DNA from: Candidatus Latescibacterota bacterium
Lineage (GTDB): Bacteria; Latescibacterota; UBA2968; UBA8231
Assembly (NCBI GenBank): GCA_022819745.1
Contig: JAJEGS010000056.1
Location: forward strand, 1-64,000
Length of the DNA: 64,000 nt
Direction of reading: 5' to 3'
The notes under the pieces are model-generated. The model was given only the letters and a program-made list of their open reading frames with translations, was not told the origin of the DNA and did not search any database. The position numbers were made by a program, and so were the translations under genes. This document shows positions 1 through 64,000 of the stretch, piece by piece (position 1 is the stretch's first letter; the number at the start of each line of letters is the position of its first letter).

Positions 1-1
1 A

Positions 2-109
2 GGCCACATCGACGACTTGACCGATGCCGTCTGCATGTCGATCACCACCCAACATCACGATAACAACCTGATTCAAGGCTTCTTCAAATATGCACAACTC
101 AAACTATAA
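2..109 (+). CDS. C-terminal fragment of an unknown protein (5' end outside window)
   Basis: The frame is open from the first base of the window and stops at TAA 107-109, giving the last 35 residues of a protein that begins to the left. The tail is polar (GHIDDLTDAVCMSITTQHHD, then a short aromatic end FFKYAQLKL). I do not recognise the family. No terminator-like hairpin with a T run follows directly; a small inverted repeat (GTGGAC 141-146 with GTCCAC 156-161) lies 30 bases downstream. The frame is the longest reading at the left edge and has acceptable codon use, but 35 residues are not enough to assign a function. Confidence 0.45.
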   Translation, partial: GHIDDLTDAVCMSITTQHHDNNLIQGFFKYAQLKL

Positions 110-147
110 AACATTCCTTTATATATACAGAGATCAATAAGTGGACA

Positions 148-204
148 AGTATTCAGTCCACCTCTTGGGGCGACCTCAAAGCGCGTCACCGGCAGCGGCC
201 ATAA
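148..204 (+). pseudogene. Possible relic of a CBM9-like gene 3' end
   Basis: Read in the frame ending at TAA 202-204, this stretch encodes SIQSTSWGDLKARHRQRP. The S-W-G-x-L/I-K core matches the extreme C-termini of the two CBM9-like proteins elsewhere in the window (VEAESWGRIKAAF at 20847 and VEATSWGQLKSSL at 63303). The upstream sequence in the same frame does not resemble the rest of those proteins, so at most a 3' scrap remains. This could be chance, since the match covers only about 11 residues. Confidence 0.25.
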
Positions 205-316
205 GAATCCCTCACCCGCTTTTGAGGGCGTTCTCGGATACTTTGAACTAACGGGGCCACCACCGGCTACGAGGCCGATGATTGCCCCGGGAATGCGTCT
301 TAAGTAGAATTCCTAC

Positions 317-964
317 TCATTTATGCACAACGCGGCACGGTTTCCAGTTCTTAGACCAATGTTCATCGGACTGAACATGGCCTACCCGAACGCTCTTGCA
401 GACATTATACCTAAATTCCTCGGCCGGGAATGCTCGTGCCAACCGTATCACTATCCCTTCTCGTTCGCCACCCAATACAGATGGCTCCGTGTGCGCCTTG
501 CTTACTAAGCTCTGAATTTCGCCAACGGATCGGAACAAGCCCTCAAACAGAATGGGGACTACCGGAATGTCGCGTTCCTGGGCATAATCTACCATCGTCT
601 GGAACGACGAAAAGGTACCATCCCTAAAGCGAAGCGCGAAGGCATAAAAGGTTTCGTTCTCGGCGACAGGTTCATATTCGATGCTGTGTACTCCGTAGAT
701 ATCTTCACCGTAAAGAAACACGTTTGGGTCCGTCACTTTCCAAGCATGATGTTTCTTGACCATCGCCATCCACTTGCCATTCGAAGGAGCGGAGACACTA
801 CGTGCATAAACTTCACCTTTGTGAAGGAGTGTATTGCCCCCATCGACCTTCTCAGTTACGACAATCGGTGATCCTATGAACTTCATCGGGTCGGCAAGAG
901 CTTCGCCGTTCCGGGGAGTTGCTGGCGAGTCTGGCCAATAGGGAGTTTTTGGATACTTCAACAT
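317..964 (-). CDS. Small RNA ligase-family nucleotidyltransferase
   Basis: A 215-residue member of the covalent nucleotidyltransferase superfamily, closest in motif pattern to RNA ligases (RNA_ligase, PF09414). Motif I is TEKVDGGNT with the predicted AMP-accepting lysine at K39. Motif III is LYGEDIYGVHSIEY (E87), IIIa FYAFALRF (about 106-113), motif IV EGIVIR (169-174) and motif V CKSVR (K190). All catalytic motifs appear present, so the enzyme should be active in sealing nicked or broken RNA by ATP-dependent adenylylation. At 215 residues it lacks the C-terminal domain of T4 Rnl2 (about 330 residues). It lies 43 bp downstream of the PIN nuclease gene on the same strand, as the last gene of a three-gene cassette. 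That context suggests repair or modification of RNA ends made by the nuclease (inference). mRNA capping enzymes share the motifs but are an unlikely alternative here. Confidence 0.8.
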   Translation of the reverse strand: MLKYPKTPYWPDSPATPRNGEALADPMKFIGSPIVVTEKVDGGNTLLHKGEVYARSVSAPSNGKWMAMVKKHHAWKVTDPNVFLYGEDIYGVHSIEYEPVAENETFYAFALRFRDGTFSSFQTMVDYAQERDIPVVPILFEGLFRSVGEIQSLVSKAHTEPSVLGGEREGIVIRLARAFPAEEFRYNVCKSVRVGHVQSDEHWSKNWKPCRVVHK

Positions 965-1007
965 AGGACACTATGATATCAAGGAATATGCCTATCTGCG
1001 CTCCGGA

Positions 1008-1481
1008 TTATTTGGAGGCATGCTGTGGGCAAAGCTGTTGTACCGTCACTCCCAAACTCTGCGTCAATGCCTCTTGCTCGCTCCAATCGCTGTCCGTCGC
1101 GTTCAGAATGGTAGCCTGTGCAACCAAGGCAGCTGCTAGAAACTTGCGATCGGATTTGTCCAAATCGTTTTTCGGTAGCTCTGTGAAGCCGAGGCGATCA
1201 TCGCTACATGGCGTAATAGAAACTCTACGCACTCGAGTTTTGTCGTACCCATGATCGAAAAGATGCTTGAAGAACTTGTCTCCCACCCCCGGAGCACCTG
1301 CGAAACTTAGGCTTTCTTTGTATTCGTCGAATATAAGGTTTTTGTCGTCAACTACAATGACCTGCTGACGGCAAATGTTCTCCAGTTTTTCTATACACGC
1401 CAATTGGCACGGGTGCCTCGCGTGCGTGTTTCTTCCGTTCGCCGCTATGGCAACGTTGGTGTCTACGACAAAGGATGTCAT
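1008..1481 (-). CDS. PIN-domain ribonuclease-like protein
   Basis: 157 residues with the acidic pattern of PIN-domain endoribonucleases. FVVDTNVAI gives D7 and N9 at the N-terminus, DEY gives E53, KSDRKFLAAAL gives D111, and NATDSDW gives D130/D132. PIN proteins use such a cluster of acidic residues to hold metal and cut single-stranded RNA, and many are VapC-type toxins. No small antitoxin gene lies next to it. Instead its ATG (1481-1479) overlaps the TGA of the upstream AAA ATPase in a TGATG arrangement, so the two are probably translationally coupled. An RNA ligase follows 43 bp downstream. ATPase plus nuclease pairing is typical of anti-phage systems; the added ligase is unusual. Substrate unknown. 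Confidence 0.75.
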   Translation of the reverse strand: MTSFVVDTNVAIAANGRNTHARHPCQLACIEKLENICRQQVIVVDDKNLIFDEYKESLSFAGAPGVGDKFFKHLFDHGYDKTRVRRVSITPCSDDRLGFTELPKNDLDKSDRKFLAAALVAQATILNATDSDWSEQEALTQSLGVTVQQLCPQHASK

Positions 1482-2836
1482 CAGGCTTGGATCTGTCTTT
1501 CTAGTGACGCTTTGCTAATAGCAGCAATCTCGCCCATTTCATCTCCAAAGAATTTATCCGGCCAGTTCTCTATACCACCCCACTTGTTCAGCTTGAGGTC
1601 GTTCAACTCGGCTGCACCGCGTTTTGTATTAACGAAATAGAGTTTCAAATCCGACGACGACATGCTGCCTTCGGCCACGCGACGCTGAAAGCGCCGCAGT
1701 AGATGTTCGCTGTGACTTTCTACGATGATCTGCACTTGGCGCCTCTTAGCCACCGCGAGCATTACATCCGCCATCCCGCTTTGAACGGACGGATGCAGAT
1801 GAATCTCAGGCTGCTCCATCAGCACAATCGAGCCTTCCGGCACATAATACAGGAGGACCAAAACGGGCAGGATTTGGGAGATTCCAAAACCGACATCCGT
1901 CAGCAGCGTTTCGGAGCTGGTGCGATCCCTTCGTACTCGTACTTGGTAGAGGTTTGACCTAGGTGCGATTTCTTTAATTTGGAACGAATCGATCAGGCCT
2001 AGTTCTCGCAACCAATAGGCAATCATTTCCTGAAACTTCATGTATCTCTTGCGTAGTGCGAGGTTGCGCGTTTCGCCTTGCGCGGTAGCCGCCAGAATGG
2101 CATCGACGGTGCGTTCCCCGCGTGGCCCCACGTCAGTGGGTCTGGCCCCGGACCAGTGGTACTCGCGCTGCGGATGCTCCCGGAGAGGACCAAGATAGAA
2201 TATCCTGTCCATCAAAGCTTCGTACTCGGCTTCGAACAGACTTAGAAAGCCCGTGTTTTGAAAGTAGGTACGGGCCTGATCGGGGAAAAGGTGAGTCTTG
2301 ACCGGGCCGGGCAATGCCGAGCCTCGTCCTTGATTCCGAACGAACGATAGCGGTTTGCGCCCCTCTGACCTGAGCTCGAACCTACTGGATTCGTCTGCCC
2401 TTGGTTCGATAGCGAAAACGGTGTCGTCAAATCTATATTTCACATAACGCGCCGACGGATGTGTACCTTTCCATTCTACCCGAGAGCTTTCTTGCAGACT
2501 TTCTCCCTTGAAGCGCACTTCACGAGAGCCGCTCGGGTCGTTGACCCTGAGAGGCTTCGGCAGCATCCAATCTAGCGTCCAATCAATGTACAATGCTAGA
2601 TTGCCTTGATGTACCAAGGCTTCGTAATTTCCCAGATTTACCAGATTGGTCGGGCCTCCGAAGTCCAGCACGAGACCCCGATCCGTCGCATTCTTCGTCT
2701 GCTTGAGCAAGAGCAGAAACTGAAGCAAGCTGCTCTTGCCCGAACTGTTTGTGCCGAAAAGGCCGGTGACCTTCCCTAAAGCTATCTGTAACTCACGCCA
2801 TGCTTTGAAGTTAGTGAGATCAAGAGATTTCAACAT
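1481..2836 (-). CDS. AAA ATPase, SMC/OLD-like, with C-terminal DUF3696
   Basis: 451 residues of the ABC/SMC-like AAA class (AAA_15/AAA_21). The N-terminal NFKAWRELQIALGKVTGLFG leads into Walker A GTNSSGKS (28-35). Later come an ABC-type signature region (LLTDVGFGISQILPVL), Walker B with its acidic pair in IVLMEQPEIHLHPSVQ, and a histidine switch IIVESHSEHLLRRF. The C-terminus (LNKWGGIENWPDKFFGDEM) matches the DUF3696 tail. Such ATPases act as sensors or regulators paired with nucleases in defence modules. The ATG at 2836 has a good ribosome site (AAGGAGAG, 6 nt away). It is first in the ATPase-PIN-RNA ligase operon. The gene is more AT-rich than the genes from 4 kb onward, which suggests acquisition. 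No TOPRIM nuclease domain is fused to it, unlike OLD proteins. Confidence 0.85.
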   Translation of the reverse strand: MLKSLDLTNFKAWRELQIALGKVTGLFGTNSSGKSSLLQFLLLLKQTKNATDRGLVLDFGGPTNLVNLGNYEALVHQGNLALYIDWTLDWMLPKPLRVNDPSGSREVRFKGESLQESSRVEWKGTHPSARYVKYRFDDTVFAIEPRADESSRFELRSEGRKPLSFVRNQGRGSALPGPVKTHLFPDQARTYFQNTGFLSLFEAEYEALMDRIFYLGPLREHPQREYHWSGARPTDVGPRGERTVDAILAATAQGETRNLALRKRYMKFQEMIAYWLRELGLIDSFQIKEIAPRSNLYQVRVRRDRTSSETLLTDVGFGISQILPVLVLLYYVPEGSIVLMEQPEIHLHPSVQSGMADVMLAVAKRRQVQIIVESHSEHLLRRFQRRVAEGSMSSSDLKLYFVNTKRGAAELNDLKLNKWGGIENWPDKFFGDEMGEIAAISKASLERQIQA

Positions 2837-3312
2837 TGGTTGCTCTCCTTACTTTAAGCAGGGTCAGTGCTTCGATGCCTTTGGCGAGGTCTCGTTCCGG
2901 AATCACGCCGACAGGCCATATCCCTCTCGGTGCTCTACATAGTGGTCATTTTGGGCTCATACTACAAGGCAAAATTTACAGGTTCGAACGGCGCCTCGCC
3001 AGCAGAACGCTCTCTCGTAGTAGCCTCTCGATACGGACGCGAGGGCAGCGGATAGGGATTATACTAGAAGCGGTTTCGTAACTTGATAGGAGATTAAGTT
3101 TTTTAAAAAGAAACCCCGTGCCGGGAGATTTGGCACAATTCTCGCCAAGGGAAGGGGTCTTTTTAACACAAAACATCTACTGTTGACAAGATGCGCGTAT
3201 CGAGAGATTTTTGTCCAAGAGAAAAAATGCTGGAAATGGTGACATAGTGTCGATACAGGCTTTTCCTGTCGTTGTAATATCCTTTTGTAAGTTGTTGATT
3301 ATTAAATAATTA
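2837..3312. other. AT-rich intergenic region between ATPase cassette and tRNA-Thr
   Basis: 476 bp without a credible gene. It should hold the promoter of the minus-strand ATPase operon and that of the plus-strand tRNA. The only distinct structure is the hairpin listed at 3105-3164. Short frames on both strands lack ribosome sites and family resemblance. Confidence 0.5.
3105..3164. terminator. Nested hairpin, possible bidirectional terminator
   Basis: The outer arms are AAAAAGA..CCCC (3105-3117) and GGGGTCTTTTT (3154-3164), pairing with a two-base bulge. Inside lies GTGCC (3118-3122) pairing with GGCAC (3132-3136). Both strands show a T run after the G-rich arm, as expected of a two-way intrinsic terminator. 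No plus-strand gene is visible upstream, so its role is unclear; a small structured RNA cannot be excluded. Confidence 0.35.
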
Positions 3313-3388
<76 letters not shown>

Positions 3389-3420
3389 ATAAATTATTTT
3401 CAGACTGACACCCCACCATC

Positions 3421-4245
3421 TTACTGACTACAATCCAAGGTCAAGGCAGTCAGGGCAGCCTGTTCGGCTGTTTCTGAGACGGCCTCCAAGTCCCAATAAA
3501 GATTGCTCGTGTAGTAGCTTGTATTCAATGCGGTCCGCAACACATTATAGCGAGCCGCCTGATCTAAGCGTCCAGCTAGCCCGTACGCGAAGCCGAAAAA
3601 TTGCGCGGGCGGCATTGGGGCACACATTTCGAGATACGCATCAGAGAAGGCCAAGATAGCGGCCCGGTATCCAACGGAAGCATCTGGTGCATCCAAAGAC
3701 AAAATGGCGTCGTTGTAGAAAGCGCAGTTAGCCTTATGCGCGGCAGCGGCGGCTTGCTTGGTTATCTCTTTTCCCGCCGCGTTAAATCGGTCCCAAGCTG
3801 GGTAATAATCGTTGCCCCAGATGATTATTTCCGCTGCGGTTAGACGGTGCATAACGCCAGCGGCGTTGAAAAGGTATTTACCGACTGCAAAAGCGTCGCT
3901 CAATGCGGTTTCGTCAATGGGAGTGCCTACTGTATAGAAAGCCTGTTTGGCATCCATATATTGATCGAAAGCCGCCGCCGCCTCGGGGCCGAAGATGGTG
4001 CGCAAAGAGGCAAAGAGCGAGTCATAGGCAGCATAGGCGACCGAATCGACGACGGCCATAGCAATGGAATCGGCAAGGGTATCGGCAATGACTCCGGCTT
4101 CCTTGATGTCTTGATAGGCGCTTGATGCTGCACGGGTGGCCAAGGCGGCGATTTCCTCGGTGGTACAGTCGGCCCCATTGCCCTGCGTGGTGTTCGCGCG
4201 ATTGGCACACGCGACAAAAGTGATGAGAAGAACAAAGCGACTCAT
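3421..4245 (-). CDS. Alanine-rich secreted hypothetical protein
   Basis: 274 residues of no family I recognise. The start MSRFVLLITFVACANR resembles a short signal sequence. The FVAC could be a weak lipobox (Cys13), but phenylalanine at -3 is atypical. The body is rich in Ala, Asp and Tyr, is mostly predicted-helix-like sequence (for example IAALATRAASSAYQDIKEAG), and ends in LTLDCSQ with scattered cysteines. It starts 15 bp after the stop of the DUF6785 membrane protein, with AAAGG before its ATG, so it is probably the last gene of that operon. A periplasmic or cell-surface location is an inference from the leader. Confidence 0.6.
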   Translation of the reverse strand: MSRFVLLITFVACANRANTTQGNGADCTTEEIAALATRAASSAYQDIKEAGVIADTLADSIAMAVVDSVAYAAYDSLFASLRTIFGPEAAAAFDQYMDAKQAFYTVGTPIDETALSDAFAVGKYLFNAAGVMHRLTAAEIIIWGNDYYPAWDRFNAAGKEITKQAAAAAHKANCAFYNDAILSLDAPDASVGYRAAILAFSDAYLEMCAPMPPAQFFGFAYGLAGRLDQAARYNVLRTALNTSYYTSNLYWDLEAVSETAEQAALTALTLDCSQ

Positions 4246-4260
4246 CTAACAGACCTTTCA

Positions 4261-6402
4261 CTACCAAGCGAACAGGAAGTTGCCGGTGTTTCCCGTGAAG
4301 TAGTCGATGATGAGCCAGAGGCCGAGGGTCAGCATCTGACCGGCGATCATCCCGAGGAAAAACCCCTGAGTACGTTGGTAGAAGTTGACGCCGCCGTAGC
4401 GGAGGATGATTACCTTGATGAACCAAGCGACGAACACGCTGGTAATGATGTGAGGCATCAGGTCCACAGCCGCGACTGGGAAGCCGATAGGGTGGAGGGG
4501 CCACCAAGGCAGGCGATGGCGCACCCAGTACAGCAGGGCCATGATGCCGCCGCCGCCGAACAGGAAGCCGATGCCCGGCCAGTAGATGCCGGTAGGTTCG
4601 AGGTTGCGCACGGCGCTGTCGTAGGCGACCGCTGGTCCCGCCTTGAAGAACCAATAATCGAGGTTGACGCCGCCGTAGCGGTAGGCGACGTGGAAGATCA
4701 TCCAGAACGAGCCCAACGTCCCGATCAGCAGGGCCAAGATGAGAGCGAGGAAGACCAGCCGTCGGCTGCGCGCATCCATGTCCTCAATCAGCTTGAGGGC
4801 GTTGGTGCAGGTCGCCATGGCGAACGCCCGGACCTCGCCGGCCCAGATGTAGGCCATAGACATGTTGAACACGCCGGTGGGACCGACGAGCGATGAACCG
4901 AGACCCATGACGACGAAGTCGGGGGCGTTGACGGGCGTCCGCAGCGTCGCCAGCCCGGCTTCGGCGATGATCCGGGTGATGCCGATAAAGATCGTCATGG
5001 CTAGGACGATGAAGAAGAAGGAGACCCACAGCGGTGTGCCCATGAGCCACAGCCACAGGGTCATGACCGCGATCCCCCCGAAGGTGCCGATCACGGCGCT
5101 GCGGTAGGAGAGGATTTCGTCCCGATCGTCGACGTGGGGCGCTCGGCCGAGGGCCTTGAGCCAGACCGCCTTCAGATGCTCGCGGGCCGTCCACAGCACT
5201 CCTGCGACCAACACCAGCAGGGCACCTAGCCCCTCGTAGCCGACTAAGGGTGCGTCGGGAACGCCGTGGAAGTGTACCTGCTCCGATTTGACCCCGGCGA
5301 TTGCCAGCGCGCTCTTCTGGAGCCGGCCGAGCAGGTAGAACACCCACACGCTGCCCGATATCCTCGTGTCGATGAGGTAGGTGAAGCCAGTCAGAGCGAA
5401 GTTGACCTTGCCGCCGAGGTATGGTATCGACAGGTGCATGGGCACCATGGGAATGGAGGGATAGTAGTTCGACATGGCCTTCAGGCTGCCGACGATGAAC
5501 GGGATGGCCATGCCAATGCACACGGACCGACGCTTGAAGAAACCGTTCACCAGCCCCTTCTCGTCCTCGCCGCGGATCATGGCCAGACCGACTTGCGCGA
5601 TGGGATAGCTCAGCCGCTCCCGCTCCATCCACTGACGCCGCAGAATTACGGCGATTGAGATCATGCAGACGTACAGCGCCAGCAGGAAGACGGCCCACCA
5701 CATCAACGGCTCGACCCAGGTGCCGTAGGGGATGCTCTGGCCGGGCGCGGAAATGCCCTCGTAAAACAGGGTGTTCTTGGCCCCGTCGTCGACTAGGATG
5801 TTGTGCTCGGGGAAGTGGGGGAAGAGCTTCTCTCGCCATTGATTCTCCGGCGAGGCGTAGTAGAAGATGGCGGTGAGAGAGGGCAGGATCAGCTCGGTCA
5901 GGCCCATCGTACACACGGCCGAGACCATCGCTAGCATGGCGTACACCATGATCAGTTCGGCGCGGTTGAGGGCCAAGCTGCGGCCGGACCAGACCAGTGG
6001 CACGTTGACGAGGGCGCAAATCAGCGCGAAGGTGGAGAAGATCAGGCCGGGCGAATGCACCTCGACATTACTAAACGGCCAGTAGGCGTAGAGCCAAGCC
6101 GTCCCTACCGCGAGGGCGAAAGCGAGGGCTAGGTCCCTGCTGCGTGCGGCCAGCTTGAAGGCTAGGTTGAGAATCCCGATCAGTACGACGAAGACGAAGA
6201 TGGCCCCTGGGGTGCTGATGTCCGCGGCCACGTAGGCACCCTTGATGACCATGTTGCTGTAGGGGGCGCTGATGGCGAGGAAGAAGCTCAGGCCGCCCCC
6301 CACGAAGAACCCCCGCCACGTTAGGCGGTGGCGCGATTCGAGGAGGGGCTCGGAGCGCGACCGCAGGTACTGGAGGTAGAGCGGGGGGATTTTCTGTTTC
6401 AC
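4261..6402 (-). CDS. DUF6785/DUF6784-type polytopic membrane protein
   Basis: 713 residues with about 14-16 hydrophobic segments, for example GGLSFFLAISAPYS, IFVFVVLIGILNLAF, WAVFLLALYVCMISIAVIL and FLALILALLIGTLGSFW. The layout and conserved stretches (WVEPLMWWAVFLL; RRQWMERERLSYPIAQ) match my recollection of the DUF6785/DUF6784 family found in Latescibacteria, Poribacteria and Planctomycetes. That family resembles oligopeptide-transporter-like proteins, but its substrate is unknown. The frame begins with GTG at 6402, preceded by only a weak ribosome site. It lies between the PpiC lipoprotein gene and the alanine-rich secreted protein, at the end of the surface-protein gene run. A transporter serving the same locus is an inference. 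Confidence 0.75.
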   Translation of the reverse strand: MKQKIPPLYLQYLRSRSEPLLESRHRLTWRGFFVGGGLSFFLAISAPYSNMVIKGAYVAADISTPGAIFVFVVLIGILNLAFKLAARSRDLALAFALAVGTAWLYAYWPFSNVEVHSPGLIFSTFALICALVNVPLVWSGRSLALNRAELIMVYAMLAMVSAVCTMGLTELILPSLTAIFYYASPENQWREKLFPHFPEHNILVDDGAKNTLFYEGISAPGQSIPYGTWVEPLMWWAVFLLALYVCMISIAVILRRQWMERERLSYPIAQVGLAMIRGEDEKGLVNGFFKRRSVCIGMAIPFIVGSLKAMSNYYPSIPMVPMHLSIPYLGGKVNFALTGFTYLIDTRISGSVWVFYLLGRLQKSALAIAGVKSEQVHFHGVPDAPLVGYEGLGALLVLVAGVLWTAREHLKAVWLKALGRAPHVDDRDEILSYRSAVIGTFGGIAVMTLWLWLMGTPLWVSFFFIVLAMTIFIGITRIIAEAGLATLRTPVNAPDFVVMGLGSSLVGPTGVFNMSMAYIWAGEVRAFAMATCTNALKLIEDMDARSRRLVFLALILALLIGTLGSFWMIFHVAYRYGGVNLDYWFFKAGPAVAYDSAVRNLEPTGIYWPGIGFLFGGGGIMALLYWVRHRLPWWPLHPIGFPVAAVDLMPHIITSVFVAWFIKVIILRYGGVNFYQRTQGFFLGMIAGQMLTLGLWLIIDYFTGNTGNFLFAW

Positions 6403-6508
6403 GGGAGGCGCGTCAGCGGGTGAGGGCGGAGACCGGCCTCCCGCCCGAACGGACCCGAGGTTGGAGCGATGATGTAGGCGCGCTCGCGGTCCGCCTCGGT
6501 CGATCGCA

Positions 6509-8200
6509 TCACTGTTCCTTTTGTACCAGGGTTCTCAGGTTCTCTTCGTGGATCTTGATTTGGGGCTCGTACTGACGCCGCAGTTCGCCGAGGAATTGGA
6601 AGAAGGCCGCATCGCGCTTCCGGCGCAGGGCCATGGCCCAGGCCCGAGTCGCGACCTCGGCGAAGGGCTTGGGATCGCTTCCGAGGGTCGATTCGACGAC
6701 CCTGAACACGGAATAATAGCGGTTTGCTGACGCCGCACCACCGGGGGCCGACACCTTCACTTCGATGGGGCCCAGCAGGTCGCCCGGCGCGGCCCCCTGT
6801 GCGGCCTCGAACAGGGCCTCGTGCGCTTCTTTCTGATACCAATGAAGGTGGAATCGCCCGCTGTCTGGTATGGCCATGCGCCGCAGGGTGTGCTGCTGGG
6901 CTAGGTCCCGCAGATTCTCACCGCGCTCAATCCGGTCCCGGAGCGCGACCGCGTCTTCGCGTGTGGCGACCAAAATTTCGTCTAGCGTCAGGGCCTCTTG
7001 GGGAACGAATGTCTGTAGATTTTGGGCATAGAAGCGCCGCGCCTCGTCCTCATCTACTTGCACGTCGCCGGTCACCTTCTTTCTAATGACCGCCAGCAGG
7101 CGTTCCTCTTCTCTGGCTTGGTGCCAGGCGACCATCTCCGGCTCGCGGTCGATTCCGGCATTGCGAGCGGCCTGCGCGGCCAGTGCGCGGGGGACTAGGA
7201 CGGAATCGGCAAACCAGCGCATCTGCGCCAGCACATCTCCCGCGAACTCCCGGTAGTTCTCTCGGGCCGAGTCCACGAACTGTCCCACTGTAATGGTGCC
7301 GCCGTCGAATTCGTAGAGTACCGTACCGCGTTCCGCCTCGGAGAACGCGTGTCCCTCGCTCTCCAGCCGCGCGGCGAGCAGCTCGAAACCGTCTGCTCGG
7401 GGACGCAGGTTCAGCGCATCCCGCAGTTCCCGGCCAAGCTCCATCGATCGCAGGCCGGCCTTCTCCCGGTGGAGTTCGGTCTCCACTATACTCCGCACCC
7501 GTTCGAGGGAAACAGGTGCTTCGTCCATGACTTGGAACACGCCGTAGGTGCCGCCCGGCAGGGGTATGGGTTCGGAGATCTGACCCTTCGCGAGCGGAAA
7601 GACCTTTTCCTGCATGATGGGCAGGGGCATCTGGTCCTTGGTGGCGTACCCCATGAACCGGCCGCCCTGCTCGGCCGTCGCGCGGTGGGTCGAGCGCTGC
7701 CGCGCCAACTCCCCAAAGTCGGCACCACCCTGTAACAGGCGCACGATCTCTTCGGCCTCTTCCCGGCTCTCGACCTCGATCTTGCCACCCATGACCGCGC
7801 GGTTGCGTCCAGTTTTCAGGTAGTGGTCGTGGATTTCCTGCTCTTCGAGCGCGATCTTCGCGTCCACTTCCCGGGCGAAGAATTCATTCACCAGCCGCTC
7901 GGTCCATTCGCGCTCCAGCTTGCGGCGCATGTCGCGGTCGCGGTCCCAGCCCCGCGCTGCCGCTTCCCGAATGAGGAGCTCCTTGTCGATCAGGGCCTGC
8001 AGATGCTGCCGTCGTCCTTCGATACCCGCCTCCTTGGCCCGCAGACTTTCGACTAGGCGTTCCTCAAATCGGTGCAACTGCGCGGCGTGAATGCGGGTGT
8101 CTCCTACCTCGGCTAGCACCGGGCCTTGAGCGTCTTCCTCGCAGCCCGACAGGACGATGCCCAAGGCTAAGGCGAGTGGCGCAGGTTTTAGTTTTATCAT
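6509..8200 (-). CDS. Lipoprotein peptidyl-prolyl isomerase, PpiC/SurA-like, two rotamase regions
   Basis: 563 residues. The leader LALALGIVLSGCEED has a clean lipobox with Cys20, so the protein should be anchored to a membrane on the periplasmic side. The N-terminal region resembles the SurA chaperone helix (RLVESLRAKEAGIEGRRQHL, ALIDKELLIREAAARG). A parvulin-like rotamase region follows at about 138-240 (GADFGELARQRSTHRATAEQ, then GRFMGYATKDQMPLPI, and YGVFQVMDEAPVS). A second, more diverged one lies at about 410-520 (ENLRDLAQQHTLRRMAIPDS). Such proteins help outer-membrane and secreted proteins fold. Its ATG overlaps the stop of the large surface-protein gene upstream (ATGA), so it is coupled to its likely clients. 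Confidence 0.88.
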   Translation of the reverse strand: MIKLKPAPLALALGIVLSGCEEDAQGPVLAEVGDTRIHAAQLHRFEERLVESLRAKEAGIEGRRQHLQALIDKELLIREAAARGWDRDRDMRRKLEREWTERLVNEFFAREVDAKIALEEQEIHDHYLKTGRNRAVMGGKIEVESREEAEEIVRLLQGGADFGELARQRSTHRATAEQGGRFMGYATKDQMPLPIMQEKVFPLAKGQISEPIPLPGGTYGVFQVMDEAPVSLERVRSIVETELHREKAGLRSMELGRELRDALNLRPRADGFELLAARLESEGHAFSEAERGTVLYEFDGGTITVGQFVDSARENYREFAGDVLAQMRWFADSVLVPRALAAQAARNAGIDREPEMVAWHQAREEERLLAVIRKKVTGDVQVDEDEARRFYAQNLQTFVPQEALTLDEILVATREDAVALRDRIERGENLRDLAQQHTLRRMAIPDSGRFHLHWYQKEAHEALFEAAQGAAPGDLLGPIEVKVSAPGGAASANRYYSVFRVVESTLGSDPKPFAEVATRAWAMALRRKRDAAFFQFLGELRRQYEPQIKIHEENLRTLVQKEQ

Positions 8201-11085
8201 TCTCTCAATCCGGCATATACAGTGAGATAGGACAGGCCGCTCGTCTCCGTCCGGTCTTGCTGGTCGAACGAGTCGATCTTCCGGCGGTCCACCCGGATCC
8301 CAATCGTTGACATGAGCCGGTATCCCACATAGCTGGTGGCATTGGTTAGCTGTAGGGCGAGGGATAGCTCATTGAAATCGCCGGTGGGATCGCCCCGGTT
8401 CAGGCCAGCCACCGGGTCGTCTGCGAACGCCACCTCCTGCTGCGCGAAATCGCGGAAGATGACCTGCTCCAGGCCGATGATCACCGTGCTGTGGCTCAGC
8501 ACCGGGATGTCCAGCCGCAGGGAGGCCATACCGGCCCACTCCTTGCGCTCGAATACCCGGTCGTTTAGGAGCCACTCCGTGTTGAACGGCGTGTCGTCTA
8601 GGAACAGTTCGTGCTTGACGCGCGGACGGAGCTGGATGCCGCTGCTTAGGGGATAAAGCCAAGCTAGCTTGTTGATCAAGCCGAGCCGCCGGGTGTGCTG
8701 CGAGATTTTCCGACCCTTCCGGTCCACGGTGAGCTGCTCCCGCTGCCGCAGCACCTCGTAGATCAGCTTATTCCCGGAGTTGACTCCGACATTGCCCCGA
8801 CGCTCGAAGGCCAGCGACAGTTTGTTGACCCAAGTATTGGGCAGGCCCAGCGGATCCGGGATCGGCGTCATGCCCTCGTCCCTGAACCTTCCGTGCAGCC
8901 ATTGGAAGAGGTCGTCGGCGATGTCGTCCTCGACTCGCTTCAACATGTTATAGACCGTCAGCTCGCCCACGTTGGGATAGCTGCGCTCGAACGCGAAAAG
9001 GGCATAGCTGCTCACATTGGTCTCGCCGGTTGAGGGGCGGCGCACGCGCTGGTGGCCCGCGGTGAGCTTGGCACTCGGCGCGATCCACGCACCGCCGTAC
9101 ACGTTGAATCCGCGGCGGTCGCGCTTGTACGGGTAGTCGGGTTCGTTGTCGTTTTCAAAACGGTCTCCCCAGCCGTTGTTGTTCATGTCGAGGCCGAAGA
9201 GATACTCGGGCCGATCCACGCTGTAGCGCAGGAAGGGCTCGGCGTAGTCGGGCACATTGTTGGGTCGCACTCGGGTGTTGTTCTGGTTGAAATCGGAGAT
9301 AAAATCGTGGTTCTCGTCGAGGCCGGGAAAAACCGCCTCGTCCGCGTACCCCTCGAACACGCGAATGCTGTTCCGTTCGTCGGGTGTCCGGCCGTCGTCG
9401 AATCTGCGCTTTTGGTCGTTTTTGCGATCGTTGTCGTCGTTGTCGTCGACGAAGTCGTAGAGGTAGTTGGAATGGGCCTGCGGCGTGTCCGCGTAGTTGA
9501 CCCGACCCGCTGAGTCTAGGAATCGCATGGTGGTCGAGTACTGGGCGTCCATGCCGAAGGCCTCGCCGAAGAGGTAGTACGGATAGAAATCCCTGGCCAC
9601 GTTGACCATCCACGCTTCGGCGGCGGGATTGCCCCGAATGCCCGATGAGGTGGTGTGGGTGGTCTGGCTTACGTCGGGGTACTTGCGGTACTGGTGGTTC
9701 ACATTGAACTCGCCGTAGAGCCTGAACCCGGCCAGATCGTCGGCCTCCACCGTAAAGCCGAGGATCTGGGTGGCGGTGGGCAGTCCGTAGTCAAAGACCA
9801 CGGCACCTAGATTGGAATGGTCCTGCACATTCCCCGGTGCCCGCACCATGGTCCTGAACACCGGGCGCGGTTCGAAGATGGCGTTGTCGGTGTGCTGGTC
9901 GGAAGTGACTTCCACCTTGTAGTCGTTGCTCAGGACCAGCCGGAACCGGACTTTGCTGATGTTGTTGACTGCATCGGCGAGGGACACCACCGTTTCCAAG
10001 TCATCGAGGACTGCCGGGTCCGGATCCGCCAGCACGTAGTCCAACCGGATCCGCCCCAGTTCGCCGCCGCCTTCGGCTATTAGGGAGCCATCCCGGGGGA
10101 TGCCGCCCGAAATTCTAGGATGGAAGCCGATCTGGCTGCCCACTAGTACCGTGTCCAGCTCTCCTATCCGGGTCGTAATCTCGATCTCGTGGGCGAACAG
10201 GGCGGGACCGCCTTCGCCGTCTGCCGGGGAATCGTCGGTAATCCGCACGGTGATCCGGTTGATGCGTGCGCCCGACTGGTGAGAGCTCAGCCTGCCGGTC
10301 AAAGGACTCCCGTCGAAGGGCACAGTCGAGCTCCGACCGTTGTGCGCGTTCACGAAGGTGCCGCCGATGCGCACAAAGTCGGCCAAATTCCCGACGACTC
10401 GGAGACCGGTGAAATTGGTGAATTCGTCGATGAAACTGCGCGCTGGCAGGAACAGCGGGACATTGATTCTGGACATGAGGGCTGTGGCCGAGACATAATC
10501 CGACATATAGTCGAATTGGACCCCGTTGAAGGCCGTCTTGCGAAAGGTCATGGGTGTCAGGGTCGTGCCGATCTCGTCGCCGATGCTCACGCGGAAGTGA
10601 TGTTGCCCCTTGGCGTCTGCAGAAACTACGAGGGAGCTGAAAAGGTCCTTGTAGCGGTCGGTCTTGTGGAGCAGGTTCCCCTCAGAAGTCCGGGGCTGGC
10701 TCTGCTGCCAGTCGTAGATCAGCCAGCCTCGGGTCAGGAGCCGGCCGTAGAGGTCGTAGTGATTGTCGCCCTCCTGATCGGTGGATAGGTAGCGCAGGTA
10801 GCGCTCGTGGGCGTAGTTGGTTCCCGCCTCCCATTGCCAGCGGTAGTGGTTGGCGACCTCTTGGGGCATGTACCATTTCTTGAGGGACGGAACGAAAGAG
10901 TCCGTGCGCAGGCTGGGAGCCGCCGAGTAGTAGATCGCCCGGCCGCTCTCGCGGATTCCGAGGCGATTCCCGTAGTCCGACTGGGCTGCGCCGGGCGCGA
11001 CGGCCAACGCGACTGCGAGCCCGACGAGGATGAGGATTCGGGACTTGGGCCGCACGGTCCGCACTTGGGGGGACTTGTTCATCAC
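8197..11085 (-). CDS. Large surface/outer-membrane protein, paralogue A
   Basis: 962 residues, or 961 if the ATG at 11082 rather than GTG at 11085 is used. The leader RILILVGLAVALAVAPGAAQ looks like a Sec signal with cleavage after AQ. The protein parallels the next gene upstream along its length: KKWYMPQEVANHYRWQWEAG, DLYGRLLTRGWLIYDWQQSQ and GLDMNNNGWGDRFENDNEPD all have counterparts there. Asp/Asn-rich stretches (DDNDDNDRKNDQ; DENHDFISDFNQNN) look like calcium-binding loops. The C-terminal third has alternating polar/hydrophobic strands ending in LTVYAGLRE, which suits a beta-barrel anchored in the outer membrane, but I do not know the family. It overlaps both neighbours by 4 bp. Confidence 0.75.
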   Translation of the reverse strand: MMNKSPQVRTVRPKSRILILVGLAVALAVAPGAAQSDYGNRLGIRESGRAIYYSAAPSLRTDSFVPSLKKWYMPQEVANHYRWQWEAGTNYAHERYLRYLSTDQEGDNHYDLYGRLLTRGWLIYDWQQSQPRTSEGNLLHKTDRYKDLFSSLVVSADAKGQHHFRVSIGDEIGTTLTPMTFRKTAFNGVQFDYMSDYVSATALMSRINVPLFLPARSFIDEFTNFTGLRVVGNLADFVRIGGTFVNAHNGRSSTVPFDGSPLTGRLSSHQSGARINRITVRITDDSPADGEGGPALFAHEIEITTRIGELDTVLVGSQIGFHPRISGGIPRDGSLIAEGGGELGRIRLDYVLADPDPAVLDDLETVVSLADAVNNISKVRFRLVLSNDYKVEVTSDQHTDNAIFEPRPVFRTMVRAPGNVQDHSNLGAVVFDYGLPTATQILGFTVEADDLAGFRLYGEFNVNHQYRKYPDVSQTTHTTSSGIRGNPAAEAWMVNVARDFYPYYLFGEAFGMDAQYSTTMRFLDSAGRVNYADTPQAHSNYLYDFVDDNDDNDRKNDQKRRFDDGRTPDERNSIRVFEGYADEAVFPGLDENHDFISDFNQNNTRVRPNNVPDYAEPFLRYSVDRPEYLFGLDMNNNGWGDRFENDNEPDYPYKRDRRGFNVYGGAWIAPSAKLTAGHQRVRRPSTGETNVSSYALFAFERSYPNVGELTVYNMLKRVEDDIADDLFQWLHGRFRDEGMTPIPDPLGLPNTWVNKLSLAFERRGNVGVNSGNKLIYEVLRQREQLTVDRKGRKISQHTRRLGLINKLAWLYPLSSGIQLRPRVKHELFLDDTPFNTEWLLNDRVFERKEWAGMASLRLDIPVLSHSTVIIGLEQVIFRDFAQQEVAFADDPVAGLNRGDPTGDFNELSLALQLTNATSYVGYRLMSTIGIRVDRRKIDSFDQQDRTETSGLSYLTVYAGLRE

Positions 11086-13886
11086 AGTCCAGCATATACG
11101 GTTATGAAGGTGGTGCTCAATTCGCGGCCCCGGTCTTCCTTCACGGATCTTCCCTCGTTACCGGCGGCGATGAACTCGTCCCAGGCCCGGGTGTAAATGA
11201 TGCCGAACTGGGTGGTCAGGGTATAGCCTTGGTATTCCCGGACGTTGGACCACTGGGCGGCTAGCACTAGGCTGCGGGAGTCACCCGTGGCCCCCACTCG
11301 GTTGGCGACGAGGGCTTCCTTCTCGTCTAGCATCAGGTCCGCAACCCGGTGGTACTCCAGCCCGGCCTCGAGAGACGACGCGCTCAACATGGGATGCCGC
11401 AGCAGCAGGGTGCCTGTTCCCGTCCACTCCTCGCGCTCATCGCCCTCTAGGATGAAAGGCGCTTGGTTCAGGTACTCGCTCTTGATCTTGGGTTGGACCT
11501 CAAGGCCGCGGACGCGGTAGGTGTAATCCGCTTTGTTGATAAGCCCGAAGAAGTGGGTGCGTTTTTCGAGGATCGGGCCGACGCCCCGCTCGTAGGCGTC
11601 TCCCTGCTGAGCATACAGGTCGTACTTGATTTTGGTCCGGGTTTTCAATTTGCTCACCGGGCGATAATCCAACTCTAGGTAGGTCGAGTTCACCCAAGTG
11701 TCGCGGGCCGGAAGCACGTCCTCAATGTTGGCTAGGTTGCCGGTGGCCAGACCGAGATAAGGAGTCATCTGCCGGCGGTCATCGGGGATGGTGTCCCTAG
11801 TCCGCTTGAGCATATTGTAGACCCGGATCGCGCCGAATCGGGGATAGTCGTGTGCAAAGGTGATCAGCCCGTAGGTCGTGTGGTTCTTGCGTGCGGAAGA
11901 CAACGAGTTGACCCGCAGAAGCCCCAGTGTGGCCCTGATGTCGGGCGTTACAAAAGCGCCACCGTACACGTTGTACCCCTGCTGGTCTGTCTTGTAGGGG
12001 TAGTCGGCCAGATCGTCGTTCTCGAAGCGGTCCACCCAGTTGTTGTTGTTCAGGTCGATGCCGAAGAGGAACTCGGGCCGGTCTGAATAGTAGCGGAAGA
12101 AGGGCTCCTCATAGTCGGGGATGCGATTCGATAGAATGGCGCTGTCGTTCTGATTGAAGTCCGACACAAAGTCGTTGTTCTCGTCCCAGCCCGGGAACAC
12201 GTTGGCATCGCCGGAGCCCTGCTCGAATCGGGCCCAGTCGGAAATCCGGTCTTGGTCGTCATTGTCCTCGACGAATTCGTAGAGGTGCCGGGTCGAATGG
12301 TCGTAGAGGATGTCTCCTTCGCTGTTTACGAGGTACGCCGTAGTGGAGTAGTCGGGGTCTAGGCGAAAGGCCTCGCCGAAGGCGAAGAACGGGTAGGCCA
12401 CCTTCGACACGTTGACCATCCACGCCTCTGCCTCCTTGGAATAGCTGGACAGGTCGCGGCCTGTTTGGGCTAGGCTGGGGCTGGGGAACTGGTGGTAGGA
12501 GCGACTGATGGCCAGTTCGGCGTAGGCATCAAACCCCATAACCTCCTTGACGTCTACGGTGAATCCGTAAACCATGTTTGCCGTGGGCAAGCCGTATTCG
12601 AAGACGAGTCGGGTCTGGTTGGAGTTGTCCGGCACATTGCCTTCGGCCCGGGCCACTTCAAAGAGCGCCGGTGCCAGCTCGTCGATATCCTCGCCGCTGA
12701 GCGGCAGGTTGGGCATGGGGCGCAATCCGGTCTGACGGTCGGACCATATCTGGATGCGGTAGTCGTTGGCCACCACTAGATCGAAGGTGATCTTCGCGAT
12801 GGTGTTCGGCCGCGGCCCGGTGTAGGCGATGTCGGTGAAGTCGTAACTGATTACGATCTTCTCGTCCCCGTCCGCGCTCTGGAAGCCCTCGTGGTGGAAG
12901 CCGCCGCTGACCACGGGCCACGCGGCCGGATCGGTCACCATCGCCCGCTGGCGGATCTCCTCCCGCCGCCCGGTGGCCGGGTCTTCCGTGGTTATGATGA
13001 TCTCGTGCGAGAACAGGGCCGCGCCGGCCACGCCGTCGTCCGGTGAATCATCGCTCAAAACAAGGGCTAGGCCGCGCACTGGAACCGCCCCTTGGTTGGC
13101 AGCGAGTGTGCCTTTGAGCGGATTCCGCTCGAAGGCGTCCTCAAAGGTCGTGGAGTTGTGGGCGTTGACCATAGTCGCCCCCACTTCCACGAAGTCTCCA
13201 ACTTGGGCGACGACCCGCCCTCCCATCAGGTTGGTGCCATTAGTCACCGTCACGGGCGCGTTCTTGGGCGTGGTAGTGGCGATCGGAAAGCTGATTCGAG
13301 AAAACAGCATCGTGCCGCGGTACTTGTCCGCGGCGAAGTCCATCTGGATGCCGTTGAAGTTGGGTTTGGAGAAGGTGAGCGGCGTCAACGCCGTTCTGAT
13401 CTGATTCCCAGCCGTTATGGCATAGTGAAATTGGCCCTTGGAATCCGAACTCACTAGGACGCTGCTGAACCAGCTAGCGAACCTCGGATCCTTGTAGAGC
13501 GAGGAGCCGAACTGTCCGGGCTGACTCTGATTCCAGTCATAGACCAGCCACCCCCGGGTCAGGTAGTTGCCGTAGAGATCGTAGAAGGGGTCGCCCTCGC
13601 GGTCGGTGTTTACGTAGCGCTGGTACTGTTTGCGGGCATAGTTGGAATACTCCCACTGCTGCCAGCCGTACAGCTCGTACAGCTCTTGGGGCACATACCA
13701 TTTCTTGATGGCCGGATCCAAGGCGTCGTAGAGGACCCCAGGACCCCTCGGTTCATAGGTTATCTCCCCCCCTCGTCGCTGTCCGAGCAGCCGGCCGGAG
13801 GACTGACCGCACACCTCAGATGCCTGCATCGCGGCGATGAGCACGCACATACTCAGTACTCCCGCCGCCTTGCCGGTCGTCAACAT
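11082..13886 (-). CDS. Large surface/outer-membrane protein, paralogue B
   Basis: 934 residues from the ATG at 13886, chosen because a GAGAGG site precedes it and the residues after it form a signal (MLTTGKAAGVLSMCVLIAAM). The longer frame would run into the neighbouring gene. It is homologous to the following 962-residue protein (KKWYVPQELYELYGWQQWEY; YDLYGNYLTRGWLVYDWNQS; GIDLNNNNWVDRFENDDLAD). It shares the Asp/Asn-rich loops (EDNDDQDRISDW; DENNDFVSDFNQND) and ends FITVYAGL, an aromatic/hydrophobic end that would suit a final outer-membrane strand. The repeated LLVSSDSKGQFHYAI-like strands suggest a long beta structure. The tandem pair probably arose by duplication. Role unknown; a surface receptor, barrel or matrix protein are all possible. 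Confidence 0.75.
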   Translation of the reverse strand: MLTTGKAAGVLSMCVLIAAMQASEVCGQSSGRLLGQRRGGEITYEPRGPGVLYDALDPAIKKWYVPQELYELYGWQQWEYSNYARKQYQRYVNTDREGDPFYDLYGNYLTRGWLVYDWNQSQPGQFGSSLYKDPRFASWFSSVLVSSDSKGQFHYAITAGNQIRTALTPLTFSKPNFNGIQMDFAADKYRGTMLFSRISFPIATTTPKNAPVTVTNGTNLMGGRVVAQVGDFVEVGATMVNAHNSTTFEDAFERNPLKGTLAANQGAVPVRGLALVLSDDSPDDGVAGAALFSHEIIITTEDPATGRREEIRQRAMVTDPAAWPVVSGGFHHEGFQSADGDEKIVISYDFTDIAYTGPRPNTIAKITFDLVVANDYRIQIWSDRQTGLRPMPNLPLSGEDIDELAPALFEVARAEGNVPDNSNQTRLVFEYGLPTANMVYGFTVDVKEVMGFDAYAELAISRSYHQFPSPSLAQTGRDLSSYSKEAEAWMVNVSKVAYPFFAFGEAFRLDPDYSTTAYLVNSEGDILYDHSTRHLYEFVEDNDDQDRISDWARFEQGSGDANVFPGWDENNDFVSDFNQNDSAILSNRIPDYEEPFFRYYSDRPEFLFGIDLNNNNWVDRFENDDLADYPYKTDQQGYNVYGGAFVTPDIRATLGLLRVNSLSSARKNHTTYGLITFAHDYPRFGAIRVYNMLKRTRDTIPDDRRQMTPYLGLATGNLANIEDVLPARDTWVNSTYLELDYRPVSKLKTRTKIKYDLYAQQGDAYERGVGPILEKRTHFFGLINKADYTYRVRGLEVQPKIKSEYLNQAPFILEGDEREEWTGTGTLLLRHPMLSASSLEAGLEYHRVADLMLDEKEALVANRVGATGDSRSLVLAAQWSNVREYQGYTLTTQFGIIYTRAWDEFIAAGNEGRSVKEDRGRELSTTFITVYAGL

Positions 13887-13923
13887 GGAGAGACCCTCTC
13901 TCGGTGAAATCGCCATATCAGTT

Positions 13924-16107
13924 TTAGTACACCACTTGGACCGCGGTGGTGGCCGTCGCAGCGCTGGCGACGCTATGCACATCTACGTGAGCCAGATAGA
14001 TCCCGGGCGGCACGAGCTCGCCACTGCCATTGGTCCCATCCCATGGGATCGACCAGTGCCCGTCTCCCTGCTCGCCGGAGAAGAGGCGGCGAACCAAGTG
14101 GCCAGCTAGATCGAACACGCTCACCTCAACGGGCACCGGACCGATTACCCGCGACAGGTCGTAGGAGATGTGGGTCCGGTCGTTGACCCCGTCGCCGTTG
14201 GGGCTGAAGGGCCGCGGTACGGCCCGGGTATTGATCAGGATGTCGCCGCCCGCAAGGGGCACATCTACCGACAGCACCCGCGCATCTGCCGTTCCCACCG
14301 GAGGAAAGGGGGCGTCCTCGGGGCCGAGTTGGGCCGCGTTGCCGGCGAGGATCTTCTGACCGATGGTCCCGGTCCCGGTGTTGCCAGCCCAACCGGGGAA
14401 GGCCGTCCCGTATCTGAGAACGCGGCAGCGAAACCGGATTCTCAGGACGGTAGCTTGGTCGGTCTCTAGGTCGCTAGCCGTTATGGCCGGGAAGCGCACC
14501 CGGAACCGCCGTTCCTCCACCGCCTCGACGCCGAAGTCGGCGGCCGGATCGGTGGGCAGTGCCGACGGGCTCAGATCCCAACTGGAGAAATCCGCCGCCT
14601 CAATGCGGCCGTCGTGGAAGAGGACTTGGATCGAGTCGATCTCTTCGACCCGGACCGGCGTGGCGATCTCAAAGGTGTCGAAGCCGCTGTCTTGGCCCGG
14701 TCGTATCCGGGTCGGCATGACCGCGTAGGTGAAGGTTGCCGGAACGCCCAGCTCGACCTGACGAGGGTAAATCTCTCCGACGATTCGCTCGGCCGCCGGT
14801 GGGAACACCGTGAAGGCCAGCGGCCCAACCCCGGTCGCTGCCTCCAAGTCCCGGCTCGCCAGTTCGACTCGAACCTGAAAATAGCGCCGTGGGGCCGGCG
14901 TGCTGATGACCGCCCCAAGCTGCTCGTCATGGATGTTATCGACTGTGATGCCGCTGGTGCCCTCTTGCCCATAGGGAGCCGACCACGGCGTCCAGGCGTC
15001 TGGATCGTCCCGGATCTCGCCCCGTGGGCTCAGGCCGCGATAGTCCTCTAGGCTCAGTGCTACTTGGTTTTTCTCTGCCAACGGCAGCGCCCGGTAGGCT
15101 CGCAGTGCATCGAGCGGCTCTAGGTCATCTAGGGCAATCTGCTCCCCCTCGGCCGTGGTGACGACCGCGCCCTCCTTCCAAGGGAGATTCACCGAACCGC
15201 CGGGACCGGGGCGGGTGAATTCCAGCGGCGTATCGTCGTGCCCGGCGCGCGTCGAAATGCGGGCCTGTGCCATCCCTGCGAGCCCCAGGCTCTCCTCGAT
15301 CCAGCGGATCTTGCCCCACACGCCCCAGTTGTCCCCCAGATCGTAGACATTGGAGATGTATTGGGCCTCGGGCACAAACCCCGTCCCGAACACCCGAAAT
15401 TCGGCGATTTCAAAGCCGATAGACGTCTGCGACCGCAGGCGCAGGAAGCGCAGGTACTGGGGAGGAATCCGCAAGTCGACCACGGGTTGGTCGTTCTGCA
15501 ACTCCAGCTTGAAGCTGGTCATCACCGGCCTGCCGGACTCGTCTCTGTCATTCTCGCTGCCGTTGTTGACCAGAAGCTCGTACGCGCGCAGATAGTCGTT
15601 TTGGAAAGGAAAGTCGGGCGCTGCGAAACCTGGGGCGTTGCGCGGAAAGAACTGGATTCGGTTCACCCCGAAGCGTGCGCCCAAGTCAAAGTCGAGCATG
15701 GCCCCGAAGGCGAGGACCTGTGGCCCCTCGGCCTCGCTCTTGCGGGTGAAAGCCGTCTCGAGATCGCCGTCCACCATCAGCAGCAGCTCTTCGGCGAGGC
15801 CGAGCGTCAAGAGGTTCGGCGAGGTCAGGGTGGCTCCGGCCGCGATATTGCTGGTGGAGTCGGCTCGCTGGGGGAAGATCCAGCCCGGTTTGCCGGGAAA
15901 GTCGAAGTCCACCACATCGCCTGGGGTGTTGGTGATCGCGGCCTCGTCGATACTGATCTGCGCCGCGGCCGGGATCTCTCCACCGCCGCTGTTCCAGGGT
16001 TGGCCATTGGTGCCGCCCAGCACTCGGCTGTCGGCAGCCAGATTCTGGACCACTAGACAGAATGTCCCGAGCACGCCTAGGCTGAGGCTGATCCGCTGCA
16101 TTCTCAC
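13924..16107 (-). CDS. Secreted protein with discoidin-like region and FlgD/gliding-type C-terminal domain (1 of 3)
   Basis: 727 residues starting at GTG 16107, with an alternative ATG at 16101. The leader RISLSLGVLGTFCLVVQNLA is a Sec signal. Residues about 85-240 look like a discoidin/F5-8 fold (LLMVDGDLETAFTRKSE; DLGARFGVNRIQFFPRN; YLRFLRLRSQTSIGFEIAEF). A central beta-sandwich region includes WTPWSAPYGQEG and PAPRRYFQVRVEL. The C-terminus carries PFSPNGDGVNDRTHISYDL, VSVFDLAGHLVRRLF and GELVPPGIYL, the pattern of FlgD-like or gliding-type C-terminal domains used for surface attachment in FCB bacteria. Two neighbours share the same plan. It probably binds a glycan or another surface protein outside the cell (inference). 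Confidence 0.8.
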   Translation of the reverse strand: MRMQRISLSLGVLGTFCLVVQNLAADSRVLGGTNGQPWNSGGGEIPAAAQISIDEAAITNTPGDVVDFDFPGKPGWIFPQRADSTSNIAAGATLTSPNLLTLGLAEELLLMVDGDLETAFTRKSEAEGPQVLAFGAMLDFDLGARFGVNRIQFFPRNAPGFAAPDFPFQNDYLRAYELLVNNGSENDRDESGRPVMTSFKLELQNDQPVVDLRIPPQYLRFLRLRSQTSIGFEIAEFRVFGTGFVPEAQYISNVYDLGDNWGVWGKIRWIEESLGLAGMAQARISTRAGHDDTPLEFTRPGPGGSVNLPWKEGAVVTTAEGEQIALDDLEPLDALRAYRALPLAEKNQVALSLEDYRGLSPRGEIRDDPDAWTPWSAPYGQEGTSGITVDNIHDEQLGAVISTPAPRRYFQVRVELASRDLEAATGVGPLAFTVFPPAAERIVGEIYPRQVELGVPATFTYAVMPTRIRPGQDSGFDTFEIATPVRVEEIDSIQVLFHDGRIEAADFSSWDLSPSALPTDPAADFGVEAVEERRFRVRFPAITASDLETDQATVLRIRFRCRVLRYGTAFPGWAGNTGTGTIGQKILAGNAAQLGPEDAPFPPVGTADARVLSVDVPLAGGDILINTRAVPRPFSPNGDGVNDRTHISYDLSRVIGPVPVEVSVFDLAGHLVRRLFSGEQGDGHWSIPWDGTNGSGELVPPGIYLAHVDVHSVASAATATTAVQVVY

Positions 16108-16123
16108 TCGATAGACCCTGGCA

Positions 16124-18649
16124 TCAATACGCTACGTGGACCACGCGGTGCACCTTGCGGCTCGATACGTCCGTGTCTGCATCCACCTCGATTTCCAACA
16201 GGTAGATCCCGGGGGGCACCAGTCGGCCGCTCTGGTCGTGGCCCGACCAGCGGACCGCGTACGATCCGCTCGCGAGGGGACGCCGCTCCTCCCACGTCCG
16301 CACCAGACCGCCGCCCAGATCGTAGAGGCGGGTCTTCACCGCGCGCTGCCCGGTGAGTCGGAGCACCGAGAACTCGAACCGCGCTTCGTCGTTGATCCCA
16401 TCGCCGTTCGGGGTCAGGATCGGAGCAGTGATCGTCAACGGGCCCATCACTCGTTTGTCTGCCAACGGCCCGCGCAACAACATCCCCTGACTCGCGGCTA
16501 GGGCGGTAGCATCGCCGGGATCGACCCGTTGCCATCGATTGGCCTCGGACGAAGTTCCCAGTTCCGCCTGCAGGACAGCGCCGGGGCGGAACAGGGTCGT
16601 GGTGAACCGCACTTCGATCAGATCGACCTCGGGGCCCACCGCCGAATCTAGGCGCACCCACAGCGAATCCGATCCGGTCGGAACCTGCTCCAGATCGGCT
16701 GGTCCCAACTCGGTCACCGGGCCGGCGTCCCACTGTGACTCCCGGCCCATGCGGAGGAGTTGCAGATCGAGGTCCACCCCGGGAGCGTACAGGCGAATCT
16801 GGTCCATTCCTGGACCGTTCCGCAGGAACTCGGCTTTGACGAACAGGGACAGGGTGTCGGTGGCACCCAACTCGGATACCAAGCCCGGCTCGAGTTCGCC
16901 TAGGGCCTGCTGGGCTAGGGGATCGAGGAAGTTCAGCCGAATCGACCGCAGGGAAGCCGCCTGTTGCGGATCACTGGTCTTCAGCCAGGCCTGGAGCATG
17001 AGGTACGCTCGCGGGCTTGGCGACGTGATGGGGGCCCCTGAGAAGTCGTATTCCTCGCTCCAGTCGCTCCAGTCACCCCCGGCCACCTGCTCGGTCACGA
17101 TCTCGACATCCTTCTTGGCGAATTTGTTCAGCTTGTTGTACTGCTCTTCCGTTATCTCGCTACCGTCCTTCTTGAAATAGCGGAGGACGTCGGCGAGTTG
17201 GTTGCCGGTCCGGCTGCGCAGCGCGATGGAGGTTCCCGGGGGCGTGTCCCCCTCCCACTCGATCGAACTCAGCGTCCGGGCGCCGTCCAGCGTGATCAGG
17301 GGCGACGTGAGTGAGGCGCGAGGCTGGTATCCCTCGCCGTAGAATTGGATCTCCCGCGTGTCTGCGTTGCCTCCCGCTAGGCCGCCGGAATAGGGAATGC
17401 TGATGTAGCGGGCGACCGTGGGTTCGAATACGTTGGCGTGGTAATCCATGCCGCCGTCGCCCCCGAGTGCTTGGCTGGTCCAGGCTAGGGAGCCTTCAGG
17501 GGTCAGACTGCCGTCCGAGGTTTGGATTTCGTACTGGGTTATGGGCCCCCAGTACCCTGCGTTCAGGAAGAACATTTGCACTCGATCCACCCAAAAAAAG
17601 GCACCTAGGTCGAAGAAGAAGAGGCGCAGGGCGGGCGTGCGGACAGTGGTCCCGACCGTCGTTTCGTACAGGCCGTCCACTAAGCTGGTGACTACGGTGG
17701 TATCAATCTCTATCTTTTGCGCCACTCCCCGGCGGGCGGCCAACCCCAAGGCGATGTTCTCGCCTATTGTCCGCACTTCCATCGCGGCCAGACGAGGACG
17801 CTCGCGGCGGAAGTAGCGGACCTCGCCACGCGACCCCGCGTCGATCGCCTCGTAGATCTCCGGCTCGACCCGGATGCTCCCATCGGCCACCTTCTTATAG
17901 TAGTCCACCGTCCCTCGACGGGCGGGCTCCAAGGCGTCGTAGGCTTCGCGGGATACTTCGGCACCTCGCACCGAGTCACTTTCCGTCACCACGAGCTGGA
18001 CGTAGCGGATTTGGTCTCCCCGCCAGTGCAGGTCGCGGGCGTCTCCTGACGGCTCCAGCTCGATGTCGAAGACGCGTTGGCTCTTATTCGCGCCCGGACT
18101 CGCGTAAACGACGACGTAGCCCTTGACATCCCTCAGCCCCTGCTCGGGACGCTCGCCATCCGAGGTCAGCAGGGTATATTGGAGAAAGGGATCGCCGAGA
18201 TCTTCATCGACAAAGGTTAGGAGGATGCGAGTCGCGGTCACGATTCGCCCCAGATCCAACTCGAACCACCAGTCGCGCAGTGGCTGGTCTGGGTCGGGCT
18301 GCCAGTACGAGGTCAAATCGCCGTCAAGGAGGTTGGCTACCCCGGCCGCATTAGTGCCGGCCCGCACTGCATCCAGCACGTCGACGTCTTCAGCCTTGAC
18401 TCCTTTGGGTGGGTTCCGCTTCAGGTGCTCGACAAGGTCCTGGGTCGCGTCGATATCCTTGGCGACAAAGTTTGGTCGGGCCGCGTTCCCCGGGGCGAAG
18501 AACTCCACTGTGCCGACGGGGAACTCCCAGGTTTTCAGGTGGCGGCCTTCTACCACGATCTGGTTGCCGCGGATGACGTACCCCTGGCCCCAGACCGCAC
18601 TGCCACACAGGAGCCAGAGAGCCAGCGCCGTGCTGATCCTGCCGTTCAT
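16124..18649 (-). CDS. Secreted discoidin-like protein with FlgD/gliding-type C-terminal domain (2 of 3)
   Basis: 841 residues from ATG 18649, which has GAGAGG about 10 nt upstream and opens a clear signal (RISTALALWLLCGSAVWGQG). A frame open 94 codons further upstream overlaps the next gene and lacks a leader, so it is rejected. There are two discoidin-like stretches: ANLLDGDLTSYWQPDPDQPL with WWFELDLGRIVTATRILLTF, and FFFDLGAFFWVDRVQMFFLN. Then come SPSPRAYLMLQAWLKTSD and a C-terminal TPNGDGINDEARFEFSVL, TRLYDLGGGLVRTW and GRLVPPGIYLLEIEV. It holds three copies of a short YxxL...RG-type insert that recurs in its neighbours. The 16-bp gap to the next gene indicates one operon. Confidence 0.82.
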   Translation of the reverse strand: MNGRISTALALWLLCGSAVWGQGYVIRGNQIVVEGRHLKTWEFPVGTVEFFAPGNAARPNFVAKDIDATQDLVEHLKRNPPKGVKAEDVDVLDAVRAGTNAAGVANLLDGDLTSYWQPDPDQPLRDWWFELDLGRIVTATRILLTFVDEDLGDPFLQYTLLTSDGERPEQGLRDVKGYVVVYASPGANKSQRVFDIELEPSGDARDLHWRGDQIRYVQLVVTESDSVRGAEVSREAYDALEPARRGTVDYYKKVADGSIRVEPEIYEAIDAGSRGEVRYFRRERPRLAAMEVRTIGENIALGLAARRGVAQKIEIDTTVVTSLVDGLYETTVGTTVRTPALRLFFFDLGAFFWVDRVQMFFLNAGYWGPITQYEIQTSDGSLTPEGSLAWTSQALGGDGGMDYHANVFEPTVARYISIPYSGGLAGGNADTREIQFYGEGYQPRASLTSPLITLDGARTLSSIEWEGDTPPGTSIALRSRTGNQLADVLRYFKKDGSEITEEQYNKLNKFAKKDVEIVTEQVAGGDWSDWSEEYDFSGAPITSPSPRAYLMLQAWLKTSDPQQAASLRSIRLNFLDPLAQQALGELEPGLVSELGATDTLSLFVKAEFLRNGPGMDQIRLYAPGVDLDLQLLRMGRESQWDAGPVTELGPADLEQVPTGSDSLWVRLDSAVGPEVDLIEVRFTTTLFRPGAVLQAELGTSSEANRWQRVDPGDATALAASQGMLLRGPLADKRVMGPLTITAPILTPNGDGINDEARFEFSVLRLTGQRAVKTRLYDLGGGLVRTWEERRPLASGSYAVRWSGHDQSGRLVPPGIYLLEIEVDADTDVSSRKVHRVVHVAY

Positions 18650-18738
18650 GTTGCTACGCCTCTCTCCCATTTGGGCAGTCCTCGTGGGCAATTCAAGGGA
18701 TTGACGGCTTTGCCGGCCCACAGCCGACAAGCAGCGCC

Positions 18739-20703
18739 TCAATAAGCCACCGCGATCAGGCGGGTTCCGCTGTCGCGACCTCCTTCGCGACCGACCGCGA
18801 CCCGGCATACGTAGAGCCCCGGCGGCACTAGCTGGCCGCGGCTGTCCCGTCCATCCCAAGGCTGGATGTACTGACCCGAATGGTCCCGGCCCACATACAC
18901 CTCCCGCACTAGCCGGCCCGACATATCCCACACCCCCACCTCCACTAGCCGGTCCTCGGTCAACTTCAGTAGGTCGTACTGGATCGCCACCGCGTCGTTG
19001 ATGCCGTCTCCATTGGGCGTAAACGCGGCCGGCTCGACCTGTAACCCGGCCACAATCGACGCGCCCAGCGACAGCGTCTCGACCGACAGACGGTTGCCGT
19101 CCAGCCTGTTGGTCGCATCGCCGCCCCGCACCGGTTGCCAGACCTCCTCTGGTGCCTCGCTGTCGAAAATGCGGCCTTGGAAGGTCGCCGCATACCGATA
19201 CACCTCGCCCCGCAGCCGAACTTGGAGCAACTCACCGCTCTGGTCCACCGCCAGCCGTGGAAAGCTCACCACCACCCGGTCCTCGGTGCGCAGGCTGTCT
19301 ACCTCCGTGAAGGCCACCGCCGCTCCCGCCACCTCGACTTCGACCACCTCCACCACTCGGCCCCCCTGAAAGCGCAACTCGAGGCTGTCGAAACCCCGAT
19401 CCTGCAGCGACAAGGTGGGCCGCACCGCGTACGTGAAGTCGGTTAGCTGCGAAGCCGCGGCCTGCCACGGGTCCACCTCTCCCACCAGATCCGTCGCCGC
19501 TGGCGGCGACGAGACCGCGAATTCGAGGAAGTTTACCTGCCCGCCATCCAGAAAATCACTGGCGAAGTCAAGCGAAAACTGCACGTAGTTGCGCGGCCGC
19601 GGTGCCACCATCGGCACCCCCAGACTGTCGCCAAACGAATACGGTGCCGACCACAGGTCCCAGTTTGCCGCGTCGTGGGTGATGCGGCCTTTCTCTTTTT
19701 CCTTCAGCTTGTCGTACTGCGCTCGGGTCAGCGGCGAGCCGTCCGACCCATACGGCACCTCCTCGTCGGCGCGGAAGGTCCGCCGCCAGTACCGGGACGG
19801 CTCGGGATCGTCGCCGCCATGGCTGCGGATCGATACCCGGGCCGACTCGTCTTGGCGGCCCGACCAGCGCACCCAACCTAGGCTGGAGGGAGCACCCAGC
19901 GGAATGGTGTTCGAGGTATAGCTGGCGAACGGCACATATCCCTCGGCGAACACCTCCATCTCCGCAATTTCCCACGCCTGCCGCTGAAACGGGTTCAGCC
20001 ACAGCGCTAGCTGTCGCACTGGCGTTCGGTCTAGGGGGATTTCCACCACCGGGCTCTTGTTCTCGGTGATCTCCGCCACCAGATTGAAGTCGAGTTTGGT
20101 GCCGACGAGTTTGCGCTGGAATGCTAGGTGAGATCGGTTCGGCGTTCCCCCGTGGGGTTGGCCACTGCCGGTGGCGATAGCGATGTGCTCGATGTAGTTG
20201 GGGGAGCCGGGACGCGGCGACACCCGCACCCGGTTCACCGGGAACAGGCCGCCTAGGTCGAAGTACAGGGTGAAGCCGGTGATACCGCCCCCCGGACTGT
20301 AATCCGACAGCGACGCATTGTGTACTAAGAAGAAGGTGGTGAAGTCTCCATCGGCGACCACGTCTAGGGTCGGGTCGCGGCCATAGCCCGAGTAGCGCTC
20401 GGTCATCAGGAAGCCGCCCCGTTCTTCCACCGTGGATAGGATGCTCTCGTCGCTGCCGTAGTAGTAGGGGGCTAGCACTCCATCTAGGTTGACGCTGTCG
20501 AAGTCGCCGGCTTGGGCAGGGTCCACATCGGCCCAACTCAACTGCTCGAACTCGACGCGGCCGTCTGCTACCTCGGGCAGCAGGGGAAAGCTAGCGTAGT
20601 CCTCGCCGCCCAAGCGATAAATCTTGACTGCATCTGCCGGACGCCACATCCCCGCGCTCGCCACCAGGCACAAGAGCAGGCCTGCCAATCGCGCTCTTGC
20701 CAA
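18739..20703 (-). CDS. Secreted discoidin-like protein with FlgD/gliding-type C-terminal domain (3 of 3)
   Basis: 654 residues from TTG 20703. GAGGGTG lies 7 nt upstream, and the next residues form a signal peptide (ARARLAGLLLCLVASAGMW). A longer frame from ATG 20787 would cross the hairpin at 20764-20797 and has no leader, so it is rejected. The middle shows a discoidin-like stretch (GFTLYFDLGGLFPVNRVRVS), then VAPRPRNYVQFSLDFASDF. The C-terminus has TPNGDGINDAVAIQYDLL, VGVWDMSGRLVREV and GQLVPPGLYVCRVAV, the same sorting-type domain as in the two following genes. First gene after a terminator-like hairpin, it probably heads the transcription unit of five large surface proteins. Confidence 0.8.
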   Translation of the reverse strand: MARARLAGLLLCLVASAGMWRPADAVKIYRLGGEDYASFPLLPEVADGRVEFEQLSWADVDPAQAGDFDSVNLDGVLAPYYYGSDESILSTVEERGGFLMTERYSGYGRDPTLDVVADGDFTTFFLVHNASLSDYSPGGGITGFTLYFDLGGLFPVNRVRVSPRPGSPNYIEHIAIATGSGQPHGGTPNRSHLAFQRKLVGTKLDFNLVAEITENKSPVVEIPLDRTPVRQLALWLNPFQRQAWEIAEMEVFAEGYVPFASYTSNTIPLGAPSSLGWVRWSGRQDESARVSIRSHGGDDPEPSRYWRRTFRADEEVPYGSDGSPLTRAQYDKLKEKEKGRITHDAANWDLWSAPYSFGDSLGVPMVAPRPRNYVQFSLDFASDFLDGGQVNFLEFAVSSPPAATDLVGEVDPWQAAASQLTDFTYAVRPTLSLQDRGFDSLELRFQGGRVVEVVEVEVAGAAVAFTEVDSLRTEDRVVVSFPRLAVDQSGELLQVRLRGEVYRYAATFQGRIFDSEAPEEVWQPVRGGDATNRLDGNRLSVETLSLGASIVAGLQVEPAAFTPNGDGINDAVAIQYDLLKLTEDRLVEVGVWDMSGRLVREVYVGRDHSGQYIQPWDGRDSRGQLVPPGLYVCRVAVGREGGRDSGTRLIAVAY

Positions 20704-20763
20704 GATGTCACCCTCTTGTGGTGTGTGGGCCCAACCCGCGTGTATCGTTGGGCTGATTATTAG

Positions 20764-20797
20764 GGAAGGGGGGATGTGAGACCACATCCCCCCTTCC
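20764..20797 (-). terminator. Strong intrinsic hairpin after the CBM9-like gene
   Basis: A perfect 15-bp inverted repeat: GGAAGGGGGGATGTG (20764-20778) and CACATCCCCCCTTCC (20783-20797) with loop AGAC. On the minus strand it lies 50 bp after the stop of the gene ending at 20847 and is followed by CTAATAAT rather than a long T run. It separates the CBM9-like gene from the secreted-protein operon. Its place inside the longest possible frame of the next gene argues for the TTG start at 20703. Confidence 0.7.
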
Positions 20798-20846
20798 TTC
20801 GTGTTATGGAGCTTGAACCGCTAGTAGCGAACCTACTCGCTGTCCG

Positions 20847-21749
20847 CTACTCCCCGAACGCAGCCTTGATACGGCCCCAACTCTCGGCTTCGACTGCCGT
20901 GCCAAAATCGACTTCCTCCAATGGAGCCAGCAGGAAGTCGGTGGCTACCGCGGCGGTTTCCCAGTAGGTTCCCTCGCCATTCAGGACGTACTGTACGGCC
21001 TCGTTGTTGTCCATATTGTCATAGTCGCCGATCATCCAGTTCAGACCGATGATCTGACCTTCTTCCATGTCGTGTACCACACTGCCGTCCGGGTCATCCC
21101 ACTGCAGGTTGTCCCACAATGTCATCATCCACTCTGCCTTGCCGGTGACGTCGGCGGCGTTGAGCACGACGGAATCCGACGAGTACCCTTGGGCGGCGTA
21201 CGGCGGGTTGCCAGCCCAGGTAGCTTGGCTATGCCAGAACCAGTACCACGCTGTCTCCTCGTTGTTCATCGACGCCGGATCGATGTCCGGGAGGCGGAAG
21301 TGGATGTTTTGGGCGAAGCGCCCGCGGTCCTCGGCTTCGTCCGCCCAACTGCGTTCGCCGCCGTGGTCCCCGTCAACGCTCATTTCGAAGGTGTCGGGCA
21401 AGGGAGGAGGGCTACTTTCGATACCGGAGACGTCTCGCTTGCGGAAGTTGTCGAACAACTCGTGGTGCATGTAGAGACGGTCCTGGCTGGCGCTATAACC
21501 GACGATGACCTTGCTGTTCAGACTGGACAGGTCGGTCCACTTCTCGCCGGTTGTGGACGTGTAGAGTTCTGGCCCGATCCAGTAGTCCTCGGGAACCACG
21601 GCCCACTCGGACAGATCCCCGTCCAGAGTCGGCTCGGCACCCGCCGGAAATTGGAACGCGAGCAGGACTTGGTCCTCTGGCACATGACTATAGGCGGAAA
21701 AGGCAAAGCCCACAGTCAGGCACAGAGCGATAAGCGTAGCTTTCTTCAT
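20847..21749 (-). CDS. Secreted CBM9-like (DOMON-type) protein
   Basis: 300 residues from ATG 21749, which follows GGAGG by 10 nt and opens a signal peptide (MKKATLIALCLTVGFAFSAY). The upstream 45 codons of open frame have no leader character. Residues after the signal read PTLDGDLSEWAVVPEDYWIG, the usual opening of CBM9-like carbohydrate-binding domains, followed by alternating strands (SKVIVGYSASQDRLYMHHEL) and FEMSVDGDHGGERSWAD. The end is APLEEVDFGTAVEAESWGRI-KAAFGE. A second gene of this family lies at the right edge of the window with a matching C-terminus. Probable role: binding an extracellular glycan or heme-like ligand at the cell surface. A strong hairpin follows the gene. Confidence 0.75.
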   Translation of the reverse strand: MKKATLIALCLTVGFAFSAYSHVPEDQVLLAFQFPAGAEPTLDGDLSEWAVVPEDYWIGPELYTSTTGEKWTDLSSLNSKVIVGYSASQDRLYMHHELFDNFRKRDVSGIESSPPPLPDTFEMSVDGDHGGERSWADEAEDRGRFAQNIHFRLPDIDPASMNNEETAWYWFWHSQATWAGNPPYAAQGYSSDSVVLNAADVTGKAEWMMTLWDNLQWDDPDGSVVHDMEEGQIIGLNWMIGDYDNMDNNEAVQYVLNGEGTYWETAAVATDFLLAPLEEVDFGTAVEAESWGRIKAAFGE

Positions 21750-21887
21750 TGTGTGGAACCTCCACGATGATGATTCTCCGACCCCAGACGCTCTGGGGCC
21801 GCAGGAATCGGGTTGTATGCGCGTTTGTGGTAATGTATAGACTGGTCTTAGGTCTGGGCAATAAAAAAACGAGACCGACCACACTCG

Positions 21888-23426
21888 CTATGGGGCCAGC
21901 CGTGCCATGCGTGCCTCTAGCGCTGCAAGCTGACGGGTATCTCCCCGCCAGTGGGCGACCGCCAGCCGGTATGCCCGCAGTGCCGCATCCACTTGGCCCG
22001 TCTGTTCGTATGCCTTGCCGAGCGCGTAGTGGGCCTTCGCGCTGGTGGCGTCCAACCTCTTCACGGCCTTGAACACCGCGATCGCCCGGTCGTAGGCTTG
22101 CTGGCGGAGGTAGAACTGTCCGAGGCTCAGGCGAGGCTCGACCCAATCCGGTCGGTGGCGAATCGCTGCCTTGTAGGACTGCTCGGCCTGATCTAGGCGA
22201 CCCTGAAGTAGCCCCACGTTGCCTAGGGCGTGGTGCGCCTTGGCAAAAGTCGTGTCTACTTGTAGGGCCTGATGGAAAGACCGACGAGCTTGGTCCAGAC
22301 GCCCTCCCCGGGCCTCGACATAACCGATGGTGAAGTGGGCCTCGCAGGCCTCGCGCTGATCCGGGGCTTGGGCGATCACCTGACGGGCCAGTGCCACCGC
22401 TTCGTCTAGGTCGCCCTGATTCAGGTGGGCGTGGCTCAATCCTGAGAGGGCTCTGACATGCTCGGGCTGGCGCTCTAGGACCGCCCGGTACATGCCGATG
22501 GCCTGGTTCCACCGGCCGAGCTCGCCGTAGGAGCGCCCCGCCGCCAGATAGGAGTCTAGGTCGCCGACGGCCTGATTTACCTGTTTTTCCACGGCTTGCA
22601 CTTGGGCGGCTCGCTGGTTCAGCTCGGCAAAGCGGTCGAGCAGTATCTGAGCTTGTTCCTCGCGCCCTTGGGCAGAGTAGAGATTGGCCAGACTGTAGTA
22701 TGCCTCGGGATAGGCCGGGTCGATCTCAAGAGCCCGGCGCAGCATTCCCTCGGCCTCCTCGTAGCGCTCCGGGTAGGTATAGAGTACCCCGAGTTCCCGG
22801 TGGGCCTCCTTGTTGTCGGGATCGAACCTGACCGCGCGTGTCAATAGCTCCGCGGATTCTGCCCGGCGTCCCTGCATCCGGAGGAGCCGGCCCAAGGCAC
22901 ACAGCGCCTCAGCATCGGTCGAATCGGCCGCCACGGCCCGCACCAGGGCCTCTTCGGCTCGTTCGTACGCCCCTTGCTCTTGGTGCAGACCGGCCAGAAG
23001 ACGGTACGAAGGAGCTGTGCCCGGATCGATGCGCACGGCCTCTTCCAACAGGGCGACCGCCTCCCGGTGGCGTTTCATTTCTCCGTAGGCCACGGCCAGA
23101 TTGTGGTAGGCCAGAACAAGGCTCGAATCTAGGCGAATGGCGGTCAGATACGCGGTTTCAGCCGAATTCCTGCGGCCCAGTTTCATGTAGGCCGTGGCCA
23201 GATGGCAGTGGGCTACCGCGGAGAGGGAGTCTAGGGTCACTGCCTGCTGATACGCGGCGAGTGCGTCGCGGTACCGGGCTTGGCGGAAATAGGTGTGCCC
23301 GAGCGTGAGGAGCCGGTTTCTCTCTGGGTTCGGTGCTGGTGATTCGGGTGCCTGACACGCGCCCAGCCAGATTGCCAACAGGGCAGCGGCGGTGCGGCGA
23401 AACACAACTGCGTACGTCAGATGCAT
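21888..23426 (-). CDS. TPR-repeat lipoprotein
   Basis: 512 residues from ATG 23426. It begins MHLTYAVVFRRTAAALLAIW and then LGACQAPESPAP, a lipoprotein signal with the acylated cysteine at about residue 24. The 70 residues of open frame upstream have no signal and are rejected. The rest is at least ten tetratricopeptide repeats with the W/L-G-Y-A-F-A-P pattern (AAYQQAVTLDSLSAVAHCHL; AYLTAIRLDSSLVLAYHNLA; MLRRALEIDPAYPEAYYSLA; SFHQALQVDTTFAKAHHALG). Such lipoproteins scaffold envelope complexes. It is divergent from the hypothetical gene at 23823 and precedes the CBM9-like gene by 138 bp. Its partners are probably the surface proteins of the same gene run (inference). Confidence 0.85.
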   Translation of the reverse strand: MHLTYAVVFRRTAAALLAIWLGACQAPESPAPNPERNRLLTLGHTYFRQARYRDALAAYQQAVTLDSLSAVAHCHLATAYMKLGRRNSAETAYLTAIRLDSSLVLAYHNLAVAYGEMKRHREAVALLEEAVRIDPGTAPSYRLLAGLHQEQGAYERAEEALVRAVAADSTDAEALCALGRLLRMQGRRAESAELLTRAVRFDPDNKEAHRELGVLYTYPERYEEAEGMLRRALEIDPAYPEAYYSLANLYSAQGREEQAQILLDRFAELNQRAAQVQAVEKQVNQAVGDLDSYLAAGRSYGELGRWNQAIGMYRAVLERQPEHVRALSGLSHAHLNQGDLDEAVALARQVIAQAPDQREACEAHFTIGYVEARGGRLDQARRSFHQALQVDTTFAKAHHALGNVGLLQGRLDQAEQSYKAAIRHRPDWVEPRLSLGQFYLRQQAYDRAIAVFKAVKRLDATSAKAHYALGKAYEQTGQVDAALRAYRLAVAHWRGDTRQLAALEARMARLAP

Positions 23427-23822
23427 CGCGCAGTTTTCCGTTGGATCACGGGGTTGACCGGGGGCGACGTGGCGTGAGGAGGGCTGGAGTCGAGGGAAGA
23501 GAATTGCCACCCGTGGACGTCTTCGCGTCGCCGACCGAATATAAGCCATCGGCACCAGCCCCAACAACTTGAGTGCTGGTGTCAGCAGGGCCGTTTCGTC
23601 GGCCTTGTTGACCAAGGCACCCGCTGGCTCGGTCAATCTGGCCTCGCCAGTTTAGGCGATTGACGCGATTGACGCGTCTGGTGCCGATCTATAGTATGGC
23701 AGATAGGCACCCGCGCGGGGCAGGGACGACGCCTAAGACAACCCCAGCAGGCCGCGGCGACACCCCGAGATGGAGCAGAGCGTGACTTGGCAGGAACGAG
23801 CAGCAGGCGGATCTGAAGCGGC
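23427..23822. other. Divergent intergenic region
   Basis: 396 bp between the TPR lipoprotein (minus) and the gene at 23823 (plus). It should hold both promoters. It contains a short tandem repeat of ATTGACGCG (two copies near 23659-23676) and the promoter candidate at 23669-23697. No supported gene. Confidence 0.5.
23669..23697 (+). promoter_or_regulatory. Possible sigma70-type promoter for the gene at 23823
   Basis: TTGACG at 23669-23674 is followed by TAGTAT at 23692-23697 (17-bp spacing); an overlapping TATAGT at 23690-23695 gives 15 bp. It points toward the plus-strand gene about 125 bp downstream. The match is by eye only. Confidence 0.35.
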
Positions 23823-24731
23823 ATGGCATCGACAATCAGACTGAGCGGCGGCTCCTTCAGGGGCCTCCTCCTCGACAACGAGGCGAACGCCGACCGCCAG
23901 GGGAGCGGCTTCACCCCTCTGTGCCATCTGCGCTACCCGGACCAGAATCTCTATCGGGACGACGCCGTCGGTCTCAACTTTGAGCACATCATGAACGGCG
24001 CGGCGGCCGACGCCGCCCGCTCGATGTTTACCCCCCGGAAGGACCGCTGTCTCCTCCTCTCCCACGCTCCCGGCGAAGCGTCGGTCTGCCATCCGGCCGC
24101 CGACTCCTCCTGGGGGATCGAGAGCGCGATGCGCTATTGCCTCGGGCCGGACTGCGTCGATATGGAGTTTACCGCCCGCCTGACCGACGAACGATGCGCT
24201 CCGCTTGGGTACGTCGCCTTCATGTGGGCTTCCTACATGAACCGCACCTGCGGCCGGGCGATCCATTTCTACGGGACCTGCGAAGGGGAGGAAGGCTGGA
24301 TCCGCTTCGGCGAAGACCTGCCGGAGGGCCGCTTTGAGACCGGTACCGTTGCCCACGCCTCGGTCGATCTCCTCCCGTGCGAAGAAGGGGCCGAAACCCT
24401 CAACATCGTCGAAGATCCCCGCAAGCGCTTCCTGCTGCCGTTCTACTACGGTCTGGCGGATGGCGACGGCGACCTGTCGAGCGCGGGCGACCGGATGGTC
24501 TATGCGATGATGTTCGATCAGGAGGCACCCATCCGCTTCGCCCTGTGGAACTTCATCCGGGACGAACGCGGCCGGCCGGACCCGCACAGCCCGGCTTGGG
24601 ACTGGCAGTACGTCATTCGCGCCCCGGAGATCGGCCGAACCTACCGCTACCGGGAGCGGCTCCTGTACCGACCGTTCGTCGATCGGGAAGCGGTGCGGCG
24701 GGCGTATGAGGAGTGGATGGCCGAACTATAG
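23823..24731 (+). CDS. Conserved-type hypothetical protein, probably carbohydrate-related
   Basis: 302 residues, soluble, with no signal peptide, TM segment or motif I can name. The sequence is rich in Tyr, Phe and Trp with beta-like segments (RAIHFYGTCEGEEGWIRFGE; FLLPFYYGLADGDGDLSSAG; DRMVYAMMFDQEAPIRFALW) and ends in a WDWQYVIRAPEIGRTYRYRE stretch, which suits a beta-sandwich fold. The ATG at 23823 has no strong ribosome site. It converges on the 628-residue (alpha/alpha)-barrel-like protein with 11 bp between the stops, and a DUF4432 epimerase-like gene lies beyond. A role with those in sugar metabolism is only an inference from position. Confidence 0.6.
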   Translation: MASTIRLSGGSFRGLLLDNEANADRQGSGFTPLCHLRYPDQNLYRDDAVGLNFEHIMNGAAADAARSMFTPRKDRCLLLSHAPGEASVCHPAADSSWGIESAMRYCLGPDCVDMEFTARLTDERCAPLGYVAFMWASYMNRTCGRAIHFYGTCEGEEGWIRFGEDLPEGRFETGTVAHASVDLLPCEEGAETLNIVEDPRKRFLLPFYYGLADGDGDLSSAGDRMVYAMMFDQEAPIRFALWNFIRDERGRPDPHSPAWDWQYVIRAPEIGRTYRYRERLLYRPFVDREAVRRAYEEWMAEL

Positions 24732-24742
24732 CGCTTCGACCT

Positions 24743-26629
24743 TCACCACGGCGGGGCCAGACTCGGCTCGTGGACGAAGCGCTTCATGCCCAGCACGAGT
24801 CGGGCCTGGGTGCGCGGCGGCAGAGCCAGCGCGAACGTCTTGCCGTTCACCGGAACGCGCTGGGGTGCCCCTGCGACCTCGACCTCGGTGAACTCGTGTT
24901 CTCCCATGCCTCCCGCTTGGATCAGCACCTCCCGGCGCTCCGTTGGGCTTACGTTCACCACGGTCAGTTCGGCCCGGTCGTCGCTCAGCCCCGACACCAG
25001 CGCGGCCACGTCGGGCGGAAGCCCCGGACGACGGCGCTGGGCGTCGAAGTGGCGCAGTCTCGTGACCAGCAGGCCCCCGTTGTAGTGGGGAAGGGGGGCA
25101 CCCATGGTGAGTTGCACCAAGCCTTCACAAGTAACGGGATTTCGCTGCTGGAAATAGGCGTCGTTATAAGTCGCCGGGTCCTGCTCATCCTGTGCCATGA
25201 AGTCGAGGCGCGCCTGCACCTGGCTCAGATTGTGTTCGAGGATCCGCTCTGGATACTCGGGGAACTCGCCGTGTAGGTAGGCCATCCAGCCCCAGTCGTG
25301 CCCGCCCTGATCCTTGGTGTGGTGCCACGAGTTGACGGCGAACGGATCGCCCGACCGCTTGCGGGTCTGCTCGAATCGCTGTGAATCGGACCGGGCCATC
25401 GACATGCACCACAGATGGGCGATGTCGGACGGGTACATGGGCATGAACTCGAACCAGCCGTCTTGTTGCAAAGTGGTGCCGTCTTCCTTGCGGATCGGGT
25501 ACCACATCCACTCGCCCAGCTCGTAGTTGACCAGTCCGGGATCATCGTACTTGTGGGGCACGTAGAGCTGATCGTCGCGCTCGATTCCGCGGGAAATGAG
25601 GACATCGATCTGCGACCGCGGAAAGTCCATGTATTCCAGTCGGCGCGTCAGCAGGGCGCAGTTCTGGGCTGCGACCCCCACGGCCTGTCCCACGCTGTGC
25701 CAACCGTGGGGCCAGGCCCAGCCGTAGCTCGATCCATACCACTTGCCGTTGGTGTGTTCGCCCACGACACCGGAGAGGCCGACGTTATCGGGCACGATGC
25801 CGCCGTTGGCGTCGGCGCGCTCCATCCAGGCCTCGGTGTATTCGAGGACCCAGTCGCGGTACTTCCCGTCCGCCGTCAGCAGGTAGGCGTTTGTCCCTAG
25901 GGTGGTCGCTAGGAGGTTGACTACGGCGTCGCCTCGGCCCATGCGGTCGCGCATGGCATGGCCCAGCCGCTCGGACAACTCGGGACTACTTCGCACCGCG
26001 TCGTGATTGGTGCATCCCGGCACGTCGTAGAAGGGCAGGTTGTACCCTTCATAGGGCCAATGCGGCCCTTCCTCAAAGGCCCAGTAGGCCGGCCCCTTGC
26101 TGCCGTTTCTCGCGCACCGGATGATCCGGTGTTCTGGGTCGTAGTTGGGTGCCTCCTGATCCTCGCCGAGGAACAGCCCAGCGAAGCGCTGAGCTCGCTT
26201 GATGTTGGCCCTGTTGGTGGGATCGGCCATGCAGAGCATGTAGAACAGGTAGTTGCCCTCGCCCTGATGGAACCAATCGTAGCCTGGCTGGTACTCCCGC
26301 ACCACCATGGGATAGCCGTGTCCCGTGCCGTGCTGGCTCATCTGCTCATTGATGACGTCGAATTCCCGCTGGGCGTCGGATAGGAAATGGTCGCTACCGC
26401 CGAGCAGGTAGAAGAGCGGCCAGTTGTGGAAGCTCTCGTAGCAGTCATCCAGCGCGTCGATGCTCTCGAAATCGGGACTGGGAGGCCAGAGCAGGCGTCC
26501 GTCCGGATGGGTGTACCTTTCGAGCGCCTGTGGAGCGGCGTCTTCGATTGCGTCGAAGAGTTGGCGCTGAAGCAGGGCCCACTTCGGTGGTGTCTGGGCC
26601 GATTCGCGCGCCTCTAGGGAGACTGCCAT
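24743..26629 (-). CDS. Putative (alpha/alpha)-barrel carbohydrate-active enzyme
   Basis: 628 residues with a strong ribosome site (GGAGAG) before ATG 26629 and no signal peptide, so probably cytoplasmic. Trp/Tyr/His-rich helical stretches (YESFHNWPLFYLLGGSDHFL; GYDWFHQGEGNYLFYML; WYGSSYGWAWPHGWHSVGQA) are typical of (alpha/alpha)n-barrel glycosidases and lyases. The C-terminal 110 residues look like a beta-sandwich (DRAELTVVNVSPTERREVLI; FALALPPRTQARLVLGMKRF). I cannot place it in a numbered family. It lies 87 bp upstream of nothing else on its strand except the DUF4432 gene, with which it may form a sugar-processing operon. Substrate unknown. Confidence 0.65.
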   Translation of the reverse strand: MAVSLEARESAQTPPKWALLQRQLFDAIEDAAPQALERYTHPDGRLLWPPSPDFESIDALDDCYESFHNWPLFYLLGGSDHFLSDAQREFDVINEQMSQHGTGHGYPMVVREYQPGYDWFHQGEGNYLFYMLCMADPTNRANIKRAQRFAGLFLGEDQEAPNYDPEHRIIRCARNGSKGPAYWAFEEGPHWPYEGYNLPFYDVPGCTNHDAVRSSPELSERLGHAMRDRMGRGDAVVNLLATTLGTNAYLLTADGKYRDWVLEYTEAWMERADANGGIVPDNVGLSGVVGEHTNGKWYGSSYGWAWPHGWHSVGQAVGVAAQNCALLTRRLEYMDFPRSQIDVLISRGIERDDQLYVPHKYDDPGLVNYELGEWMWYPIRKEDGTTLQQDGWFEFMPMYPSDIAHLWCMSMARSDSQRFEQTRKRSGDPFAVNSWHHTKDQGGHDWGWMAYLHGEFPEYPERILEHNLSQVQARLDFMAQDEQDPATYNDAYFQQRNPVTCEGLVQLTMGAPLPHYNGGLLVTRLRHFDAQRRRPGLPPDVAALVSGLSDDRAELTVVNVSPTERREVLIQAGGMGEHEFTEVEVAGAPQRVPVNGKTFALALPPRTQARLVLGMKRFVHEPSLAPPW

Positions 26630-26716
26630 GGTTACTCTCCTTCCGTTTTGGGCTGGTACCGCTCGATGATCAAGGTATGCGCACGGGACGCAATTCCTTA
26701 TTCTCCCAGCGAGTTC

Positions 26717-27805
26717 TTACTTGGCCAAGCCCCGCTTGACCTTCCGCTCAAACTCGTGCATCTCATCCACTCCGTCTAACACGCCGATTTCCATGTTGAA
26801 CTCGCGCACCTCGCCCGGTTCGATGTACTGCAAGGTCCCGTGCTTGCGGTTCCAGGCGCGGCCGAGCACTGAGCAGTTGCCCGGCTCAATGCCGGTGACG
26901 TACGTGCCCTTGTGGAAGTGCTGCCAGTGATTGACGATGGGGATCTCGCTGTGCTTGAACTGCCAATACAATCCCAAGCCGAGCTTGTCGTTGAGCAGGC
27001 CGATGTGGACGCGCCCTTGGCGGTCGGTGCGGGGCCGATGCACGTACACGTCGTCGTGGGCGCGCGGTTGCGGCCCTTTGGCCACGGTGTAGTCCTCGGG
27101 GCGGACGGGACGGTCCGCGGTCCACTCGGTGCTTTTGCGGCTGTGGAGGACGAGGCGCGTGCCTTCGTCGAGCAGGGGAAAGCCGGGGTTGCAGTGATAC
27201 ACGAACATGAGCGGCGCGCGGTCGGCCGCGAGGTTTTCGATGCGGTCGCGGATGTGGATGCTGCGCTGGCCGAGCACGGTCGAGATCTCGCGCGACAACT
27301 CTAAATTCTCGGCAAAGACCTCGGCTTGGCGCATTTGGCCGCGGATGCGGACGACGTAATTGCCGCCCTCCCAGCCTTCCTCAATGCCGACGTTCTTCGC
27401 TGGGATGTACGAGAGGCGACCGTGCAGGGGCATTTCGGCGTTTTCCTCTTCGGGATCGACTTCTGGGTGGCCGACAAAGTCGAGGCCGCAAGAGGTGACT
27501 AGCCCGCCGAACCAGCCGCGCCCCCATTTGAAGCCCTCTGGCTCGTAGAAGGCTGGCCCGACGTCTCCGGGGCCGGAGCGGAAGCACAGCGACTGGCCCT
27601 TGTAGTGGGCCGAGGCAATGTCGAGGGCGCGACCGGGCAAGACGGAAAACCCTAAGCCCGAAGCGTTGAACACGTCGATGAGGTCGGCGCCGCGCTCGAA
27701 TCCTTCGCGGCGCTCGGCGCGGCGGGCGTACATGAGCTGGCTGATGTCGCCGACGCGGTTGAGCAGTTGGCGGCGGGTGAAGTTGCGGCCGAAGAGCTTG
27801 GGCAT
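26717..27805 (-). CDS. DUF4432 aldose 1-epimerase-like protein
   Basis: 362 residues of the galactose-mutarotase-like superfamily, DUF4432 type. Diagnostic stretches are FNASGLGFSVLPGRALDIAS, WFGGLVTSCGLDFVGHPEVD, PLHGRLSYIPAK and LMFVYHCNPGFPLLDEG, followed by GTYVTGIEPGNCSVLGRAWN. Family members are thought to interconvert anomers or bind hexoses; the histidines in PLHGR and YHCNPG are the likely ligand-facing residues. Start ATG 27805 has AGGAGG upstream. It precedes the barrel-type enzyme gene by 87 bp on the same strand, which suggests a shared sugar substrate. DUF4432 assignment is confident, the substrate is not known. Confidence 0.85.
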   Translation of the reverse strand: MPKLFGRNFTRRQLLNRVGDISQLMYARRAERREGFERGADLIDVFNASGLGFSVLPGRALDIASAHYKGQSLCFRSGPGDVGPAFYEPEGFKWGRGWFGGLVTSCGLDFVGHPEVDPEEENAEMPLHGRLSYIPAKNVGIEEGWEGGNYVVRIRGQMRQAEVFAENLELSREISTVLGQRSIHIRDRIENLAADRAPLMFVYHCNPGFPLLDEGTRLVLHSRKSTEWTADRPVRPEDYTVAKGPQPRAHDDVYVHRPRTDRQGRVHIGLLNDKLGLGLYWQFKHSEIPIVNHWQHFHKGTYVTGIEPGNCSVLGRAWNRKHGTLQYIEPGEVREFNMEIGVLDGVDEMHEFERKVKRGLAK

Positions 27806-27919
27806 GAGGAACCTCCTAGATAAAATGCTCAGATGCGATTGATAGGCTTTGCAGGGTAAAACAATACATATAGGTTTTTCTTGCCAACCCGAACCTATTG
27901 AGGAAGGAGTGTAAAAGGC

Positions 27920-28831
27920 ATGGCTTTTTCAATGGCAGTGCAGCTCGAAGACGTGTGGAAGCGCTTCGGCGCGGTCGAGGCCGTGCGCGGGGTGTCGCTG
28001 CGCGTGCCCGCGGGGTGTATCTACGGGCTGTTGGGTCCCAACGGCGCGGGTAAGACGACCCTTATCCGCATGATTATGAGCATCTTCTTCGCCGACTCCG
28101 GGCGCATCGGCCTGCTGGATGGGCAACATGCTCTCGCGGTCAAAGACCAGCTCGGCTATCTGCCCGAGGAAAAGGGCTTGTATAAGAAGATGAAGGTCGC
28201 CGAGGTGATGATCTATTTCGCGCGGCTCAAGGGGGTTGCCGCGGATGTGGCGCAGCAGCGGGCCGCCGAGTTGTTGCAGCGCTATGGCCTCGGCGACTAT
28301 CAGGATCGGCGCTGCGAGGTGCTGTCCAAGGGCATGGAGCAAAAGGTGCAATTGCTCTCGGCGCTGATCCACGAGCCCGAGTTGGTCATTCTCGACGAGC
28401 CTTTTTCTGGGCTGGACCCGGTCAACCGCGATCTGATGCGGGACGTCATCTTGCAGATGCGCCGCGATGGCAAGACAGTGATCTTCTCGACTCACCTGAT
28501 GGAGCAGGCCGAGCAGCTATGCGACTTTGTCGCGCTGATCAACAAGGGGCAAAAGGTAGTTGATGGCGCGTTGGGCCAAGTGCTCGCCAGTGGGGGGCGC
28601 GCCGCAGTGCTCGACTACGATGGCGACGGGCATCTGCTGCGCGACCTGCCGGGCGTGACTCGGGTCAATGACTCGGGTAAGCGGGCCGAGCTTTTTCTGG
28701 CCGAGGACGCGGACTCGCAAGCGCTGTTGGCCGCGCTCGTCCCCAAGGTGCAGATACGGGGTTTCGCCCTGCGCACGGCCTCTTTGCACGAGATTTTCAT
28801 CCGCGCCATAGGGGAGGCCGACGATGCGTAA
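27920..28831 (+). CDS. ABC transporter ATP-binding protein, NatA-like
   Basis: 303 residues. Walker A is GLLGPNGAGKTTL (about residues 34-46). The signature is LSKGMEQKVQ, the variant form seen in NatA-type ABC-2 exporters. Walker B is LVILDEPFSGLDP, with a downstream histidine in VIFSTHLMEQAE. The C-terminal 80 residues are the usual NatA accessory region. It should energise export by the permease encoded next, with which it overlaps by 8 bp. The ATG at 27920 has AGGAAGGAG upstream. Substrate is not predictable; sodium, antibiotics or lipids are all known for the class. Confidence 0.93.
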   Translation: MAFSMAVQLEDVWKRFGAVEAVRGVSLRVPAGCIYGLLGPNGAGKTTLIRMIMSIFFADSGRIGLLDGQHALAVKDQLGYLPEEKGLYKKMKVAEVMIYFARLKGVAADVAQQRAAELLQRYGLGDYQDRRCEVLSKGMEQKVQLLSALIHEPELVILDEPFSGLDPVNRDLMRDVILQMRRDGKTVIFSTHLMEQAEQLCDFVALINKGQKVVDGALGQVLASGGRAAVLDYDGDGHLLRDLPGVTRVNDSGKRAELFLAEDADSQALLAALVPKVQIRGFALRTASLHEIFIRAIGEADDA

Positions 28832-30356
28832 AATTGCTTTAGTTGCGCGGCGCGAATACGCGGAGCACGTCCGCACCAAGGGATTTTGGATCGGCGTCTT
28901 GGCCTTCCCGCTCATCCTCGCGTTGAGCGTTGTAGTGCCCGTGCTGTTGAGCGGAACCAAACAGGCGCGGACTTATGCTGTGATCGACCACTCGGGTTTT
29001 GTGCTACAGGAGGTGGAGAAGAGTACTTTGGCCGAAGATTTGGGCATAGTGCTGCGGGACGCGGCGGAGCGCTACCGCGATGGCGGTCAGACTTGGGAGC
29101 GCTTGCCGGATGCGGTCCGGGCCGCCGCAAAGGGCTATGTGAGCTTGGACGAAGCGGAGCGGCCGGCGCTGATTCAGGACCTCGCTGCGGGCGAAGATGA
29201 GATTTCGGCTGGCCTCGTCGAGTGGTGGCAGCAGGTGTCGGCTGAAGAGTTAGAGGCCCTCGACTTGGAACTCTCGCGCAGCCGCTATGCTCGGGTGGAG
29301 GTGCCCAGCGGCGACGATCCGCCAGCCGCGCTCAATCGCATGGTGAACGACGGCTCGCTCTTTGCGTACTTCGTCATCTCCCCAGATCCAGTCGCCAGCG
29401 ACGAGGGATGCAAATACATCTCTTTGAACCTGACTGACCAGGACTTGCGCCATTGGTTTGCAGACCGGGCGTTCCAAGTGGTGCGGGCGCGGCGCATTGA
29501 ACAGGCGGGTCTCGACGCGGAGACGAGCGACTGGTTGCAAACCCCACTGCATTTTGCGGAGCGCAAGGTCGATAAGCGCGGCGACGAGGCCGAGGTTTCC
29601 ACCGTCGATAGGGTCCAACAGTGGGCTGTCGTACCGTTCGTCTATCTGTTGTGGATGGCGATATTTATCAATGCGCAGACGCTTATGACCAATACTGTGG
29701 AGGAGAAGTCGTCGCGTCTCATTGAAGTGCTGCTGTCCGCGCTCTCGCCCTTTGAGCTGATGGCTGGCAAGATCGCCGGTACGGCTGCGGTTGGGCTGAC
29801 TTTGGTCTTTACCTGGGTCGCGTGTGTCGCGGTGGGAGTGGTGATCGCGCCGGTCGCGTTGGGGGGTGATGTGGCCTCCATCGTCGGCATTGCCAGTACG
29901 CCGCTCTACTTGTGGTCCTTTGTCTTTTACTTCTTAGCTGGCTTCCTGCTGTACGCCTGCCTGTTGGTGGGGGCCGGTTCGCTGTGCAATAGCTTAAAAG
30001 ACGCGCAGAGCCTAATGTTGCCGCTCCTCGTACCGCTGATCGTGCCGTTGCTCACCATGATACCCATCACCCAAGACCCCAACGGCACCTTGGCGCGGGT
30101 TATGTCCTACATCCCGCTCTTTACCCCTTTTGTCATGATGAATCGGGCCGCTGGCTCGCTGCCCCTGTGGGAGTATTTGGCTACTACGGTGCTGCTTTTG
30201 TTGTCCATCTATTTCGCAGTGCGAGGGGCGGGCAAGGTATTTCGCATCGGCATCTTGATGACGGGCAAGCCGCCGCGCTTGGGAGAGGTCATGCGTTGGC
30301 TGACGGCCAAAGAAGACATCAGCCCGGCAGAGCGCGAAGCGGATCAGGTCAGTTGA
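28824..30356 (+). CDS. ABC-2 type transporter permease, NatB-like
   Basis: 510 residues. One N-terminal TM segment (GVLAFPLILALSVVVPVLLSG) follows the REYAEHVRTKGFWIG motif typical of NatB proteins. A ~230-residue extracytoplasmic domain comes next, then about six TM segments in the C-terminal half (VPFVYLLWMAIFINAQTLM; AVGLTLVFTWVACVAVGVVI; LLLSIYFAVRGAGKVF). VEEKSSRLIEVLLSALSPFE is the conserved cytoplasmic loop of this class. It forms an exporter with the overlapping ATPase gene. The 3' end overlaps the convergent SirB1-like gene by 8 bp, so there is no room for a separate terminator. Confidence 0.92.
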   Translation: MRKIALVARREYAEHVRTKGFWIGVLAFPLILALSVVVPVLLSGTKQARTYAVIDHSGFVLQEVEKSTLAEDLGIVLRDAAERYRDGGQTWERLPDAVRAAAKGYVSLDEAERPALIQDLAAGEDEISAGLVEWWQQVSAEELEALDLELSRSRYARVEVPSGDDPPAALNRMVNDGSLFAYFVISPDPVASDEGCKYISLNLTDQDLRHWFADRAFQVVRARRIEQAGLDAETSDWLQTPLHFAERKVDKRGDEAEVSTVDRVQQWAVVPFVYLLWMAIFINAQTLMTNTVEEKSSRLIEVLLSALSPFELMAGKIAGTAAVGLTLVFTWVACVAVGVVIAPVALGGDVASIVGIASTPLYLWSFVFYFLAGFLLYACLLVGAGSLCNSLKDAQSLMLPLLVPLIVPLLTMIPITQDPNGTLARVMSYIPLFTPFVMMNRAAGSLPLWEYLATTVLLLLSIYFAVRGAGKVFRIGILMTGKPPRLGEVMRWLTAKEDISPAEREADQVS

Positions 30357-31191
30357 GCGGAATCAGGCGATTGGCGAGAACGCGGATGTTGTGCTCGATG
30401 GTGGGGGCGTCCGAGGCGTTGCCGGCTTGGCGGAGGTACTCGTTAAAGGCCTCAATGGCCTTGAGGTACTCGCGGGTGTGGTGGTAGAGGAAGCCGAGGT
30501 CGCGGTAGTTTTCGGCTTCGGCCGGTAGTAGATAGGCGATTTTCTCGGCCCAGCGGATGGCGGTGGAAAACTCGCGGGCTTGGAAGTGGAGGCGTTTGAG
30601 GTTGCGGAGCATGCGCACTAAGATGTGCAGCGACGAGGTCGGCTCGATGAACTCGGGGGCCAATTCGAGCCGACGGCCCTCAATGACCGGTAGCCGCTCG
30701 CTCAAAGACTGGCTATCGACAAAAGCGCCGTCGGCAAAGGGATCGACGAAAAGCGGCTCGTCGCCTTGGGTGCTGCGCACGAGGAAGTGATGCGGAAAAT
30801 TGACCCCTGCGAGGGGGAAGGACAGCCGCTTGCCCAACTCTAGATAGACGACCGCGAGGGTGATGGGAATGCCGAGGCGGCGGTCGAGGACCTCGTTGAG
30901 GTAGCTGTTGCGGGGATCGTCGTAGTGGGTGCTGTTGCCCCGGAAGCCGAGGTCGCCGAACACGTATTGGCTCAGATTGGCCAGCGAGGCCGGCAGGGAA
31001 TCGGCCGCGGCATAGCGGGCGCGAAAGTCCTCGCTGAGCGCGTCGAGTTGCCGCAGGTAGTGTTCGATATTGAGGTCGGGATAGGCTTGTAGGGCGATGA
31101 GCAAGGCTCCGCGGGCGAGGTCAATCTCGCCGGAGGAGTCACGTGCCTTTTGGACGAGCGCGAAGAAAGGGTCGGAAGGCCGTGGACGCAT
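30349..31191 (-). CDS. SirB1-family transglutaminase-like/TPR protein
   Basis: 280 residues from ATG 31191; a TTG at 31233 would add 14 residues but overlaps the upstream gene and has no ribosome site. The core YLNEVLDRRLGIPITLAVVY, KRLSFPLAGVNFPHHFLVRS and DPFADGAF is the SirB1 N-terminal transglutaminase-like fold (Transglut_core2). The C-terminal ~100 residues are TPR-like (TAIRWAEKIAYLLPAEAENY; YLKAIEAFNEYLRQAG). The usual cysteine nucleophile is not evident, so it may be a binding rather than catalytic protein. It follows the acyl-ACP desaturase by 17 bp and probably shares its transcript. Function in this family remains unclear. Confidence 0.85.
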   Translation of the reverse strand: MRPRPSDPFFALVQKARDSSGEIDLARGALLIALQAYPDLNIEHYLRQLDALSEDFRARYAAADSLPASLANLSQYVFGDLGFRGNSTHYDDPRNSYLNEVLDRRLGIPITLAVVYLELGKRLSFPLAGVNFPHHFLVRSTQGDEPLFVDPFADGAFVDSQSLSERLPVIEGRRLELAPEFIEPTSSLHILVRMLRNLKRLHFQAREFSTAIRWAEKIAYLLPAEAENYRDLGFLYHHTREYLKAIEAFNEYLRQAGNASDAPTIEHNIRVLANRLIPLN

Positions 31192-31208
31192 AAAAGCTGC
31201 GACCCCGG

Positions 31209-32198
31209 TTAGACGCTGCGGTTGTGAATCCAACTAAACCGCAGCGGTGCGGTGCCGTTTAGCCGCCGCTCGTTCCGCTCGGCTAGTCTGGCGTAGCGCG
31301 GCCCGAGCGAGCATAAGTAGTCTTGGGCGGCGGCCGCTTCGCCCGTGAGGCCGCAGAGTGAATCCAACCCCCACTGGCGAACTAAGTGCTGGGTGATTTC
31401 GGCGTAGTGCTTGGCCGTGTACACCCCGAGTCGCTGGGCCACGATCGAGAAGTGTTCAAAGAGGTCGGGATCCTGCCCGTCGGTCATTAGGTGAGCGGGC
31501 ATAACTACTTGGCGTTTCATCAGGTCGCGGAAGGCCAGTATTGCGCCGTTGGGATCTAGCTCGAAAATTTTCTTGATAAAGTTCGTGTACGCTTTTTCGT
31601 GGCGGGCTTCGTCGCCGGCCACGACGCCGCAGATGGTCTTGAGGTGCGAATCGCCGGCCTTTTGCGCTAGGCGGGCCACGTTGCTGTGGGAAATGCGGGT
31701 CGCCCGTTCTTGGAAGGATGTATAGACGAAGCCCTTGTAGGGATCTTGGGCGGCCTGCGGGTTGAAGCCATTGCGCAGCAGGTATTGGATCGTCGTCTCA
31801 ATGGCGCGCATATCGACGCGGCCGGTGAGGAAGAGGTATTTGTTGAGCAGGTCGCCGTGGCGATTTTCCTCGGCGGTCCAACCGCGCGACCACTGGGCCC
31901 ACGGGCTGGGATCCGTGCCGGTGGTGTCGGATACGCCTTCAAAGCTGTTGAGCAAGGTTTGATAGGTGGGCAGGGCTTCCTCGGTGATCATGTCGCCGAC
32001 GAGGACGACGAGGACATCGTCGGGAAGCGCTTGGGCGCGGGTGCGGAATTCGCGGATGGAGTCTTCCCAGTTTTCCGCGCCCACATTTGGAAGAAAATCG
32101 TCGGGCTGCCAACTGTCCTCTACGGATTTGAGCAACTTGAGTTGGCCCCTGACAAAATCCTCCATGCTCGCGATGACTTCTCTCTTGTGCGGATTCAA
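31209..32198 (-). CDS. Acyl-[ACP] desaturase (FA_desaturase_2 family)
   Basis: 329 residues. The two diiron-binding motifs are clear: EENRHG (in WTAEENRHGDLLNKYL) and DEARHE (in VVAGDEARHEKAYTNF), with DMITEEALPTYQ supplying a further glutamate. The family introduces a cis double bond into acyl chains bound to acyl carrier protein, using oxygen and ferredoxin, so it implies at least some aerobic life. The start is taken as TTG 32198, which has GGAGAA close upstream; ATG 32165 is the alternative. The gene is divergent from the Psp operon and is followed by the SirB1-like gene. A promoter candidate lies at 32249-32275. Confidence 0.93.
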   Translation of the reverse strand: MNPHKREVIASMEDFVRGQLKLLKSVEDSWQPDDFLPNVGAENWEDSIREFRTRAQALPDDVLVVLVGDMITEEALPTYQTLLNSFEGVSDTTGTDPSPWAQWSRGWTAEENRHGDLLNKYLFLTGRVDMRAIETTIQYLLRNGFNPQAAQDPYKGFVYTSFQERATRISHSNVARLAQKAGDSHLKTICGVVAGDEARHEKAYTNFIKKIFELDPNGAILAFRDLMKRQVVMPAHLMTDGQDPDLFEHFSIVAQRLGVYTAKHYAEITQHLVRQWGLDSLCGLTGEAAAAQDYLCSLGPRYARLAERNERRLNGTAPLRFSWIHNRSV

Positions 32199-32512
32199 CG
32201 GAATTTCTCCATCAGTGAGTGTTTGAAAGATACCGCAGACGGCATGGGTTTATATAAATATGGAATATAAGACAAAATGGACAAATTGAGCTATGGATTC
32301 AAGCAGCGTTTCCTCGGTAAGCCCTTGTTGACGTACCGCTGGCGACTCGCGCCAAAAGTGGCGCACGCCGCCATAAACGCGGGCGATGACTACGCTCCTC
32401 TTAAAATTCTATGTAGTTGTTTACAAATAGGTTGCGACTCGCAAAAAAACGACGGTACGCCCTTTGCTAATAAACGGGGTGAATCCCTTACCCCAACAAG
32501 GAGGATACCTTG
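32199..32512. other. Divergent intergenic region between desaturase and Psp operon
   Basis: About 310 bp. It holds an AT-rich tract (32248-32280) with the desaturase promoter candidate and a small GCGCC/GGCGC inverted repeat near 32349-32365. A plus-strand frame at 32277-32516 has no ribosome site and no family resemblance. No clear sigma54 site was seen. Confidence 0.45.
32249..32275 (-). promoter_or_regulatory. Possible sigma70-type promoter of the desaturase gene
   Basis: On the minus strand TTGTCT (32275-32270) and TATAAA (32254-32249) are separated by 15 bp, in an AT-rich patch about 50 bp before the TTG start at 32198. The spacing is short, so confidence is modest. Confidence 0.4.
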
Positions 32513-32707
32513 GTGAACAAAGGATTTAGCAAGAAGCAGATCGAGCGCGTCGCGCGGATGTACAAATGCAATCAGGACGCCAGCCGGGCGCTGGGTATCA
32601 CGATCCGCAGCTTTAGTCGGCTCTGCCGCAAATACGAAATTGAATCGCCTTTTGCACGACGGCAGCGGCAGCGCTGTCAGGTGGCCAAAAGCACTAACCT
32701 TGAATAG
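32513..32707 (+). CDS. Small helix-turn-helix protein preceding PspA
   Basis: 64 residues from GTG 32513, which lies 8 nt after a strong AAGGAGG; TTG at 32510 is a weaker alternative. The sequence SKKQIERVARMYKCNQDASR and ALGITIRSFSRLCRKYEIES reads as a Fis/HTH_8-like helix-turn-helix: ALGIT-type first helix, then a basic recognition helix. The basic tail contains RRQRQRC. It ends 10 bp before pspA and so is the first gene of the operon. It is probably a DNA-binding regulator of this operon or of envelope stress genes. It resembles only the C-terminal DNA-binding end of PspF-type activators and has no ATPase domain. Confidence 0.7.
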   Translation: MNKGFSKKQIERVARMYKCNQDASRALGITIRSFSRLCRKYEIESPFARRQRQRCQVAKSTNLE

Positions 32708-32717
32708 GAGGCATATC

Positions 32718-33383
32718 ATGGGAGCAATAGAGCGGCTCGCCGCCATCTGGAAGGCGAACCTCAACGAAGTGCTGGACCGGATCGAGGATCCGGCGAAGAT
32801 GGTGGATCAGATCGTCCGCGACGCCGAGCGCGCCGTTGACCAAGCCGTAGATTCTTTGGTCAAGGCGCGGGCCACCAAGCGGCGTCTAGAGCGCGACCTC
32901 CAGCGCAACGCCGAGCAGATGCAGATGTGGCAGGCGAAGGCCACAGCCGCAGTGGAGGCCGGAAACGACGAGGGTGCGCGGCTGGCCTTGATACAGAAGA
33001 CCGAGCTGGATCAGGCGCACGTGCGGCTGGAACCGGCTCTCGCAGAGAGCTGCGACACCGTAGCTGAGCTAGAGGAGCAAGTCGAGATCCTGCGCCATAA
33101 GCTGCGCGATATCCGTGCGCGGCGAGGCAAGCTGATCGCTCGCTGTTGCGCCGAGCGCGAGCGCGGTGTAGCATTCGGCGAAGACACGTCTGCGCATCGC
33201 TTTGACGCGATCGCGCAGCGGGTGCAGCAAAGCGAACGCGAGTTGGTGCGCTTTGAGGAACAGGTGGATCAGGCCGTGGCCGAGGCCGAAGTGCTGCGCG
33301 AATTAGCCGCCAAGCGCCGCGCCGAGCGCGATGACAAGGTCGCGGAGGAACTGGCCGCGCTGAAAGCAGAAAAGACATCGTAA
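32718..33383 (+). CDS. pspA: PspA/IM30 family phage shock protein
   Basis: 221 residues, nearly all coiled coil. The N-terminus IERLAAIWKANLNEVLDRIE, then DPAKMVDQIVRDAERAVDQA, is the classical PspA/Vipp1 start with its amphipathic helix. Long heptad-rich helices follow (RALKRRLERDL-type; VAELEEQVEILRHKLRDIRA). PspA polymerises on the inner face of a stressed cytoplasmic membrane and keeps it from leaking. ATG 32718 has AGGAGG upstream; the 26 residues of open frame before it overlap the HTH gene and are rejected. The gene is followed 12 bp later by a small membrane protein, as in minimal Psp operons. Confidence 0.93.
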   Translation: MGAIERLAAIWKANLNEVLDRIEDPAKMVDQIVRDAERAVDQAVDSLVKARATKRRLERDLQRNAEQMQMWQAKATAAVEAGNDEGARLALIQKTELDQAHVRLEPALAESCDTVAELEEQVEILRHKLRDIRARRGKLIARCCAERERGVAFGEDTSAHRFDAIAQRVQQSERELVRFEEQVDQAVAEAEVLRELAAKRRAERDDKVAEELAALKAEKTS

Positions 33384-33395
33384 AGGAGGCCGGTC

Positions 33396-33764
33396 ATGTT
33401 GGCCAGAATACTAGGTGTGCTATTGATAATTGGGGGCGTTGCTTGGGGGATTGACCTGATTTGGCCCGTGTTCGGCAGCCTCTTTGGTTTGCTCGGCGCG
33501 GTCGCGGTTGGCCTCTTGGCTGCCGGAGCATTCTACATCGGTCTGCGCTGGCTGCGCGGCGAGAGCATCTTGGGGCGGGTCGTCGGGGCCTTGGCCCTAC
33601 TCGCTGGAATCTGGCTGGCGTTTTGGGCTGCGTTGAGCTTGGTGTCCGGCGTCTTTGGGGCGGCGTTTTTGCTGTTGCAGGTCGCCGCGGTGCTGGCGAT
33701 CCTCTACGTGGGCTGGAGGTGGCTGGACAACGGCGAGTTTAGCCTGCGGAGATGGCGAGTTTGA
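33396..33764 (+). CDS. Small polytopic membrane protein of the Psp operon
   Basis: 122 residues with about four TM segments: ARILGVLLIIGGVAWGIDLI, LFGLLGAVAVGLLAAGAFYI, VVGALALLAGIWLAFWAALS and AAFLLLQVAAVLAILYVGWR. The basic end (FSLRRWRV) should face the cytoplasm. ATG 33396 has AAAGGAGG 8 nt upstream, and it starts 12 bp after pspA. It is not PspB or PspC by sequence, but its position suggests it recruits or senses with PspA at the membrane (inference). Family not recognised. Confidence 0.8.
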   Translation: MLARILGVLLIIGGVAWGIDLIWPVFGSLFGLLGAVAVGLLAAGAFYIGLRWLRGESILGRVVGALALLAGIWLAFWAALSLVSGVFGAAFLLLQVAAVLAILYVGWRWLDNGEFSLRRWRV

Positions 33765-33806
33765 GGGCGAAAAAAAACGCGTTACAAGGGATTAAATTGC
33801 TTGACA

Positions 33807-33853
33807 ACTGCACTTCTGTTCAGTATTTTTTGATTACTGAACACAAGTGCAGT
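33807..33853. promoter_or_regulatory. 19-bp near-perfect inverted repeat with promoter-like TTGACA
   Basis: The arms ACTGCACTTCTGTTCAGTA (33807-33825) and TACTGAACACAAGTGCAGT (33835-33853) differ from perfect symmetry at one position and are separated by TTTTTTGAT. A TTGACA at 33801-33806 abuts the left arm. The structure lies between the Psp membrane protein and the 98-residue gene. It could be an operator over a promoter, or a terminator hairpin of the Psp operon; the T run lies in the loop rather than after the stem, which favours an operator. Confidence 0.55.
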
Positions 33854-33875
33854 AAAGCGATTTCCCAAGTCCTCT

Positions 33876-33912
33876 CTGGCGCACCCCTGAGCGCCAGCAC
33901 TCCCTCAGGAGG
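33876..33912 (+). promoter_or_regulatory. Mutually exclusive leader hairpins covering a ribosome site
   Basis: CTGGCGC (33876-33882) can pair with GCGCCAG (33891-33897). Alternatively CCTGAG (33886-33891) can pair with CTCAGG (33904-33909), which would cover part of the ribosome site CAGGAGG (33906-33912) of the gene starting at 33919. The two pairings overlap and exclude each other, so the leader could act as a switch. This is a by-eye fold only. Confidence 0.35.
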
Positions 33913-33918
33913 TTTCCA

Positions 33919-34215
33919 ATGCACAGGCAGCGCGCATCATTCCCCACATCCCCCTCTATATCCCGTCTGGGCGGCGAGCTCAGCGCGGTCATTAATCGGG
34001 TGCGAAGCGCTTTCGGCCCCATTCCCATGGGCGGCTCGGCCGCCCGTCCCCGAGTCCAACGGGCCGAGCAAGTAGTAGATCAAACCGCTCGTCAGCTCCT
34101 GCGCGGCGAAGCGGATCTGAGCGCTTGGTATCGGGTGCTGCGTCAGTACGAAGATGCTTGGATGCTAGAGTTGGAAAGGGTACGCGGTGCTCGCGCCGAG
34201 CGCTGTGCAGCTTAG
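33919..34215 (+). CDS. Small basic hypothetical protein
   Basis: 98 residues from ATG 33919, preceded by CAGGAGG at 7 nt. The N-terminal half is low-complexity and basic (SISRLGGELSAVINRVRSAF). The C-terminal half looks helical and acidic/basic mixed (RAEQVVDQTARQLLRGEADL; RQYEDAWMLELERVRGARAE). No family recognised and no TM or signal. It has its own upstream palindrome and leader, so it is probably separately regulated from the Psp genes. Its last 4 bp overlap the convergent EutN-like gene. Confidence 0.6.
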   Translation: MHRQRASFPTSPSISRLGGELSAVINRVRSAFGPIPMGGSAARPRVQRAEQVVDQTARQLLRGEADLSAWYRVLRQYEDAWMLELERVRGARAERCAA

Positions 34216-34475
34216 CCAAGGCGTATCTCGTCCACCTTGCCGACGATAGCTGCGTCCACAGGCAATGGGGGGTCAAAGGCATTGCAGGCTTCGCGTGCGA
34301 CCTCGACGATCACTGCGTCTCTCTCGCGCAGGGCCGCCCAAGTCGCGCAGACCTCGGCTTCGCCCATAGGCTCTAAGTGCTCGTCGATGTCTTGGGTCAG
34401 GTGCAATATCTGGCCGCGGAACGGCTCAATGCACTGCGAGAGCACTACGGTGCCCACTACCTTGGCTAGCTTCAC
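34212..34475 (-). CDS. EutN/CcmL-type microcompartment vertex protein (third of three)
   Basis: 87 residues of the BMC-P fold: N-terminal MKLAKVVGTVVLSQCIEPFR, where family members typically begin M-x-L-G-x-V-x-G-x-V, and C-terminal VDAAIVGKVDEIRL. BMC-P proteins form pentamers that cap the corners of bacterial microcompartments. The central loop (HLEPMGEAEVCATWAALRER) is the least conserved of the three. Its start overlaps the previous gene by 4 bp. No BMC-H hexamer shell gene lies within the window. Confidence 0.85.
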   Translation of the reverse strand: MKLAKVVGTVVLSQCIEPFRGQILHLTQDIDEHLEPMGEAEVCATWAALRERDAVIVEVAREACNAFDPPLPVDAAIVGKVDEIRLG

Positions 34476-34732
34476 GCGGCAGCCTCTTCGTCGATAATTC
34501 CCACGATCACACTTCTACACGGCGGCCGCTCGGCTCCGGTCACCTCGGCCCCAGCGGCCCCTGACTGCACGACCAGCACTTTACTGCCGATTCCCGCCTG
34601 GACCCCATCCACCGCCACCTGCAAAGCGCCACTCGCCTCGTCTTCGGGACGCACTACCATGATCTTTTGCCCGGCGAGCAAGGGATGTTTGCTGCTGGCG
34701 ACTACGTGGCCAATGACGCGGCAGACCCTCAT
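34472..34732 (-). CDS. EutN/CcmL-type microcompartment vertex protein (second of three)
   Basis: 86 residues: MRVCRVIGHVVASSKHPLLA, GQKIMVV, then ALQVAVDGVQAGIGSKVLVV and SVIVGIIDEE. The D-G-V-x-A-G-x-G-x-x-V-L-V motif is the hallmark of EutN/CcmL pentamers. Overlaps both neighbouring vertex genes by 4 bp, so the three products are made in coupled, probably similar amounts. Three different vertex paralogues occur in some known compartments, notably those of Planctomycetes-type sugar-degrading loci. Confidence 0.92.
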   Translation of the reverse strand: MRVCRVIGHVVASSKHPLLAGQKIMVVRPEDEASGALQVAVDGVQAGIGSKVLVVQSGAAGAEVTGAERPPCRSVIVGIIDEEAAA

Positions 34733-35031
34733 GCGACTTGTTTTTCTATTGGGCGTCCAAACGCCTGTAGCGAATCCACGATGCCGATGATCAGAGCATC
34801 TACTGGCATCTGATCCATGCCCGGTGCCTGCCGCGCCGAGCTACCCTGTACGACGACGACGAGTTCGCCCTCGCCCGCTTGCACGCCGTCAATGCAGACG
34901 AGGTGTTTTTGCGTGCGCTGCAAACCTTCGGGTGTGGCGGCGAGAATTTCGACTATTAAGAGTTTCTCGCCCTCGATGGCATCTACCTTGGCGCTGGAGA
35001 CCACGTGCCCTTTGACGAGGCCGAGTATCAC
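34729..35031 (-). CDS. EutN/CcmL-type microcompartment vertex protein (first of three)
   Basis: 100 residues: MILGLVKGHVVSSAKVDAIE, GEKLLIVE, LVCIDGVQAGEGELVVVVQG and VDALIIGIVDSL. A typical BMC-P protein of slightly long form. Its start overlaps the 3' end of ispH by 4 bp (ATGA-type), so it is read from the same message as the isoprenoid enzyme. In most genomes such genes sit with BMC-H shell genes and enzymes; here the visible partner is IspH. Confidence 0.93.
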   Translation of the reverse strand: MILGLVKGHVVSSAKVDAIEGEKLLIVEILAATPEGLQRTQKHLVCIDGVQAGEGELVVVVQGSSARQAPGMDQMPVDALIIGIVDSLQAFGRPIEKQVA

Positions 35032-36284
35032 GGGCTTTCCTCAAAAAGCTGCAGGCTGGCACCGTCAAGTTCTTGTGCGTCGTACCCGTATAAGCCGGCG
35101 ACCTTCTCTAGCACTTGGTTCATGAGGATATCCGGGCAGGACGCGCCCGAGGTGATGATCAGCCGCACGGGCAGGGGACGCGGCAGCCAGTCTTCACTCT
35201 CGGTTATTTTCTTAGTGTGGACATCGAAATGGCGGATGCGCTGGTCCGATAGGATCTCGTCGCTGTTGGCGATGAGGAAGCTCGGCATGGATTGGAGGCA
35301 CAGCTCGACTAAATGCGAGGTGTTCGAGCTATTGTAGCCGCCGACAACCAGCGCCAAATCAGCGCCGGAACTTAGCAGCGAGCGCGTAGCGTTTTGGTTT
35401 TGGTGGGTGGCGTAGCACAAGGTGTCGTTGGTGTCGGCGCAGTGGTAGTCGAGGTTTTCTTCGCCATAGCGCTGGCGCATGGCGCGGCGCAAAATGGCGG
35501 CCACTTCCTGCGTTTCCTCGGCGAGCATGGTCGTCTGGTTGACCACGGCCACTCGCTCTAGGTCCTTTTGTGGGTCGAAACCCTCTGAGCTTTTGCCGGC
35601 AAAGGTGCGCTCAAAGTCGGCGAACGGCATCACTCCCGTGATGTACGCGGCTACCTTCTCGGCTTCGGCGGCGTCGAACACCACTAGGGTTTTGGTGTGT
35701 TCATCGGTGTGCGAATGAGTCGCTTGGGTCTCTGCGTGGTTGTACTTGCCGTGGATGATGATAGTATAGCCTTGACGGCCTAGCTCCTCGCCGCGCTTCC
35801 ACACCTTGGACACAAAGGGGCAGGTGGTATCGTAGTTTTCTCGGTATTCCTCGGATTCGATGTCGATGCCGCTTTGGCGGAGCGAGTCCTCGATCTGCAT
35901 GGTGGTGCCAAAGGCCGGGATGAGCGCGATGTCGTCGCTGCTCATCTCCTCTTCGGAGACTTGGCGGTCCCCCTCGGGGTCGTAGATGAAGCGGACGCCT
36001 TGCTTTTTGAGGTCGTTGTTGACCAAGGGGTTGTGGATGATCTCGCTGACTAGGTACGTATTGCGATCGGGGTTTTCCTTGAGGGCTGAAAAGGCCATGT
36101 GAATGGCCCGCTCGACCCCGAAGCAAAAGCCAAAGTGCCGGGGGATTAAGACCTGTAGCTGGCCGATTTGCAGGAGCGTCGGGCACAGCGAACGCTTGCC
36201 GTTTTTCAGGCGGTAGTCCTTGACGCGCTGGATAATGGGGCCGGCGTAGTGATTGGGGACCCGATCGAATTGCGGATACGCCAT
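35028..36284 (-). CDS. ispH: 4-hydroxy-3-methylbut-2-enyl diphosphate reductase, long form
   Basis: 418 residues of IspH/LytB, the last enzyme of the MEP pathway, making isopentenyl and dimethylallyl diphosphate. Three cysteines for the 4Fe-4S cluster are visible in HFGFCFGVERA (C54), YDTTCPFVSKVW (C155) and DTLCYATHQNQNAT. The substrate-binding segment IITSGASCPD lies near the C-terminus. It has a ~45-residue N-terminal extension before the first cysteine (YAGPIIQRVKDYRLKNGKRS), as in cyanobacterial and plant IspH (about 400 residues), rather than the 310-residue E. coli form. ATG 36284 has AAGGAG upstream. It is first in an operon with three microcompartment vertex genes, with a 4-bp overlap. 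Confidence 0.95.
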   Translation of the reverse strand: MAYPQFDRVPNHYAGPIIQRVKDYRLKNGKRSLCPTLLQIGQLQVLIPRHFGFCFGVERAIHMAFSALKENPDRNTYLVSEIIHNPLVNNDLKKQGVRFIYDPEGDRQVSEEEMSSDDIALIPAFGTTMQIEDSLRQSGIDIESEEYRENYDTTCPFVSKVWKRGEELGRQGYTIIIHGKYNHAETQATHSHTDEHTKTLVVFDAAEAEKVAAYITGVMPFADFERTFAGKSSEGFDPQKDLERVAVVNQTTMLAEETQEVAAILRRAMRQRYGEENLDYHCADTNDTLCYATHQNQNATRSLLSSGADLALVVGGYNSSNTSHLVELCLQSMPSFLIANSDEILSDQRIRHFDVHTKKITESEDWLPRPLPVRLIITSGASCPDILMNQVLEKVAGLYGYDAQELDGASLQLFEESP

Positions 36285-36422
36285 GCGAAGCTCCTTCGTA
36301 AAATTGCGCTAGAAATACATAGTACAGTATCAGGTTAAGCTGTCAATAGCGCACCCTGCTCGGAGCCGGGCGATTGGTTATATTGTCCGGCGTTGAATTT
36401 ACCTGTACGGGAGTGTCAACCT

Positions 36423-37502
36423 ATGAAATTCGTCATTCGCGCCGGAGGGGTCGGCACGCGGCTGTGGCCCTATAGCCGAGCGCACAAGCCCAAGCAGTTC
36501 CACTGCATGGCCGGCGAGCAGACCATGCTGCAAGACGCGGTCGCCCGCATTGGTGCGATTGCTGCGCCAGCCGATGTGTACATATCGACCGGACACCTGT
36601 TGCAGTCGCTGGTGAGCGAGCAGGTGCCGACGCTGCCGCCAGAGCAGCTCATCGTCGAGCCGGCGCTGCGCAATACCGGACCGGCCATCGGTTTGGAGTG
36701 CGCGCTGTTAGAGGCCCGCCATCCGGGCTGCACGGTCGCCAGCTTGGGATCGGATCACTACATAGGTCGGCCCGAGGAGTTCTGCCGCTTGTTACAGGTC
36801 GCCGACCAGGCCCTAAATGAACGGTCCGACTACTTGTTTACGCTTGGGGTCAAGCCGACGCGCGCTGAGACTGGCTATGGCTACATCCGCCGCGGTCCCA
36901 TGCTGGCAGAGGTGCACGGGACGCCGGTGTACGAAGTTGTCGAGTTCACGGAAAAGCCTGCCGCACAAGAGGCGGCTGAGTACGCGGCGAGCGGTCACTA
37001 TTTATGGAACAGCAACATGTTTGTCTGGAAGGCCGCGACCGTGCTGGAGCTTTTCGCCCGCTTTGAGCCGGACATGTATGCTGGGTTACAGCGCATCCAA
37101 GTTGCTGTTGGCACGCCGGAAGAAGAAGCGGTCATCGCTCGCGAGTATCCAAAGCTCAAGCCGATTTCCATCGACCACGCCTTGGTCGAGCGCGCTCCCA
37201 AGGTAGCCACTTTAGAGGCGGATATCGACTGGGGCGACATCGGCTCTTGGGCGGCGCTGACGGACGTATTGCCGACGGATGACGCGGGTAATTTGCTATC
37301 GGGCGAGGTGGTGGCGTTGGACGCGGCCCGTTCGACAGTGTACGGGCAGGCCGACAAAATCGTCCTGCTATTGGGAGTGGAGGACTTGGTGGTGGTGGAT
37401 ACTGAAGACGCGCTACTGGTGTGTGCGAAGGGGGCAGCTCAGCAGGTGAAAGACGCGGTGGATCTCTTAAAAGAAAAGCAGGGGTACGAGAAATACCTCT
37501 AG
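36423..37502 (+). CDS. manC: Mannose-1-phosphate guanylyltransferase
   Basis: 359 residues from ATG 36423 (GGGAGTG upstream). The nucleotidyltransferase signature is MKFVIRAGGVGTRLWPYSR, with the usual second motif KPKQF. Later come ILFTLGVKPTRAETGYGYI-type, VVEFTEKP and YLWNSNMFVWKA, all diagnostic for GDP-mannose pyrophosphorylases. The enzyme makes GDP-mannose from mannose-1-phosphate and GTP for polysaccharides and protein glycosylation. The length fits a single-domain enzyme without the phosphomannose isomerase domain of bifunctional AlgA types. An imperfect copy of its last 12 codons lies 1.8 kb downstream, see the repeats at 37462 and 39289. Confidence 0.93.
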   Translation: MKFVIRAGGVGTRLWPYSRAHKPKQFHCMAGEQTMLQDAVARIGAIAAPADVYISTGHLLQSLVSEQVPTLPPEQLIVEPALRNTGPAIGLECALLEARHPGCTVASLGSDHYIGRPEEFCRLLQVADQALNERSDYLFTLGVKPTRAETGYGYIRRGPMLAEVHGTPVYEVVEFTEKPAAQEAAEYAASGHYLWNSNMFVWKAATVLELFARFEPDMYAGLQRIQVAVGTPEEEAVIAREYPKLKPISIDHALVERAPKVATLEADIDWGDIGSWAALTDVLPTDDAGNLLSGEVVALDAARSTVYGQADKIVLLLGVEDLVVVDTEDALLVCAKGAAQQVKDAVDLLKEKQGYEKYL

Positions 37503-37518
37503 GTTCACTCCACTTCGA
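37462..37518. repeat. Direct repeat copy 1 (manC 3' end plus dioxygenase-like tail)
   Basis: 57 bp spanning the last codons of manC and the following 16 bp. It matches 39289-39342 with four substitutions and one 3-bp in-frame gap; TACCTCTAGGTTCACTCCAC is identical in both. The two copies bracket the ECF sigma operon. Confidence 0.9.
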
Positions 37519-37594
37519 TGTTGACGCCCCACATCGTCGGCATGAGATGGCGCTGGACGCGGCCCCTGGCATCGTGGTCTAGGGACGCACGCCT
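37505..37594 (-). pseudogene. Possible C-terminal remnant of a deleted gene
   Basis: On the minus strand the frame ending at TGA 37507-37505 encodes RGRVQRHLMPTMWGVNIEVE and reads open to about 37637, without start or ribosome site. The final V-E-stop shares its DNA with the end of the dioxygenase gene at 39329 (direct repeat). It may be the tail of a second gene lost from this spot. Short, so uncertain. Confidence 0.35.
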
Positions 37595-37636
37595 AAAAAT
37601 ACCCCGTCGAGCCGGACGGAGTTTGAGCCGCCCGGA

Positions 37637-37816
37637 TCAACCCATCCAGAAGCCCTTGCGGTGCGACACCCCCAGCACTTTTTGGCACTCGCTGCAAAAA
37701 TAGAGGAATCTGACGCCGAGGTGGCTGGATATTTTTTGCGCCAGCAAGCGGGTAATCGCGCTTTCACAATGGGGGCAGATGGGATCCTGCTGCGTCGTTT
37801 CGACAATCTCTATCAC
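37637..37816 (-). CDS. Small zinc-ribbon protein
   Basis: 59 residues from GTG 37816, chosen because AAGGAGG lies 6 nt upstream and this start avoids overlap with the upstream gene. Two CxxC pairs, CPHCESAITRLL and FCSECQKVLGVS, form a zinc ribbon. The end HRKGFWMG is basic/aromatic. Similar small zinc ribbons act in protein or nucleic-acid contacts, but no function can be assigned. It is the last gene of the sigma/anti-sigma/YbjQ operon. Confidence 0.7.
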   Translation of the reverse strand: MIEIVETTQQDPICPHCESAITRLLAQKISSHLGVRFLYFCSECQKVLGVSHRKGFWMG

Positions 37817-37829
37817 TGGACTCCTCCTT

Positions 37830-38150
37830 TTATTCATCTTCAACCCAGACGGCGGTGCCGTAGGCCAGCAATTCGGCCGCCGTGCCCATGACTTGGGAAG
37901 TGGCGAAGCGGGTCGAGACGACGGCGTTGGCCCCTAGGCGAGTGGCCTCGGTGCGCATGCGGTCGAGGGACTGCTCGCGCGATTCGGCCATGAGCTTGGT
38001 GTACTGGAGGATCTCACCGCCCATCAAGTTCTTCAGGCCGGCCATGATATCCTTGCCGATGTGCCGGGTGCGAATGGTATTGCCGCGCACAAGGCCGAAG
38101 GTTTTGACGATTTTCTTGCTGGGTATGTGGCTGGTTGTGGTGATAATCAT
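37830..38150 (-). CDS. YbjQ/UPF0145 family protein
   Basis: 106 residues matching the YbjQ (DUF74, heavy-metal-binding domain) family: IITTTSHIPSKKIVKTFGLV, RGNTIRTRHIGKDIMAGLKN, LMGGEILQYTKLMAESREQS and LGANAVVSTRFATSQVMGTA. Typical full length for the family, which forms pentamer-like rings; its role is unknown. Preceded by AAGGAGG inside the end of the anti-sigma gene, whose stop it overlaps by 4 bp. Confidence 0.93.
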   Translation of the reverse strand: MIITTTSHIPSKKIVKTFGLVRGNTIRTRHIGKDIMAGLKNLMGGEILQYTKLMAESREQSLDRMRTEATRLGANAVVSTRFATSQVMGTAAELLAYGTAVWVEDE

Positions 38151-38587
38151 CTTCTCACCTCCTTATAAGGGTCGGATTTGCGGGTTTTCAGTTTTTCTCT
38201 GAGCACGGAAAAGAGGAGCATGGCCAGGCCAATCCACACGGTGGCGGTGGCAATTTTGGGCACGTTCCACTCGCCGTGCTGGACGAACTGGTAGATGGCG
38301 TAGAGCACCAACAGGGCGCAGCCGCCGCCGACCAGGAGGAGCCCGGCGTTGCGGCTAAAGCGGCTGAAGGGGCTCTGCCACAGTTGGTCGAGCACTTGGT
38401 CGTGGGACTCGGCGAATTTGAGACTGGCGATGTGCGCCGCGCTGCTGCGTAGCTGCTCGTATTCGCGGCGGAATTCAGCGTCGCGCACCAGCAGGTCGTT
38501 AGCTTCGGCCGCTTCTTCGGGCGTCAGTTCCTGGTCAATCAGGCTCGAGAGCAGGCGCTGGCGTCTCTCGCATTGTGCGTCGTTCAT
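38147..38587 (-). CDS. Anti-sigma factor, RseA-like
   Basis: 146 residues. The N-terminal ~60 (RRQRLLSSLIDQELTPEEAA; NDLLVRDAEFRREYEQLRSS) is a helical anti-sigma domain of the RseA/zf-HC2-like kind, but without the HxxxCxxC zinc site. Two TM segments follow (AGLLLVGGGCALLVLYAIYQ; ATATVWIGLAMLLFSVL), then a short basic tail. It should hold the ECF sigma factor at the inner membrane until a signal releases it. It starts 21 bp after the sigma gene. RseA has one TM segment; two suggest that both ends face the cytoplasm, so sensing would be within the membrane (inference). Confidence 0.82.
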   Translation of the reverse strand: MNDAQCERRQRLLSSLIDQELTPEEAAEANDLLVRDAEFRREYEQLRSSAAHIASLKFAESHDQVLDQLWQSPFSRFSRNAGLLLVGGGCALLVLYAIYQFVQHGEWNVPKIATATVWIGLAMLLFSVLREKLKTRKSDPYKEVRR

Positions 38588-38608
38588 TGGCCCATCTCCT
38601 GGGTTATG

Positions 38609-39148
38609 TTATTTGGCGTATTGTGCAGCAAAGGCTTTGCGCGCGTGGTAGAGGCGGCTCATGACTGTGCCGCGCGGGATTTGCAGCCGCTGGGCAATGC
38701 CGTCGTAGTTGAGCCCTTCGATGTACTTCATGACGAGGATTTCCCTGAATTCTGCTTTGATACGCCTCAGGGCATCCCACACCTGCGCTTGCTCCTCGCG
38801 TGCTTCGAGCAGGAAGTCGGGTTTTTCGACCGGGTGTGTAGTGGCAGTCTCGGCGGCGAGCCGTTCCTCATATTGTGCGGCGGTCTGCCTTCTGGCGATG
38901 CGGTTGAGGCAGTGGTTGCGCAAGATGCGGTAAAACCAGGGATAGAAGGCGTCTAGGCTAGCGAGGCGGCGTATAGCGACAAAGGCCTTGCCAAAGGCGT
39001 CTTGGCAGGCGTCAGCTGCCTCTTCGCGATTGCCCAGCAGGGCGATGGCGTGCACGTAGGCCTCGCGGCGGAATTTCTCAAAGAGAAATTCAAAGCCGCG
39101 CACATCGCGTTGGTCGAGGCAAAGCCTGATCGCTGTCTGTTCGTCCAT
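38609..39148 (-). CDS. RNA polymerase ECF-type sigma factor
   Basis: 179 residues from ATG 39148 (AAGGAGA 11 nt upstream); a start at 39202 would add 18 residues. Region 2 reads FEFLFEKFRREAYVHAIALL and SLDAFYPWFYRILRNHCLNR. Region 4 reads LVMKYIEGLNYDGIAQRLQI and PRGTVMSRLYHARKAFAA, which is the DNA-contacting helix-turn-helix for the -35 box. It directs transcription of a stress regulon, probably including its own operon. The next gene is its anti-sigma factor. Confidence 0.95.
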   Translation of the reverse strand: MDEQTAIRLCLDQRDVRGFEFLFEKFRREAYVHAIALLGNREEAADACQDAFGKAFVAIRRLASLDAFYPWFYRILRNHCLNRIARRQTAAQYEERLAAETATTHPVEKPDFLLEAREEQAQVWDALRRIKAEFREILVMKYIEGLNYDGIAQRLQIPRGTVMSRLYHARKAFAAQYAK

Positions 39149-39288
39149 GGCGCTCGTTTCTCCTTCTGTAGGATTAAACAGACGAGCGAAGAGAATATTC
39201 AAAAAAAGGTCGAGAGAATTTAGACAGTGATAGGGGCGGCATTTGCGCTGTGAGCCGTAGGGAGGAGTGCGCCCTCAAGCACTAGGTC

Positions 39289-39342
39289 ATCTCAAAGAAA
39301 AACAGGGGTGCGAGAAGTACCTCTAGGTTCACTCCACGTCGA
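39289..39342. repeat. Direct repeat copy 2 (manC 3' relic plus dioxygenase 3' end)
   Basis: 54 bp matching 37462-37518. Read on the plus strand it encodes HLKEKQGCEKYL and stop, against LLKEKQGYEKYL and stop at the true manC end; a stop codon lies just before it, so it is only a 12-codon relic. The 3' part is the end of the dioxygenase gene on the minus strand. Confidence 0.9.
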
Positions 39343-40087
39343 GGATATAGCGCGCTAGCGGCGAGAGCCGTTGGTCTGTTGCGGGCCGCAAGTACTCGCG
39401 CTGGTTGGTCTGTTGCGGGTGCTCGCGGGCGATAAAGGCGCAGTGCAGGGTGCGGCGAGGGTCGCTGCTGTCGTTGCGATACGAGCTGTGCCAGAGGCTG
39501 CCGTTGAATATGGCGACTGAGCCGGCGCGGCCCGTTAGCTGCACTTGCTCGGGGTGATCGGCCAAGCGGTCGTCCATGTAGTCGGTGATTCTGCCGGGTT
39601 TGCGGTGGCTGCCGGGGACGCAGCGGGTCGCGCCGTTGGCCTCGGTGAAATCGTCGAGCATCCACATGGAGTTGACGACGTGATACGGCCCGCCAGGCGC
39701 GGTGGGTTGCCCCCAATCCGCGTGCAGGATCTGCAAGCCGTTGCCGGGCAGTGGATCGTGCCCATTGAGCGAGTGCAGCTTAAACGGCCGCTGCAAGACG
39801 TGAAAGACCGCGGTCAGCAGTGTTGGTTGTAGGTACACAGCGTCGAAGACCGTCCCCTTGTTGACCAAATCGGCGAGGCGGCGCACGCCCTCCATCTGGG
39901 CGACCTCAGTACCGGCTTCGTCGCCCTCGCGGGCAAAGATCGCGTCAAAAGCGTGGCGCAACTCGGCTAGCCAGTCGGGCGCGATGACTCCTTCCAAAAT
40001 GATGAAGCCGTCGGTGTCCAATGCGCTGCATTGCGCGGGCGTCAGCGGCTGGGGGATGAAGCCTCGTTGCAACAATTCGCTGTCCAA
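39329..40087 (-). CDS. Phytanoyl-CoA dioxygenase (PhyH) family protein
   Basis: 252 residues starting at TTG 40087 with GAGGA upstream. The PhyH double-stranded beta-helix is recognisable: N-terminal LDTDGFIILEGVIAPDWLAE, iron-binding HADWG (HxD), GATRCVPGSHRKPGRITDYM, and the distal histidine in AIFNGSLWHSSYRNDSS with a following arginine for 2-oxoglutarate. All Fe(II)/2OG ligands seem present, so it is likely an active hydroxylase. Substrates in this very broad family range from lipids to small polar metabolites, and nothing here fixes one. It stands alone on its strand, between a possible segmental duplication and a palindromic element. Confidence 0.9.
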   Translation of the reverse strand: MDSELLQRGFIPQPLTPAQCSALDTDGFIILEGVIAPDWLAELRHAFDAIFAREGDEAGTEVAQMEGVRRLADLVNKGTVFDAVYLQPTLLTAVFHVLQRPFKLHSLNGHDPLPGNGLQILHADWGQPTAPGGPYHVVNSMWMLDDFTEANGATRCVPGSHRKPGRITDYMDDRLADHPEQVQLTGRAGSVAIFNGSLWHSSYRNDSSDPRRTLHCAFIAREHPQQTNQREYLRPATDQRLSPLARYILDVE

Positions 40088-40116
40088 AGCGGATGTTCCT
40101 CTGATTTTTTTAATAT

Positions 40117-40146
40117 GTAGGGGGTGGTTTGTAAACCGCCCCCTAC
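40117..40146. repeat. REP-like palindrome
   Basis: GTAGGGGGTGGTTT (40117-40130) and AAACCGCCCCCTAC (40133-40146) form a 14-bp stem with one G-T pair and a 2-base spacer. It overlaps the stop codon of the aminotransferase. It has no T run after it in the direction of transcription, so it looks more like a dispersed REP/MITE-type element than a classical terminator. Confidence 0.55.
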
Positions 40147-41300
40147 ACCTGTTGCGCGAATTCGCAGATAGTGGTCACGCCGCGGCGGATGTGCTCTTCG
40201 GAGGCGGCGATGGAGATGCGCACGTGGTCGCGGCATATCTGGCCGAAGGTGCTGCCCGGGGCCACGGCCACGCGCTTTTCTTTGAGCAGCCGGACGGCGA
40301 ATTCGCCAGAGTCCATGCCGGCCGCGGAGATGTCGATCATCAGGTAGATCGCGCCGCCTGGGGTGTAGTGGTACAAGCCGTATTCTCGCAGGACGTCGAG
40401 GGCGATGTCGCGGCGGCGCGCATAGGCGCGGCACATGGCGGCTACGTCGTCTTGCGGGCCGTCGAGCGCGTCTGCTGACGCGAGTTGGGAGAACCCTGTG
40501 CCACACGAGATAAACGGCTCTTGGAGCTTGGTGGCTATTTCGATGTACTCGGGATTGGCACGGGTGAAGCCGACTCGGTAGCCGGTCATGGCGTAGCTTT
40601 TGGACATGCCGGAGACGACGATGGTGCGGCCGTCCGCGTCGTGCGGCAGGGCGCTCTGATGCGGTTGGTCGAAGACGATCTGACCGTAGATCTCGTCGGA
40701 CAGCACCCACAAATCATGGCGCTGGGCTAAGGCCATGAGCTCGCGCATTAACACCTCGTCGTACACTTGGCCGGTGGGGTTGGAAGGCGTGCAGAGGAGG
40801 AGGAGCTTGGTGCGAGGGCTGACCAAGCGGTCGATTTCGTCGAGGTCGGGCAGAAAGTGGTTTTCCGCCCGCAGATTGTAAAAGACGGGTCGGCCGTGGA
40901 CGATGGAGACGGCCATCTCGTAGTTGGGCCAGCCTGGGTCGGGCAACAAGACCTCGTCGCCTGGTTCGAGTAGGGAGAGGAAAGAGGTCGCCACGCTCAT
41001 GACCGCGCCGGGGGTGACGAGAATGTTTTCGCTGGTGGTTGGCACGCCGGTGCGGCGCTCGAAGTGGCGGGCCGCGGCCGCGCGCAACGCATCGACTCCG
41101 GCGTTGGGGACGTACTTGGTGTGGCCGGCGCGCGCGTAGCGGCAGGTGGCTTCGACGATGGACTCTGGGGTGGCAAAATCGGGTTGCCCGACTTCGAGGT
41201 GGATGACCTCGCCTGTCTTTTCGACGGCCCAGGCCAAGTCCATGATCTCGCGGATGCCCGAGCGGGGAATGGCCGCGGGGATGCGGGCAAAAGGCTTCAT
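40143..41300 (-). CDS. Class I/II PLP-dependent aminotransferase
   Basis: 385 residues from ATG 41300, which overlaps the upstream stop by 4 bp; a longer open frame runs back into the neighbour and is rejected. Fold-type I aminotransferase motifs: VIHLEVGQPDFATPESIVEA, KYVPNAGVDALRAA, LLLLCTPSNPTGQVYDEVL, DEIYGQIVF, and the PLP lysine in VVSGMSKSYAMTGYRVGFTR. The C-terminal arginine in HVRISIAASEEHI should bind the substrate carboxylate. It resembles aspartate/aromatic aminotransferases. The coupled aspartate-dehydrogenase-like gene suggests a joint amino acid pathway. Confidence 0.93.
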   Translation of the reverse strand: MKPFARIPAAIPRSGIREIMDLAWAVEKTGEVIHLEVGQPDFATPESIVEATCRYARAGHTKYVPNAGVDALRAAAARHFERRTGVPTTSENILVTPGAVMSVATSFLSLLEPGDEVLLPDPGWPNYEMAVSIVHGRPVFYNLRAENHFLPDLDEIDRLVSPRTKLLLLCTPSNPTGQVYDEVLMRELMALAQRHDLWVLSDEIYGQIVFDQPHQSALPHDADGRTIVVSGMSKSYAMTGYRVGFTRANPEYIEIATKLQEPFISCGTGFSQLASADALDGPQDDVAAMCRAYARRRDIALDVLREYGLYHYTPGGAIYLMIDISAAGMDSGEFAVRLLKEKRVAVAPGSTFGQICRDHVRISIAASEEHIRRGVTTICEFAQQV

Positions 41301-42094
41301 CGGATGTGGATACCCGGGCCGGTCGCGCCGATCATCTGCACAGTGTTGTAGATGGAGGTTGGCGTCGAGGCTCCGGTGACGCCGGTGATCCCCTCGCTGC
41401 GCGCTACCTTGAGGTCGAGTCCGGGGCCTTGGGCGTGGATTTCGACGATGGCTTCGCTCCACTCTGGGCTTACCAGCAGCAGCGAGTGCGTGCGGTCGAA
41501 GCCGATGCCGGCGTACGCGATGGCCGCGTGGGTATTGACGTTGCGCGGGAAGAGCGGGCAGATGCCGCGCGTCGGGCCGTCGTAGAGGACTGTTTCTTCT
41601 TTGATGTCGTCGGGGTCGAGACCGGCGGCTGCGCAATCGACGTTGTGCGGGGGCTTCTTCATCACCACATCGACGGACTCCCACACGTCGCGGTTTTCCA
41701 ACAGCGCATCCATGCCGACCACGCCTCCGTGCGGGACAAAGGCGCGGGTGCCGGCGCGGCGGGTGGTCTCTTCGATGGTGGTTTCGACGGCTCGGTCGGC
41801 GAGGGCGGTCACTGAGATAAACATGTAGTTGGTTTTTTCGAGGATCGTCTGGCCCCACTGGCGGGTGACGTCCGGGTGGGCCATCTCGACGACAAGGTCG
41901 GGTTGCCGCGATTCAAAGTCGCTCAAATCCGCTAGGCATAGGTCGGCGGGGAGGTTTTGGACGGCCGCGGCCATTTGATCGTGGACGAAGACGACTTCCA
42001 TGCCGTTGTCTGCGTCAGCGTCTATCATCTTGTGGACGACTTGGCCGATCTGGCCGTAGCCGATTAGGCCGATGCGGGTCGATTGTTGGCTCAT
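41297..42094 (-). CDS. Aspartate dehydrogenase-like NAD(P)-binding protein (DUF108)
   Basis: 265 residues from ATG 42094 (GAGGAG 9 nt upstream); 24 further upstream codons lack a ribosome site. The Rossmann opening is RIGLIGYGQIGQVVHKMIDA. Then VVEMAHPDVTRQWGQTILEK and VPHGGVVGMDALLENRDVWE correspond to the NAD-binding and catalytic parts of L-aspartate dehydrogenases, including VMKKPPHNVDC. These enzymes interconvert aspartate and iminoaspartate or oxaloacetate, and feed NAD or amino acid synthesis. Substrate here may differ. Its stop overlaps the aminotransferase start. Confidence 0.85.
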   Translation of the reverse strand: MSQQSTRIGLIGYGQIGQVVHKMIDADADNGMEVVFVHDQMAAAVQNLPADLCLADLSDFESRQPDLVVEMAHPDVTRQWGQTILEKTNYMFISVTALADRAVETTIEETTRRAGTRAFVPHGGVVGMDALLENRDVWESVDVVMKKPPHNVDCAAAGLDPDDIKEETVLYDGPTRGICPLFPRNVNTHAAIAYAGIGFDRTHSLLLVSPEWSEAIVEIHAQGPGLDLKVARSEGITGVTGASTPTSIYNTVQMIGATGPGIHIR

Positions 42095-42247
42095 GGTCTG
42101 GCTCCTCAAAACGGGGTGAAATCGGAAGTAGCGAATATATGCACTGGCCGTGGATATGGCGAACAAAGGGCGTGTTTTGGCTGGAGAGAGGGTTCCTCTG
42201 CCGCATTATTCAGAAGCGCAACGTGGCGATGGCGGACAAGCGGCCCC

Positions 42248-43264
42248 TCAATCCCGCCAATCGACGACCACCCCGACGATATCCCCATCCCGCTCCCGCT
42301 TAATGCGCTCGAACATCGTCGGCATCTCGGCACACCCGATCCGATGGGTAATGCAGTGTTCCCACTTGAGTACTCCCATCGCCATGTTCTTGATCACAGC
42401 GCGGCGGCAGGGCTGCCAGCCGTCGTCGCAGGGAAAGAACATCTGTAGCCGCTTGCCGTGCGGCGTGGGAAAGTCCAGAGAGATCGGATCGTCCCCATAG
42501 TGGCCCTGCCAGACGAAAGACCCAAACCGCCGACAGAGGGCAATCGCCGGATCGATGCACTGTGGATGTCCGGTACACTCGAATACCACATCGGCCCCTT
42601 CGGGCGCGAGTTCCCGTACTACGGCGGCTACGTCCTGCTCTTTGCTATTGATTGCATAATCCGCGCCCAGCGCCTTGGCGACTGCCAGCGGTTTTTCATC
42701 AATATCCACTGCCACCACCACGCACCCCCGCTGGGCACAAGCCGCCACCACGCCTAAGCCAATCATTCCCACCCCGTGTACCACCACAGTATCCCCCATC
42801 CGCGGATTGGCCATATCGACGCCATAGAGCCCCACGGCTGGCATCACAAACAAACTCGCCACATCCATCCCCGCTCCGGGCACCATCTTGGCCACGCCAT
42901 GCGTGGTATTGGGCCGAGTTACGACGCGACTGCAATGCCCGCCGGAAACGCATCCAACCTCTGTCCCGTCGGCTAGCCTCATCGCGTCATTGCCGCGAAA
43001 GTACACTTCGTCGCCGACCGCAAAGTTGTCGATATCGGTTCCGACGGCTTCTATGGTGCCCGTGCCCTGATAGCCGGTACACAACGGAAAGGGGTTGCGG
43101 TTCATCTTGCTGATCTTGCCGCTGATCAGTCCGAACTCAGTGCCGATACTGACTCCGGTGAAATGGGTGCGGATCGCGACTTGGTCGGGGGCGGGATCGT
43201 TCAGTACGACCTCAGTCAGCGCGAAATTTTGCTGTTCGTCGCAGATGAGTGCTTTGGCATTCAT
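42248..43264 (-). CDS. Medium-chain zinc-type dehydrogenase/reductase
   Basis: 338 residues of the MDR superfamily. GroES-like N-terminal domain has HFTGVSIGTEFGLISGK and PLCTGYQGTGTIEAVGTD with NFAVGDEVYFRG. The Rossmann domain motif is VVVHGVGMIGLGVVAACAQR, with acidic VVAVDIDEKPLAVA indicating NAD preference. The catalytic zinc cysteine typical of alcohol dehydrogenases near residue 40 is replaced (TGVSIGTE), so zinc catalysis is doubtful, as in many sugar-type or quinone-type MDR proteins. ATG 43264 has AAAGGA upstream. Similar genes in this lineage are annotated as dehydrogenases of unknown sugars. It precedes the aspartate-dehydrogenase-like gene on the same strand by 153 bp. Confidence 0.88.
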   Translation of the reverse strand: MNAKALICDEQQNFALTEVVLNDPAPDQVAIRTHFTGVSIGTEFGLISGKISKMNRNPFPLCTGYQGTGTIEAVGTDIDNFAVGDEVYFRGNDAMRLADGTEVGCVSGGHCSRVVTRPNTTHGVAKMVPGAGMDVASLFVMPAVGLYGVDMANPRMGDTVVVHGVGMIGLGVVAACAQRGCVVVAVDIDEKPLAVAKALGADYAINSKEQDVAAVVRELAPEGADVVFECTGHPQCIDPAIALCRRFGSFVWQGHYGDDPISLDFPTPHGKRLQMFFPCDDGWQPCRRAVIKNMAMGVLKWEHCITHRIGCAEMPTMFERIKRERDGDIVGVVVDWRD

Positions 43265-43288
43265 GAAAAATCCTTTCGGGTGGTTGAT

Positions 43289-45793
43289 TTATTTTCTTTC
43301 GGAGATTTTGCAGACCCAGATACTGATTTCGTAGAGCAGGAGCAGGGGCAGGGCCATCAGGAGTTGGGAGACCGGGTCGGGCGGCGTGAAGATTGCGCCG
43401 AGGACGAAGATGCCGATGATGGCATAGCGGCGGATACGGCGCATCCGCGCGGCGGTCAGCACCCCGACTTTGGCCAAAAAGAGCGACAGCACGGGCATTT
43501 CAAAGACAATGCCAAAGCCGGCGATCAGCCGCAGCACAAAGCCGATGTACTCGTCGGCCGCCCATTGCGAGGTCATGTCGGGCGGCTCTAGCGCGAGGAA
43601 AAAGCGCAGCCCGAGCGGGAGGACGATGTAATAGGCGATCATTGCGCCGATTGAAAAGCAGAGGACGCTCAGCGAGATAATGGGCAGCGTGAGCCGTTTT
43701 TCGCGTTGCAAAAGCCCTGGGGCGACAAAGCGCCAGGCTTGGTAGAAGATGACCGGCAGTGCCAGCAGTAGCCCACCGACGAAGGCGATTTGCAGGCTGA
43801 TGAAGAAGTAGGTCATGGGCCGCAGGGCTTGCAGCCGGCGCGCTGGAGGCAGGTCGGCGATGGGCGCGTCCGGTGCGGGCGCAGCATTGGGCTGGTCCAA
43901 CCACTGGCTCACTAGCTTTTTGACCGCCAGCACCACGCCCGAGGATTGCTGGCTCTCCAAGCTGAGGACGGCCTCTTCGTACGGCCGGGTCAAGATCTGC
44001 ATGATCGAGTCGGAGAAGGCGAAGCAAATTACCGCGCCCACGACGAGCGCGGCTAGGGCCTTGAGGATGCGCCAGCGGAGTTCTTCGAGGTGGTCGAGAA
44101 AGGGCATGTTGGTTTCTTGGGGTGAGTCTGGGCCGTGGGGGGCTTCTATGTCGTGATCAGCATCTATGTCGTGATCAACTTCTGGGTCGTATTCAGCTTC
44201 TGGAGCGCGGTCAGTCTCTGGATCGTGTTCGGCTTCTAAGTCGTGGTCGGAAGCCGCTGGCTCGCGGGTGGCTCGCGGCTTGAGCAAACGGGCGACGAAA
44301 GCGCCCAGGACGACGAGCAGACAGCCCCAAGCGAAGAGATCTCCGTGCCGGGTGTAGAAGGTCGTGGGTTGGCCGACTGGCACGGTGGCAACTGCGACTG
44401 CGGATGTGAAAAGATCGGTCGCCTCGTAAGTGCGGCCAAACGGGTCGATGAACAGGGAGATGCCGGTGGTGGCGGCGCGGGCGATGGCCGTGCGGTTTTC
44501 AACGGCGCGCATGGCGTTGATGAGCGCGTGTTGATAGGGCCCCGCGCTGCGGCCAAACCACGAGTCATTGGTGATGTTGACCAGCACGCGCGCCCCGGAG
44601 GCCACGTGCTGGCGCACTAGATCGGGAAAGATGGACTCAAAGCAGATGAGTACGGCAAAGGGATGCTGGGGATGGGCAAAAACCGCGTGCTCGGTGCCGC
44701 GCGCGAATTCGGCTGGGCCGAGGTCGCCGGTCAGGCGGGTCCAGTCGATGTCGCGCAGCAGGGGGATGGCGTCGCGGTAGGGCGTCCGCTCGCCAAAGGG
44801 CACTAAGTGCATTTTGGCGTATGAAGGCAAAGTTGCGGCCCCGGGTTGGACGAAAAAGGCCGCGTTGTAGTTCGCGTGCGGCGCGCCGGTCAGCAAGGGG
44901 ATGTCCAGTTCTTCGACGAGCGCTTGGATGCGACCTCGGCAACCAGCCCGGCGCACAGGATCGCACGGCACGGCGGTTTCGGGCCAGACCAGCAGCTCGA
45001 GGTCGCGCTTGGCTGCTTGGCGCGAGAGTGTGGAGAGAACTGAGAAAGTGCGCTCCAGCCCGTTGGGACCCCACTTGTCGGCGTACGTAGTGTTCGGTTG
45101 GATCAGGCCGATGCGGAGGCTCTCGTCCGGGACGGTGGTCGCCATTGCGCTCTGCGCGTGAACCCAAGGCAAGAGATAGCCCAAGGCAACGCCTGCGAGA
45201 AAGACGCGCCGCTCGACGAGCGCCAAGTAAAACAGCGCGTTGAGGCCGATGACCCAACAGGAGACGCCAAAGACGCCGGTCCAGGTGGCGTACTGGATGA
45301 AGTGCGGCAGGGCCGCTTGGCTGTGCCCCAATAGGAGCCAAGGAAAACCCAACTCTCCGAGCGAGAGCAGATATTCCTGCCCAGTCCATAGCAAAGGCAG
45401 CAGCGCGAGCGCCTTCGCACCCCATCGCGCAGCGAGCACGTTGAACAGCCCGGTGCAGAGGCCGGTAAAAAGGCCCAAATAAGCGGCCATCAGCCCGGTG
45501 CCTCCGACGACGGCAGGCCCGCCGCCTTGGGTATAGGCGACCCAGTATAGGGATAGCAGGTTCCACACTAACCCACTGATCCAGCCCGCGGCAAAGCCGG
45601 ATTTGAAGCCGCGGCCTTTTAGCGCGATCAGCAGAGGCACTAGCGCACAATGGGCCCAGAGCGGATGATAGAGAAAGGCGAGGGGGTGATCGGGGTGGCT
45701 GGGAAAGGCCAGCGAGAGCAAGGCCCCGCTCAGTGCGGCGAGCAACAGGCGAGAAAGCGGGGTTAGGGCCAGAGCAAAGCGCGGGTTAGACAT
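43289..45793 (-). CDS. lnt-tatC: Fusion of apolipoprotein N-acyltransferase (Lnt) and TatC
   Basis: 834 residues in one frame. Residues ~1-520 are Lnt: seven to eight TM segments, then a nitrilase-like domain with the catalytic triad in LLVWPETAVP (E near 272), SYAKMHLVPFGE (K near 326) and VLICFESIFPD (C near 383). It adds the third acyl chain to lipoproteins. Residues ~563-834 are TatC: MPFLDHLEELRWRILKALA, then PMTYFFISLQIAFVGGLLLA and IFTPPDPVSQLLMALPLLL, the six-TM receptor of the twin-arginine exporter. Between them lies an acidic six-copy hexapeptide repeat linker (44142-44249). An internal start at 44107 (MPFLDH) is the usual TatC start but has no ribosome site, so fusion seems likelier than two proteins. 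I see nothing wrong in either half. Confidence 0.9.
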   Translation of the reverse strand: MSNPRFALALTPLSRLLLAALSGALLSLAFPSHPDHPLAFLYHPLWAHCALVPLLIALKGRGFKSGFAAGWISGLVWNLLSLYWVAYTQGGGPAVVGGTGLMAAYLGLFTGLCTGLFNVLAARWGAKALALLPLLWTGQEYLLSLGELGFPWLLLGHSQAALPHFIQYATWTGVFGVSCWVIGLNALFYLALVERRVFLAGVALGYLLPWVHAQSAMATTVPDESLRIGLIQPNTTYADKWGPNGLERTFSVLSTLSRQAAKRDLELLVWPETAVPCDPVRRAGCRGRIQALVEELDIPLLTGAPHANYNAAFFVQPGAATLPSYAKMHLVPFGERTPYRDAIPLLRDIDWTRLTGDLGPAEFARGTEHAVFAHPQHPFAVLICFESIFPDLVRQHVASGARVLVNITNDSWFGRSAGPYQHALINAMRAVENRTAIARAATTGISLFIDPFGRTYEATDLFTSAVAVATVPVGQPTTFYTRHGDLFAWGCLLVVLGAFVARLLKPRATREPAASDHDLEAEHDPETDRAPEAEYDPEVDHDIDADHDIEAPHGPDSPQETNMPFLDHLEELRWRILKALAALVVGAVICFAFSDSIMQILTRPYEEAVLSLESQQSSGVVLAVKKLVSQWLDQPNAAPAPDAPIADLPPARRLQALRPMTYFFISLQIAFVGGLLLALPVIFYQAWRFVAPGLLQREKRLTLPIISLSVLCFSIGAMIAYYIVLPLGLRFFLALEPPDMTSQWAADEYIGFVLRLIAGFGIVFEMPVLSLFLAKVGVLTAARMRRIRRYAIIGIFVLGAIFTPPDPVSQLLMALPLLLLYEISIWVCKISERK
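44142..44249. repeat. 18-bp tandem repeat, six copies, coding the Lnt-TatC linker
   Basis: Six imperfect 18-bp units of the type GCTTCTATGTCGTGATCA run without gaps. On the coding (minus) strand they give the hexapeptides DHDLEA, EHDPET, DRAPEA, EYDPEV, DHDIDA and DHDIEA. The period keeps frame, so copy-number change would lengthen the acidic linker without breaking the fusion. Confidence 0.92.
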
Positions 45794-45965
45794 CGGCAGT
45801 GGGGGGTAATGCGCAAAAATATAGGAGGGAGGCCGAGGCAGAGCAAGGTGCTGGCACAGATTGTGCTTATACGTCGGTTGCGTCTAGTGCCCAGCGGCTC
45901 GTGGGGGCTAGGCGCTACATTCGCGTGGTTTTTTTGCTACAGTTTTGCCCAAGGAGGAACGCACC

Positions 45966-46685
45966 GTGCCAACACAAACCCAGCCCATTGACTACAACTT
46001 TGCCGCCCGCACTGTGGGCGAGGGACCGCCCGTCCACCGCGACGAACTGCCGAGGGAGCGGCTCGCGCGCTTGGGGCCGCAGGCGCTTAAGGACCAAGAG
46101 CTGTTGGCCGTGGCGCTGGGGACGGGGTATCGCGGCCGGCACGTGCTGGACTTGGCCGAGAGCATCCTCGCCGATTACCCCAAGGAATCACTGGTAGATA
46201 TGGATTTGGGGGAATTGAGCCGGATCAAGGGGCTGGGCAAGGCCAAGGCCGGGGTTTTGGTCGCGGCATTTGAATTGGCGCGCCGCGGGTTGCACAAGGG
46301 TTTGGGGGTGCGGCCGGTGATTAGCGCACCCGGCGACGCACTGTCCATGCTGTCCGACATCAAGGATCAGCAGCGCGAGCACTTCCTCTGCTTGTATCTC
46401 AATGCCCGCAATCAGGTGATCCACAAGGAGATCGTGTCCATCGGCAGTCTATCTTCGGCCATCGTGCATCCGCGCGAGGTCTTTCGCACGGCGGTAGCGC
46501 AGGCTGCGGCCAGCGTGATCTTGGCGCACAATCATCCCTCCGGCGATGTGTCGCCCAGCCAAGACGACATCAACCTGACGCGGCGCTTGGTGCAGGCTGG
46601 CGAAATCATGGGCATTGACGTACTCGATCACCTCATCATCGGCAGCGACGATTTTATCAGCTTGAAGGAGCGCGGATTGATATGA
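45966..46685 (+). CDS. radC: RadC/JAB-domain family protein
   Basis: 239 residues from GTG 45966, chosen because AAGGAGG ends 8 nt before it; a TTG at 45945 precedes that site. The N-terminal helix-hairpin-helix-like part reads LPRERLARLGPQALKDQELL and LVDMDLGELSRIKGLGKAKA. The C-terminal metalloprotease-like JAB motif is HNHPSGDVSPSQDD, with the downstream GIDVLDHLIIGSDDFISL. All JAB metal ligands are present. Despite its name RadC is not proven to work in DNA repair; many copies accompany mobile or competence genes. It is divergent from lnt-tatC and overlaps the next gene by 4 bp. Confidence 0.94.
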   Translation: MPTQTQPIDYNFAARTVGEGPPVHRDELPRERLARLGPQALKDQELLAVALGTGYRGRHVLDLAESILADYPKESLVDMDLGELSRIKGLGKAKAGVLVAAFELARRGLHKGLGVRPVISAPGDALSMLSDIKDQQREHFLCLYLNARNQVIHKEIVSIGSLSSAIVHPREVFRTAVAQAAASVILAHNHPSGDVSPSQDDINLTRRLVQAGEIMGIDVLDHLIIGSDDFISLKERGLI

Positions 46686-47461
46686 AGAAAGAAAATTGTA
46701 TTTGCCCGGCAAAAGCCTATATTACTGACAAACGCAGCAATTTATACAAGGGTACGCGAGCGATGAAAGACGAAGAAAGTCATCTAATTCCAGTGTACAT
46801 TTTTGACATGTACCCCTATCCAGACTCGGAACAGGGTTTGGGTATGCCGCAGAAGTTCTTGGTCTTGCTCAAGGGCACGGAAAACAGCGTGGTGCCCATC
46901 ACGATCGGCCACTTCGAGGGCCAAGCCCTCGCCATGGCCCTGCGCAAAATCGCCTTGCCGCGACCCCTGCCACACGACCTGTTGTGCAACCTGCTCAAGC
47001 GAATCGACGCCGTGGTCCACAAGCTGGTGGTCCACACCCTCAAAGAGGATGTTTTCCACGCGTACCTGCTGGTCCAAGCCCAAGGCCAGTCCTTTTACCT
47101 CGACTGCCGCCCCAGCGATGGCATGATCGTGGCCACGCTCTTGGGCGTGCCGCTCTTTTTGACCCCAGAGGTCATGGAGGCGGCCGGCCAACCGCTGGAG
47201 CACTCCGACGAGCGCGAAGGGGCTAGCAGCGAACAAGCTGCTGCGCCCGAGGTGGCCTCGGATGCGCCCACAGAGGGCGAAGCGGCTGAGTGCGAAAGTA
47301 CCGCAAGGGAGTTGGAGGCGTTCGTGGACCCAGAGACGGGCGAGCCGATAAGCCGATTGGAACAACTCAAGGCGCATTTGGACTGGCTCATCGCCCAAGA
47401 GGCCTACGAGCAGGCGGCCAAGGTCCGCGACCGCATCAGTGAGCTAGAGGCCGAGCGCTGA
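46682..47461 (+). CDS. Bifunctional nuclease family (DUF151) protein with UVR motif
   Basis: 259 residues. The DUF151 (BFN, bifunctional nuclease) core lies at about 50-165: FLVLLKGTENSVVPITIGHF, EGQALAMALRKIALPRPLPH, DLLCNLLKRIDAVVHKLVVH and FYLDCRPSDGMIVATLLGVP. A ~60-residue acidic, Ala/Glu-rich linker follows, then a C-terminal UVR motif, RLEQLKAHLDWLIAQEAYEQ with AAKVRDRISELE, as in UvrB/UvrC-interacting proteins. ATG 46682 overlaps the radC stop (ATGA); an internal ATG 46763 lacks a ribosome site. Coupling with RadC hints at DNA metabolism, but the cellular role of this family is not settled. An intrinsic terminator follows. Confidence 0.9.
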   Translation: MKKENCICPAKAYITDKRSNLYKGTRAMKDEESHLIPVYIFDMYPYPDSEQGLGMPQKFLVLLKGTENSVVPITIGHFEGQALAMALRKIALPRPLPHDLLCNLLKRIDAVVHKLVVHTLKEDVFHAYLLVQAQGQSFYLDCRPSDGMIVATLLGVPLFLTPEVMEAAGQPLEHSDEREGASSEQAAAPEVASDAPTEGEAAECESTARELEAFVDPETGEPISRLEQLKAHLDWLIAQEAYEQAAKVRDRISELEAER

Positions 47462-47488
47462 GGGCACTCTCGCTGCGCCGCGCTTAGA

Positions 47489-47528
47489 CGCTCTTGTACG
47501 GCTGTGGTCGTGCAGGGGCGTTTTTTTT
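47489..47528 (+). terminator. Intrinsic terminator of the radC operon
   Basis: CGCTCTTGTACG (47489-47500) pairs with CGTGCAGGGGCG (47509-47520), 12 pairs including three G-T, loop of 8, followed directly by eight T residues (47521-47528). It lies 28 bp after the stop at 47461 and before the convergent mnmG. Confidence 0.85.
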
Positions 47529-47535
47529 GTGTGCG

Positions 47536-49419
47536 CTAGGTGGCGGATTGAGTGCGGGCGTGCAAGAAGACCATGAGCGAAGCGAGGTCCGCAGGCGAGA
47601 CCCCGGAAATGCGCGACGCCTGTCCTAGGGTCTGCGGGCGGATCGCCGCGAGCTTTTGGCGCGCCTCGGTCGAAATGTTCAGTTCGAGAGTGGCGAAGTC
47701 AAAATCACTCGGCAGGCGCAGGGATTCGAGGCGCTTGAGCTTTTGCGCTTGGGTCTCTTGGCGCTTGATGTACCCCGCGTATTTGATCTCGGCCTCGACG
47801 TGTTCGGCCGCGTCCGGGGACAGCGGCTGTGGCGGTGGGGCGAATTCGCAGAGGTGGTCGTAGTTGAGTTGGGGGCGGCGCAGCAGCTCGGCGAGCGAGG
47901 TCGATTCGGCAATGGGTGTGGTGCCCTGCCGCGCCAAAACTTCCTGCACCTTTTCAGTTGGTTTGACGCGCTCGTGCTGGAGGCGTTCGCGCTCGGCGGC
48001 GACCTGTTGCTGTTTGGTCTGAAACTGGTGCCACAGGTCGTCGTCGATCAATCCCAGTGCCCGGCCCTTGGCCATCAGGCGGTCGTCGGCGTTGTCCTCG
48101 CGCAAAAGCAGGCGGTGCTCGGCGCGCGAGGTGAAGATGCGGTACGGCTCCAGCGTGCCTTTGGTCACGAGGTCGTCGATTAGCACGCCGATGTACGCAT
48201 CGGCGCGGGTGAGTACCAGCGGGTCGTCGCCGCGCGCCTTGAGCACGGCGTTGATGCCGGCCATAATCCCCTGAGCCGCGGCTTCTTCGTAGCCGGTGGT
48301 GCCGTTGATCTGGCCGGCGAAGAAGAGATTGGCCACGCGCTTGGTCTCTAGGTGCGGATAGAGTTGGGTCGGCGGGGCGTAATCGTATTCGACCGCGTAC
48401 GCCGGGCGCAGGATCTCGGCCCGTTCGAGGCCGGGTAGGGAGCGCACGATCTGGGGTTGCAGGGCCTCTGGCAGGCTCATCGACAGGCCGTTGAGATAAA
48501 ATTCGAGCGTGCGCCGCCCCTCTGGCTCGACGAAAACTTGGTGCCGCTCCTTGTCGGCAAAGCGCGCGATTTTGTCCTCTATGGAGGGACAGTAGCGCGG
48601 GCCGATGCCCTCGATGCGCCCGCTGTACATGGCCGAGCGCGCTAGGTTGTCTTGGACGAGTTCGTGGGTGTGAGCGTTGGTGTAGGTGATCCAGCAGGGC
48701 ATTTGCGGCTGGGTGATTTTTTGCACCGCATAGGAAAAGGGGCGCGGCGGGTCGTCGCCGGGCTGTTCCTCAAACGCGGCAAAGTCGAGGGTGCGACCGT
48801 TGACGCGCGGTGGAGTGCCGGTTTTGAGACGGCCGGTTTCAAAGCCGAGCGCGACTAAGCCCTCGGCGGCCTTTTCGGCGGCAGTCTCGCCGGCGCGTCC
48901 GGCGCTGTAGGAGAAATCGCCGACGTGGATTTTGCCGCGAAGGAAGGTGCCGGTCGTCAGGATGACGGTGCGGCCGCGATAGGCGATGCCGCCCTTGATG
49001 CCGACGCCTTGGACGGTCCCGTTCTCGATCAGTAAGCTCTCCATCAGGCCCTGGCGGATGTCGAGATGCTCCTGTTGTTCGCAGGTGTACTTCAGCTCGA
49101 ATTGGTAGTCCTTTTTATCGGCTTGGGCTCGCGAAGCGCGCACGGCTGGTCCGCGCGAGGTGTTGAGGCGGCGGAATTGGATGCCGGTGCGGTCGATGTT
49201 GACAGCCATCTGGCCGCCGAGCGCGTCGATTTCCTTGACGATGTGTCCCTTGCCGATCCCACCGATCGCCGGGTTGCAGGATAGCTGGCCAATGGTGTCC
49301 AAGTTCATGGTCAGGAGCAGGGTCTCGGCTCCCATGCGCGCCGCAGCGAGTGCGGCTTCGGTGCCGGCGTGGCCGCCGCCGACGACGATGACTTGGTACG
49401 CTTTGTCGTAGAAAATCAC
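47536..49419 (-). CDS. mnmG: tRNA uridine-5-carboxymethylaminomethyl modification enzyme MnmG (GidA)
   Basis: 627 residues, the usual family length. The FAD-binding opening is [20 protein letters not shown]. The family motifs [33 protein letters not shown] and [17 protein letters not shown] are all present, with a helical C-terminal domain ending in [18 protein letters not shown]. With MnmE it builds cmnm5U at the wobble position of certain tRNAs. The start is GTG 49419, overlapping the TGA of the small upstream gene by 4 bp, an odd partner for mnmG. Confidence 0.97.
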
Positions 49420-49697
49420 GATCGTTTATACGCGGCGAGAATGCGGTCGCCTTCCTCTTCGGTTTCGCGCAAGAGCGCTTGCAGCACGTCTTCGGGGGTA
49501 CCGGCGCGCTCTTGCTTTGCGGACCAGTGCCACAGGTCTAGATAGGCGTCGGTGCCCACCAGTCCTTCCTGCATGGCGATGCGGTCGATCGCCAATTGGA
49601 AGCGGCCGGGCAGGGTGTGCGAGCTCGGTCGGCGGCCGACAAAGAGCTTGATTTGCACGGGGATGTCGCGCCAGTAGAGGACTTGGTATTGAATCAT
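49416..49697 (-). CDS. Small 'virulence factor' domain (PF13769-type) protein
   Basis: 93 residues: [40 protein letters not shown] and [20 protein letters not shown], with an acidic helical end. This matches my memory of the family called Virulence factor (PF13769). It has little to do with virulence and is commonly next to folate/corrinoid methyl-transfer genes in Alphaproteobacteria. That context is repeated here, since it is coupled by 4-bp overlap to a homocysteine S-methyltransferase-like gene. Its biochemical role is unknown. Confidence 0.75.
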
Positions 49698-50683
49698 GAG
49701 TCGAGTGCTCGGCGAAAGGCGCGGATGTGATCCGGCGTGGTGCCGCAGCAGCCGCCGATGATCTGGACGCCAGCGGTCGCTAAATCTGGGACGTACTCGG
49801 CCATTTCCTCGGGACTTTGCGAATAGATAGTGCGGAGGGCGCTGTTGAGTTGTGGCATGCCGGCGTTGGGATAGGTCATCAGCTTCTTGTCGAGGCCGCG
49901 CTCCTGCATGGCGGCTTTAAACTGCTCAACGCCGTGGAGGGAGTACGGCATGCCGGTGTGCTCGCTGCGCCGGGTTTCAGCGCCGCAGTTGATTCCGACG
50001 AGGTGGACGTGGTCGAGGAGGTTGTCGCCGCTGGAGTATTGGCCCGAGGCGAGTATGTCCAAAAGGTCGGCGACCGAGTGCCCCCAATCGGTGCGATAGA
50101 CGACCTGTTTGCTTTTGCGGTCTTGCGTGTATTTGAGCGCGAGGTTGACGGCAATGGGCAGGCCGGTCTGGCGGGCGATGTCGCATACCATAGCCGCTTC
50201 GACGGCTGAAAACTGGGTTTCAACGGAGAAAAAATCGACTCCCCCCTCGCAGAGCGCGTCGATGATGCGTTGATGCGCGGCGCGGACTTTGTCGTTGGCA
50301 ATGCCGAAATCCGTACTGCCGGCGTCGGCCTCGATAGCCCCGGGGGAGGGGCCGATGGAGCCGGCGATGAAGACATCCCGCTCGCAGCGCTCCCGAGCGC
50401 GCTGTGCCAGTTCGGCCCCGCGCCGGGCTAGCGCACCGGCTTGGGTCGGGTCTTTGTCGGCCATGGCGAGGTGCAGCTCAGAGGCGACAAAGGTATTCGT
50501 GCCAATGCAATCGGCACCTGCGGCGATGTATTCGGCGTGAATATCGACGACCGCCTCTGGGTAGCTTTCGTTGGCGAGGGTGGAGTTGGTCAGCTCGATT
50601 TGGCGGGCGAAAAGCTCGGAGCCAAAACCGCCGTCGTACAAGAGGGGATGTGGGTCGTTGAGGCGCTGAAGGAAAAGGGACAC
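49694..50683 (-). CDS. Homocysteine S-methyltransferase-type (BHMT/S-methyltransferase) protein
   Basis: 329 residues from GTG 50683, which has GGAG 8 nt upstream. A longer open frame would overlap the hydrolase gene. The barrel motifs are LLYDGGFGSELFARQIELTN, ADCIGTNTFVASELHLAMAD, AGSIGPSPGAIEA and VDFFSVETQFSAVEAAMVCD. Zinc ligands are in VHLVGINCG and IIGGCCGTTPDHIRAF, as in BHMT and MetH domain 1. It probably moves a methyl group from a small donor to homocysteine or a related thiol. The pterin-binding methyltransferase nearby would supply a folate step. Confidence 0.92.
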   Translation of the reverse strand: MSLFLQRLNDPHPLLYDGGFGSELFARQIELTNSTLANESYPEAVVDIHAEYIAAGADCIGTNTFVASELHLAMADKDPTQAGALARRGAELAQRARERCERDVFIAGSIGPSPGAIEADAGSTDFGIANDKVRAAHQRIIDALCEGGVDFFSVETQFSAVEAAMVCDIARQTGLPIAVNLALKYTQDRKSKQVVYRTDWGHSVADLLDILASGQYSSGDNLLDHVHLVGINCGAETRRSEHTGMPYSLHGVEQFKAAMQERGLDKKLMTYPNAGMPQLNSALRTIYSQSPEEMAEYVPDLATAGVQIIGGCCGTTPDHIRAFRRALDS

Positions 50684-50697
50684 AGATTGGTCTCCGT

Positions 50698-51615
50698 CTA
50701 AGATAGGGTGTCGGCGCGGGAGTCGCTGAATAGCCATTCGAGCAAGCGTTGGCCAAAGTCCGGCGCAAAGTGCGGTACGTGCGCGCCTTGCTCTATGGTC
50801 CACAGCTCGATAGTGACGTCGTTGCGGCAGCCCGTGCGGTAGCGGGTGCGGACGGTCTCGGGGCCGTCGAGTTTTTGGTCGAGGTCGAGTGGGGGGAGGG
50901 TTTCTGGATCGGTGAGGTCGCAGCGGGCGAGTGCAGCCCAGCGCAGCGAGACTTCTTCTGCGCCGGCGTACTCATGCTCACCCGTGCTCCCATCGTAGGC
51001 TACGACCTTGTCGGCTGTGCCGTGGATTTGCAGCACCGAGACTGGGGATGCGAAGGCACAACGGGAGGGATCGCTAAAGGAAGTGCCGGCGAGACTGGCA
51101 ATGGCGACTAGGCCCGGGATGCCTTCGCAGGCGAGTCGGTAGGACATGAAGCCACCGTTGGAGTGTCCGAGGGCGAAGATGCGCTCTACGGCGATATGCG
51201 TAGCGGCTTCTTCAAGTAACCCGGAAAGGTATTTCACATCATCGACTTGGGTGTTGTGGAGGTCGCAGCAGAAGTCCGTGGCGTTCCAGAAGCGCTTGCC
51301 ATCGGGGTCGTGCGTGCCGTTGGCCATAATGAGGGCGAAGCGATCAGCGTTCACTCGCTTTGAGAGGCCAAAATAGCGGTCGTGCTCAGCTAAATGGCTG
51401 GTGAAGCCGTGCAGGCTGAGCACGAGTGGAATGGGTGTCTCGGGGTCGTGATCGGCTGGGAGGACCAAGAGGGCTGGGCGTTGGCCGCCCAACGTGTGGA
51501 CGATGTGATTCTTGCTCAGGTCGGTGACCAGTTCGGTATGGGATGTTTCTTTGCTGCAGGCGGTGAGGGTCAACGACAGCAGAACAGCAAAGGTACAGAT
51601 TTTGTCGTTCCGCAT
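50698..51615 (-). CDS. Lipoprotein alpha/beta-hydrolase, PHB depolymerase-like esterase
   Basis: 305 residues. ATG 51615 has AAAGGAGG upstream and opens a lipoprotein signal (TFAVLLSLTLTACSKETSH, Cys20). The hydrolase has the oxyanion region LVLSLHGFTSHLAEHDRYFG, the nucleophile elbow GHSNGG (FALGHSNGGFMSYRLACEGI), an acid in QIHGTADKVVAYDG, and a late histidine in EQGAHVPHFAPD. The pattern fits feruloyl-esterase/PHB-depolymerase-type enzymes (LpqC-like). Envelope-anchored, it likely cleaves an external ester such as feruloyl groups on plant polymers (inference). It lies in the methyl-transfer cluster without obvious link. Confidence 0.88.
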   Translation of the reverse strand: MRNDKICTFAVLLSLTLTACSKETSHTELVTDLSKNHIVHTLGGQRPALLVLPADHDPETPIPLVLSLHGFTSHLAEHDRYFGLSKRVNADRFALIMANGTHDPDGKRFWNATDFCCDLHNTQVDDVKYLSGLLEEAATHIAVERIFALGHSNGGFMSYRLACEGIPGLVAIASLAGTSFSDPSRCAFASPVSVLQIHGTADKVVAYDGSTGEHEYAGAEEVSLRWAALARCDLTDPETLPPLDLDQKLDGPETVRTRYRTGCRNDVTIELWTIEQGAHVPHFAPDFGQRLLEWLFSDSRADTLS

Positions 51616-51717
51616 ATTGACCCTCCTTTCCGTTTGCGATCTACGGGACCGACGGCAACAAAGCCCGTCCTAACTCAGTTTTTAATCTACGGGATAAGGC
51701 CAATAATGACCAACGCG

Positions 51718-52746
51718 CTAGGCGGCGAGTTCGCCCTTGCGATAGGCGCGCAGGAAGGCGGCGCAGTACTCGTCGCGGCCCAGCAGCATATCCTCGGCTA
51801 GCTGGTAGGGACGGGCTTGGCGGTCGAAGGCAAAGATGTCGGCTAGGGAGGTGGTAGTCGGGTCCATGATCGCGCTGTCGGCACCGGCTTCGACGGCCAG
51901 CAGCAGGAAGACGTCGTTGATCAAGTGGCGGCAGGGCAGGCCGAAGGAGACGTTGGAGAAGCCGCCGGTAATGTGGACGTCGGCACCCAACTCGCCACGC
52001 AGTTGGCGGATGGCGTCAAAAGCGTGGTGGCCGAATTGTGCATCAACCGAGATGGGGAAGATCAGGGGGTCGATGTACAAGTCGGCGAGTTGCAGCCCCA
52101 AGGCGAGGGCCTTATCTACCATTTGCCGGGCGTGATCGATCCGCTCTTGCGCGCTTTGCGGCATACCGGACTCGCCCGCCGCAGTAATGATGACTTGGGC
52201 GTTGTACCGTTTGGCCAGCTCTAGGGCTTCGGGTCGCTCTAAAGACGCGGAGTTGAGCAGGAGGCGCTGGGGGTGATCGGCTCCGGCTTCGAGGCCGACG
52301 GCGAGGGTATCTATCTGGGAGGAGTCGATGGCCAAGGGCGTCTGCGACATGGCCGATACTGCCTGTACCAACCAGCGCATGGCCTCTTGTTGGTCTGCGG
52401 GCTTGATCGAGATCTCATCGACATTGAGGTCGAGGAAATCGGTGCCGGCCGCTTCTTGGCGCTGCACTTGGCGGCGCAGATAGTCGAGGGCATCCGCGTT
52501 GCCGAGCATGGCTTGTTGCACGGCGATCTTGAGGTGTTTGACGCGGCCTTCCTCGTAGTCTTGGGTTGTTTTGACTGCTGCGGGAATCTGGAGGAAGCGG
52601 CGCTTGTTGTTGGCGTCGCGGAAGCGCACGGATTCGACGCCTTGGGGGTCTGGGCCGATGAGCTTGCCTTTGCGCAAGACGACGCGGGTGGTGTGGATGT
52701 TTTCGCCGATGACGAAGAAGGGACGGTCCGTACTGGGGATGTTCAT
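51718..52746 (-). CDS. Pterin-binding (methyltetrahydrofolate-type) methyltransferase domain protein
   Basis: 342 residues of the dihydropteroate-synthase-like barrel used by MetH domain 2 and corrinoid/methyltetrahydrofolate methyltransferases. Motifs are FFVIGENIHTTRVVLRKGKL, GTDFLDLNVDEISI, QTPLAIDSSQIDTLAVGLEA, RLLLNSASLERPE and VHITGGFSNVSFGLP; the Asn in GFSNVSF is typical of the methyl-H4folate site. No corrinoid-binding domain is fused, so a separate corrinoid protein must exist if it transfers methyl to cobalamin. It shares the strand with the S-methyltransferase, one hydrolase gene away, and the set resembles a split methionine synthase or a methylated-compound catabolic route. Confidence 0.88.
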   Translation of the reverse strand: MNIPSTDRPFFVIGENIHTTRVVLRKGKLIGPDPQGVESVRFRDANNKRRFLQIPAAVKTTQDYEEGRVKHLKIAVQQAMLGNADALDYLRRQVQRQEAAGTDFLDLNVDEISIKPADQQEAMRWLVQAVSAMSQTPLAIDSSQIDTLAVGLEAGADHPQRLLLNSASLERPEALELAKRYNAQVIITAAGESGMPQSAQERIDHARQMVDKALALGLQLADLYIDPLIFPISVDAQFGHHAFDAIRQLRGELGADVHITGGFSNVSFGLPCRHLINDVFLLLAVEAGADSAIMDPTTTSLADIFAFDRQARPYQLAEDMLLGRDEYCAAFLRAYRKGELAA

Positions 52747-53120
52747 TGGGATTCCGTGTTTGTTTGTGAGTGAAATGGGTGATTAGGGCGGGCGTTGTTG
52801 GATGAAGTTGAATAAAGATAGGCTTCTTCAATGGATGGGGGAGCGATTCACTACTAAGAAAATCACTGCCATCTCGTCCAAGAAACCAACCTTTTATATT
52901 ATTGCCTCCCCCTTCCTTGGTCAACCCCTGTCGGCCTCATATAGACCGTCGAGGAGACCTTGGAATCTGAGTTAATCTGATTGTCAGAAAAAGAAAAATC
53001 GAGGTATAGCTTGACAAGAGGTGATTCTATTATATAGGCTATCGCTGCTATTTATCGGCGCGGTCAGGCTTTTGTTTTGACCACGCTCTCTCCCACCTAA
53101 TTCACCACGAGGTCTTACCC
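52747..53120. other. AT-rich divergent intergenic region
   Basis: 374 bp between the minus-strand methyltransferase and the plus-strand secreted protein. GC content falls sharply here by eye. It contains the promoter candidate at 53011-53038 and poly-purine/pyrimidine tracts, but no supported gene. Confidence 0.5.
53011..53038 (+). promoter_or_regulatory. Sigma70-type promoter candidate for the secreted protein/receptor pair
   Basis: TTGACA (53011-53016), 16-bp spacer, TATAGG (53033-53038), about 80 bp before ATG 53121. The overlapping TATTATATA offers alternative -10 boxes. It is the best promoter match seen in the window. Confidence 0.55.
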
Positions 53121-54965
53121 ATGAAAACCGCACTGACGTACGTATCGCTGCTTGCCCTCTTAGTGGTGTACTTCTTCGCCATTCCGAGTCCCATGCATGC
53201 CCAGATGGCAGATACGCTTGACATCCAAGTGCTTCCTGCCGGCAACATCAATGCCGTGATTAACGGAGACACGCTAGCCAACGGTTTGCGAGCCCATCCC
53301 GATCGTGCCTACCGACTCAAGCGAGGCGCGGTATACCAGTTTACGGAGACGATGAAGATCAATGGCGACCTAAATCTGATTGCTACCGAAGTAAACGGCG
53401 ATCCGGATGAATCGGCTAACAGGCCACCCGTAATTGTTCCAGGAATCCTGCCGGATGACTCGTCTCCAGCTCAGTTCTTTGACCTGATAGGGAAGGGTGG
53501 AAAGATCAATATAAATGATCTCTACTTGCTGTCCCGGAGAGCCGATAACGTTGTTGTAGGCTGGGATAACTACATGACGCTAACTGCCGATTCGATATCG
53601 CTGAGACTTCGCGACATTGTATTTGATAGCGGTGGCGGATTTGGCATACTCATAGCCGGCCACTGGTCCAAGATCGATATGCAGGATTGCGTATTTCGCA
53701 ATAATCATCACAGTCTGGCGTGGATTGCGGGTGGTTCACCCATGATTGCGTTTCCCGGGGTCCATATGGATACGCTGAAAGTCATTAACAACACGTTTTT
53801 TGCTGTTAATGGGTATATATGGTCGGCGAGGGGCTACGATCGTCATTCGGTATTCGAGCACAACACTCTGGTTTATACCCATGTTAATCCCTTCTTGGCA
53901 CACCATGGCTCCAATGTTCACATCAAGAACAACCTGTTTTACTCGGTACATTCCTTGGGTTGGTGGACGAAGTTTGTACTGGAAGACCCCGGTTTCTCCA
54001 ATTGGCCAGATACCACATCCACTAGCCTGATCCACTTTACGGCACGGGATTCTATCAGTAAGTGGAGCACGGATATTTGGAACCAGACTATCCCTGGTCC
54101 GGAGGTATATATCGATCCGGATCGAGGGGTCACAGCCGAAATGCTGGATCCAACGAGGCGGGTAATAGATGTCCAGAACAACGCGTATTTCTGGCCCAAG
54201 AAACTGTTTGATTATTACGATACCTATAACGCTAACATCACGCTTACTGATAGCGTCAAGGTCCCCGATGGATCAATACAGATACTCCCCAGAAGATTGC
54301 ATAAGCCGAGGTGGATTACGGAATACACGCAATGGACGTTCGACAACCTGTTCCCAGCAATCGGCGTTCAGTCAACTCTAGCGGGCAACATGGAGGCAGA
54401 TCCTGGATTTGATCCTGATATCGAAGGACACGTGGACGCCTTGATAGAGTATATGGACAAGACCATACATGAACGGCTTGATCTGAATTCACGATGGTCC
54501 TACGATCCGGGGGGCGAAGGTGTCCACTATCCACCGCCATGGCCTTTGCCAGAGAACTTGGCGTTTTCGAATTCGGCATTACAACATGCCGGTACCGATG
54601 GATTTGCGGTGGGAGACTTGAACTGGTTTCCCGAACAGAAAGAGCAGTGGCTGAATCAGAGCACGGCAACCGCTGTAGAACACTCGGAGAGCCAAGTGCC
54701 AACCGGTTACCACTTGGCGGAAAACTATCCTAATCCGTTTAACCCATCTACCACTATCGGATTCGAGACGCCTGAAGCGGGGTTGGTTACGCTCAAAGTT
54801 TACAATACCTTGGGCCAATTGGTGAGGACTTTGGTCAATCAGCATCTTGCAGCCGGTGCGTACAAAGTCCATTTCGATGCCTCTGGCTTGAGCAATGGCG
54901 TATATTTTTACACATTAGATGCCGGCGATCTTACACTGTGGAAGCGAATGTTATTCCTCAAGTAG
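53121..54965 (+). CDS. Secreted beta-helix-like protein with type IX-like C-terminal sorting domain
   Basis: 614 residues. The signal is TYVSLLALLVVYFFAIPSPM with cleavage near HAQ. The middle resembles parallel beta-helix proteins with short strand repeats (FGILIAGHWSKIDMQDCVFR; NNTFFAVNGYIWSARGYDRH; NVHIKNNLFYSVHSLGWWTK). The last ~85 residues are a classical sorting domain: LAENYPNPFNPSTTIGFETP, VYNTLGQLVRTLVNQHLAAG and NGVYFYTLDAGDLTLWKRML. It is likely exported and anchored or released at the surface, and perhaps binds or cuts a polysaccharide. It is coupled to a TonB-dependent receptor 19 bp downstream. Codon use is more AT-rich than in most of the window. Confidence 0.85.
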   Translation: MKTALTYVSLLALLVVYFFAIPSPMHAQMADTLDIQVLPAGNINAVINGDTLANGLRAHPDRAYRLKRGAVYQFTETMKINGDLNLIATEVNGDPDESANRPPVIVPGILPDDSSPAQFFDLIGKGGKININDLYLLSRRADNVVVGWDNYMTLTADSISLRLRDIVFDSGGGFGILIAGHWSKIDMQDCVFRNNHHSLAWIAGGSPMIAFPGVHMDTLKVINNTFFAVNGYIWSARGYDRHSVFEHNTLVYTHVNPFLAHHGSNVHIKNNLFYSVHSLGWWTKFVLEDPGFSNWPDTTSTSLIHFTARDSISKWSTDIWNQTIPGPEVYIDPDRGVTAEMLDPTRRVIDVQNNAYFWPKKLFDYYDTYNANITLTDSVKVPDGSIQILPRRLHKPRWITEYTQWTFDNLFPAIGVQSTLAGNMEADPGFDPDIEGHVDALIEYMDKTIHERLDLNSRWSYDPGGEGVHYPPPWPLPENLAFSNSALQHAGTDGFAVGDLNWFPEQKEQWLNQSTATAVEHSESQVPTGYHLAENYPNPFNPSTTIGFETPEAGLVTLKVYNTLGQLVRTLVNQHLAAGAYKVHFDASGLSNGVYFYTLDAGDLTLWKRMLFLK

Positions 54966-54984
54966 TCATGTAGCTTCTTGGCGC

Positions 54985-57927
54985 ATGACCATCAAGGCTA
55001 GATGTAGGTATATTGGCTTGCTGACGGCGTGGCTAGCCGTACTTACCACAAGTGCGGCTAGCGCGCAGTCGGCAACGGTGCGTGGGACCATATTGGATGC
55101 GGTTACCAGCGAGCCATTGCCGTGGGCAAATGTAATCCTGATTGGCACGAGTATTGGGGGCGCAAGTGATATAGAGGGCAAGTTTGTAATCAGGAATGTT
55201 CCGGTTGGATCCCACACGGTAAGAGCGACCTATATTGGCTACGAGACACGTGAGCTCGAAGTAGTGCTGACGGTTGAGCAAGTACTGGAATTAGAGCTAC
55301 CTTTAGATCCAGTGAGCCTCCTCGAAGAAGAAGTCGTTGTTACAGCACAGGCAAGTGGTCAAACGGCGGCGATAAATCGGCAACTGTCATCGCTGGCGAT
55401 TAAGAATGTTGTATCGGGTGCTCGAATACAGGAGCTACCCGACGCAAATGCGGCTGAATCAGTAGCAAGGCTTCCCGGTGTGTCGATTATCCGGGAAGGA
55501 GGTGAAGGGGCCAGAGTCGTTGTTCGTGGCCTATCACCACAGTACAACCAGATTGCGATAGATGGTGTTCAGCTTCCAGGTAACGTCGTATCTAATAACC
55601 CCAATGAACAAGCGTCATTAGTAGGGGATCGGGCTACCGATCTCAGTATGATATCCTCAAGCATCCTTGGAGGAATTGATGTGGTAAAGGCGATTACTCC
55701 GGATATGGATGCTGCGGTTATCGGCGGCGTAGTAAATTTCGGCTTACGGAAAGCGAAAACCAGCGGCACTCGCCCTGTCTTTGGCCTTACCTCACAAGGA
55801 GGTTACAATGATCTAAAAGGAACGTATGCCGACTATAGACTGGTTGGTTCTCTTGAACATCGAGTCTTAAATCAGCGACTGGGTTTGTTCTTACAGGGCA
55901 CCACTGAAAAGCGCAATCGGAGTGCTAATCGGCTGGCGGCCCATTATGTGCTAAACGACAAGTCGCACGGGGATGACGGTATTCCCGATCTAACGAGTGT
56001 CGATCTAAGTGACGTCTTCAGCGAAAAACAGCGCCATGGCGCGACTCTTGTGGCAGATTACAATCACGATTCGGGCGAAGTGGGCATTCTCAATTTTTTT
56101 AGTACATCGGAGACTGGCGCTCTGAGTCGAGGACAGTCATTCGTACATGCCATTGACGATATCACGTACTCGGGCGGACGATCCAGTAATGATTTAATGT
56201 CTGTCACTAATCTGCTCAGTATTCGGCAGGAAGTACCACTATTTGATATTGACCTGAAGCTCTCCCACACCTATTCGAGGAGCCAGAATCCTGAAGATTT
56301 CACACTCATGTTTCTGCAAGACAGGGCAGGATATGCTGGCCAAGGCGATTTGTCCAAATCACATCCTTCAACCATAGCCGCTTCAGGAGTACCTGACTCG
56401 ATAGGCGCTAAGCTGAAAACGATTAATAGCTCGAAAAACGTTGCTATGGACCGGTCGCTGACGGGATCTGTGGATCTGGAAAGAAATCTGGTGACCGTTG
56501 ATATTCTTGCATCTAGGCTCAAGCTTGGCGGCTCTTATCAGTATCGCAAGCGATCCTACGACATCGATGACAGAGCAGGAGTACATTTCGATCTAGGCGG
56601 TAGACAACTATACGCAAGAGTGTTCGAAAAGTATCCCGAATTGAACATGTACAATGGCGATGTTGTCTTAGCTCTATTTACAGACGATCCATATTCATAT
56701 CGAAATTTTCTCGCGGGTGACTATTCACTGGCGTACCCGATGAATATTGATTTCATGGAAGAGATCATAGGAATTGCCATAGCAAGAGATGTAGGCTTCA
56801 TAGAGAATGAGTATAGATCTCTCGGCTTTGATTACAATGGATCAGAGGCCAAGAGTGCAGCCTATGGGATGCTCACGGTTAATATAGGCGAAAAGATTAC
56901 GCTACTGCCCGGCATGCGTTTCCAGAACCTTAGGACGAGCTATACGGGCAATCGCGGTGTGCAACTGCCAGATGCCGGTGGTGGGATAGCATTCAATGCT
57001 AGGGATACGACCGCAACTAATTCTCGTGGCTTTCTGCTTCCTATGGTCCATGCGCGGTACAAGCCGCTACGGTGGTTGCAAATTCATTTTGCCTATACCA
57101 ATACATTAAACTACCCGGACTATAGCGCAATTGTCCCACGGTATGACGTGTCACTGGCGACGATCATTTACAATAATTATTCGCTAAGGACGGCTTCGTC
57201 GGAGAATATCGATCTCGCTGTGTCGATCTATGGAAATGCAGTAGGATTGTTTACGGTCAATGCTTTTCGAAAACGTATAGAGGACTTGATCTTCCCGTCA
57301 ACAACATTCCTTAGCGATCTCAGTGTGTATCCGGATCTGCCACAAGACGGCCAGCAGAATACGCAACTGTATAATTTCAGTACATTTATTAACAATCCGA
57401 ACCCGACCGACGTTCGAGGCATTGAAATTGACTGGCAAACGCATCCATGGTATCTACCTGGTATCCTGTCTAATCTGGTCTTTAATATCAACTATACGCG
57501 AGTGTTTTCGGAAGCAAATTATCCGCGAACAGAATTGGATATATCGTATGATGAACTCGGAACGCTGTACAGAACGGTGGTGGATACGTTTTATACGAGC
57601 CGCTTATTGCACCAGCCCAATGACATCTTTAATCTAGCAGTCGGATTCGATTATCGTGGATTCTCAGCCAGAGTGTCTGCCTTGTACCAAGATAATATTT
57701 TTAAGAAACCCGACTTCTGGTTGCAACAGCGAATTCACTCGGACAAGTACACGCGGTGGGATCTCGCGATCAGCCAGCGGCTTCCGTGGTTTGGAATGCA
57801 GGCGTTTTTTAACCTGAATAATATTACAGGCGCGGATGATATTGATCTCAATCAGAAAACTAGCTTTCCGGCGTTGCAAGAACGTTATGGTATGACGGCG
57901 GATATTGGATTGAGAGTGATGTTCTAG
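54985..57927 (+). CDS. TonB-dependent receptor with carboxypeptidase-like N-terminal domain
   Basis: 980 residues from ATG 54985; 22 upstream codons overlap the previous gene and are rejected. After the signal (IGLLTAWLAVLTTSAASAQS) comes a carboxypeptidase D regulatory-like domain (VRGTILDAVTSEPLPWANVI; TVRATYIGYETRELEV). The plug domain follows (ELPDANAAESVARLPGVSII; VRGLSPQYNQIAIDGVQLPG), then a beta-barrel ending GLRVMF with a final aromatic residue. It should import a bulky ligand through the outer membrane with TonB energy. The paired secreted protein resembles a glycan-handling SusD-like partner in role, though not in sequence. AT-rich like its partner, so probably acquired together. 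Confidence 0.93.
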   Translation: MTIKARCRYIGLLTAWLAVLTTSAASAQSATVRGTILDAVTSEPLPWANVILIGTSIGGASDIEGKFVIRNVPVGSHTVRATYIGYETRELEVVLTVEQVLELELPLDPVSLLEEEVVVTAQASGQTAAINRQLSSLAIKNVVSGARIQELPDANAAESVARLPGVSIIREGGEGARVVVRGLSPQYNQIAIDGVQLPGNVVSNNPNEQASLVGDRATDLSMISSSILGGIDVVKAITPDMDAAVIGGVVNFGLRKAKTSGTRPVFGLTSQGGYNDLKGTYADYRLVGSLEHRVLNQRLGLFLQGTTEKRNRSANRLAAHYVLNDKSHGDDGIPDLTSVDLSDVFSEKQRHGATLVADYNHDSGEVGILNFFSTSETGALSRGQSFVHAIDDITYSGGRSSNDLMSVTNLLSIRQEVPLFDIDLKLSHTYSRSQNPEDFTLMFLQDRAGYAGQGDLSKSHPSTIAASGVPDSIGAKLKTINSSKNVAMDRSLTGSVDLERNLVTVDILASRLKLGGSYQYRKRSYDIDDRAGVHFDLGGRQLYARVFEKYPELNMYNGDVVLALFTDDPYSYRNFLAGDYSLAYPMNIDFMEEIIGIAIARDVGFIENEYRSLGFDYNGSEAKSAAYGMLTVNIGEKITLLPGMRFQNLRTSYTGNRGVQLPDAGGGIAFNARDTTATNSRGFLLPMVHARYKPLRWLQIHFAYTNTLNYPDYSAIVPRYDVSLATIIYNNYSLRTASSENIDLAVSIYGNAVGLFTVNAFRKRIEDLIFPSTTFLSDLSVYPDLPQDGQQNTQLYNFSTFINNPNPTDVRGIEIDWQTHPWYLPGILSNLVFNINYTRVFSEANYPRTELDISYDELGTLYRTVVDTFYTSRLLHQPNDIFNLAVGFDYRGFSARVSALYQDNIFKKPDFWLQQRIHSDKYTRWDLAISQRLPWFGMQAFFNLNNITGADDIDLNQKTSFPALQERYGMTADIGLRVMF

Positions 57928-57955
57928 TGGCACGATGAGGGGCCAAGTCTTCAGT

Positions 57956-60163
57956 TCACCGATCTAGTCTCACCAGTACTCGCAGTCTTTTGGCAGAATA
58001 GCTCTGTGCATTGCCGGCAAAAGTCCAATCGGAGTGTTTATCCGCCCGATTGCCAATGCCGATATCGGCGCGTTCACCTCGACGCCAGTGGTTGATGGCA
58101 AAGAGCGTCTGTTCCGTCGTGGCGTTGTGTATCTGCATACTGCCATAGCCGTCAGTGGGGTCTATTGGCTGGTCGCCAAAGTCGTAGCTATGCTGAGAGG
58201 CATTGGGCACGGTAGAGGAGTTGGCTGGGGTGTAGTTATTGGGCCAGAATTCGATGCGGCCTCCTTCTAAGCCGATGCCGTTGTGTACGCCAGTGTTGGA
58301 CCAGATGTTCATCTGGGTGACGGGTTGTTGGAAGTGAGCCCCCGAGACCAAGGTGGGTACGCCGATCATTTTGAGGTTATCGGTAAAGGCATCCAGTGAA
58401 ACGTAGAGAAAGCGCGTTTCGCCATCACTGCGTTGCAATTCCACAAAGTAGGCGATGCGATCAAAGGGCGCGGTAATCGCAGTGCTATTGTCGATATCGT
58501 AGTGGATATCCGCGCCGAGGTTGGCCAGATCGAGGTCGTACACGAGGTGATAGTCTGCCGCTTCGGGCACTTCCATTTTGAGCCGATCGCGTTGGGGCAC
58601 GACACCAGCGCGGAATGGGGCGGCGGGCAGACCTGCGGCGTTGACTAAGTTAGGTTCAGCTAGTTTGTGCCAGGCAAAGCGCACTGCCACGGGGTATTCG
58701 ACACCCGGTGCCGAAACTACGACCTCATCGCCTACTATTTTAGCATTTGCTTTGACGAATCCGTCGCGTTCTTGGTCGATCACCGCAAAGTGATTTGGTG
58801 TCGCACCATCGCGTGTTTTCAGGCCGCTGCCGTGGTCAAAGCGCAAGTGAATTTTGTCGCCTTTGATCTGCATCGAACGGTAGAGCGGACCTGAGTAGAT
58901 CACTTCTTGGTTATAGGTCTTGGCCAGCGCGACCAGTGCCAAACGCCGCCCGACCTCCTGCTTGTTTTTTGGGTGGATATCATTGAGGTCGCCAACGTCG
59001 TGGATGATGACCATACCGGTGTGGGGAATTTCCAGCGCGGCCGTTTGCGCTTCCCAGAATTTAGGTAGGACATCAGAGGCTTCGTCACCGTAGGAATAAG
59101 GGGCGATCTGCACGTAGTAAAACGGAAACTCACCGCTTGGCCAAAGGCCGCGCCACCCCTTGATGAGTGCCTTCATTTTCTCGGTATAGTGCATGCCCTC
59201 GGTGTGGTTGGACTCGCCTTGGTACCAGATAGCACCGCGCAATGCAAAGGGGACGAGGGGATGGATCATGGCGTTGTAGAGCACGGCGGGTTGCTGCGGG
59301 CCATTTGGCGGCAGGAGTTCGGGGGGATAGGTTGGCATTTTCGGTACCGGTTCTTCGCTTTGGTGCGCCGCCCGGGCGGCATTGAGCCAGGCTTCGACTT
59401 CGTCCAATACGTCTCCTAAGCGCGCTTTGTACAGATCACTGCGCGGATTTTGCAATTGTAGTTGCTCGTAGATACCGTGGACAGCAGGTACTGCGGCAAA
59501 ACCAGCGGGAGGGATCCAGGGTTCGATGCGGGTGCCACCCCAAGCGGCCTGAATCAATCCGATGGGTACGTCGAGTTCGCGCTGCAAGTGGCGGCCAAAA
59601 TAGTAGGCGGCGGCTGAGAATCCACCCCAGCCGCCCTTGGCGGTCGTCTCCGGGGTACAGAGGTGCCAATCGGCCTCGATGTCCGTTTGTGGTTCAGCGC
59701 TGAGTTTTTTGGGAATCTGGAAGAGACGGATTTGTGGATAGTTGGCTGCGGCGATCTCCGCTTCTGGGTTGAGGCAGAGACTGACGCCCATTTCCATATT
59801 CGATTGCCCCGAGCAGAGCCAGACTTCGCCGACGAGCACATTTTGTAGTTCAATGCTGTTGGTGCCTGTCACCGTCAGCACATGGGGGCCACCAGCTTGG
59901 GCTGGTGGCAATTCCACCTTCCACTCGCCTTGTGCATTGGCACTGGTACTGTCGATTTGCCCGAGAAATTCGACGATGACCTGCTCTCCCGGCTTAGCCC
60001 AGCCCCAGATAGGCAGGGGGCTATCGCGCTGCAATACCATGTGATCGCCGAATATCTTGGATAGGCGTATGTCGGCAAAGGTTGGTAGAGCGAAGACTGA
60101 TGCGAGGACTAAGACTATCGCATATAGGGGGCTGAGGGTAAGGAAATAGATAAGGCTTCGCAT
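57956..60163 (-). CDS. Sialate O-acetylesterase (SASA/DUF303) with extra C-terminal domain
   Basis: 735 residues. A signal segment (YFLTLSPLYAIVLVLASVFA) is followed by a beta domain (DHMVLQRDSPLPIWGWAKPG). SGNH-type esterase motifs are WLCSGQSNMEMGV (catalytic Ser), AIWYQGESN and DVGDLNDIHPKNKQEVGRRL (the Asp-x-x-His dyad). The sialate O-acetylesterase core ends near residue 530. The last ~200 residues (YVSLDAFTDNLKMIGVPTLV; EFWPNNYTPANSSTVPNASQ; SYDFGDQPIDPTDGYGSMQI) form a second, beta-rich region found fused in some polysaccharide-degrading relatives. It probably removes acetyl esters from host or algal glycans outside the cytoplasm. It converges on the TonB receptor gene. Confidence 0.92.
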   Translation of the reverse strand: MRSLIYFLTLSPLYAIVLVLASVFALPTFADIRLSKIFGDHMVLQRDSPLPIWGWAKPGEQVIVEFLGQIDSTSANAQGEWKVELPPAQAGGPHVLTVTGTNSIELQNVLVGEVWLCSGQSNMEMGVSLCLNPEAEIAAANYPQIRLFQIPKKLSAEPQTDIEADWHLCTPETTAKGGWGGFSAAAYYFGRHLQRELDVPIGLIQAAWGGTRIEPWIPPAGFAAVPAVHGIYEQLQLQNPRSDLYKARLGDVLDEVEAWLNAARAAHQSEEPVPKMPTYPPELLPPNGPQQPAVLYNAMIHPLVPFALRGAIWYQGESNHTEGMHYTEKMKALIKGWRGLWPSGEFPFYYVQIAPYSYGDEASDVLPKFWEAQTAALEIPHTGMVIIHDVGDLNDIHPKNKQEVGRRLALVALAKTYNQEVIYSGPLYRSMQIKGDKIHLRFDHGSGLKTRDGATPNHFAVIDQERDGFVKANAKIVGDEVVVSAPGVEYPVAVRFAWHKLAEPNLVNAAGLPAAPFRAGVVPQRDRLKMEVPEAADYHLVYDLDLANLGADIHYDIDNSTAITAPFDRIAYFVELQRSDGETRFLYVSLDAFTDNLKMIGVPTLVSGAHFQQPVTQMNIWSNTGVHNGIGLEGGRIEFWPNNYTPANSSTVPNASQHSYDFGDQPIDPTDGYGSMQIHNATTEQTLFAINHWRRGERADIGIGNRADKHSDWTFAGNAQSYSAKRLRVLVRLDR

Positions 60164-60324
60164 GTGTTCTATGCAATTCTTCTTCGGTGTTTGGGTAGGT
60201 ACCTGTTTTCGATAAAAAATATACGATCAATCTCAATGATAGACGATGGGTTTATTTTTGCACATTATTGCGTATTTTGGGCAGTGGGCAGGGCAACCTT
60301 CTCTACTCTATGGAAGTGAGACTA

Positions 60325-63285
60325 ATGCGTGGATGGATCGCCGGCATGGGGCTTGTAAGCCTGATGTTGGGAGTAGGGTGCGAGCCGGAAGCGGAGACCG
60401 AAACAGCGACGGCCAAGGTGCAATTCGTCGATGTGACCGAGACTGTTGGCCTCGATTTTCGCCAAGTCTCCGGTGGCTCAGAGCAGCGCTATATCCTCGA
60501 ATCGATGTCGTCGGGTGCCGCCTTTTTCGACTACGATGGCGATGGGTATCTCGATCTGTTTTTGGTCAATAGCACGCGGGTGGAGGCCGATTCCTCGCAT
60601 CACTCCAATCGGCTCTACCGCAACAGCGAAGGGACCAGTGGGCGCGTCTTCGAGGACAAAACCGATGAGGCTGGTCTGCGGCGAACGGGTTGGGGTATGG
60701 GATGCGCGGTAGGCGACTACGACAACGATGGCGATTTGGACCTGTACGTGACCTATTGGGGGCCTAATGTATTCTATCGCAACGAGGGGGAAAGGTTTGC
60801 CGAGGTCGAGCTGGGCGTAGAAGACGATGGCTGGGGAACTAGCGCGGCATTTGGAGACGTGGATGCCGACGGATTTTTAGATCTCTACGTGGCCAACTAT
60901 TTGATCTTCGACTTGGAAAACCCGCCCGGCGGCGGCCAACTCTGTAGTGGCTTCAAGGGGCTAGATGTCTATTGCGGCCCGCACGGCATGGTGCCTCAAG
61001 CCAACGTGCTCTACCGCAACGAGGGCGGGGCTGGCTTTGCGGATGTGAGCCAGACGACGGGGATTGCCGCAGACAAGCAGGCGTCCTTGGGAGTGGTTTT
61101 TTTAGATGGCGACGACGACGGCGATCAGGATCTCTACGTGGCCAACGACGGCTATCCCAACCTGCTCTATCGCAACGACGGGCATTGGCAATTGACGGAA
61201 GTGGCAGCCTTTGCCGGGGCGGCTTACAGCGAGGACGGGCGGGCGCAGGCCGGCATGGGCGCGGCGGCTGGCGACTACGACAATGACGGCGATTTGGATC
61301 TGTACATGACCCACTTTTCGGACGACGTCAACACGCTGTACCAGAATCAAGGGGACGGTCAATTCGTCGATTTTACGGCAGCAGCGGGGCTCGGTGGTGA
61401 GGTGCGCCCCTACTTGGGCTGGAGTACAGGCTTTTTCGATTACGACAACGATGGTTGGCTGGACCTGTTCGCGGTCAACGGGCACATCTACCCCCAGGTC
61501 GCCCAGCATCCTTCGGGACTGCGCTACGCCCAGCGCAACCTGCTCTATCAGAATGCGGGTGGAACATTTGTCGAGGTAGGAGCTACGGTTGGGCAGGGCT
61601 TTGCCGAGGAAAAAGTCAGTCGCGGCGGGGCGCTGGGCGACTACGACAATGACGGCGATTTAGACCTGCTGATCGTGAACCTGAACGACGCGCCGACTCT
61701 TTTGCACAATCTCGGCGGGAGTCGCAGCAATTGGCTGGGGCTCGAACTGGTCGGTACTGAAAGTAACCGCGACGCACAGGGGGCGCGGGTTGTACTCTTG
61801 GCGGATAATGGACAGCAGATGCGGGAAGTACAGCGCGGAGTGGGGTACTTATCACAAAGCGACGGCCGAGTGCTCTTCGGGTTGGGAGCAGCCGAGGAAG
61901 TGGAGCGCGTAGAGATCCGTTGGCCCAGTGGTCGGGTGCAGGTATTGGAGCGACCGGAGACTCGGCGCTACTTGGTGGTACAGGAGGGGGAAGAGGGCAT
62001 CGTTGCTAGTTATGTCGGGCCAGCGGATACAGAAGACTTGGTCGCCCGCAAGCAGCCAGTCCAAATAGGCAGTCGGCCGATGGTCCCTCGCTACGCAGCA
62101 GGGGACGACCGGACGGCTACAGACCACTATAAAGCGGGAGTTGAACTCTATAGACAGGGGCGCTACGAAGAGGCGATTGATGCCTTGAGATCGTCCATCC
62201 ACATGCAGCCGGACAGTCTCAAAACCTACTACTCCTTGGGGATTGTGCTCTATTCGGGGTTGGGGCGGGCCGAGGAGGCCGCGGCGGTTTTGGAAGAGGT
62301 GATGGCCCGCGATTCGTCGTGGGTGCAGGTCTATTCGCTTTTGGGAGCGATTTATATGGATCTCAATCGCAAAGACAGGGCCATTCAGTTCCTCAAGCGC
62401 GCCGTGGCCCTGAACCCTGAGTGGGAAAACTACAACCGACTGGGACTGGCCCAACTCCGCAGCGGCAACCTGACGGCGGCGAGCTCGGCGTTCGAGCACG
62501 CAGTGCGCCAAGCACCGTGGCATCCGCATCCGCACTTGAATCTATCCCGTATTTATGAGCGACAGGGGAGGAAGCAGACGGCCGCACGGCAGCGGCAAAT
62601 TTTTGCACAGTTGCGGCCTGTGCAAGACCAAGTGCAGCGCCATCTGGAGAACTTAGCCGCCTTCCCAGGCGACATTGAATCTCGCCATCTACTGGGCGAA
62701 GCCTACGTGGCCCAGGGACGCGTTGAGGAGGCCCTTGCCACCTTTCGCCAGGTCATCGCCAGCGATTCCAGTTATGCGCCGGCCCATTACGGCTTGGGTG
62801 CGGCGCTGCACTACAAGAGCGAATTGCAAGCTGCGATTGCGTCTTATGAACGGGCCGGCAAGCTGCAGCCGGATATGGTAGGGGCCTTTGCCGATCTAGG
62901 CCAAGCCTATCACCAACTCCGCGACTATGAACTGGCTATCGCTGCCTATCGTCGGGCACTGGCGTTGCAGCCGGGTTTGCAGGCAGTGCGGACCAAACTA
63001 GGCATGGCCTACGCCCAGCAGGGCGATTTGCAGCAGGCAGTGGAGACCTTCAAAGCGGTCCTGAACGTCGATTCCACCTTGGTCGAGGCCCGCGACGCGC
63101 TGGCACAGGTATATGCCGCACAGGAGCAGTACGCAGCGGCTATTCGCGAGTGGGAGGCCGTGCTGCGGCAGGACCCGCGCTATTCCCGTGCGGTGAGTCA
63201 GTTGCGCTTGGCGCGCGAGAAGCTCGTACAAAAGAAAGCCCCCGATTCGCAGACAGCAGCGAAACGAGGGCTTGGAGATGAGTAA
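60325..63285 (+). CDS. CRTAC1/ASPIC-type FG-GAP lipoprotein with C-terminal TPR domain
   Basis: 986 residues from ATG 60325; upstream TTG and ATG codons are alternatives. The leader GMGLVSLMLGVGCEPEAE has a lipobox (Cys near 19). Next come about seven FG-GAP/VCBS repeats with calcium loops (AAFFDYDGDGYLDLFLVNST; GDYDNDGDLDLYVTYWG), then the ASPIC/UnbV domain (NWLGLELVGTESNRDAQGAR; VEIRWPSGRVQVLERPET). The last ~390 residues are TPR repeats (YRQGRYEEAIDALRSSIHMQ; ALATFRQVIASDSSYAPAHY; AYRRALALQPGLQAVRTKLG). It should be a surface or periplasmic lipoprotein; the beta-propeller may bind polysaccharide or metal, and the TPR part a partner protein. Function unknown. Confidence 0.9.
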   Translation: MRGWIAGMGLVSLMLGVGCEPEAETETATAKVQFVDVTETVGLDFRQVSGGSEQRYILESMSSGAAFFDYDGDGYLDLFLVNSTRVEADSSHHSNRLYRNSEGTSGRVFEDKTDEAGLRRTGWGMGCAVGDYDNDGDLDLYVTYWGPNVFYRNEGERFAEVELGVEDDGWGTSAAFGDVDADGFLDLYVANYLIFDLENPPGGGQLCSGFKGLDVYCGPHGMVPQANVLYRNEGGAGFADVSQTTGIAADKQASLGVVFLDGDDDGDQDLYVANDGYPNLLYRNDGHWQLTEVAAFAGAAYSEDGRAQAGMGAAAGDYDNDGDLDLYMTHFSDDVNTLYQNQGDGQFVDFTAAAGLGGEVRPYLGWSTGFFDYDNDGWLDLFAVNGHIYPQVAQHPSGLRYAQRNLLYQNAGGTFVEVGATVGQGFAEEKVSRGGALGDYDNDGDLDLLIVNLNDAPTLLHNLGGSRSNWLGLELVGTESNRDAQGARVVLLADNGQQMREVQRGVGYLSQSDGRVLFGLGAAEEVERVEIRWPSGRVQVLERPETRRYLVVQEGEEGIVASYVGPADTEDLVARKQPVQIGSRPMVPRYAAGDDRTATDHYKAGVELYRQGRYEEAIDALRSSIHMQPDSLKTYYSLGIVLYSGLGRAEEAAAVLEEVMARDSSWVQVYSLLGAIYMDLNRKDRAIQFLKRAVALNPEWENYNRLGLAQLRSGNLTAASSAFEHAVRQAPWHPHPHLNLSRIYERQGRKQTAARQRQIFAQLRPVQDQVQRHLENLAAFPGDIESRHLLGEAYVAQGRVEEALATFRQVIASDSSYAPAHYGLGAALHYKSELQAAIASYERAGKLQPDMVGAFADLGQAYHQLRDYELAIAAYRRALALQPGLQAVRTKLGMAYAQQGDLQQAVETFKAVLNVDSTLVEARDALAQVYAAQEQYAAAIREWEAVLRQDPRYSRAVSQLRLAREKLVQKKAPDSQTAAKRGLGDE

Positions 63286-63302
63286 AAAACTAGCAGATGG
63301 GT

Positions 63303-64000
63303 TTAGCGATCCAAACTGCTCTTGAGCTGACCCCAACTGGTTGCTTCGACGCTCGTCGCCGAAAAGTCAATGCCCTCTTCGAGCGGAGCGAGGACAAAGT
63401 CGTTCAGCGCGATATTGCTGCTTTCCGGGGTGGTGCCCCAGAAACCCTGATAGGCGTGGTCGGACTGAGGTGCGTCAATATCGCCGTTGTTGATCGAGAT
63501 GTGGATGATATCTTCCTCTTCGAGGTCGTAAATCTCGATATTTTCGGGCGTGGCACCTTCCCGGGGGATCTCGGCAATCGGCGTAATGCCTAGTTCATAG
63601 TAGTAGGTGCTTTCGCCGAACATGTCGCCATCAAAGGACCAACCATAGGACGTAAACTCGCCACCGTCCGAAAGCCAAGCTAGGTTGCCGATAGGCTCGA
63701 GCGACTGATAGACGCCTTCAATCGGCGGCACGACCCACTTATAGGCGATCCGGTTTACCGGCTCGTCGGCGAGGTTCTGCTCGTCGGCCGCTAGGTGGGT
63801 CGGGTTGACTTCGACCTCCCAGTTGTCGTCATCCCAATGGCGAGCCGGATCTTCGCGGTCGGTATTGTGGATGTTGTCAAAGACTTGGTTGGCGAAGTAG
63901 AGCTTGTTGAAATTTTCATTCCAACCGAGGATGTGCAGCGGGTTGAAGTCGCTGAGATCGAGTTCGCCGCGACCCGCCTCGTGGAACTGCGCTGGGTCGT
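63303..64000 (-). CDS. CBM9-like secreted protein, 3' part (5' end outside window)
   Basis: The frame is open from the right edge to TAA at 63305-63303, at least 231 residues. It shares the ending FVLAPLEEGIDFSATSVEAT then SWGQLKSSLDR with the CBM9-like protein at 20847 (FLLAPLEEVDFGTAVEAESW). Upstream are KLYFANQVFDNIHNTDRE, DDDNWEVEVNPTHLA, EYELGITPIAEIPREG-type strands and DIIHISINNGDID, in a beta-sandwich order. It is presumably a secreted carbohydrate- or heme-binding protein; a signal peptide would lie beyond the window. It converges on the CRTAC1 gene with 17 bp between stops. Confidence 0.8.
   Translation of the reverse strand, partial: DPAQFHEAGRGELDLSDFNPLHILGWNENFNKLYFANQVFDNIHNTDREDPARHWDDDNWEVEVNPTHLAADEQNLADEPVNRIAYKWVVPPIEGVYQSLEPIGNLAWLSDGGEFTSYGWSFDGDMFGESTYYYELGITPIAEIPREGATPENIEIYDLEEEDIIHISINNGDIDAPQSDHAYQGFWGTTPESSNIALNDFVLAPLEEGIDFSATSVEATSWGQLKSSLDR

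What the first reader, a model, noticed from the sequence alone, without database searches (positions are those of the whole stretch)
317..2836. AAA ATPase - PIN nuclease - RNA ligase cassette beside tRNA-Thr
Seen: three same-strand genes, with ATPase and PIN gene overlapping as TGATG and a full-motif RNA ligase 43 bp behind. The block is more AT-rich than its neighbours and lies next to a tRNA gene. Established: SMC/OLD-like ATPases pair with nucleases in anti-phage systems (PARIS, OLD, Gabija), and PIN domains cut RNA, often tRNA. Inference: the ATPase senses phage or another trigger and unleashes an RNA cut, while the ligase reseals host RNA or limits the damage, a built-in break-and-repair design. 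I do not recall this exact trio as a named system.
Basis: partly seen in the sequence, partly recalled or inferred. Interest (0 to 1): 0.78.

Follow-up and report, generated by a model that had tools for sequence, protein, structure and literature searches.

The report
Defence operon with built-in RNA ligase
A bacterial gene trio pairs a sensor-like ATPase and an RNA-cutting enzyme, already listed as a candidate anti-virus pair, with an RNA ligase that recurs in the same place across many bacteria, which suggests a defence able to mend the RNA that it cuts.

Summary
The trio is real: ATPase (1481-2836) and PIN (1008-1481) overlap as TGATG; an RNA ligase (317-964) follows after 43 bp. The ATPase-PIN pair is not new: it matches PADLOC candidate system HEC-03 (700 and 222 bits). 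The ligase matches no PADLOC model, yet is a recurrent third gene. In the 80 nearest ATPase loci the PIN always follows; of 77 with room behind it, 54 have the ligase next. In 247 genomes of one phylum, the five strong of ten ligase hits lie 23-41 bp behind a PIN. Distances of the three proteins correlate (r 0.76-0.93) and catalytic residues are kept. Some relatives sit inside BREX or type III restriction operons. The ligase core resembles nick-sealing Rnl2 and Naegleria ligases; stand-alone jumbo-phage ligases are its nearest kin outside. Most likely the ATPase gates a PIN RNase whose 5'-phosphate/3'-OH cuts the ligase reseals; trigger, target and repair are inferred. Twenty of 23 pair-only genomes give no ligase hit, so it is an accessory. 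The tRNA neighbour is not conserved.

The parts
1481..2836 (-). ATPase (451 aa), AAA_15/AAA_21 with C-terminal DUF3696; PADLOC HEC-03B; presumed sensor and gate
   Evidence: Pfam AAA_15 92.3 bits, DUF3696 30.9 bits; HEC-03B 700.1 bits; N30, S31, G33, K34 in 80 of 80 and E341, P343, E344 in 81 of 81 sequences
1008..1481 (-). PIN-domain nuclease (157 aa), PADLOC HEC-03A; presumed RNase effector
317..964 (-). ATP-dependent RNA ligase (215 aa), nucleotidyltransferase core only, presumed repair component
1479..1483 (-). TGATG overlap of ATPase stop and PIN start (likely translational coupling)
   Evidence: overlapping junction in 63 of 80 related loci (starts chosen by alignment)
965..1007 (-). 43-bp spacer between PIN stop and ligase start
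   Evidence: PIN-ligase spacing at most 100 bp in 54 of 54 trio loci
3313..3388 (+). tRNA-Thr(TGT), neighbour only; not judged part of the system
   Evidence: not conserved in relatives; no repeat of its 3' end in the window

Best explanation
This is a HEC-03-type defence operon with a third gene. Shown: the ATPase-PIN pair and its recurrent, co-inherited RNA ligase. Inferred: the DUF3696 ATPase, related to the ATPases of PARIS, Septu and OLD systems, holds the PIN RNase inactive and frees or activates it on infection or another trigger. The PIN, a metal-dependent RNase of the VapC type, nicks a structured host or phage RNA, most likely tRNA, and leaves 5'-phosphate and 3'-OH ends. The ligase, a minimal Rnl2/Rnl5-like enzyme, takes exactly those ends and reseals the RNA, so that leaky or finished responses can be undone. 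It lowers the cost of a useful but dangerous nuclease rather than being needed for defence itself.
For: PADLOC HEC-03A/B match. PIN behind the ATPase in 80 of 80 loci, ligase next in 54 of 77 with room. Draw of 247 genomes: the 5 ligase places with E under 1e-60 all lie 23-41 bp from a PIN match; 5 genomes hold both a ligase and a PIN hit against 0.29 expected from 9 and 8 genomes, hypergeometric P 9e-7. Ligase-ATPase distance correlation 0.90 (19 of 22 window-clade trios) and 0.87 (29 of 33 second-clade trios), 0 of 500 permutations as high. PIN/ligase ORFs overlap in 29 of 33 loci of the second clade. Catalytic residues kept in all three proteins. BREX operon with the trio inside: DUF6079, PglX, ATPase, PIN, ligase, BrxHI, PglZ in L085, and the trio between PglX and BrxH in L060, L067, L085 and L088. 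Pair between type III Mod and Res in L032. Trio annotated on Azotobacter, Aeromonas and Rhodococcus plasmids. Outside the BREX-type loci no neighbour gene recurs in more than five of 80 loci, and none of ten recurrent-group members annotated is an RNA-end kinase or phosphatase, as expected if PIN ends need no healing. ATP-dependent ligases of this class need 5'-P and 3'-OH ends (passages of PMC7824862). PIN end chemistry is recalled, not from a call.
Against: No activity, trigger or RNA target is shown. 23 of 77 loci lack the ligase, and 20 of those 23 genomes give no ligase-profile hit anywhere (most are MAGs, completeness not reported), so the pair stands without it. In the 247-genome draw 5 of 10 ligase places have no PIN (the weaker ones), 3 of 9 PIN places have no ligase, and the ligase profile was itself built from trio ligases, which favours trio hits. 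The ligase lacks the extra domains of Rnl2 and Naegleria ligase, so strong sealing is not certain. In this window ten flanking genes show no clear defence protein (one weak PrimPol-like hit), and among 60 neighbours of mostly window-clade loci no PADLOC family matches more than 2.
Confidence: 0.5

Rival explanations
1. Toxin-antitoxin-like or selfish maintenance module: the ATPase restrains the PIN and the ligase is a second safeguard; phage defence is at best secondary.
For: The PIN fold is closest to VapC toxins; the trio is carried on plasmids typed as conjugative; decayed remnants in the window's nearest genus keep a full-length ligase while the ATPase is broken or unrecognisable and the PIN lost or shortened.
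Against: Embedding inside BREX and type III restriction operons fits defence; no gene recurs in more than five loci outside BREX-type loci, though genes under 80 aa were not called.
Confidence: 0.17
2. The ligase does not undo PIN cuts but repairs RNA damaged by something else (phage or rival nucleases); it shares the operon because both answer the same attack.
For: Its nearest relatives outside trios are stand-alone jumbo-phage ligases, one of them beside an RlaP RNA-repair gene, that is, general RNA repair.
Against: The strong ligase hits in the 247-genome draw are all beside the PIN (profile built from trio ligases); distances correlate with PIN and ATPase.
Confidence: 0.13
3. The ligase is part of the attack: it 5'-adenylates PIN-cut ends, or joins them to wrong partners, so that the target cannot be restored by host or phage enzymes.
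For: The protein is a nucleotidyltransferase core without the flanking domains of Rnl2 or Naegleria ligase (215 aa); an archaeal Rnl3 is described as strong in adenylation and weak in ligation (PMC12153264, part 2 read).
Against: The motif residues, including K190 of motif V, are invariant where not gapped; jumbo phages keep relatives with the same residues, which suits repair better.
Confidence: 0.1
4. The PIN acts on DNA or on a non-tRNA such as rRNA or tmRNA, and the tRNA idea is wrong.
For: PIN folds serve several substrates (recalled); the tRNA gene beside the window's operon is not conserved.
Against: An RNA ligase partner points to RNA.
Confidence: 0.1

Closest known systems
HEC-03 (PADLOC 'Hma-embedded candidate' system 3: HEC-03A + HEC-03B)
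   Same: Both proteins match nearly the full length of the models (222.5 and 700.1 bits), adjacent.
   Different: The ligase matches no model of PADLOC-DB 2.0.0 at E up to 1. No defence operon was found around the window copy on its right side; the left side lies outside the window.
PARIS (AriA-AriB)
   Same: ATPase of a related kind (AriA model 100 bits; AriA chain 8v46) plus a separate metal-dependent nuclease; AriB leaves 3'-OH tRNA ends (passages of PMC12409363).
   Different: Nuclease is Toprim in PARIS, PIN here; no ligase in PARIS (recalled).
Septu / retron Ec78 PtuA-PtuB
   Same: The ATPase profile matches PtuA chains in the PDB.
   Different: PtuB is an HNH nuclease (recalled); no ligase.
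Menshen (NsnABC)
   Same: NsnB is the second-best PADLOC family for the ATPase (208.9 bits). That NsnB belongs to Menshen is recalled.
   Different: PIN and ligase match no Nsn model at E up to 1.
HARP (PIN-type RNase P) with Rnl3 RNA ligase
   Same: A PIN nuclease gene often co-localised with an ATP-dependent RNA ligase gene (PMC12153264, parts 1 and 2 of 3 read).
   Different: Other ligase family (PF18330 there, PF09414 here), co-linear in only 10 instances there, and a word search of the paper finds no ATPase.
Rnl2 / Rnl5 nick-sealing RNA ligases (T4 Rnl2, Naegleria RNA ligase)
   Same: Core fold and motif residues.
   Different: Lacks their additional domains; 215 aa.
Bacterial Pnkp1-Rnl-Hen1 RNA repair
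   Same: RNA repair linked to immunity (start of abstract in a listing, PMC4411300).
   Different: A three-protein complex with end-healing partners; no such partner recurs here.

Membership tests
HEC-03 (PADLOC) | HEC-03A and HEC-03B proteins present and adjacent | tested here: met
   E 7e-67 and 3.6e-211 over nearly full length; adjacent
HEC-03 (PADLOC) | Embedded in an Hma or other defence operon (origin of the name, passage of PMC12988326) | tested here: inconclusive
   Not seen in ten genes of the window's right flank; left flank is outside the window; some relatives are embedded in BREX or type III restriction
HEC-03 (PADLOC) | Antiviral activity | not testable with these tools
   needs phage challenge
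PARIS | AriB Toprim nuclease partner | tested here: not met
   partner is a PIN
OLD / Gabija | ATPase fused to a Toprim nuclease domain | tested here: not met
   Pfam shows AAA-type and P-loop families, DUF3696 and a marginal DUF2813 match, no Toprim family at E up to 1
Menshen | NsnA and NsnC partners | tested here: not met
   no Nsn match for PIN or ligase at E up to 1
VapBC toxin-antitoxin | PIN toxin fold with conserved acidic residues | tested here: met
VapBC toxin-antitoxin | small VapB-type antitoxin gene directly beside the PIN | tested here: not met
   direct neighbours are the overlapping ATPase and the ligase 43 bp away
Rnl2/Rnl5-type RNA ligase | nucleotidyltransferase motifs I, III, IIIa, IV, V (motif names recalled) | tested here: met
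   K39-D41-G42, E87, F109, E169, K190
Rnl2/Rnl5-type RNA ligase | accessory domain (C-terminal in Rnl2, N-terminal in Naegleria ligase; recalled) | tested here: not met
   protein ends at 215 aa; the matches align residues 1 to about 200 to the core
HARP + Rnl3 | Rnl3 family ligase (PF18330) | tested here: not met
   only PF09414 found at E up to 1
BREX | PglX, PglZ, BrxC-type genes around the trio | tested here: inconclusive
   not in ten right-flank genes of the window, left side not visible; met in relatives such as L085

The most novel reading that the evidence does not exclude
An immune operon with its own undo function: the ATPase-PIN pair breaks RNA to stop a phage and the partner ligase reseals host RNA, making an otherwise suicidal response reversible. 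Jumbo phages carry the sister ligase as counter-defence, and the operon acquired an RNA ligase for this slot twice, in the window's clade from the jumbo-phage branch.
Probability: 0.25. Interest if true: 0.87.

Novelty: new variant of a known kind. Interest (0 to 1): 0.64.

Why it matters
As far as I recall, RNA-cutting defences are mostly treated as one-way, and RNA ligases in this conflict are known chiefly on the phage side. A defence operon that carries a matching ligase would be a reversible response, testable with two point mutations. It also proposes a third gene for a catalogued candidate (HEC-03), gives a fold to its PIN protein, which the plasmid records seen call hypothetical and for which none of 120 listed relatives has a precomputed Pfam domain, and predicts that jumbo-phage ligases of the sister branch counter this system.

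Tried and rejected
tRNA-linked island: rejected as a general feature; tRNA or tmRNA genes in 6 of 80 loci, no repeat of the tRNA 3' end in the window; the tRNA target cannot be inferred from the neighbour.

Another third gene in ligase-less loci: none recurs in more than two of them behind the PIN except a ~650-aa gene in related Methylovulum-type loci (four, five), which is CcmF, with CcmE and a cytochrome c assembly gene on the other side: a housekeeping operon into which the pair was inserted.

A hidden fourth component: 409 neighbour genes (up to three a side, at least 80 aa, crude gene calls) of 80 loci were clustered. Two groups recur in more than five loci: PglX/BrxH and related helicases (12 loci) and PglZ (7 loci, all with PglX; one member annotated). 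A TOTE primase-helicase recurs in four.

Two separate recruitments of the ligase: the careful tree separates window-clade ligases plus phage ligases from second-clade ligases (100/100). The AU test rejects one clade of all trio ligases when three stand-alone bacterial rows are included (p 8e-5) but not against phage rows alone (p 0.148). So this is suggested, not shown. 23 of 90 rows (long, fragmentary, distant or near-duplicate) were dropped before the careful tree; the quick tree of all 90 also nests window-clade ligases among phage ligases.

E. coli copy for the bench: none found with the Pantoea trio DNA (distant mode).

Literature: searches for HEC-03, RNA ligase with PIN domain, anti-phage and AAA ATPase (0 papers), Menshen with NsnB, RNA ligase with phage defense, PIN, ATPase, operon and tRNA repair (9 papers), guilt-by-embedding (12 papers), DUF3696, RNA ligase and phage defence (39 papers, 20 listed), RNA ligase with PIN domain (45 papers, 25 listed) and RNA ligase with BREX, embedded and PIN (3 papers). 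No listing or passage that I saw describes this trio; most listed papers were not opened. Passages seen: PMC13356809, PMC12988326, PMC11090510, PMC13092281, PMC7824862, PMC12409363; PMC8565338 abstract and outline only. The survey of RNA repair in conflicts (Burroughs and Aravind 2016) and the HEC preprint are not held, so the trio may be described there.
Full report
OBSERVATION. ATPase and PIN overlap as TGATG and the PIN and ligase are 43 bp apart. A tRNA-Thr gene lies at 3313-3388 on the other strand. The block has 0.49-0.55 GC against 0.58-0.65 from about 4.25 to 12 kb. The window's assembly is not held; a Bryobacterales MAG contig has a 100 percent identical ATPase but ends inside the PIN.

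DOES THE TRIO RECUR. A search of one genome per species, which finds close relatives only, returned 114 relatives of the ATPase, of which the best 80 were kept. A PIN match lies behind the ATPase in all 80, in four of them 83-259 bp away. Three loci end too early to judge the ligase (L011, L033, L055). Of the other 77, 54 have the ligase as next gene and 23 do not. Genes overlap at the ATPase-PIN junction in 63 of 80; PIN-ligase spacing is at most 100 bp in 54 of 54, and overlapping in 29 of 33 loci of the second clade (starts were chosen by alignment, and L018's large overlap is a miscalled or shifted PIN frame). On the ATPase tree (quick method) ligase presence needs 5 changes, against 20.2 on average in shuffles; it occurs in both deep clades. 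By the record titles the loci come from many phyla.

A DRAW NOT SELECTED BY THE ATPASE. Among 247 genomes drawn evenly from the phylum of the nearest held genome, the ligase profile gave 10 places in 9 genomes, not counting the second half of one split match, and the PIN profile 9 places in 8 genomes. The five ligase places with E under 1e-60 all lie 23-41 bp from a PIN match; the five weaker ones have no PIN match beside them. Of the nine PIN places, five have the ligase, one is cut by its contig end and three do not. Five shared genomes compare with 0.29 expected (P 9e-7). Two cautions: the ligase profile was built from trio ligases, so strong hits lean towards trios; and three of the PIN places lie on contigs that, by length and content, are also among the 80 loci (G225 = L020, G268 = L057, G001:C203 = L011). 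Among 41 close relatives (G001 and G020 are also in the 247) the ligase has six places: two full trios, one PIN-ligase cut by a contig end, one PIN-ligase without a recognisable ATPase, one remnant beside ATPase fragments, and one more distant copy without a PIN.

CO-INHERITANCE AND CONSTRAINT. Pairwise distances correlate: window clade, 19 of 22 trios, ATPase-ligase 0.90, PIN-ligase 0.76, ATPase-PIN 0.78; second clade, 29 of 33 trios, 0.87, 0.90, 0.93; 0 of 500 permutations as high in each case (fragmentary or near-duplicate rows left out). Ligase K39, D41, G42 and E87 are kept in 55 of 55, E169 in 53 of 53, K190 in 52 of 52; PIN D7 in 75 of 77, D45 and E53 in 80 of 80, D108, D111 and D130 in 79 of 80; ATPase K34 in 80 of 80, E341 and E344 in 81 of 81 (gaps set aside).

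DEFENCE CONTEXT. Of 131 nearest neighbours listed, 119 were scanned with PADLOC. Among the 60 of the first set, mostly window-clade loci, no family matched more than 2; in the second set of 59, BrxH models matched up to 6 and PglX 5. In the second clade the trio sits in BREX operons: a PglX match lies upstream in 10 of 80 loci, ending within 2 bp of the ATPase start in seven (one of these a fragment), and a BrxH match with E under 1e-30 downstream in six; two further loci have weaker helicase matches. In L085 the order is DUF6079, PglX, ATPase, PIN, ligase, BrxHI, PglZ. A ligase-less pair lies between type III Mod and Res genes (L032) and another behind Mod (L046). A TOTE-type primase-helicase recurs in four loci. 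Named plasmids of Azotobacter, Aeromonas and Rhodococcus carry DUF3696 protein, hypothetical protein and 'RNA ligase family protein' in this order. In the window itself ten flanking genes show no clear defence protein. Outside the BREX-type loci no neighbour gene recurs in more than five of 80 loci.

PHAGE RELATIVES OF THE LIGASE. The ligase occurs in 25 viral-contig loci, ten of them at 45-50 percent identity (some near-identical to each other), eight of these ten on contigs over 200 kb. In 24 of the 25 no ATPase or PIN match lies in the fetched stretch; the other (L136) is a trio. It also matches 24 phage records, all over 230 kb. One phage copy lies beside an RlaP RNA-repair gene. All catalytic residues checked are kept in the 24 phage rows examined except one F109 change. 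Window-clade ligases group with the phage ligases and not with second-clade trio ligases (100/100). The AU test rejects one clade of all trio ligases if stand-alone bacterial rows are included (p 8e-5), but not against the phage rows alone (p 0.148). Two recruitments are therefore suggested only.

AGAINST THE READING. Of 23 genomes with a ligase-less pair, 20 give no hit to the ligase profile (most are MAGs and their completeness is not reported); one of the other three holds a second, full trio (L066). The ligase is thus no obligate antitoxin. Trigger, target, cut chemistry and sealing were not tested; PIN end chemistry is recalled. The minimal ligase might adenylate ends rather than seal.

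MECHANISM. Most likely: the ATPase gates the PIN, as AriA gates AriB (recalled); the PIN nicks a structured RNA leaving 5'-phosphate and 3'-OH; the ligase, which needs those ends (passages of PMC7824862), reseals them. No healing enzyme is a regular neighbour of the trio, in line with this. HARP-Rnl3 (PMC12153264, two of three parts read) is a precedent for a PIN-ligase pair with another ligase family.

VERDICT. A real and recurrent three-gene operon: a known candidate pair plus a co-inherited RNA ligase that the defence library searched does not list. New variant of a known kind; high interest if the ligase proves to reverse the effector's cut.

Noticed in passing
G001:C40:10150-11502 (L101): The nearest held genome carries a second ATPase-PIN pair (57 percent identical ATPase); no ligase-profile hit was found in that genome.
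   Followed up: partly
L118 (G004), 4692-6166: A same-genus genome keeps a full-length ligase next to ATPase fragments; no PIN match is left.
   Followed up: partly
L172 (G008), 1169-2445: PIN (start region missing in the match) and ligase without a recognisable ATPase: probably a decaying trio.
   Followed up: partly
L015, L040, L044, L045, L051: In Methylovulum-type genomes the ligase-less pair lies at the same place in a cytochrome c maturation operon, between CcmE and CcmF (annotated in L044; homologous neighbours in the others).
   Followed up: partly
L110 (G092), 6187-8397: A more distant stand-alone PF09414-type ligase is followed by an AAA_33 kinase-like gene, which looks like another RNA repair arrangement.
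   Followed up: no
L057, L065, L069: tmRNA genes lie about 0.9, 4.6 and 1.4 kb upstream of the ATPase, which hints at tmRNA integration sites.
   Followed up: no
L113 (G225), 6001-6561: A second ligase match covering only the later part of the profile, close to the trio ligase of the same genome: probably a fragment of a duplicate.
   Followed up: no
L083:5871-8246 and three other loci: A TOTE conflict-system primase-helicase lies near the operon in four loci.
   Followed up: no
window 21888-23636: A 582-aa protein with a weak PrimPol-like PADLOC match (42 bits).
   Followed up: no
window 2-109: An open frame on the + strand runs in from the left edge and stops at 109; it could be the tail of a mobile-element gene, not tested.
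   Followed up: no
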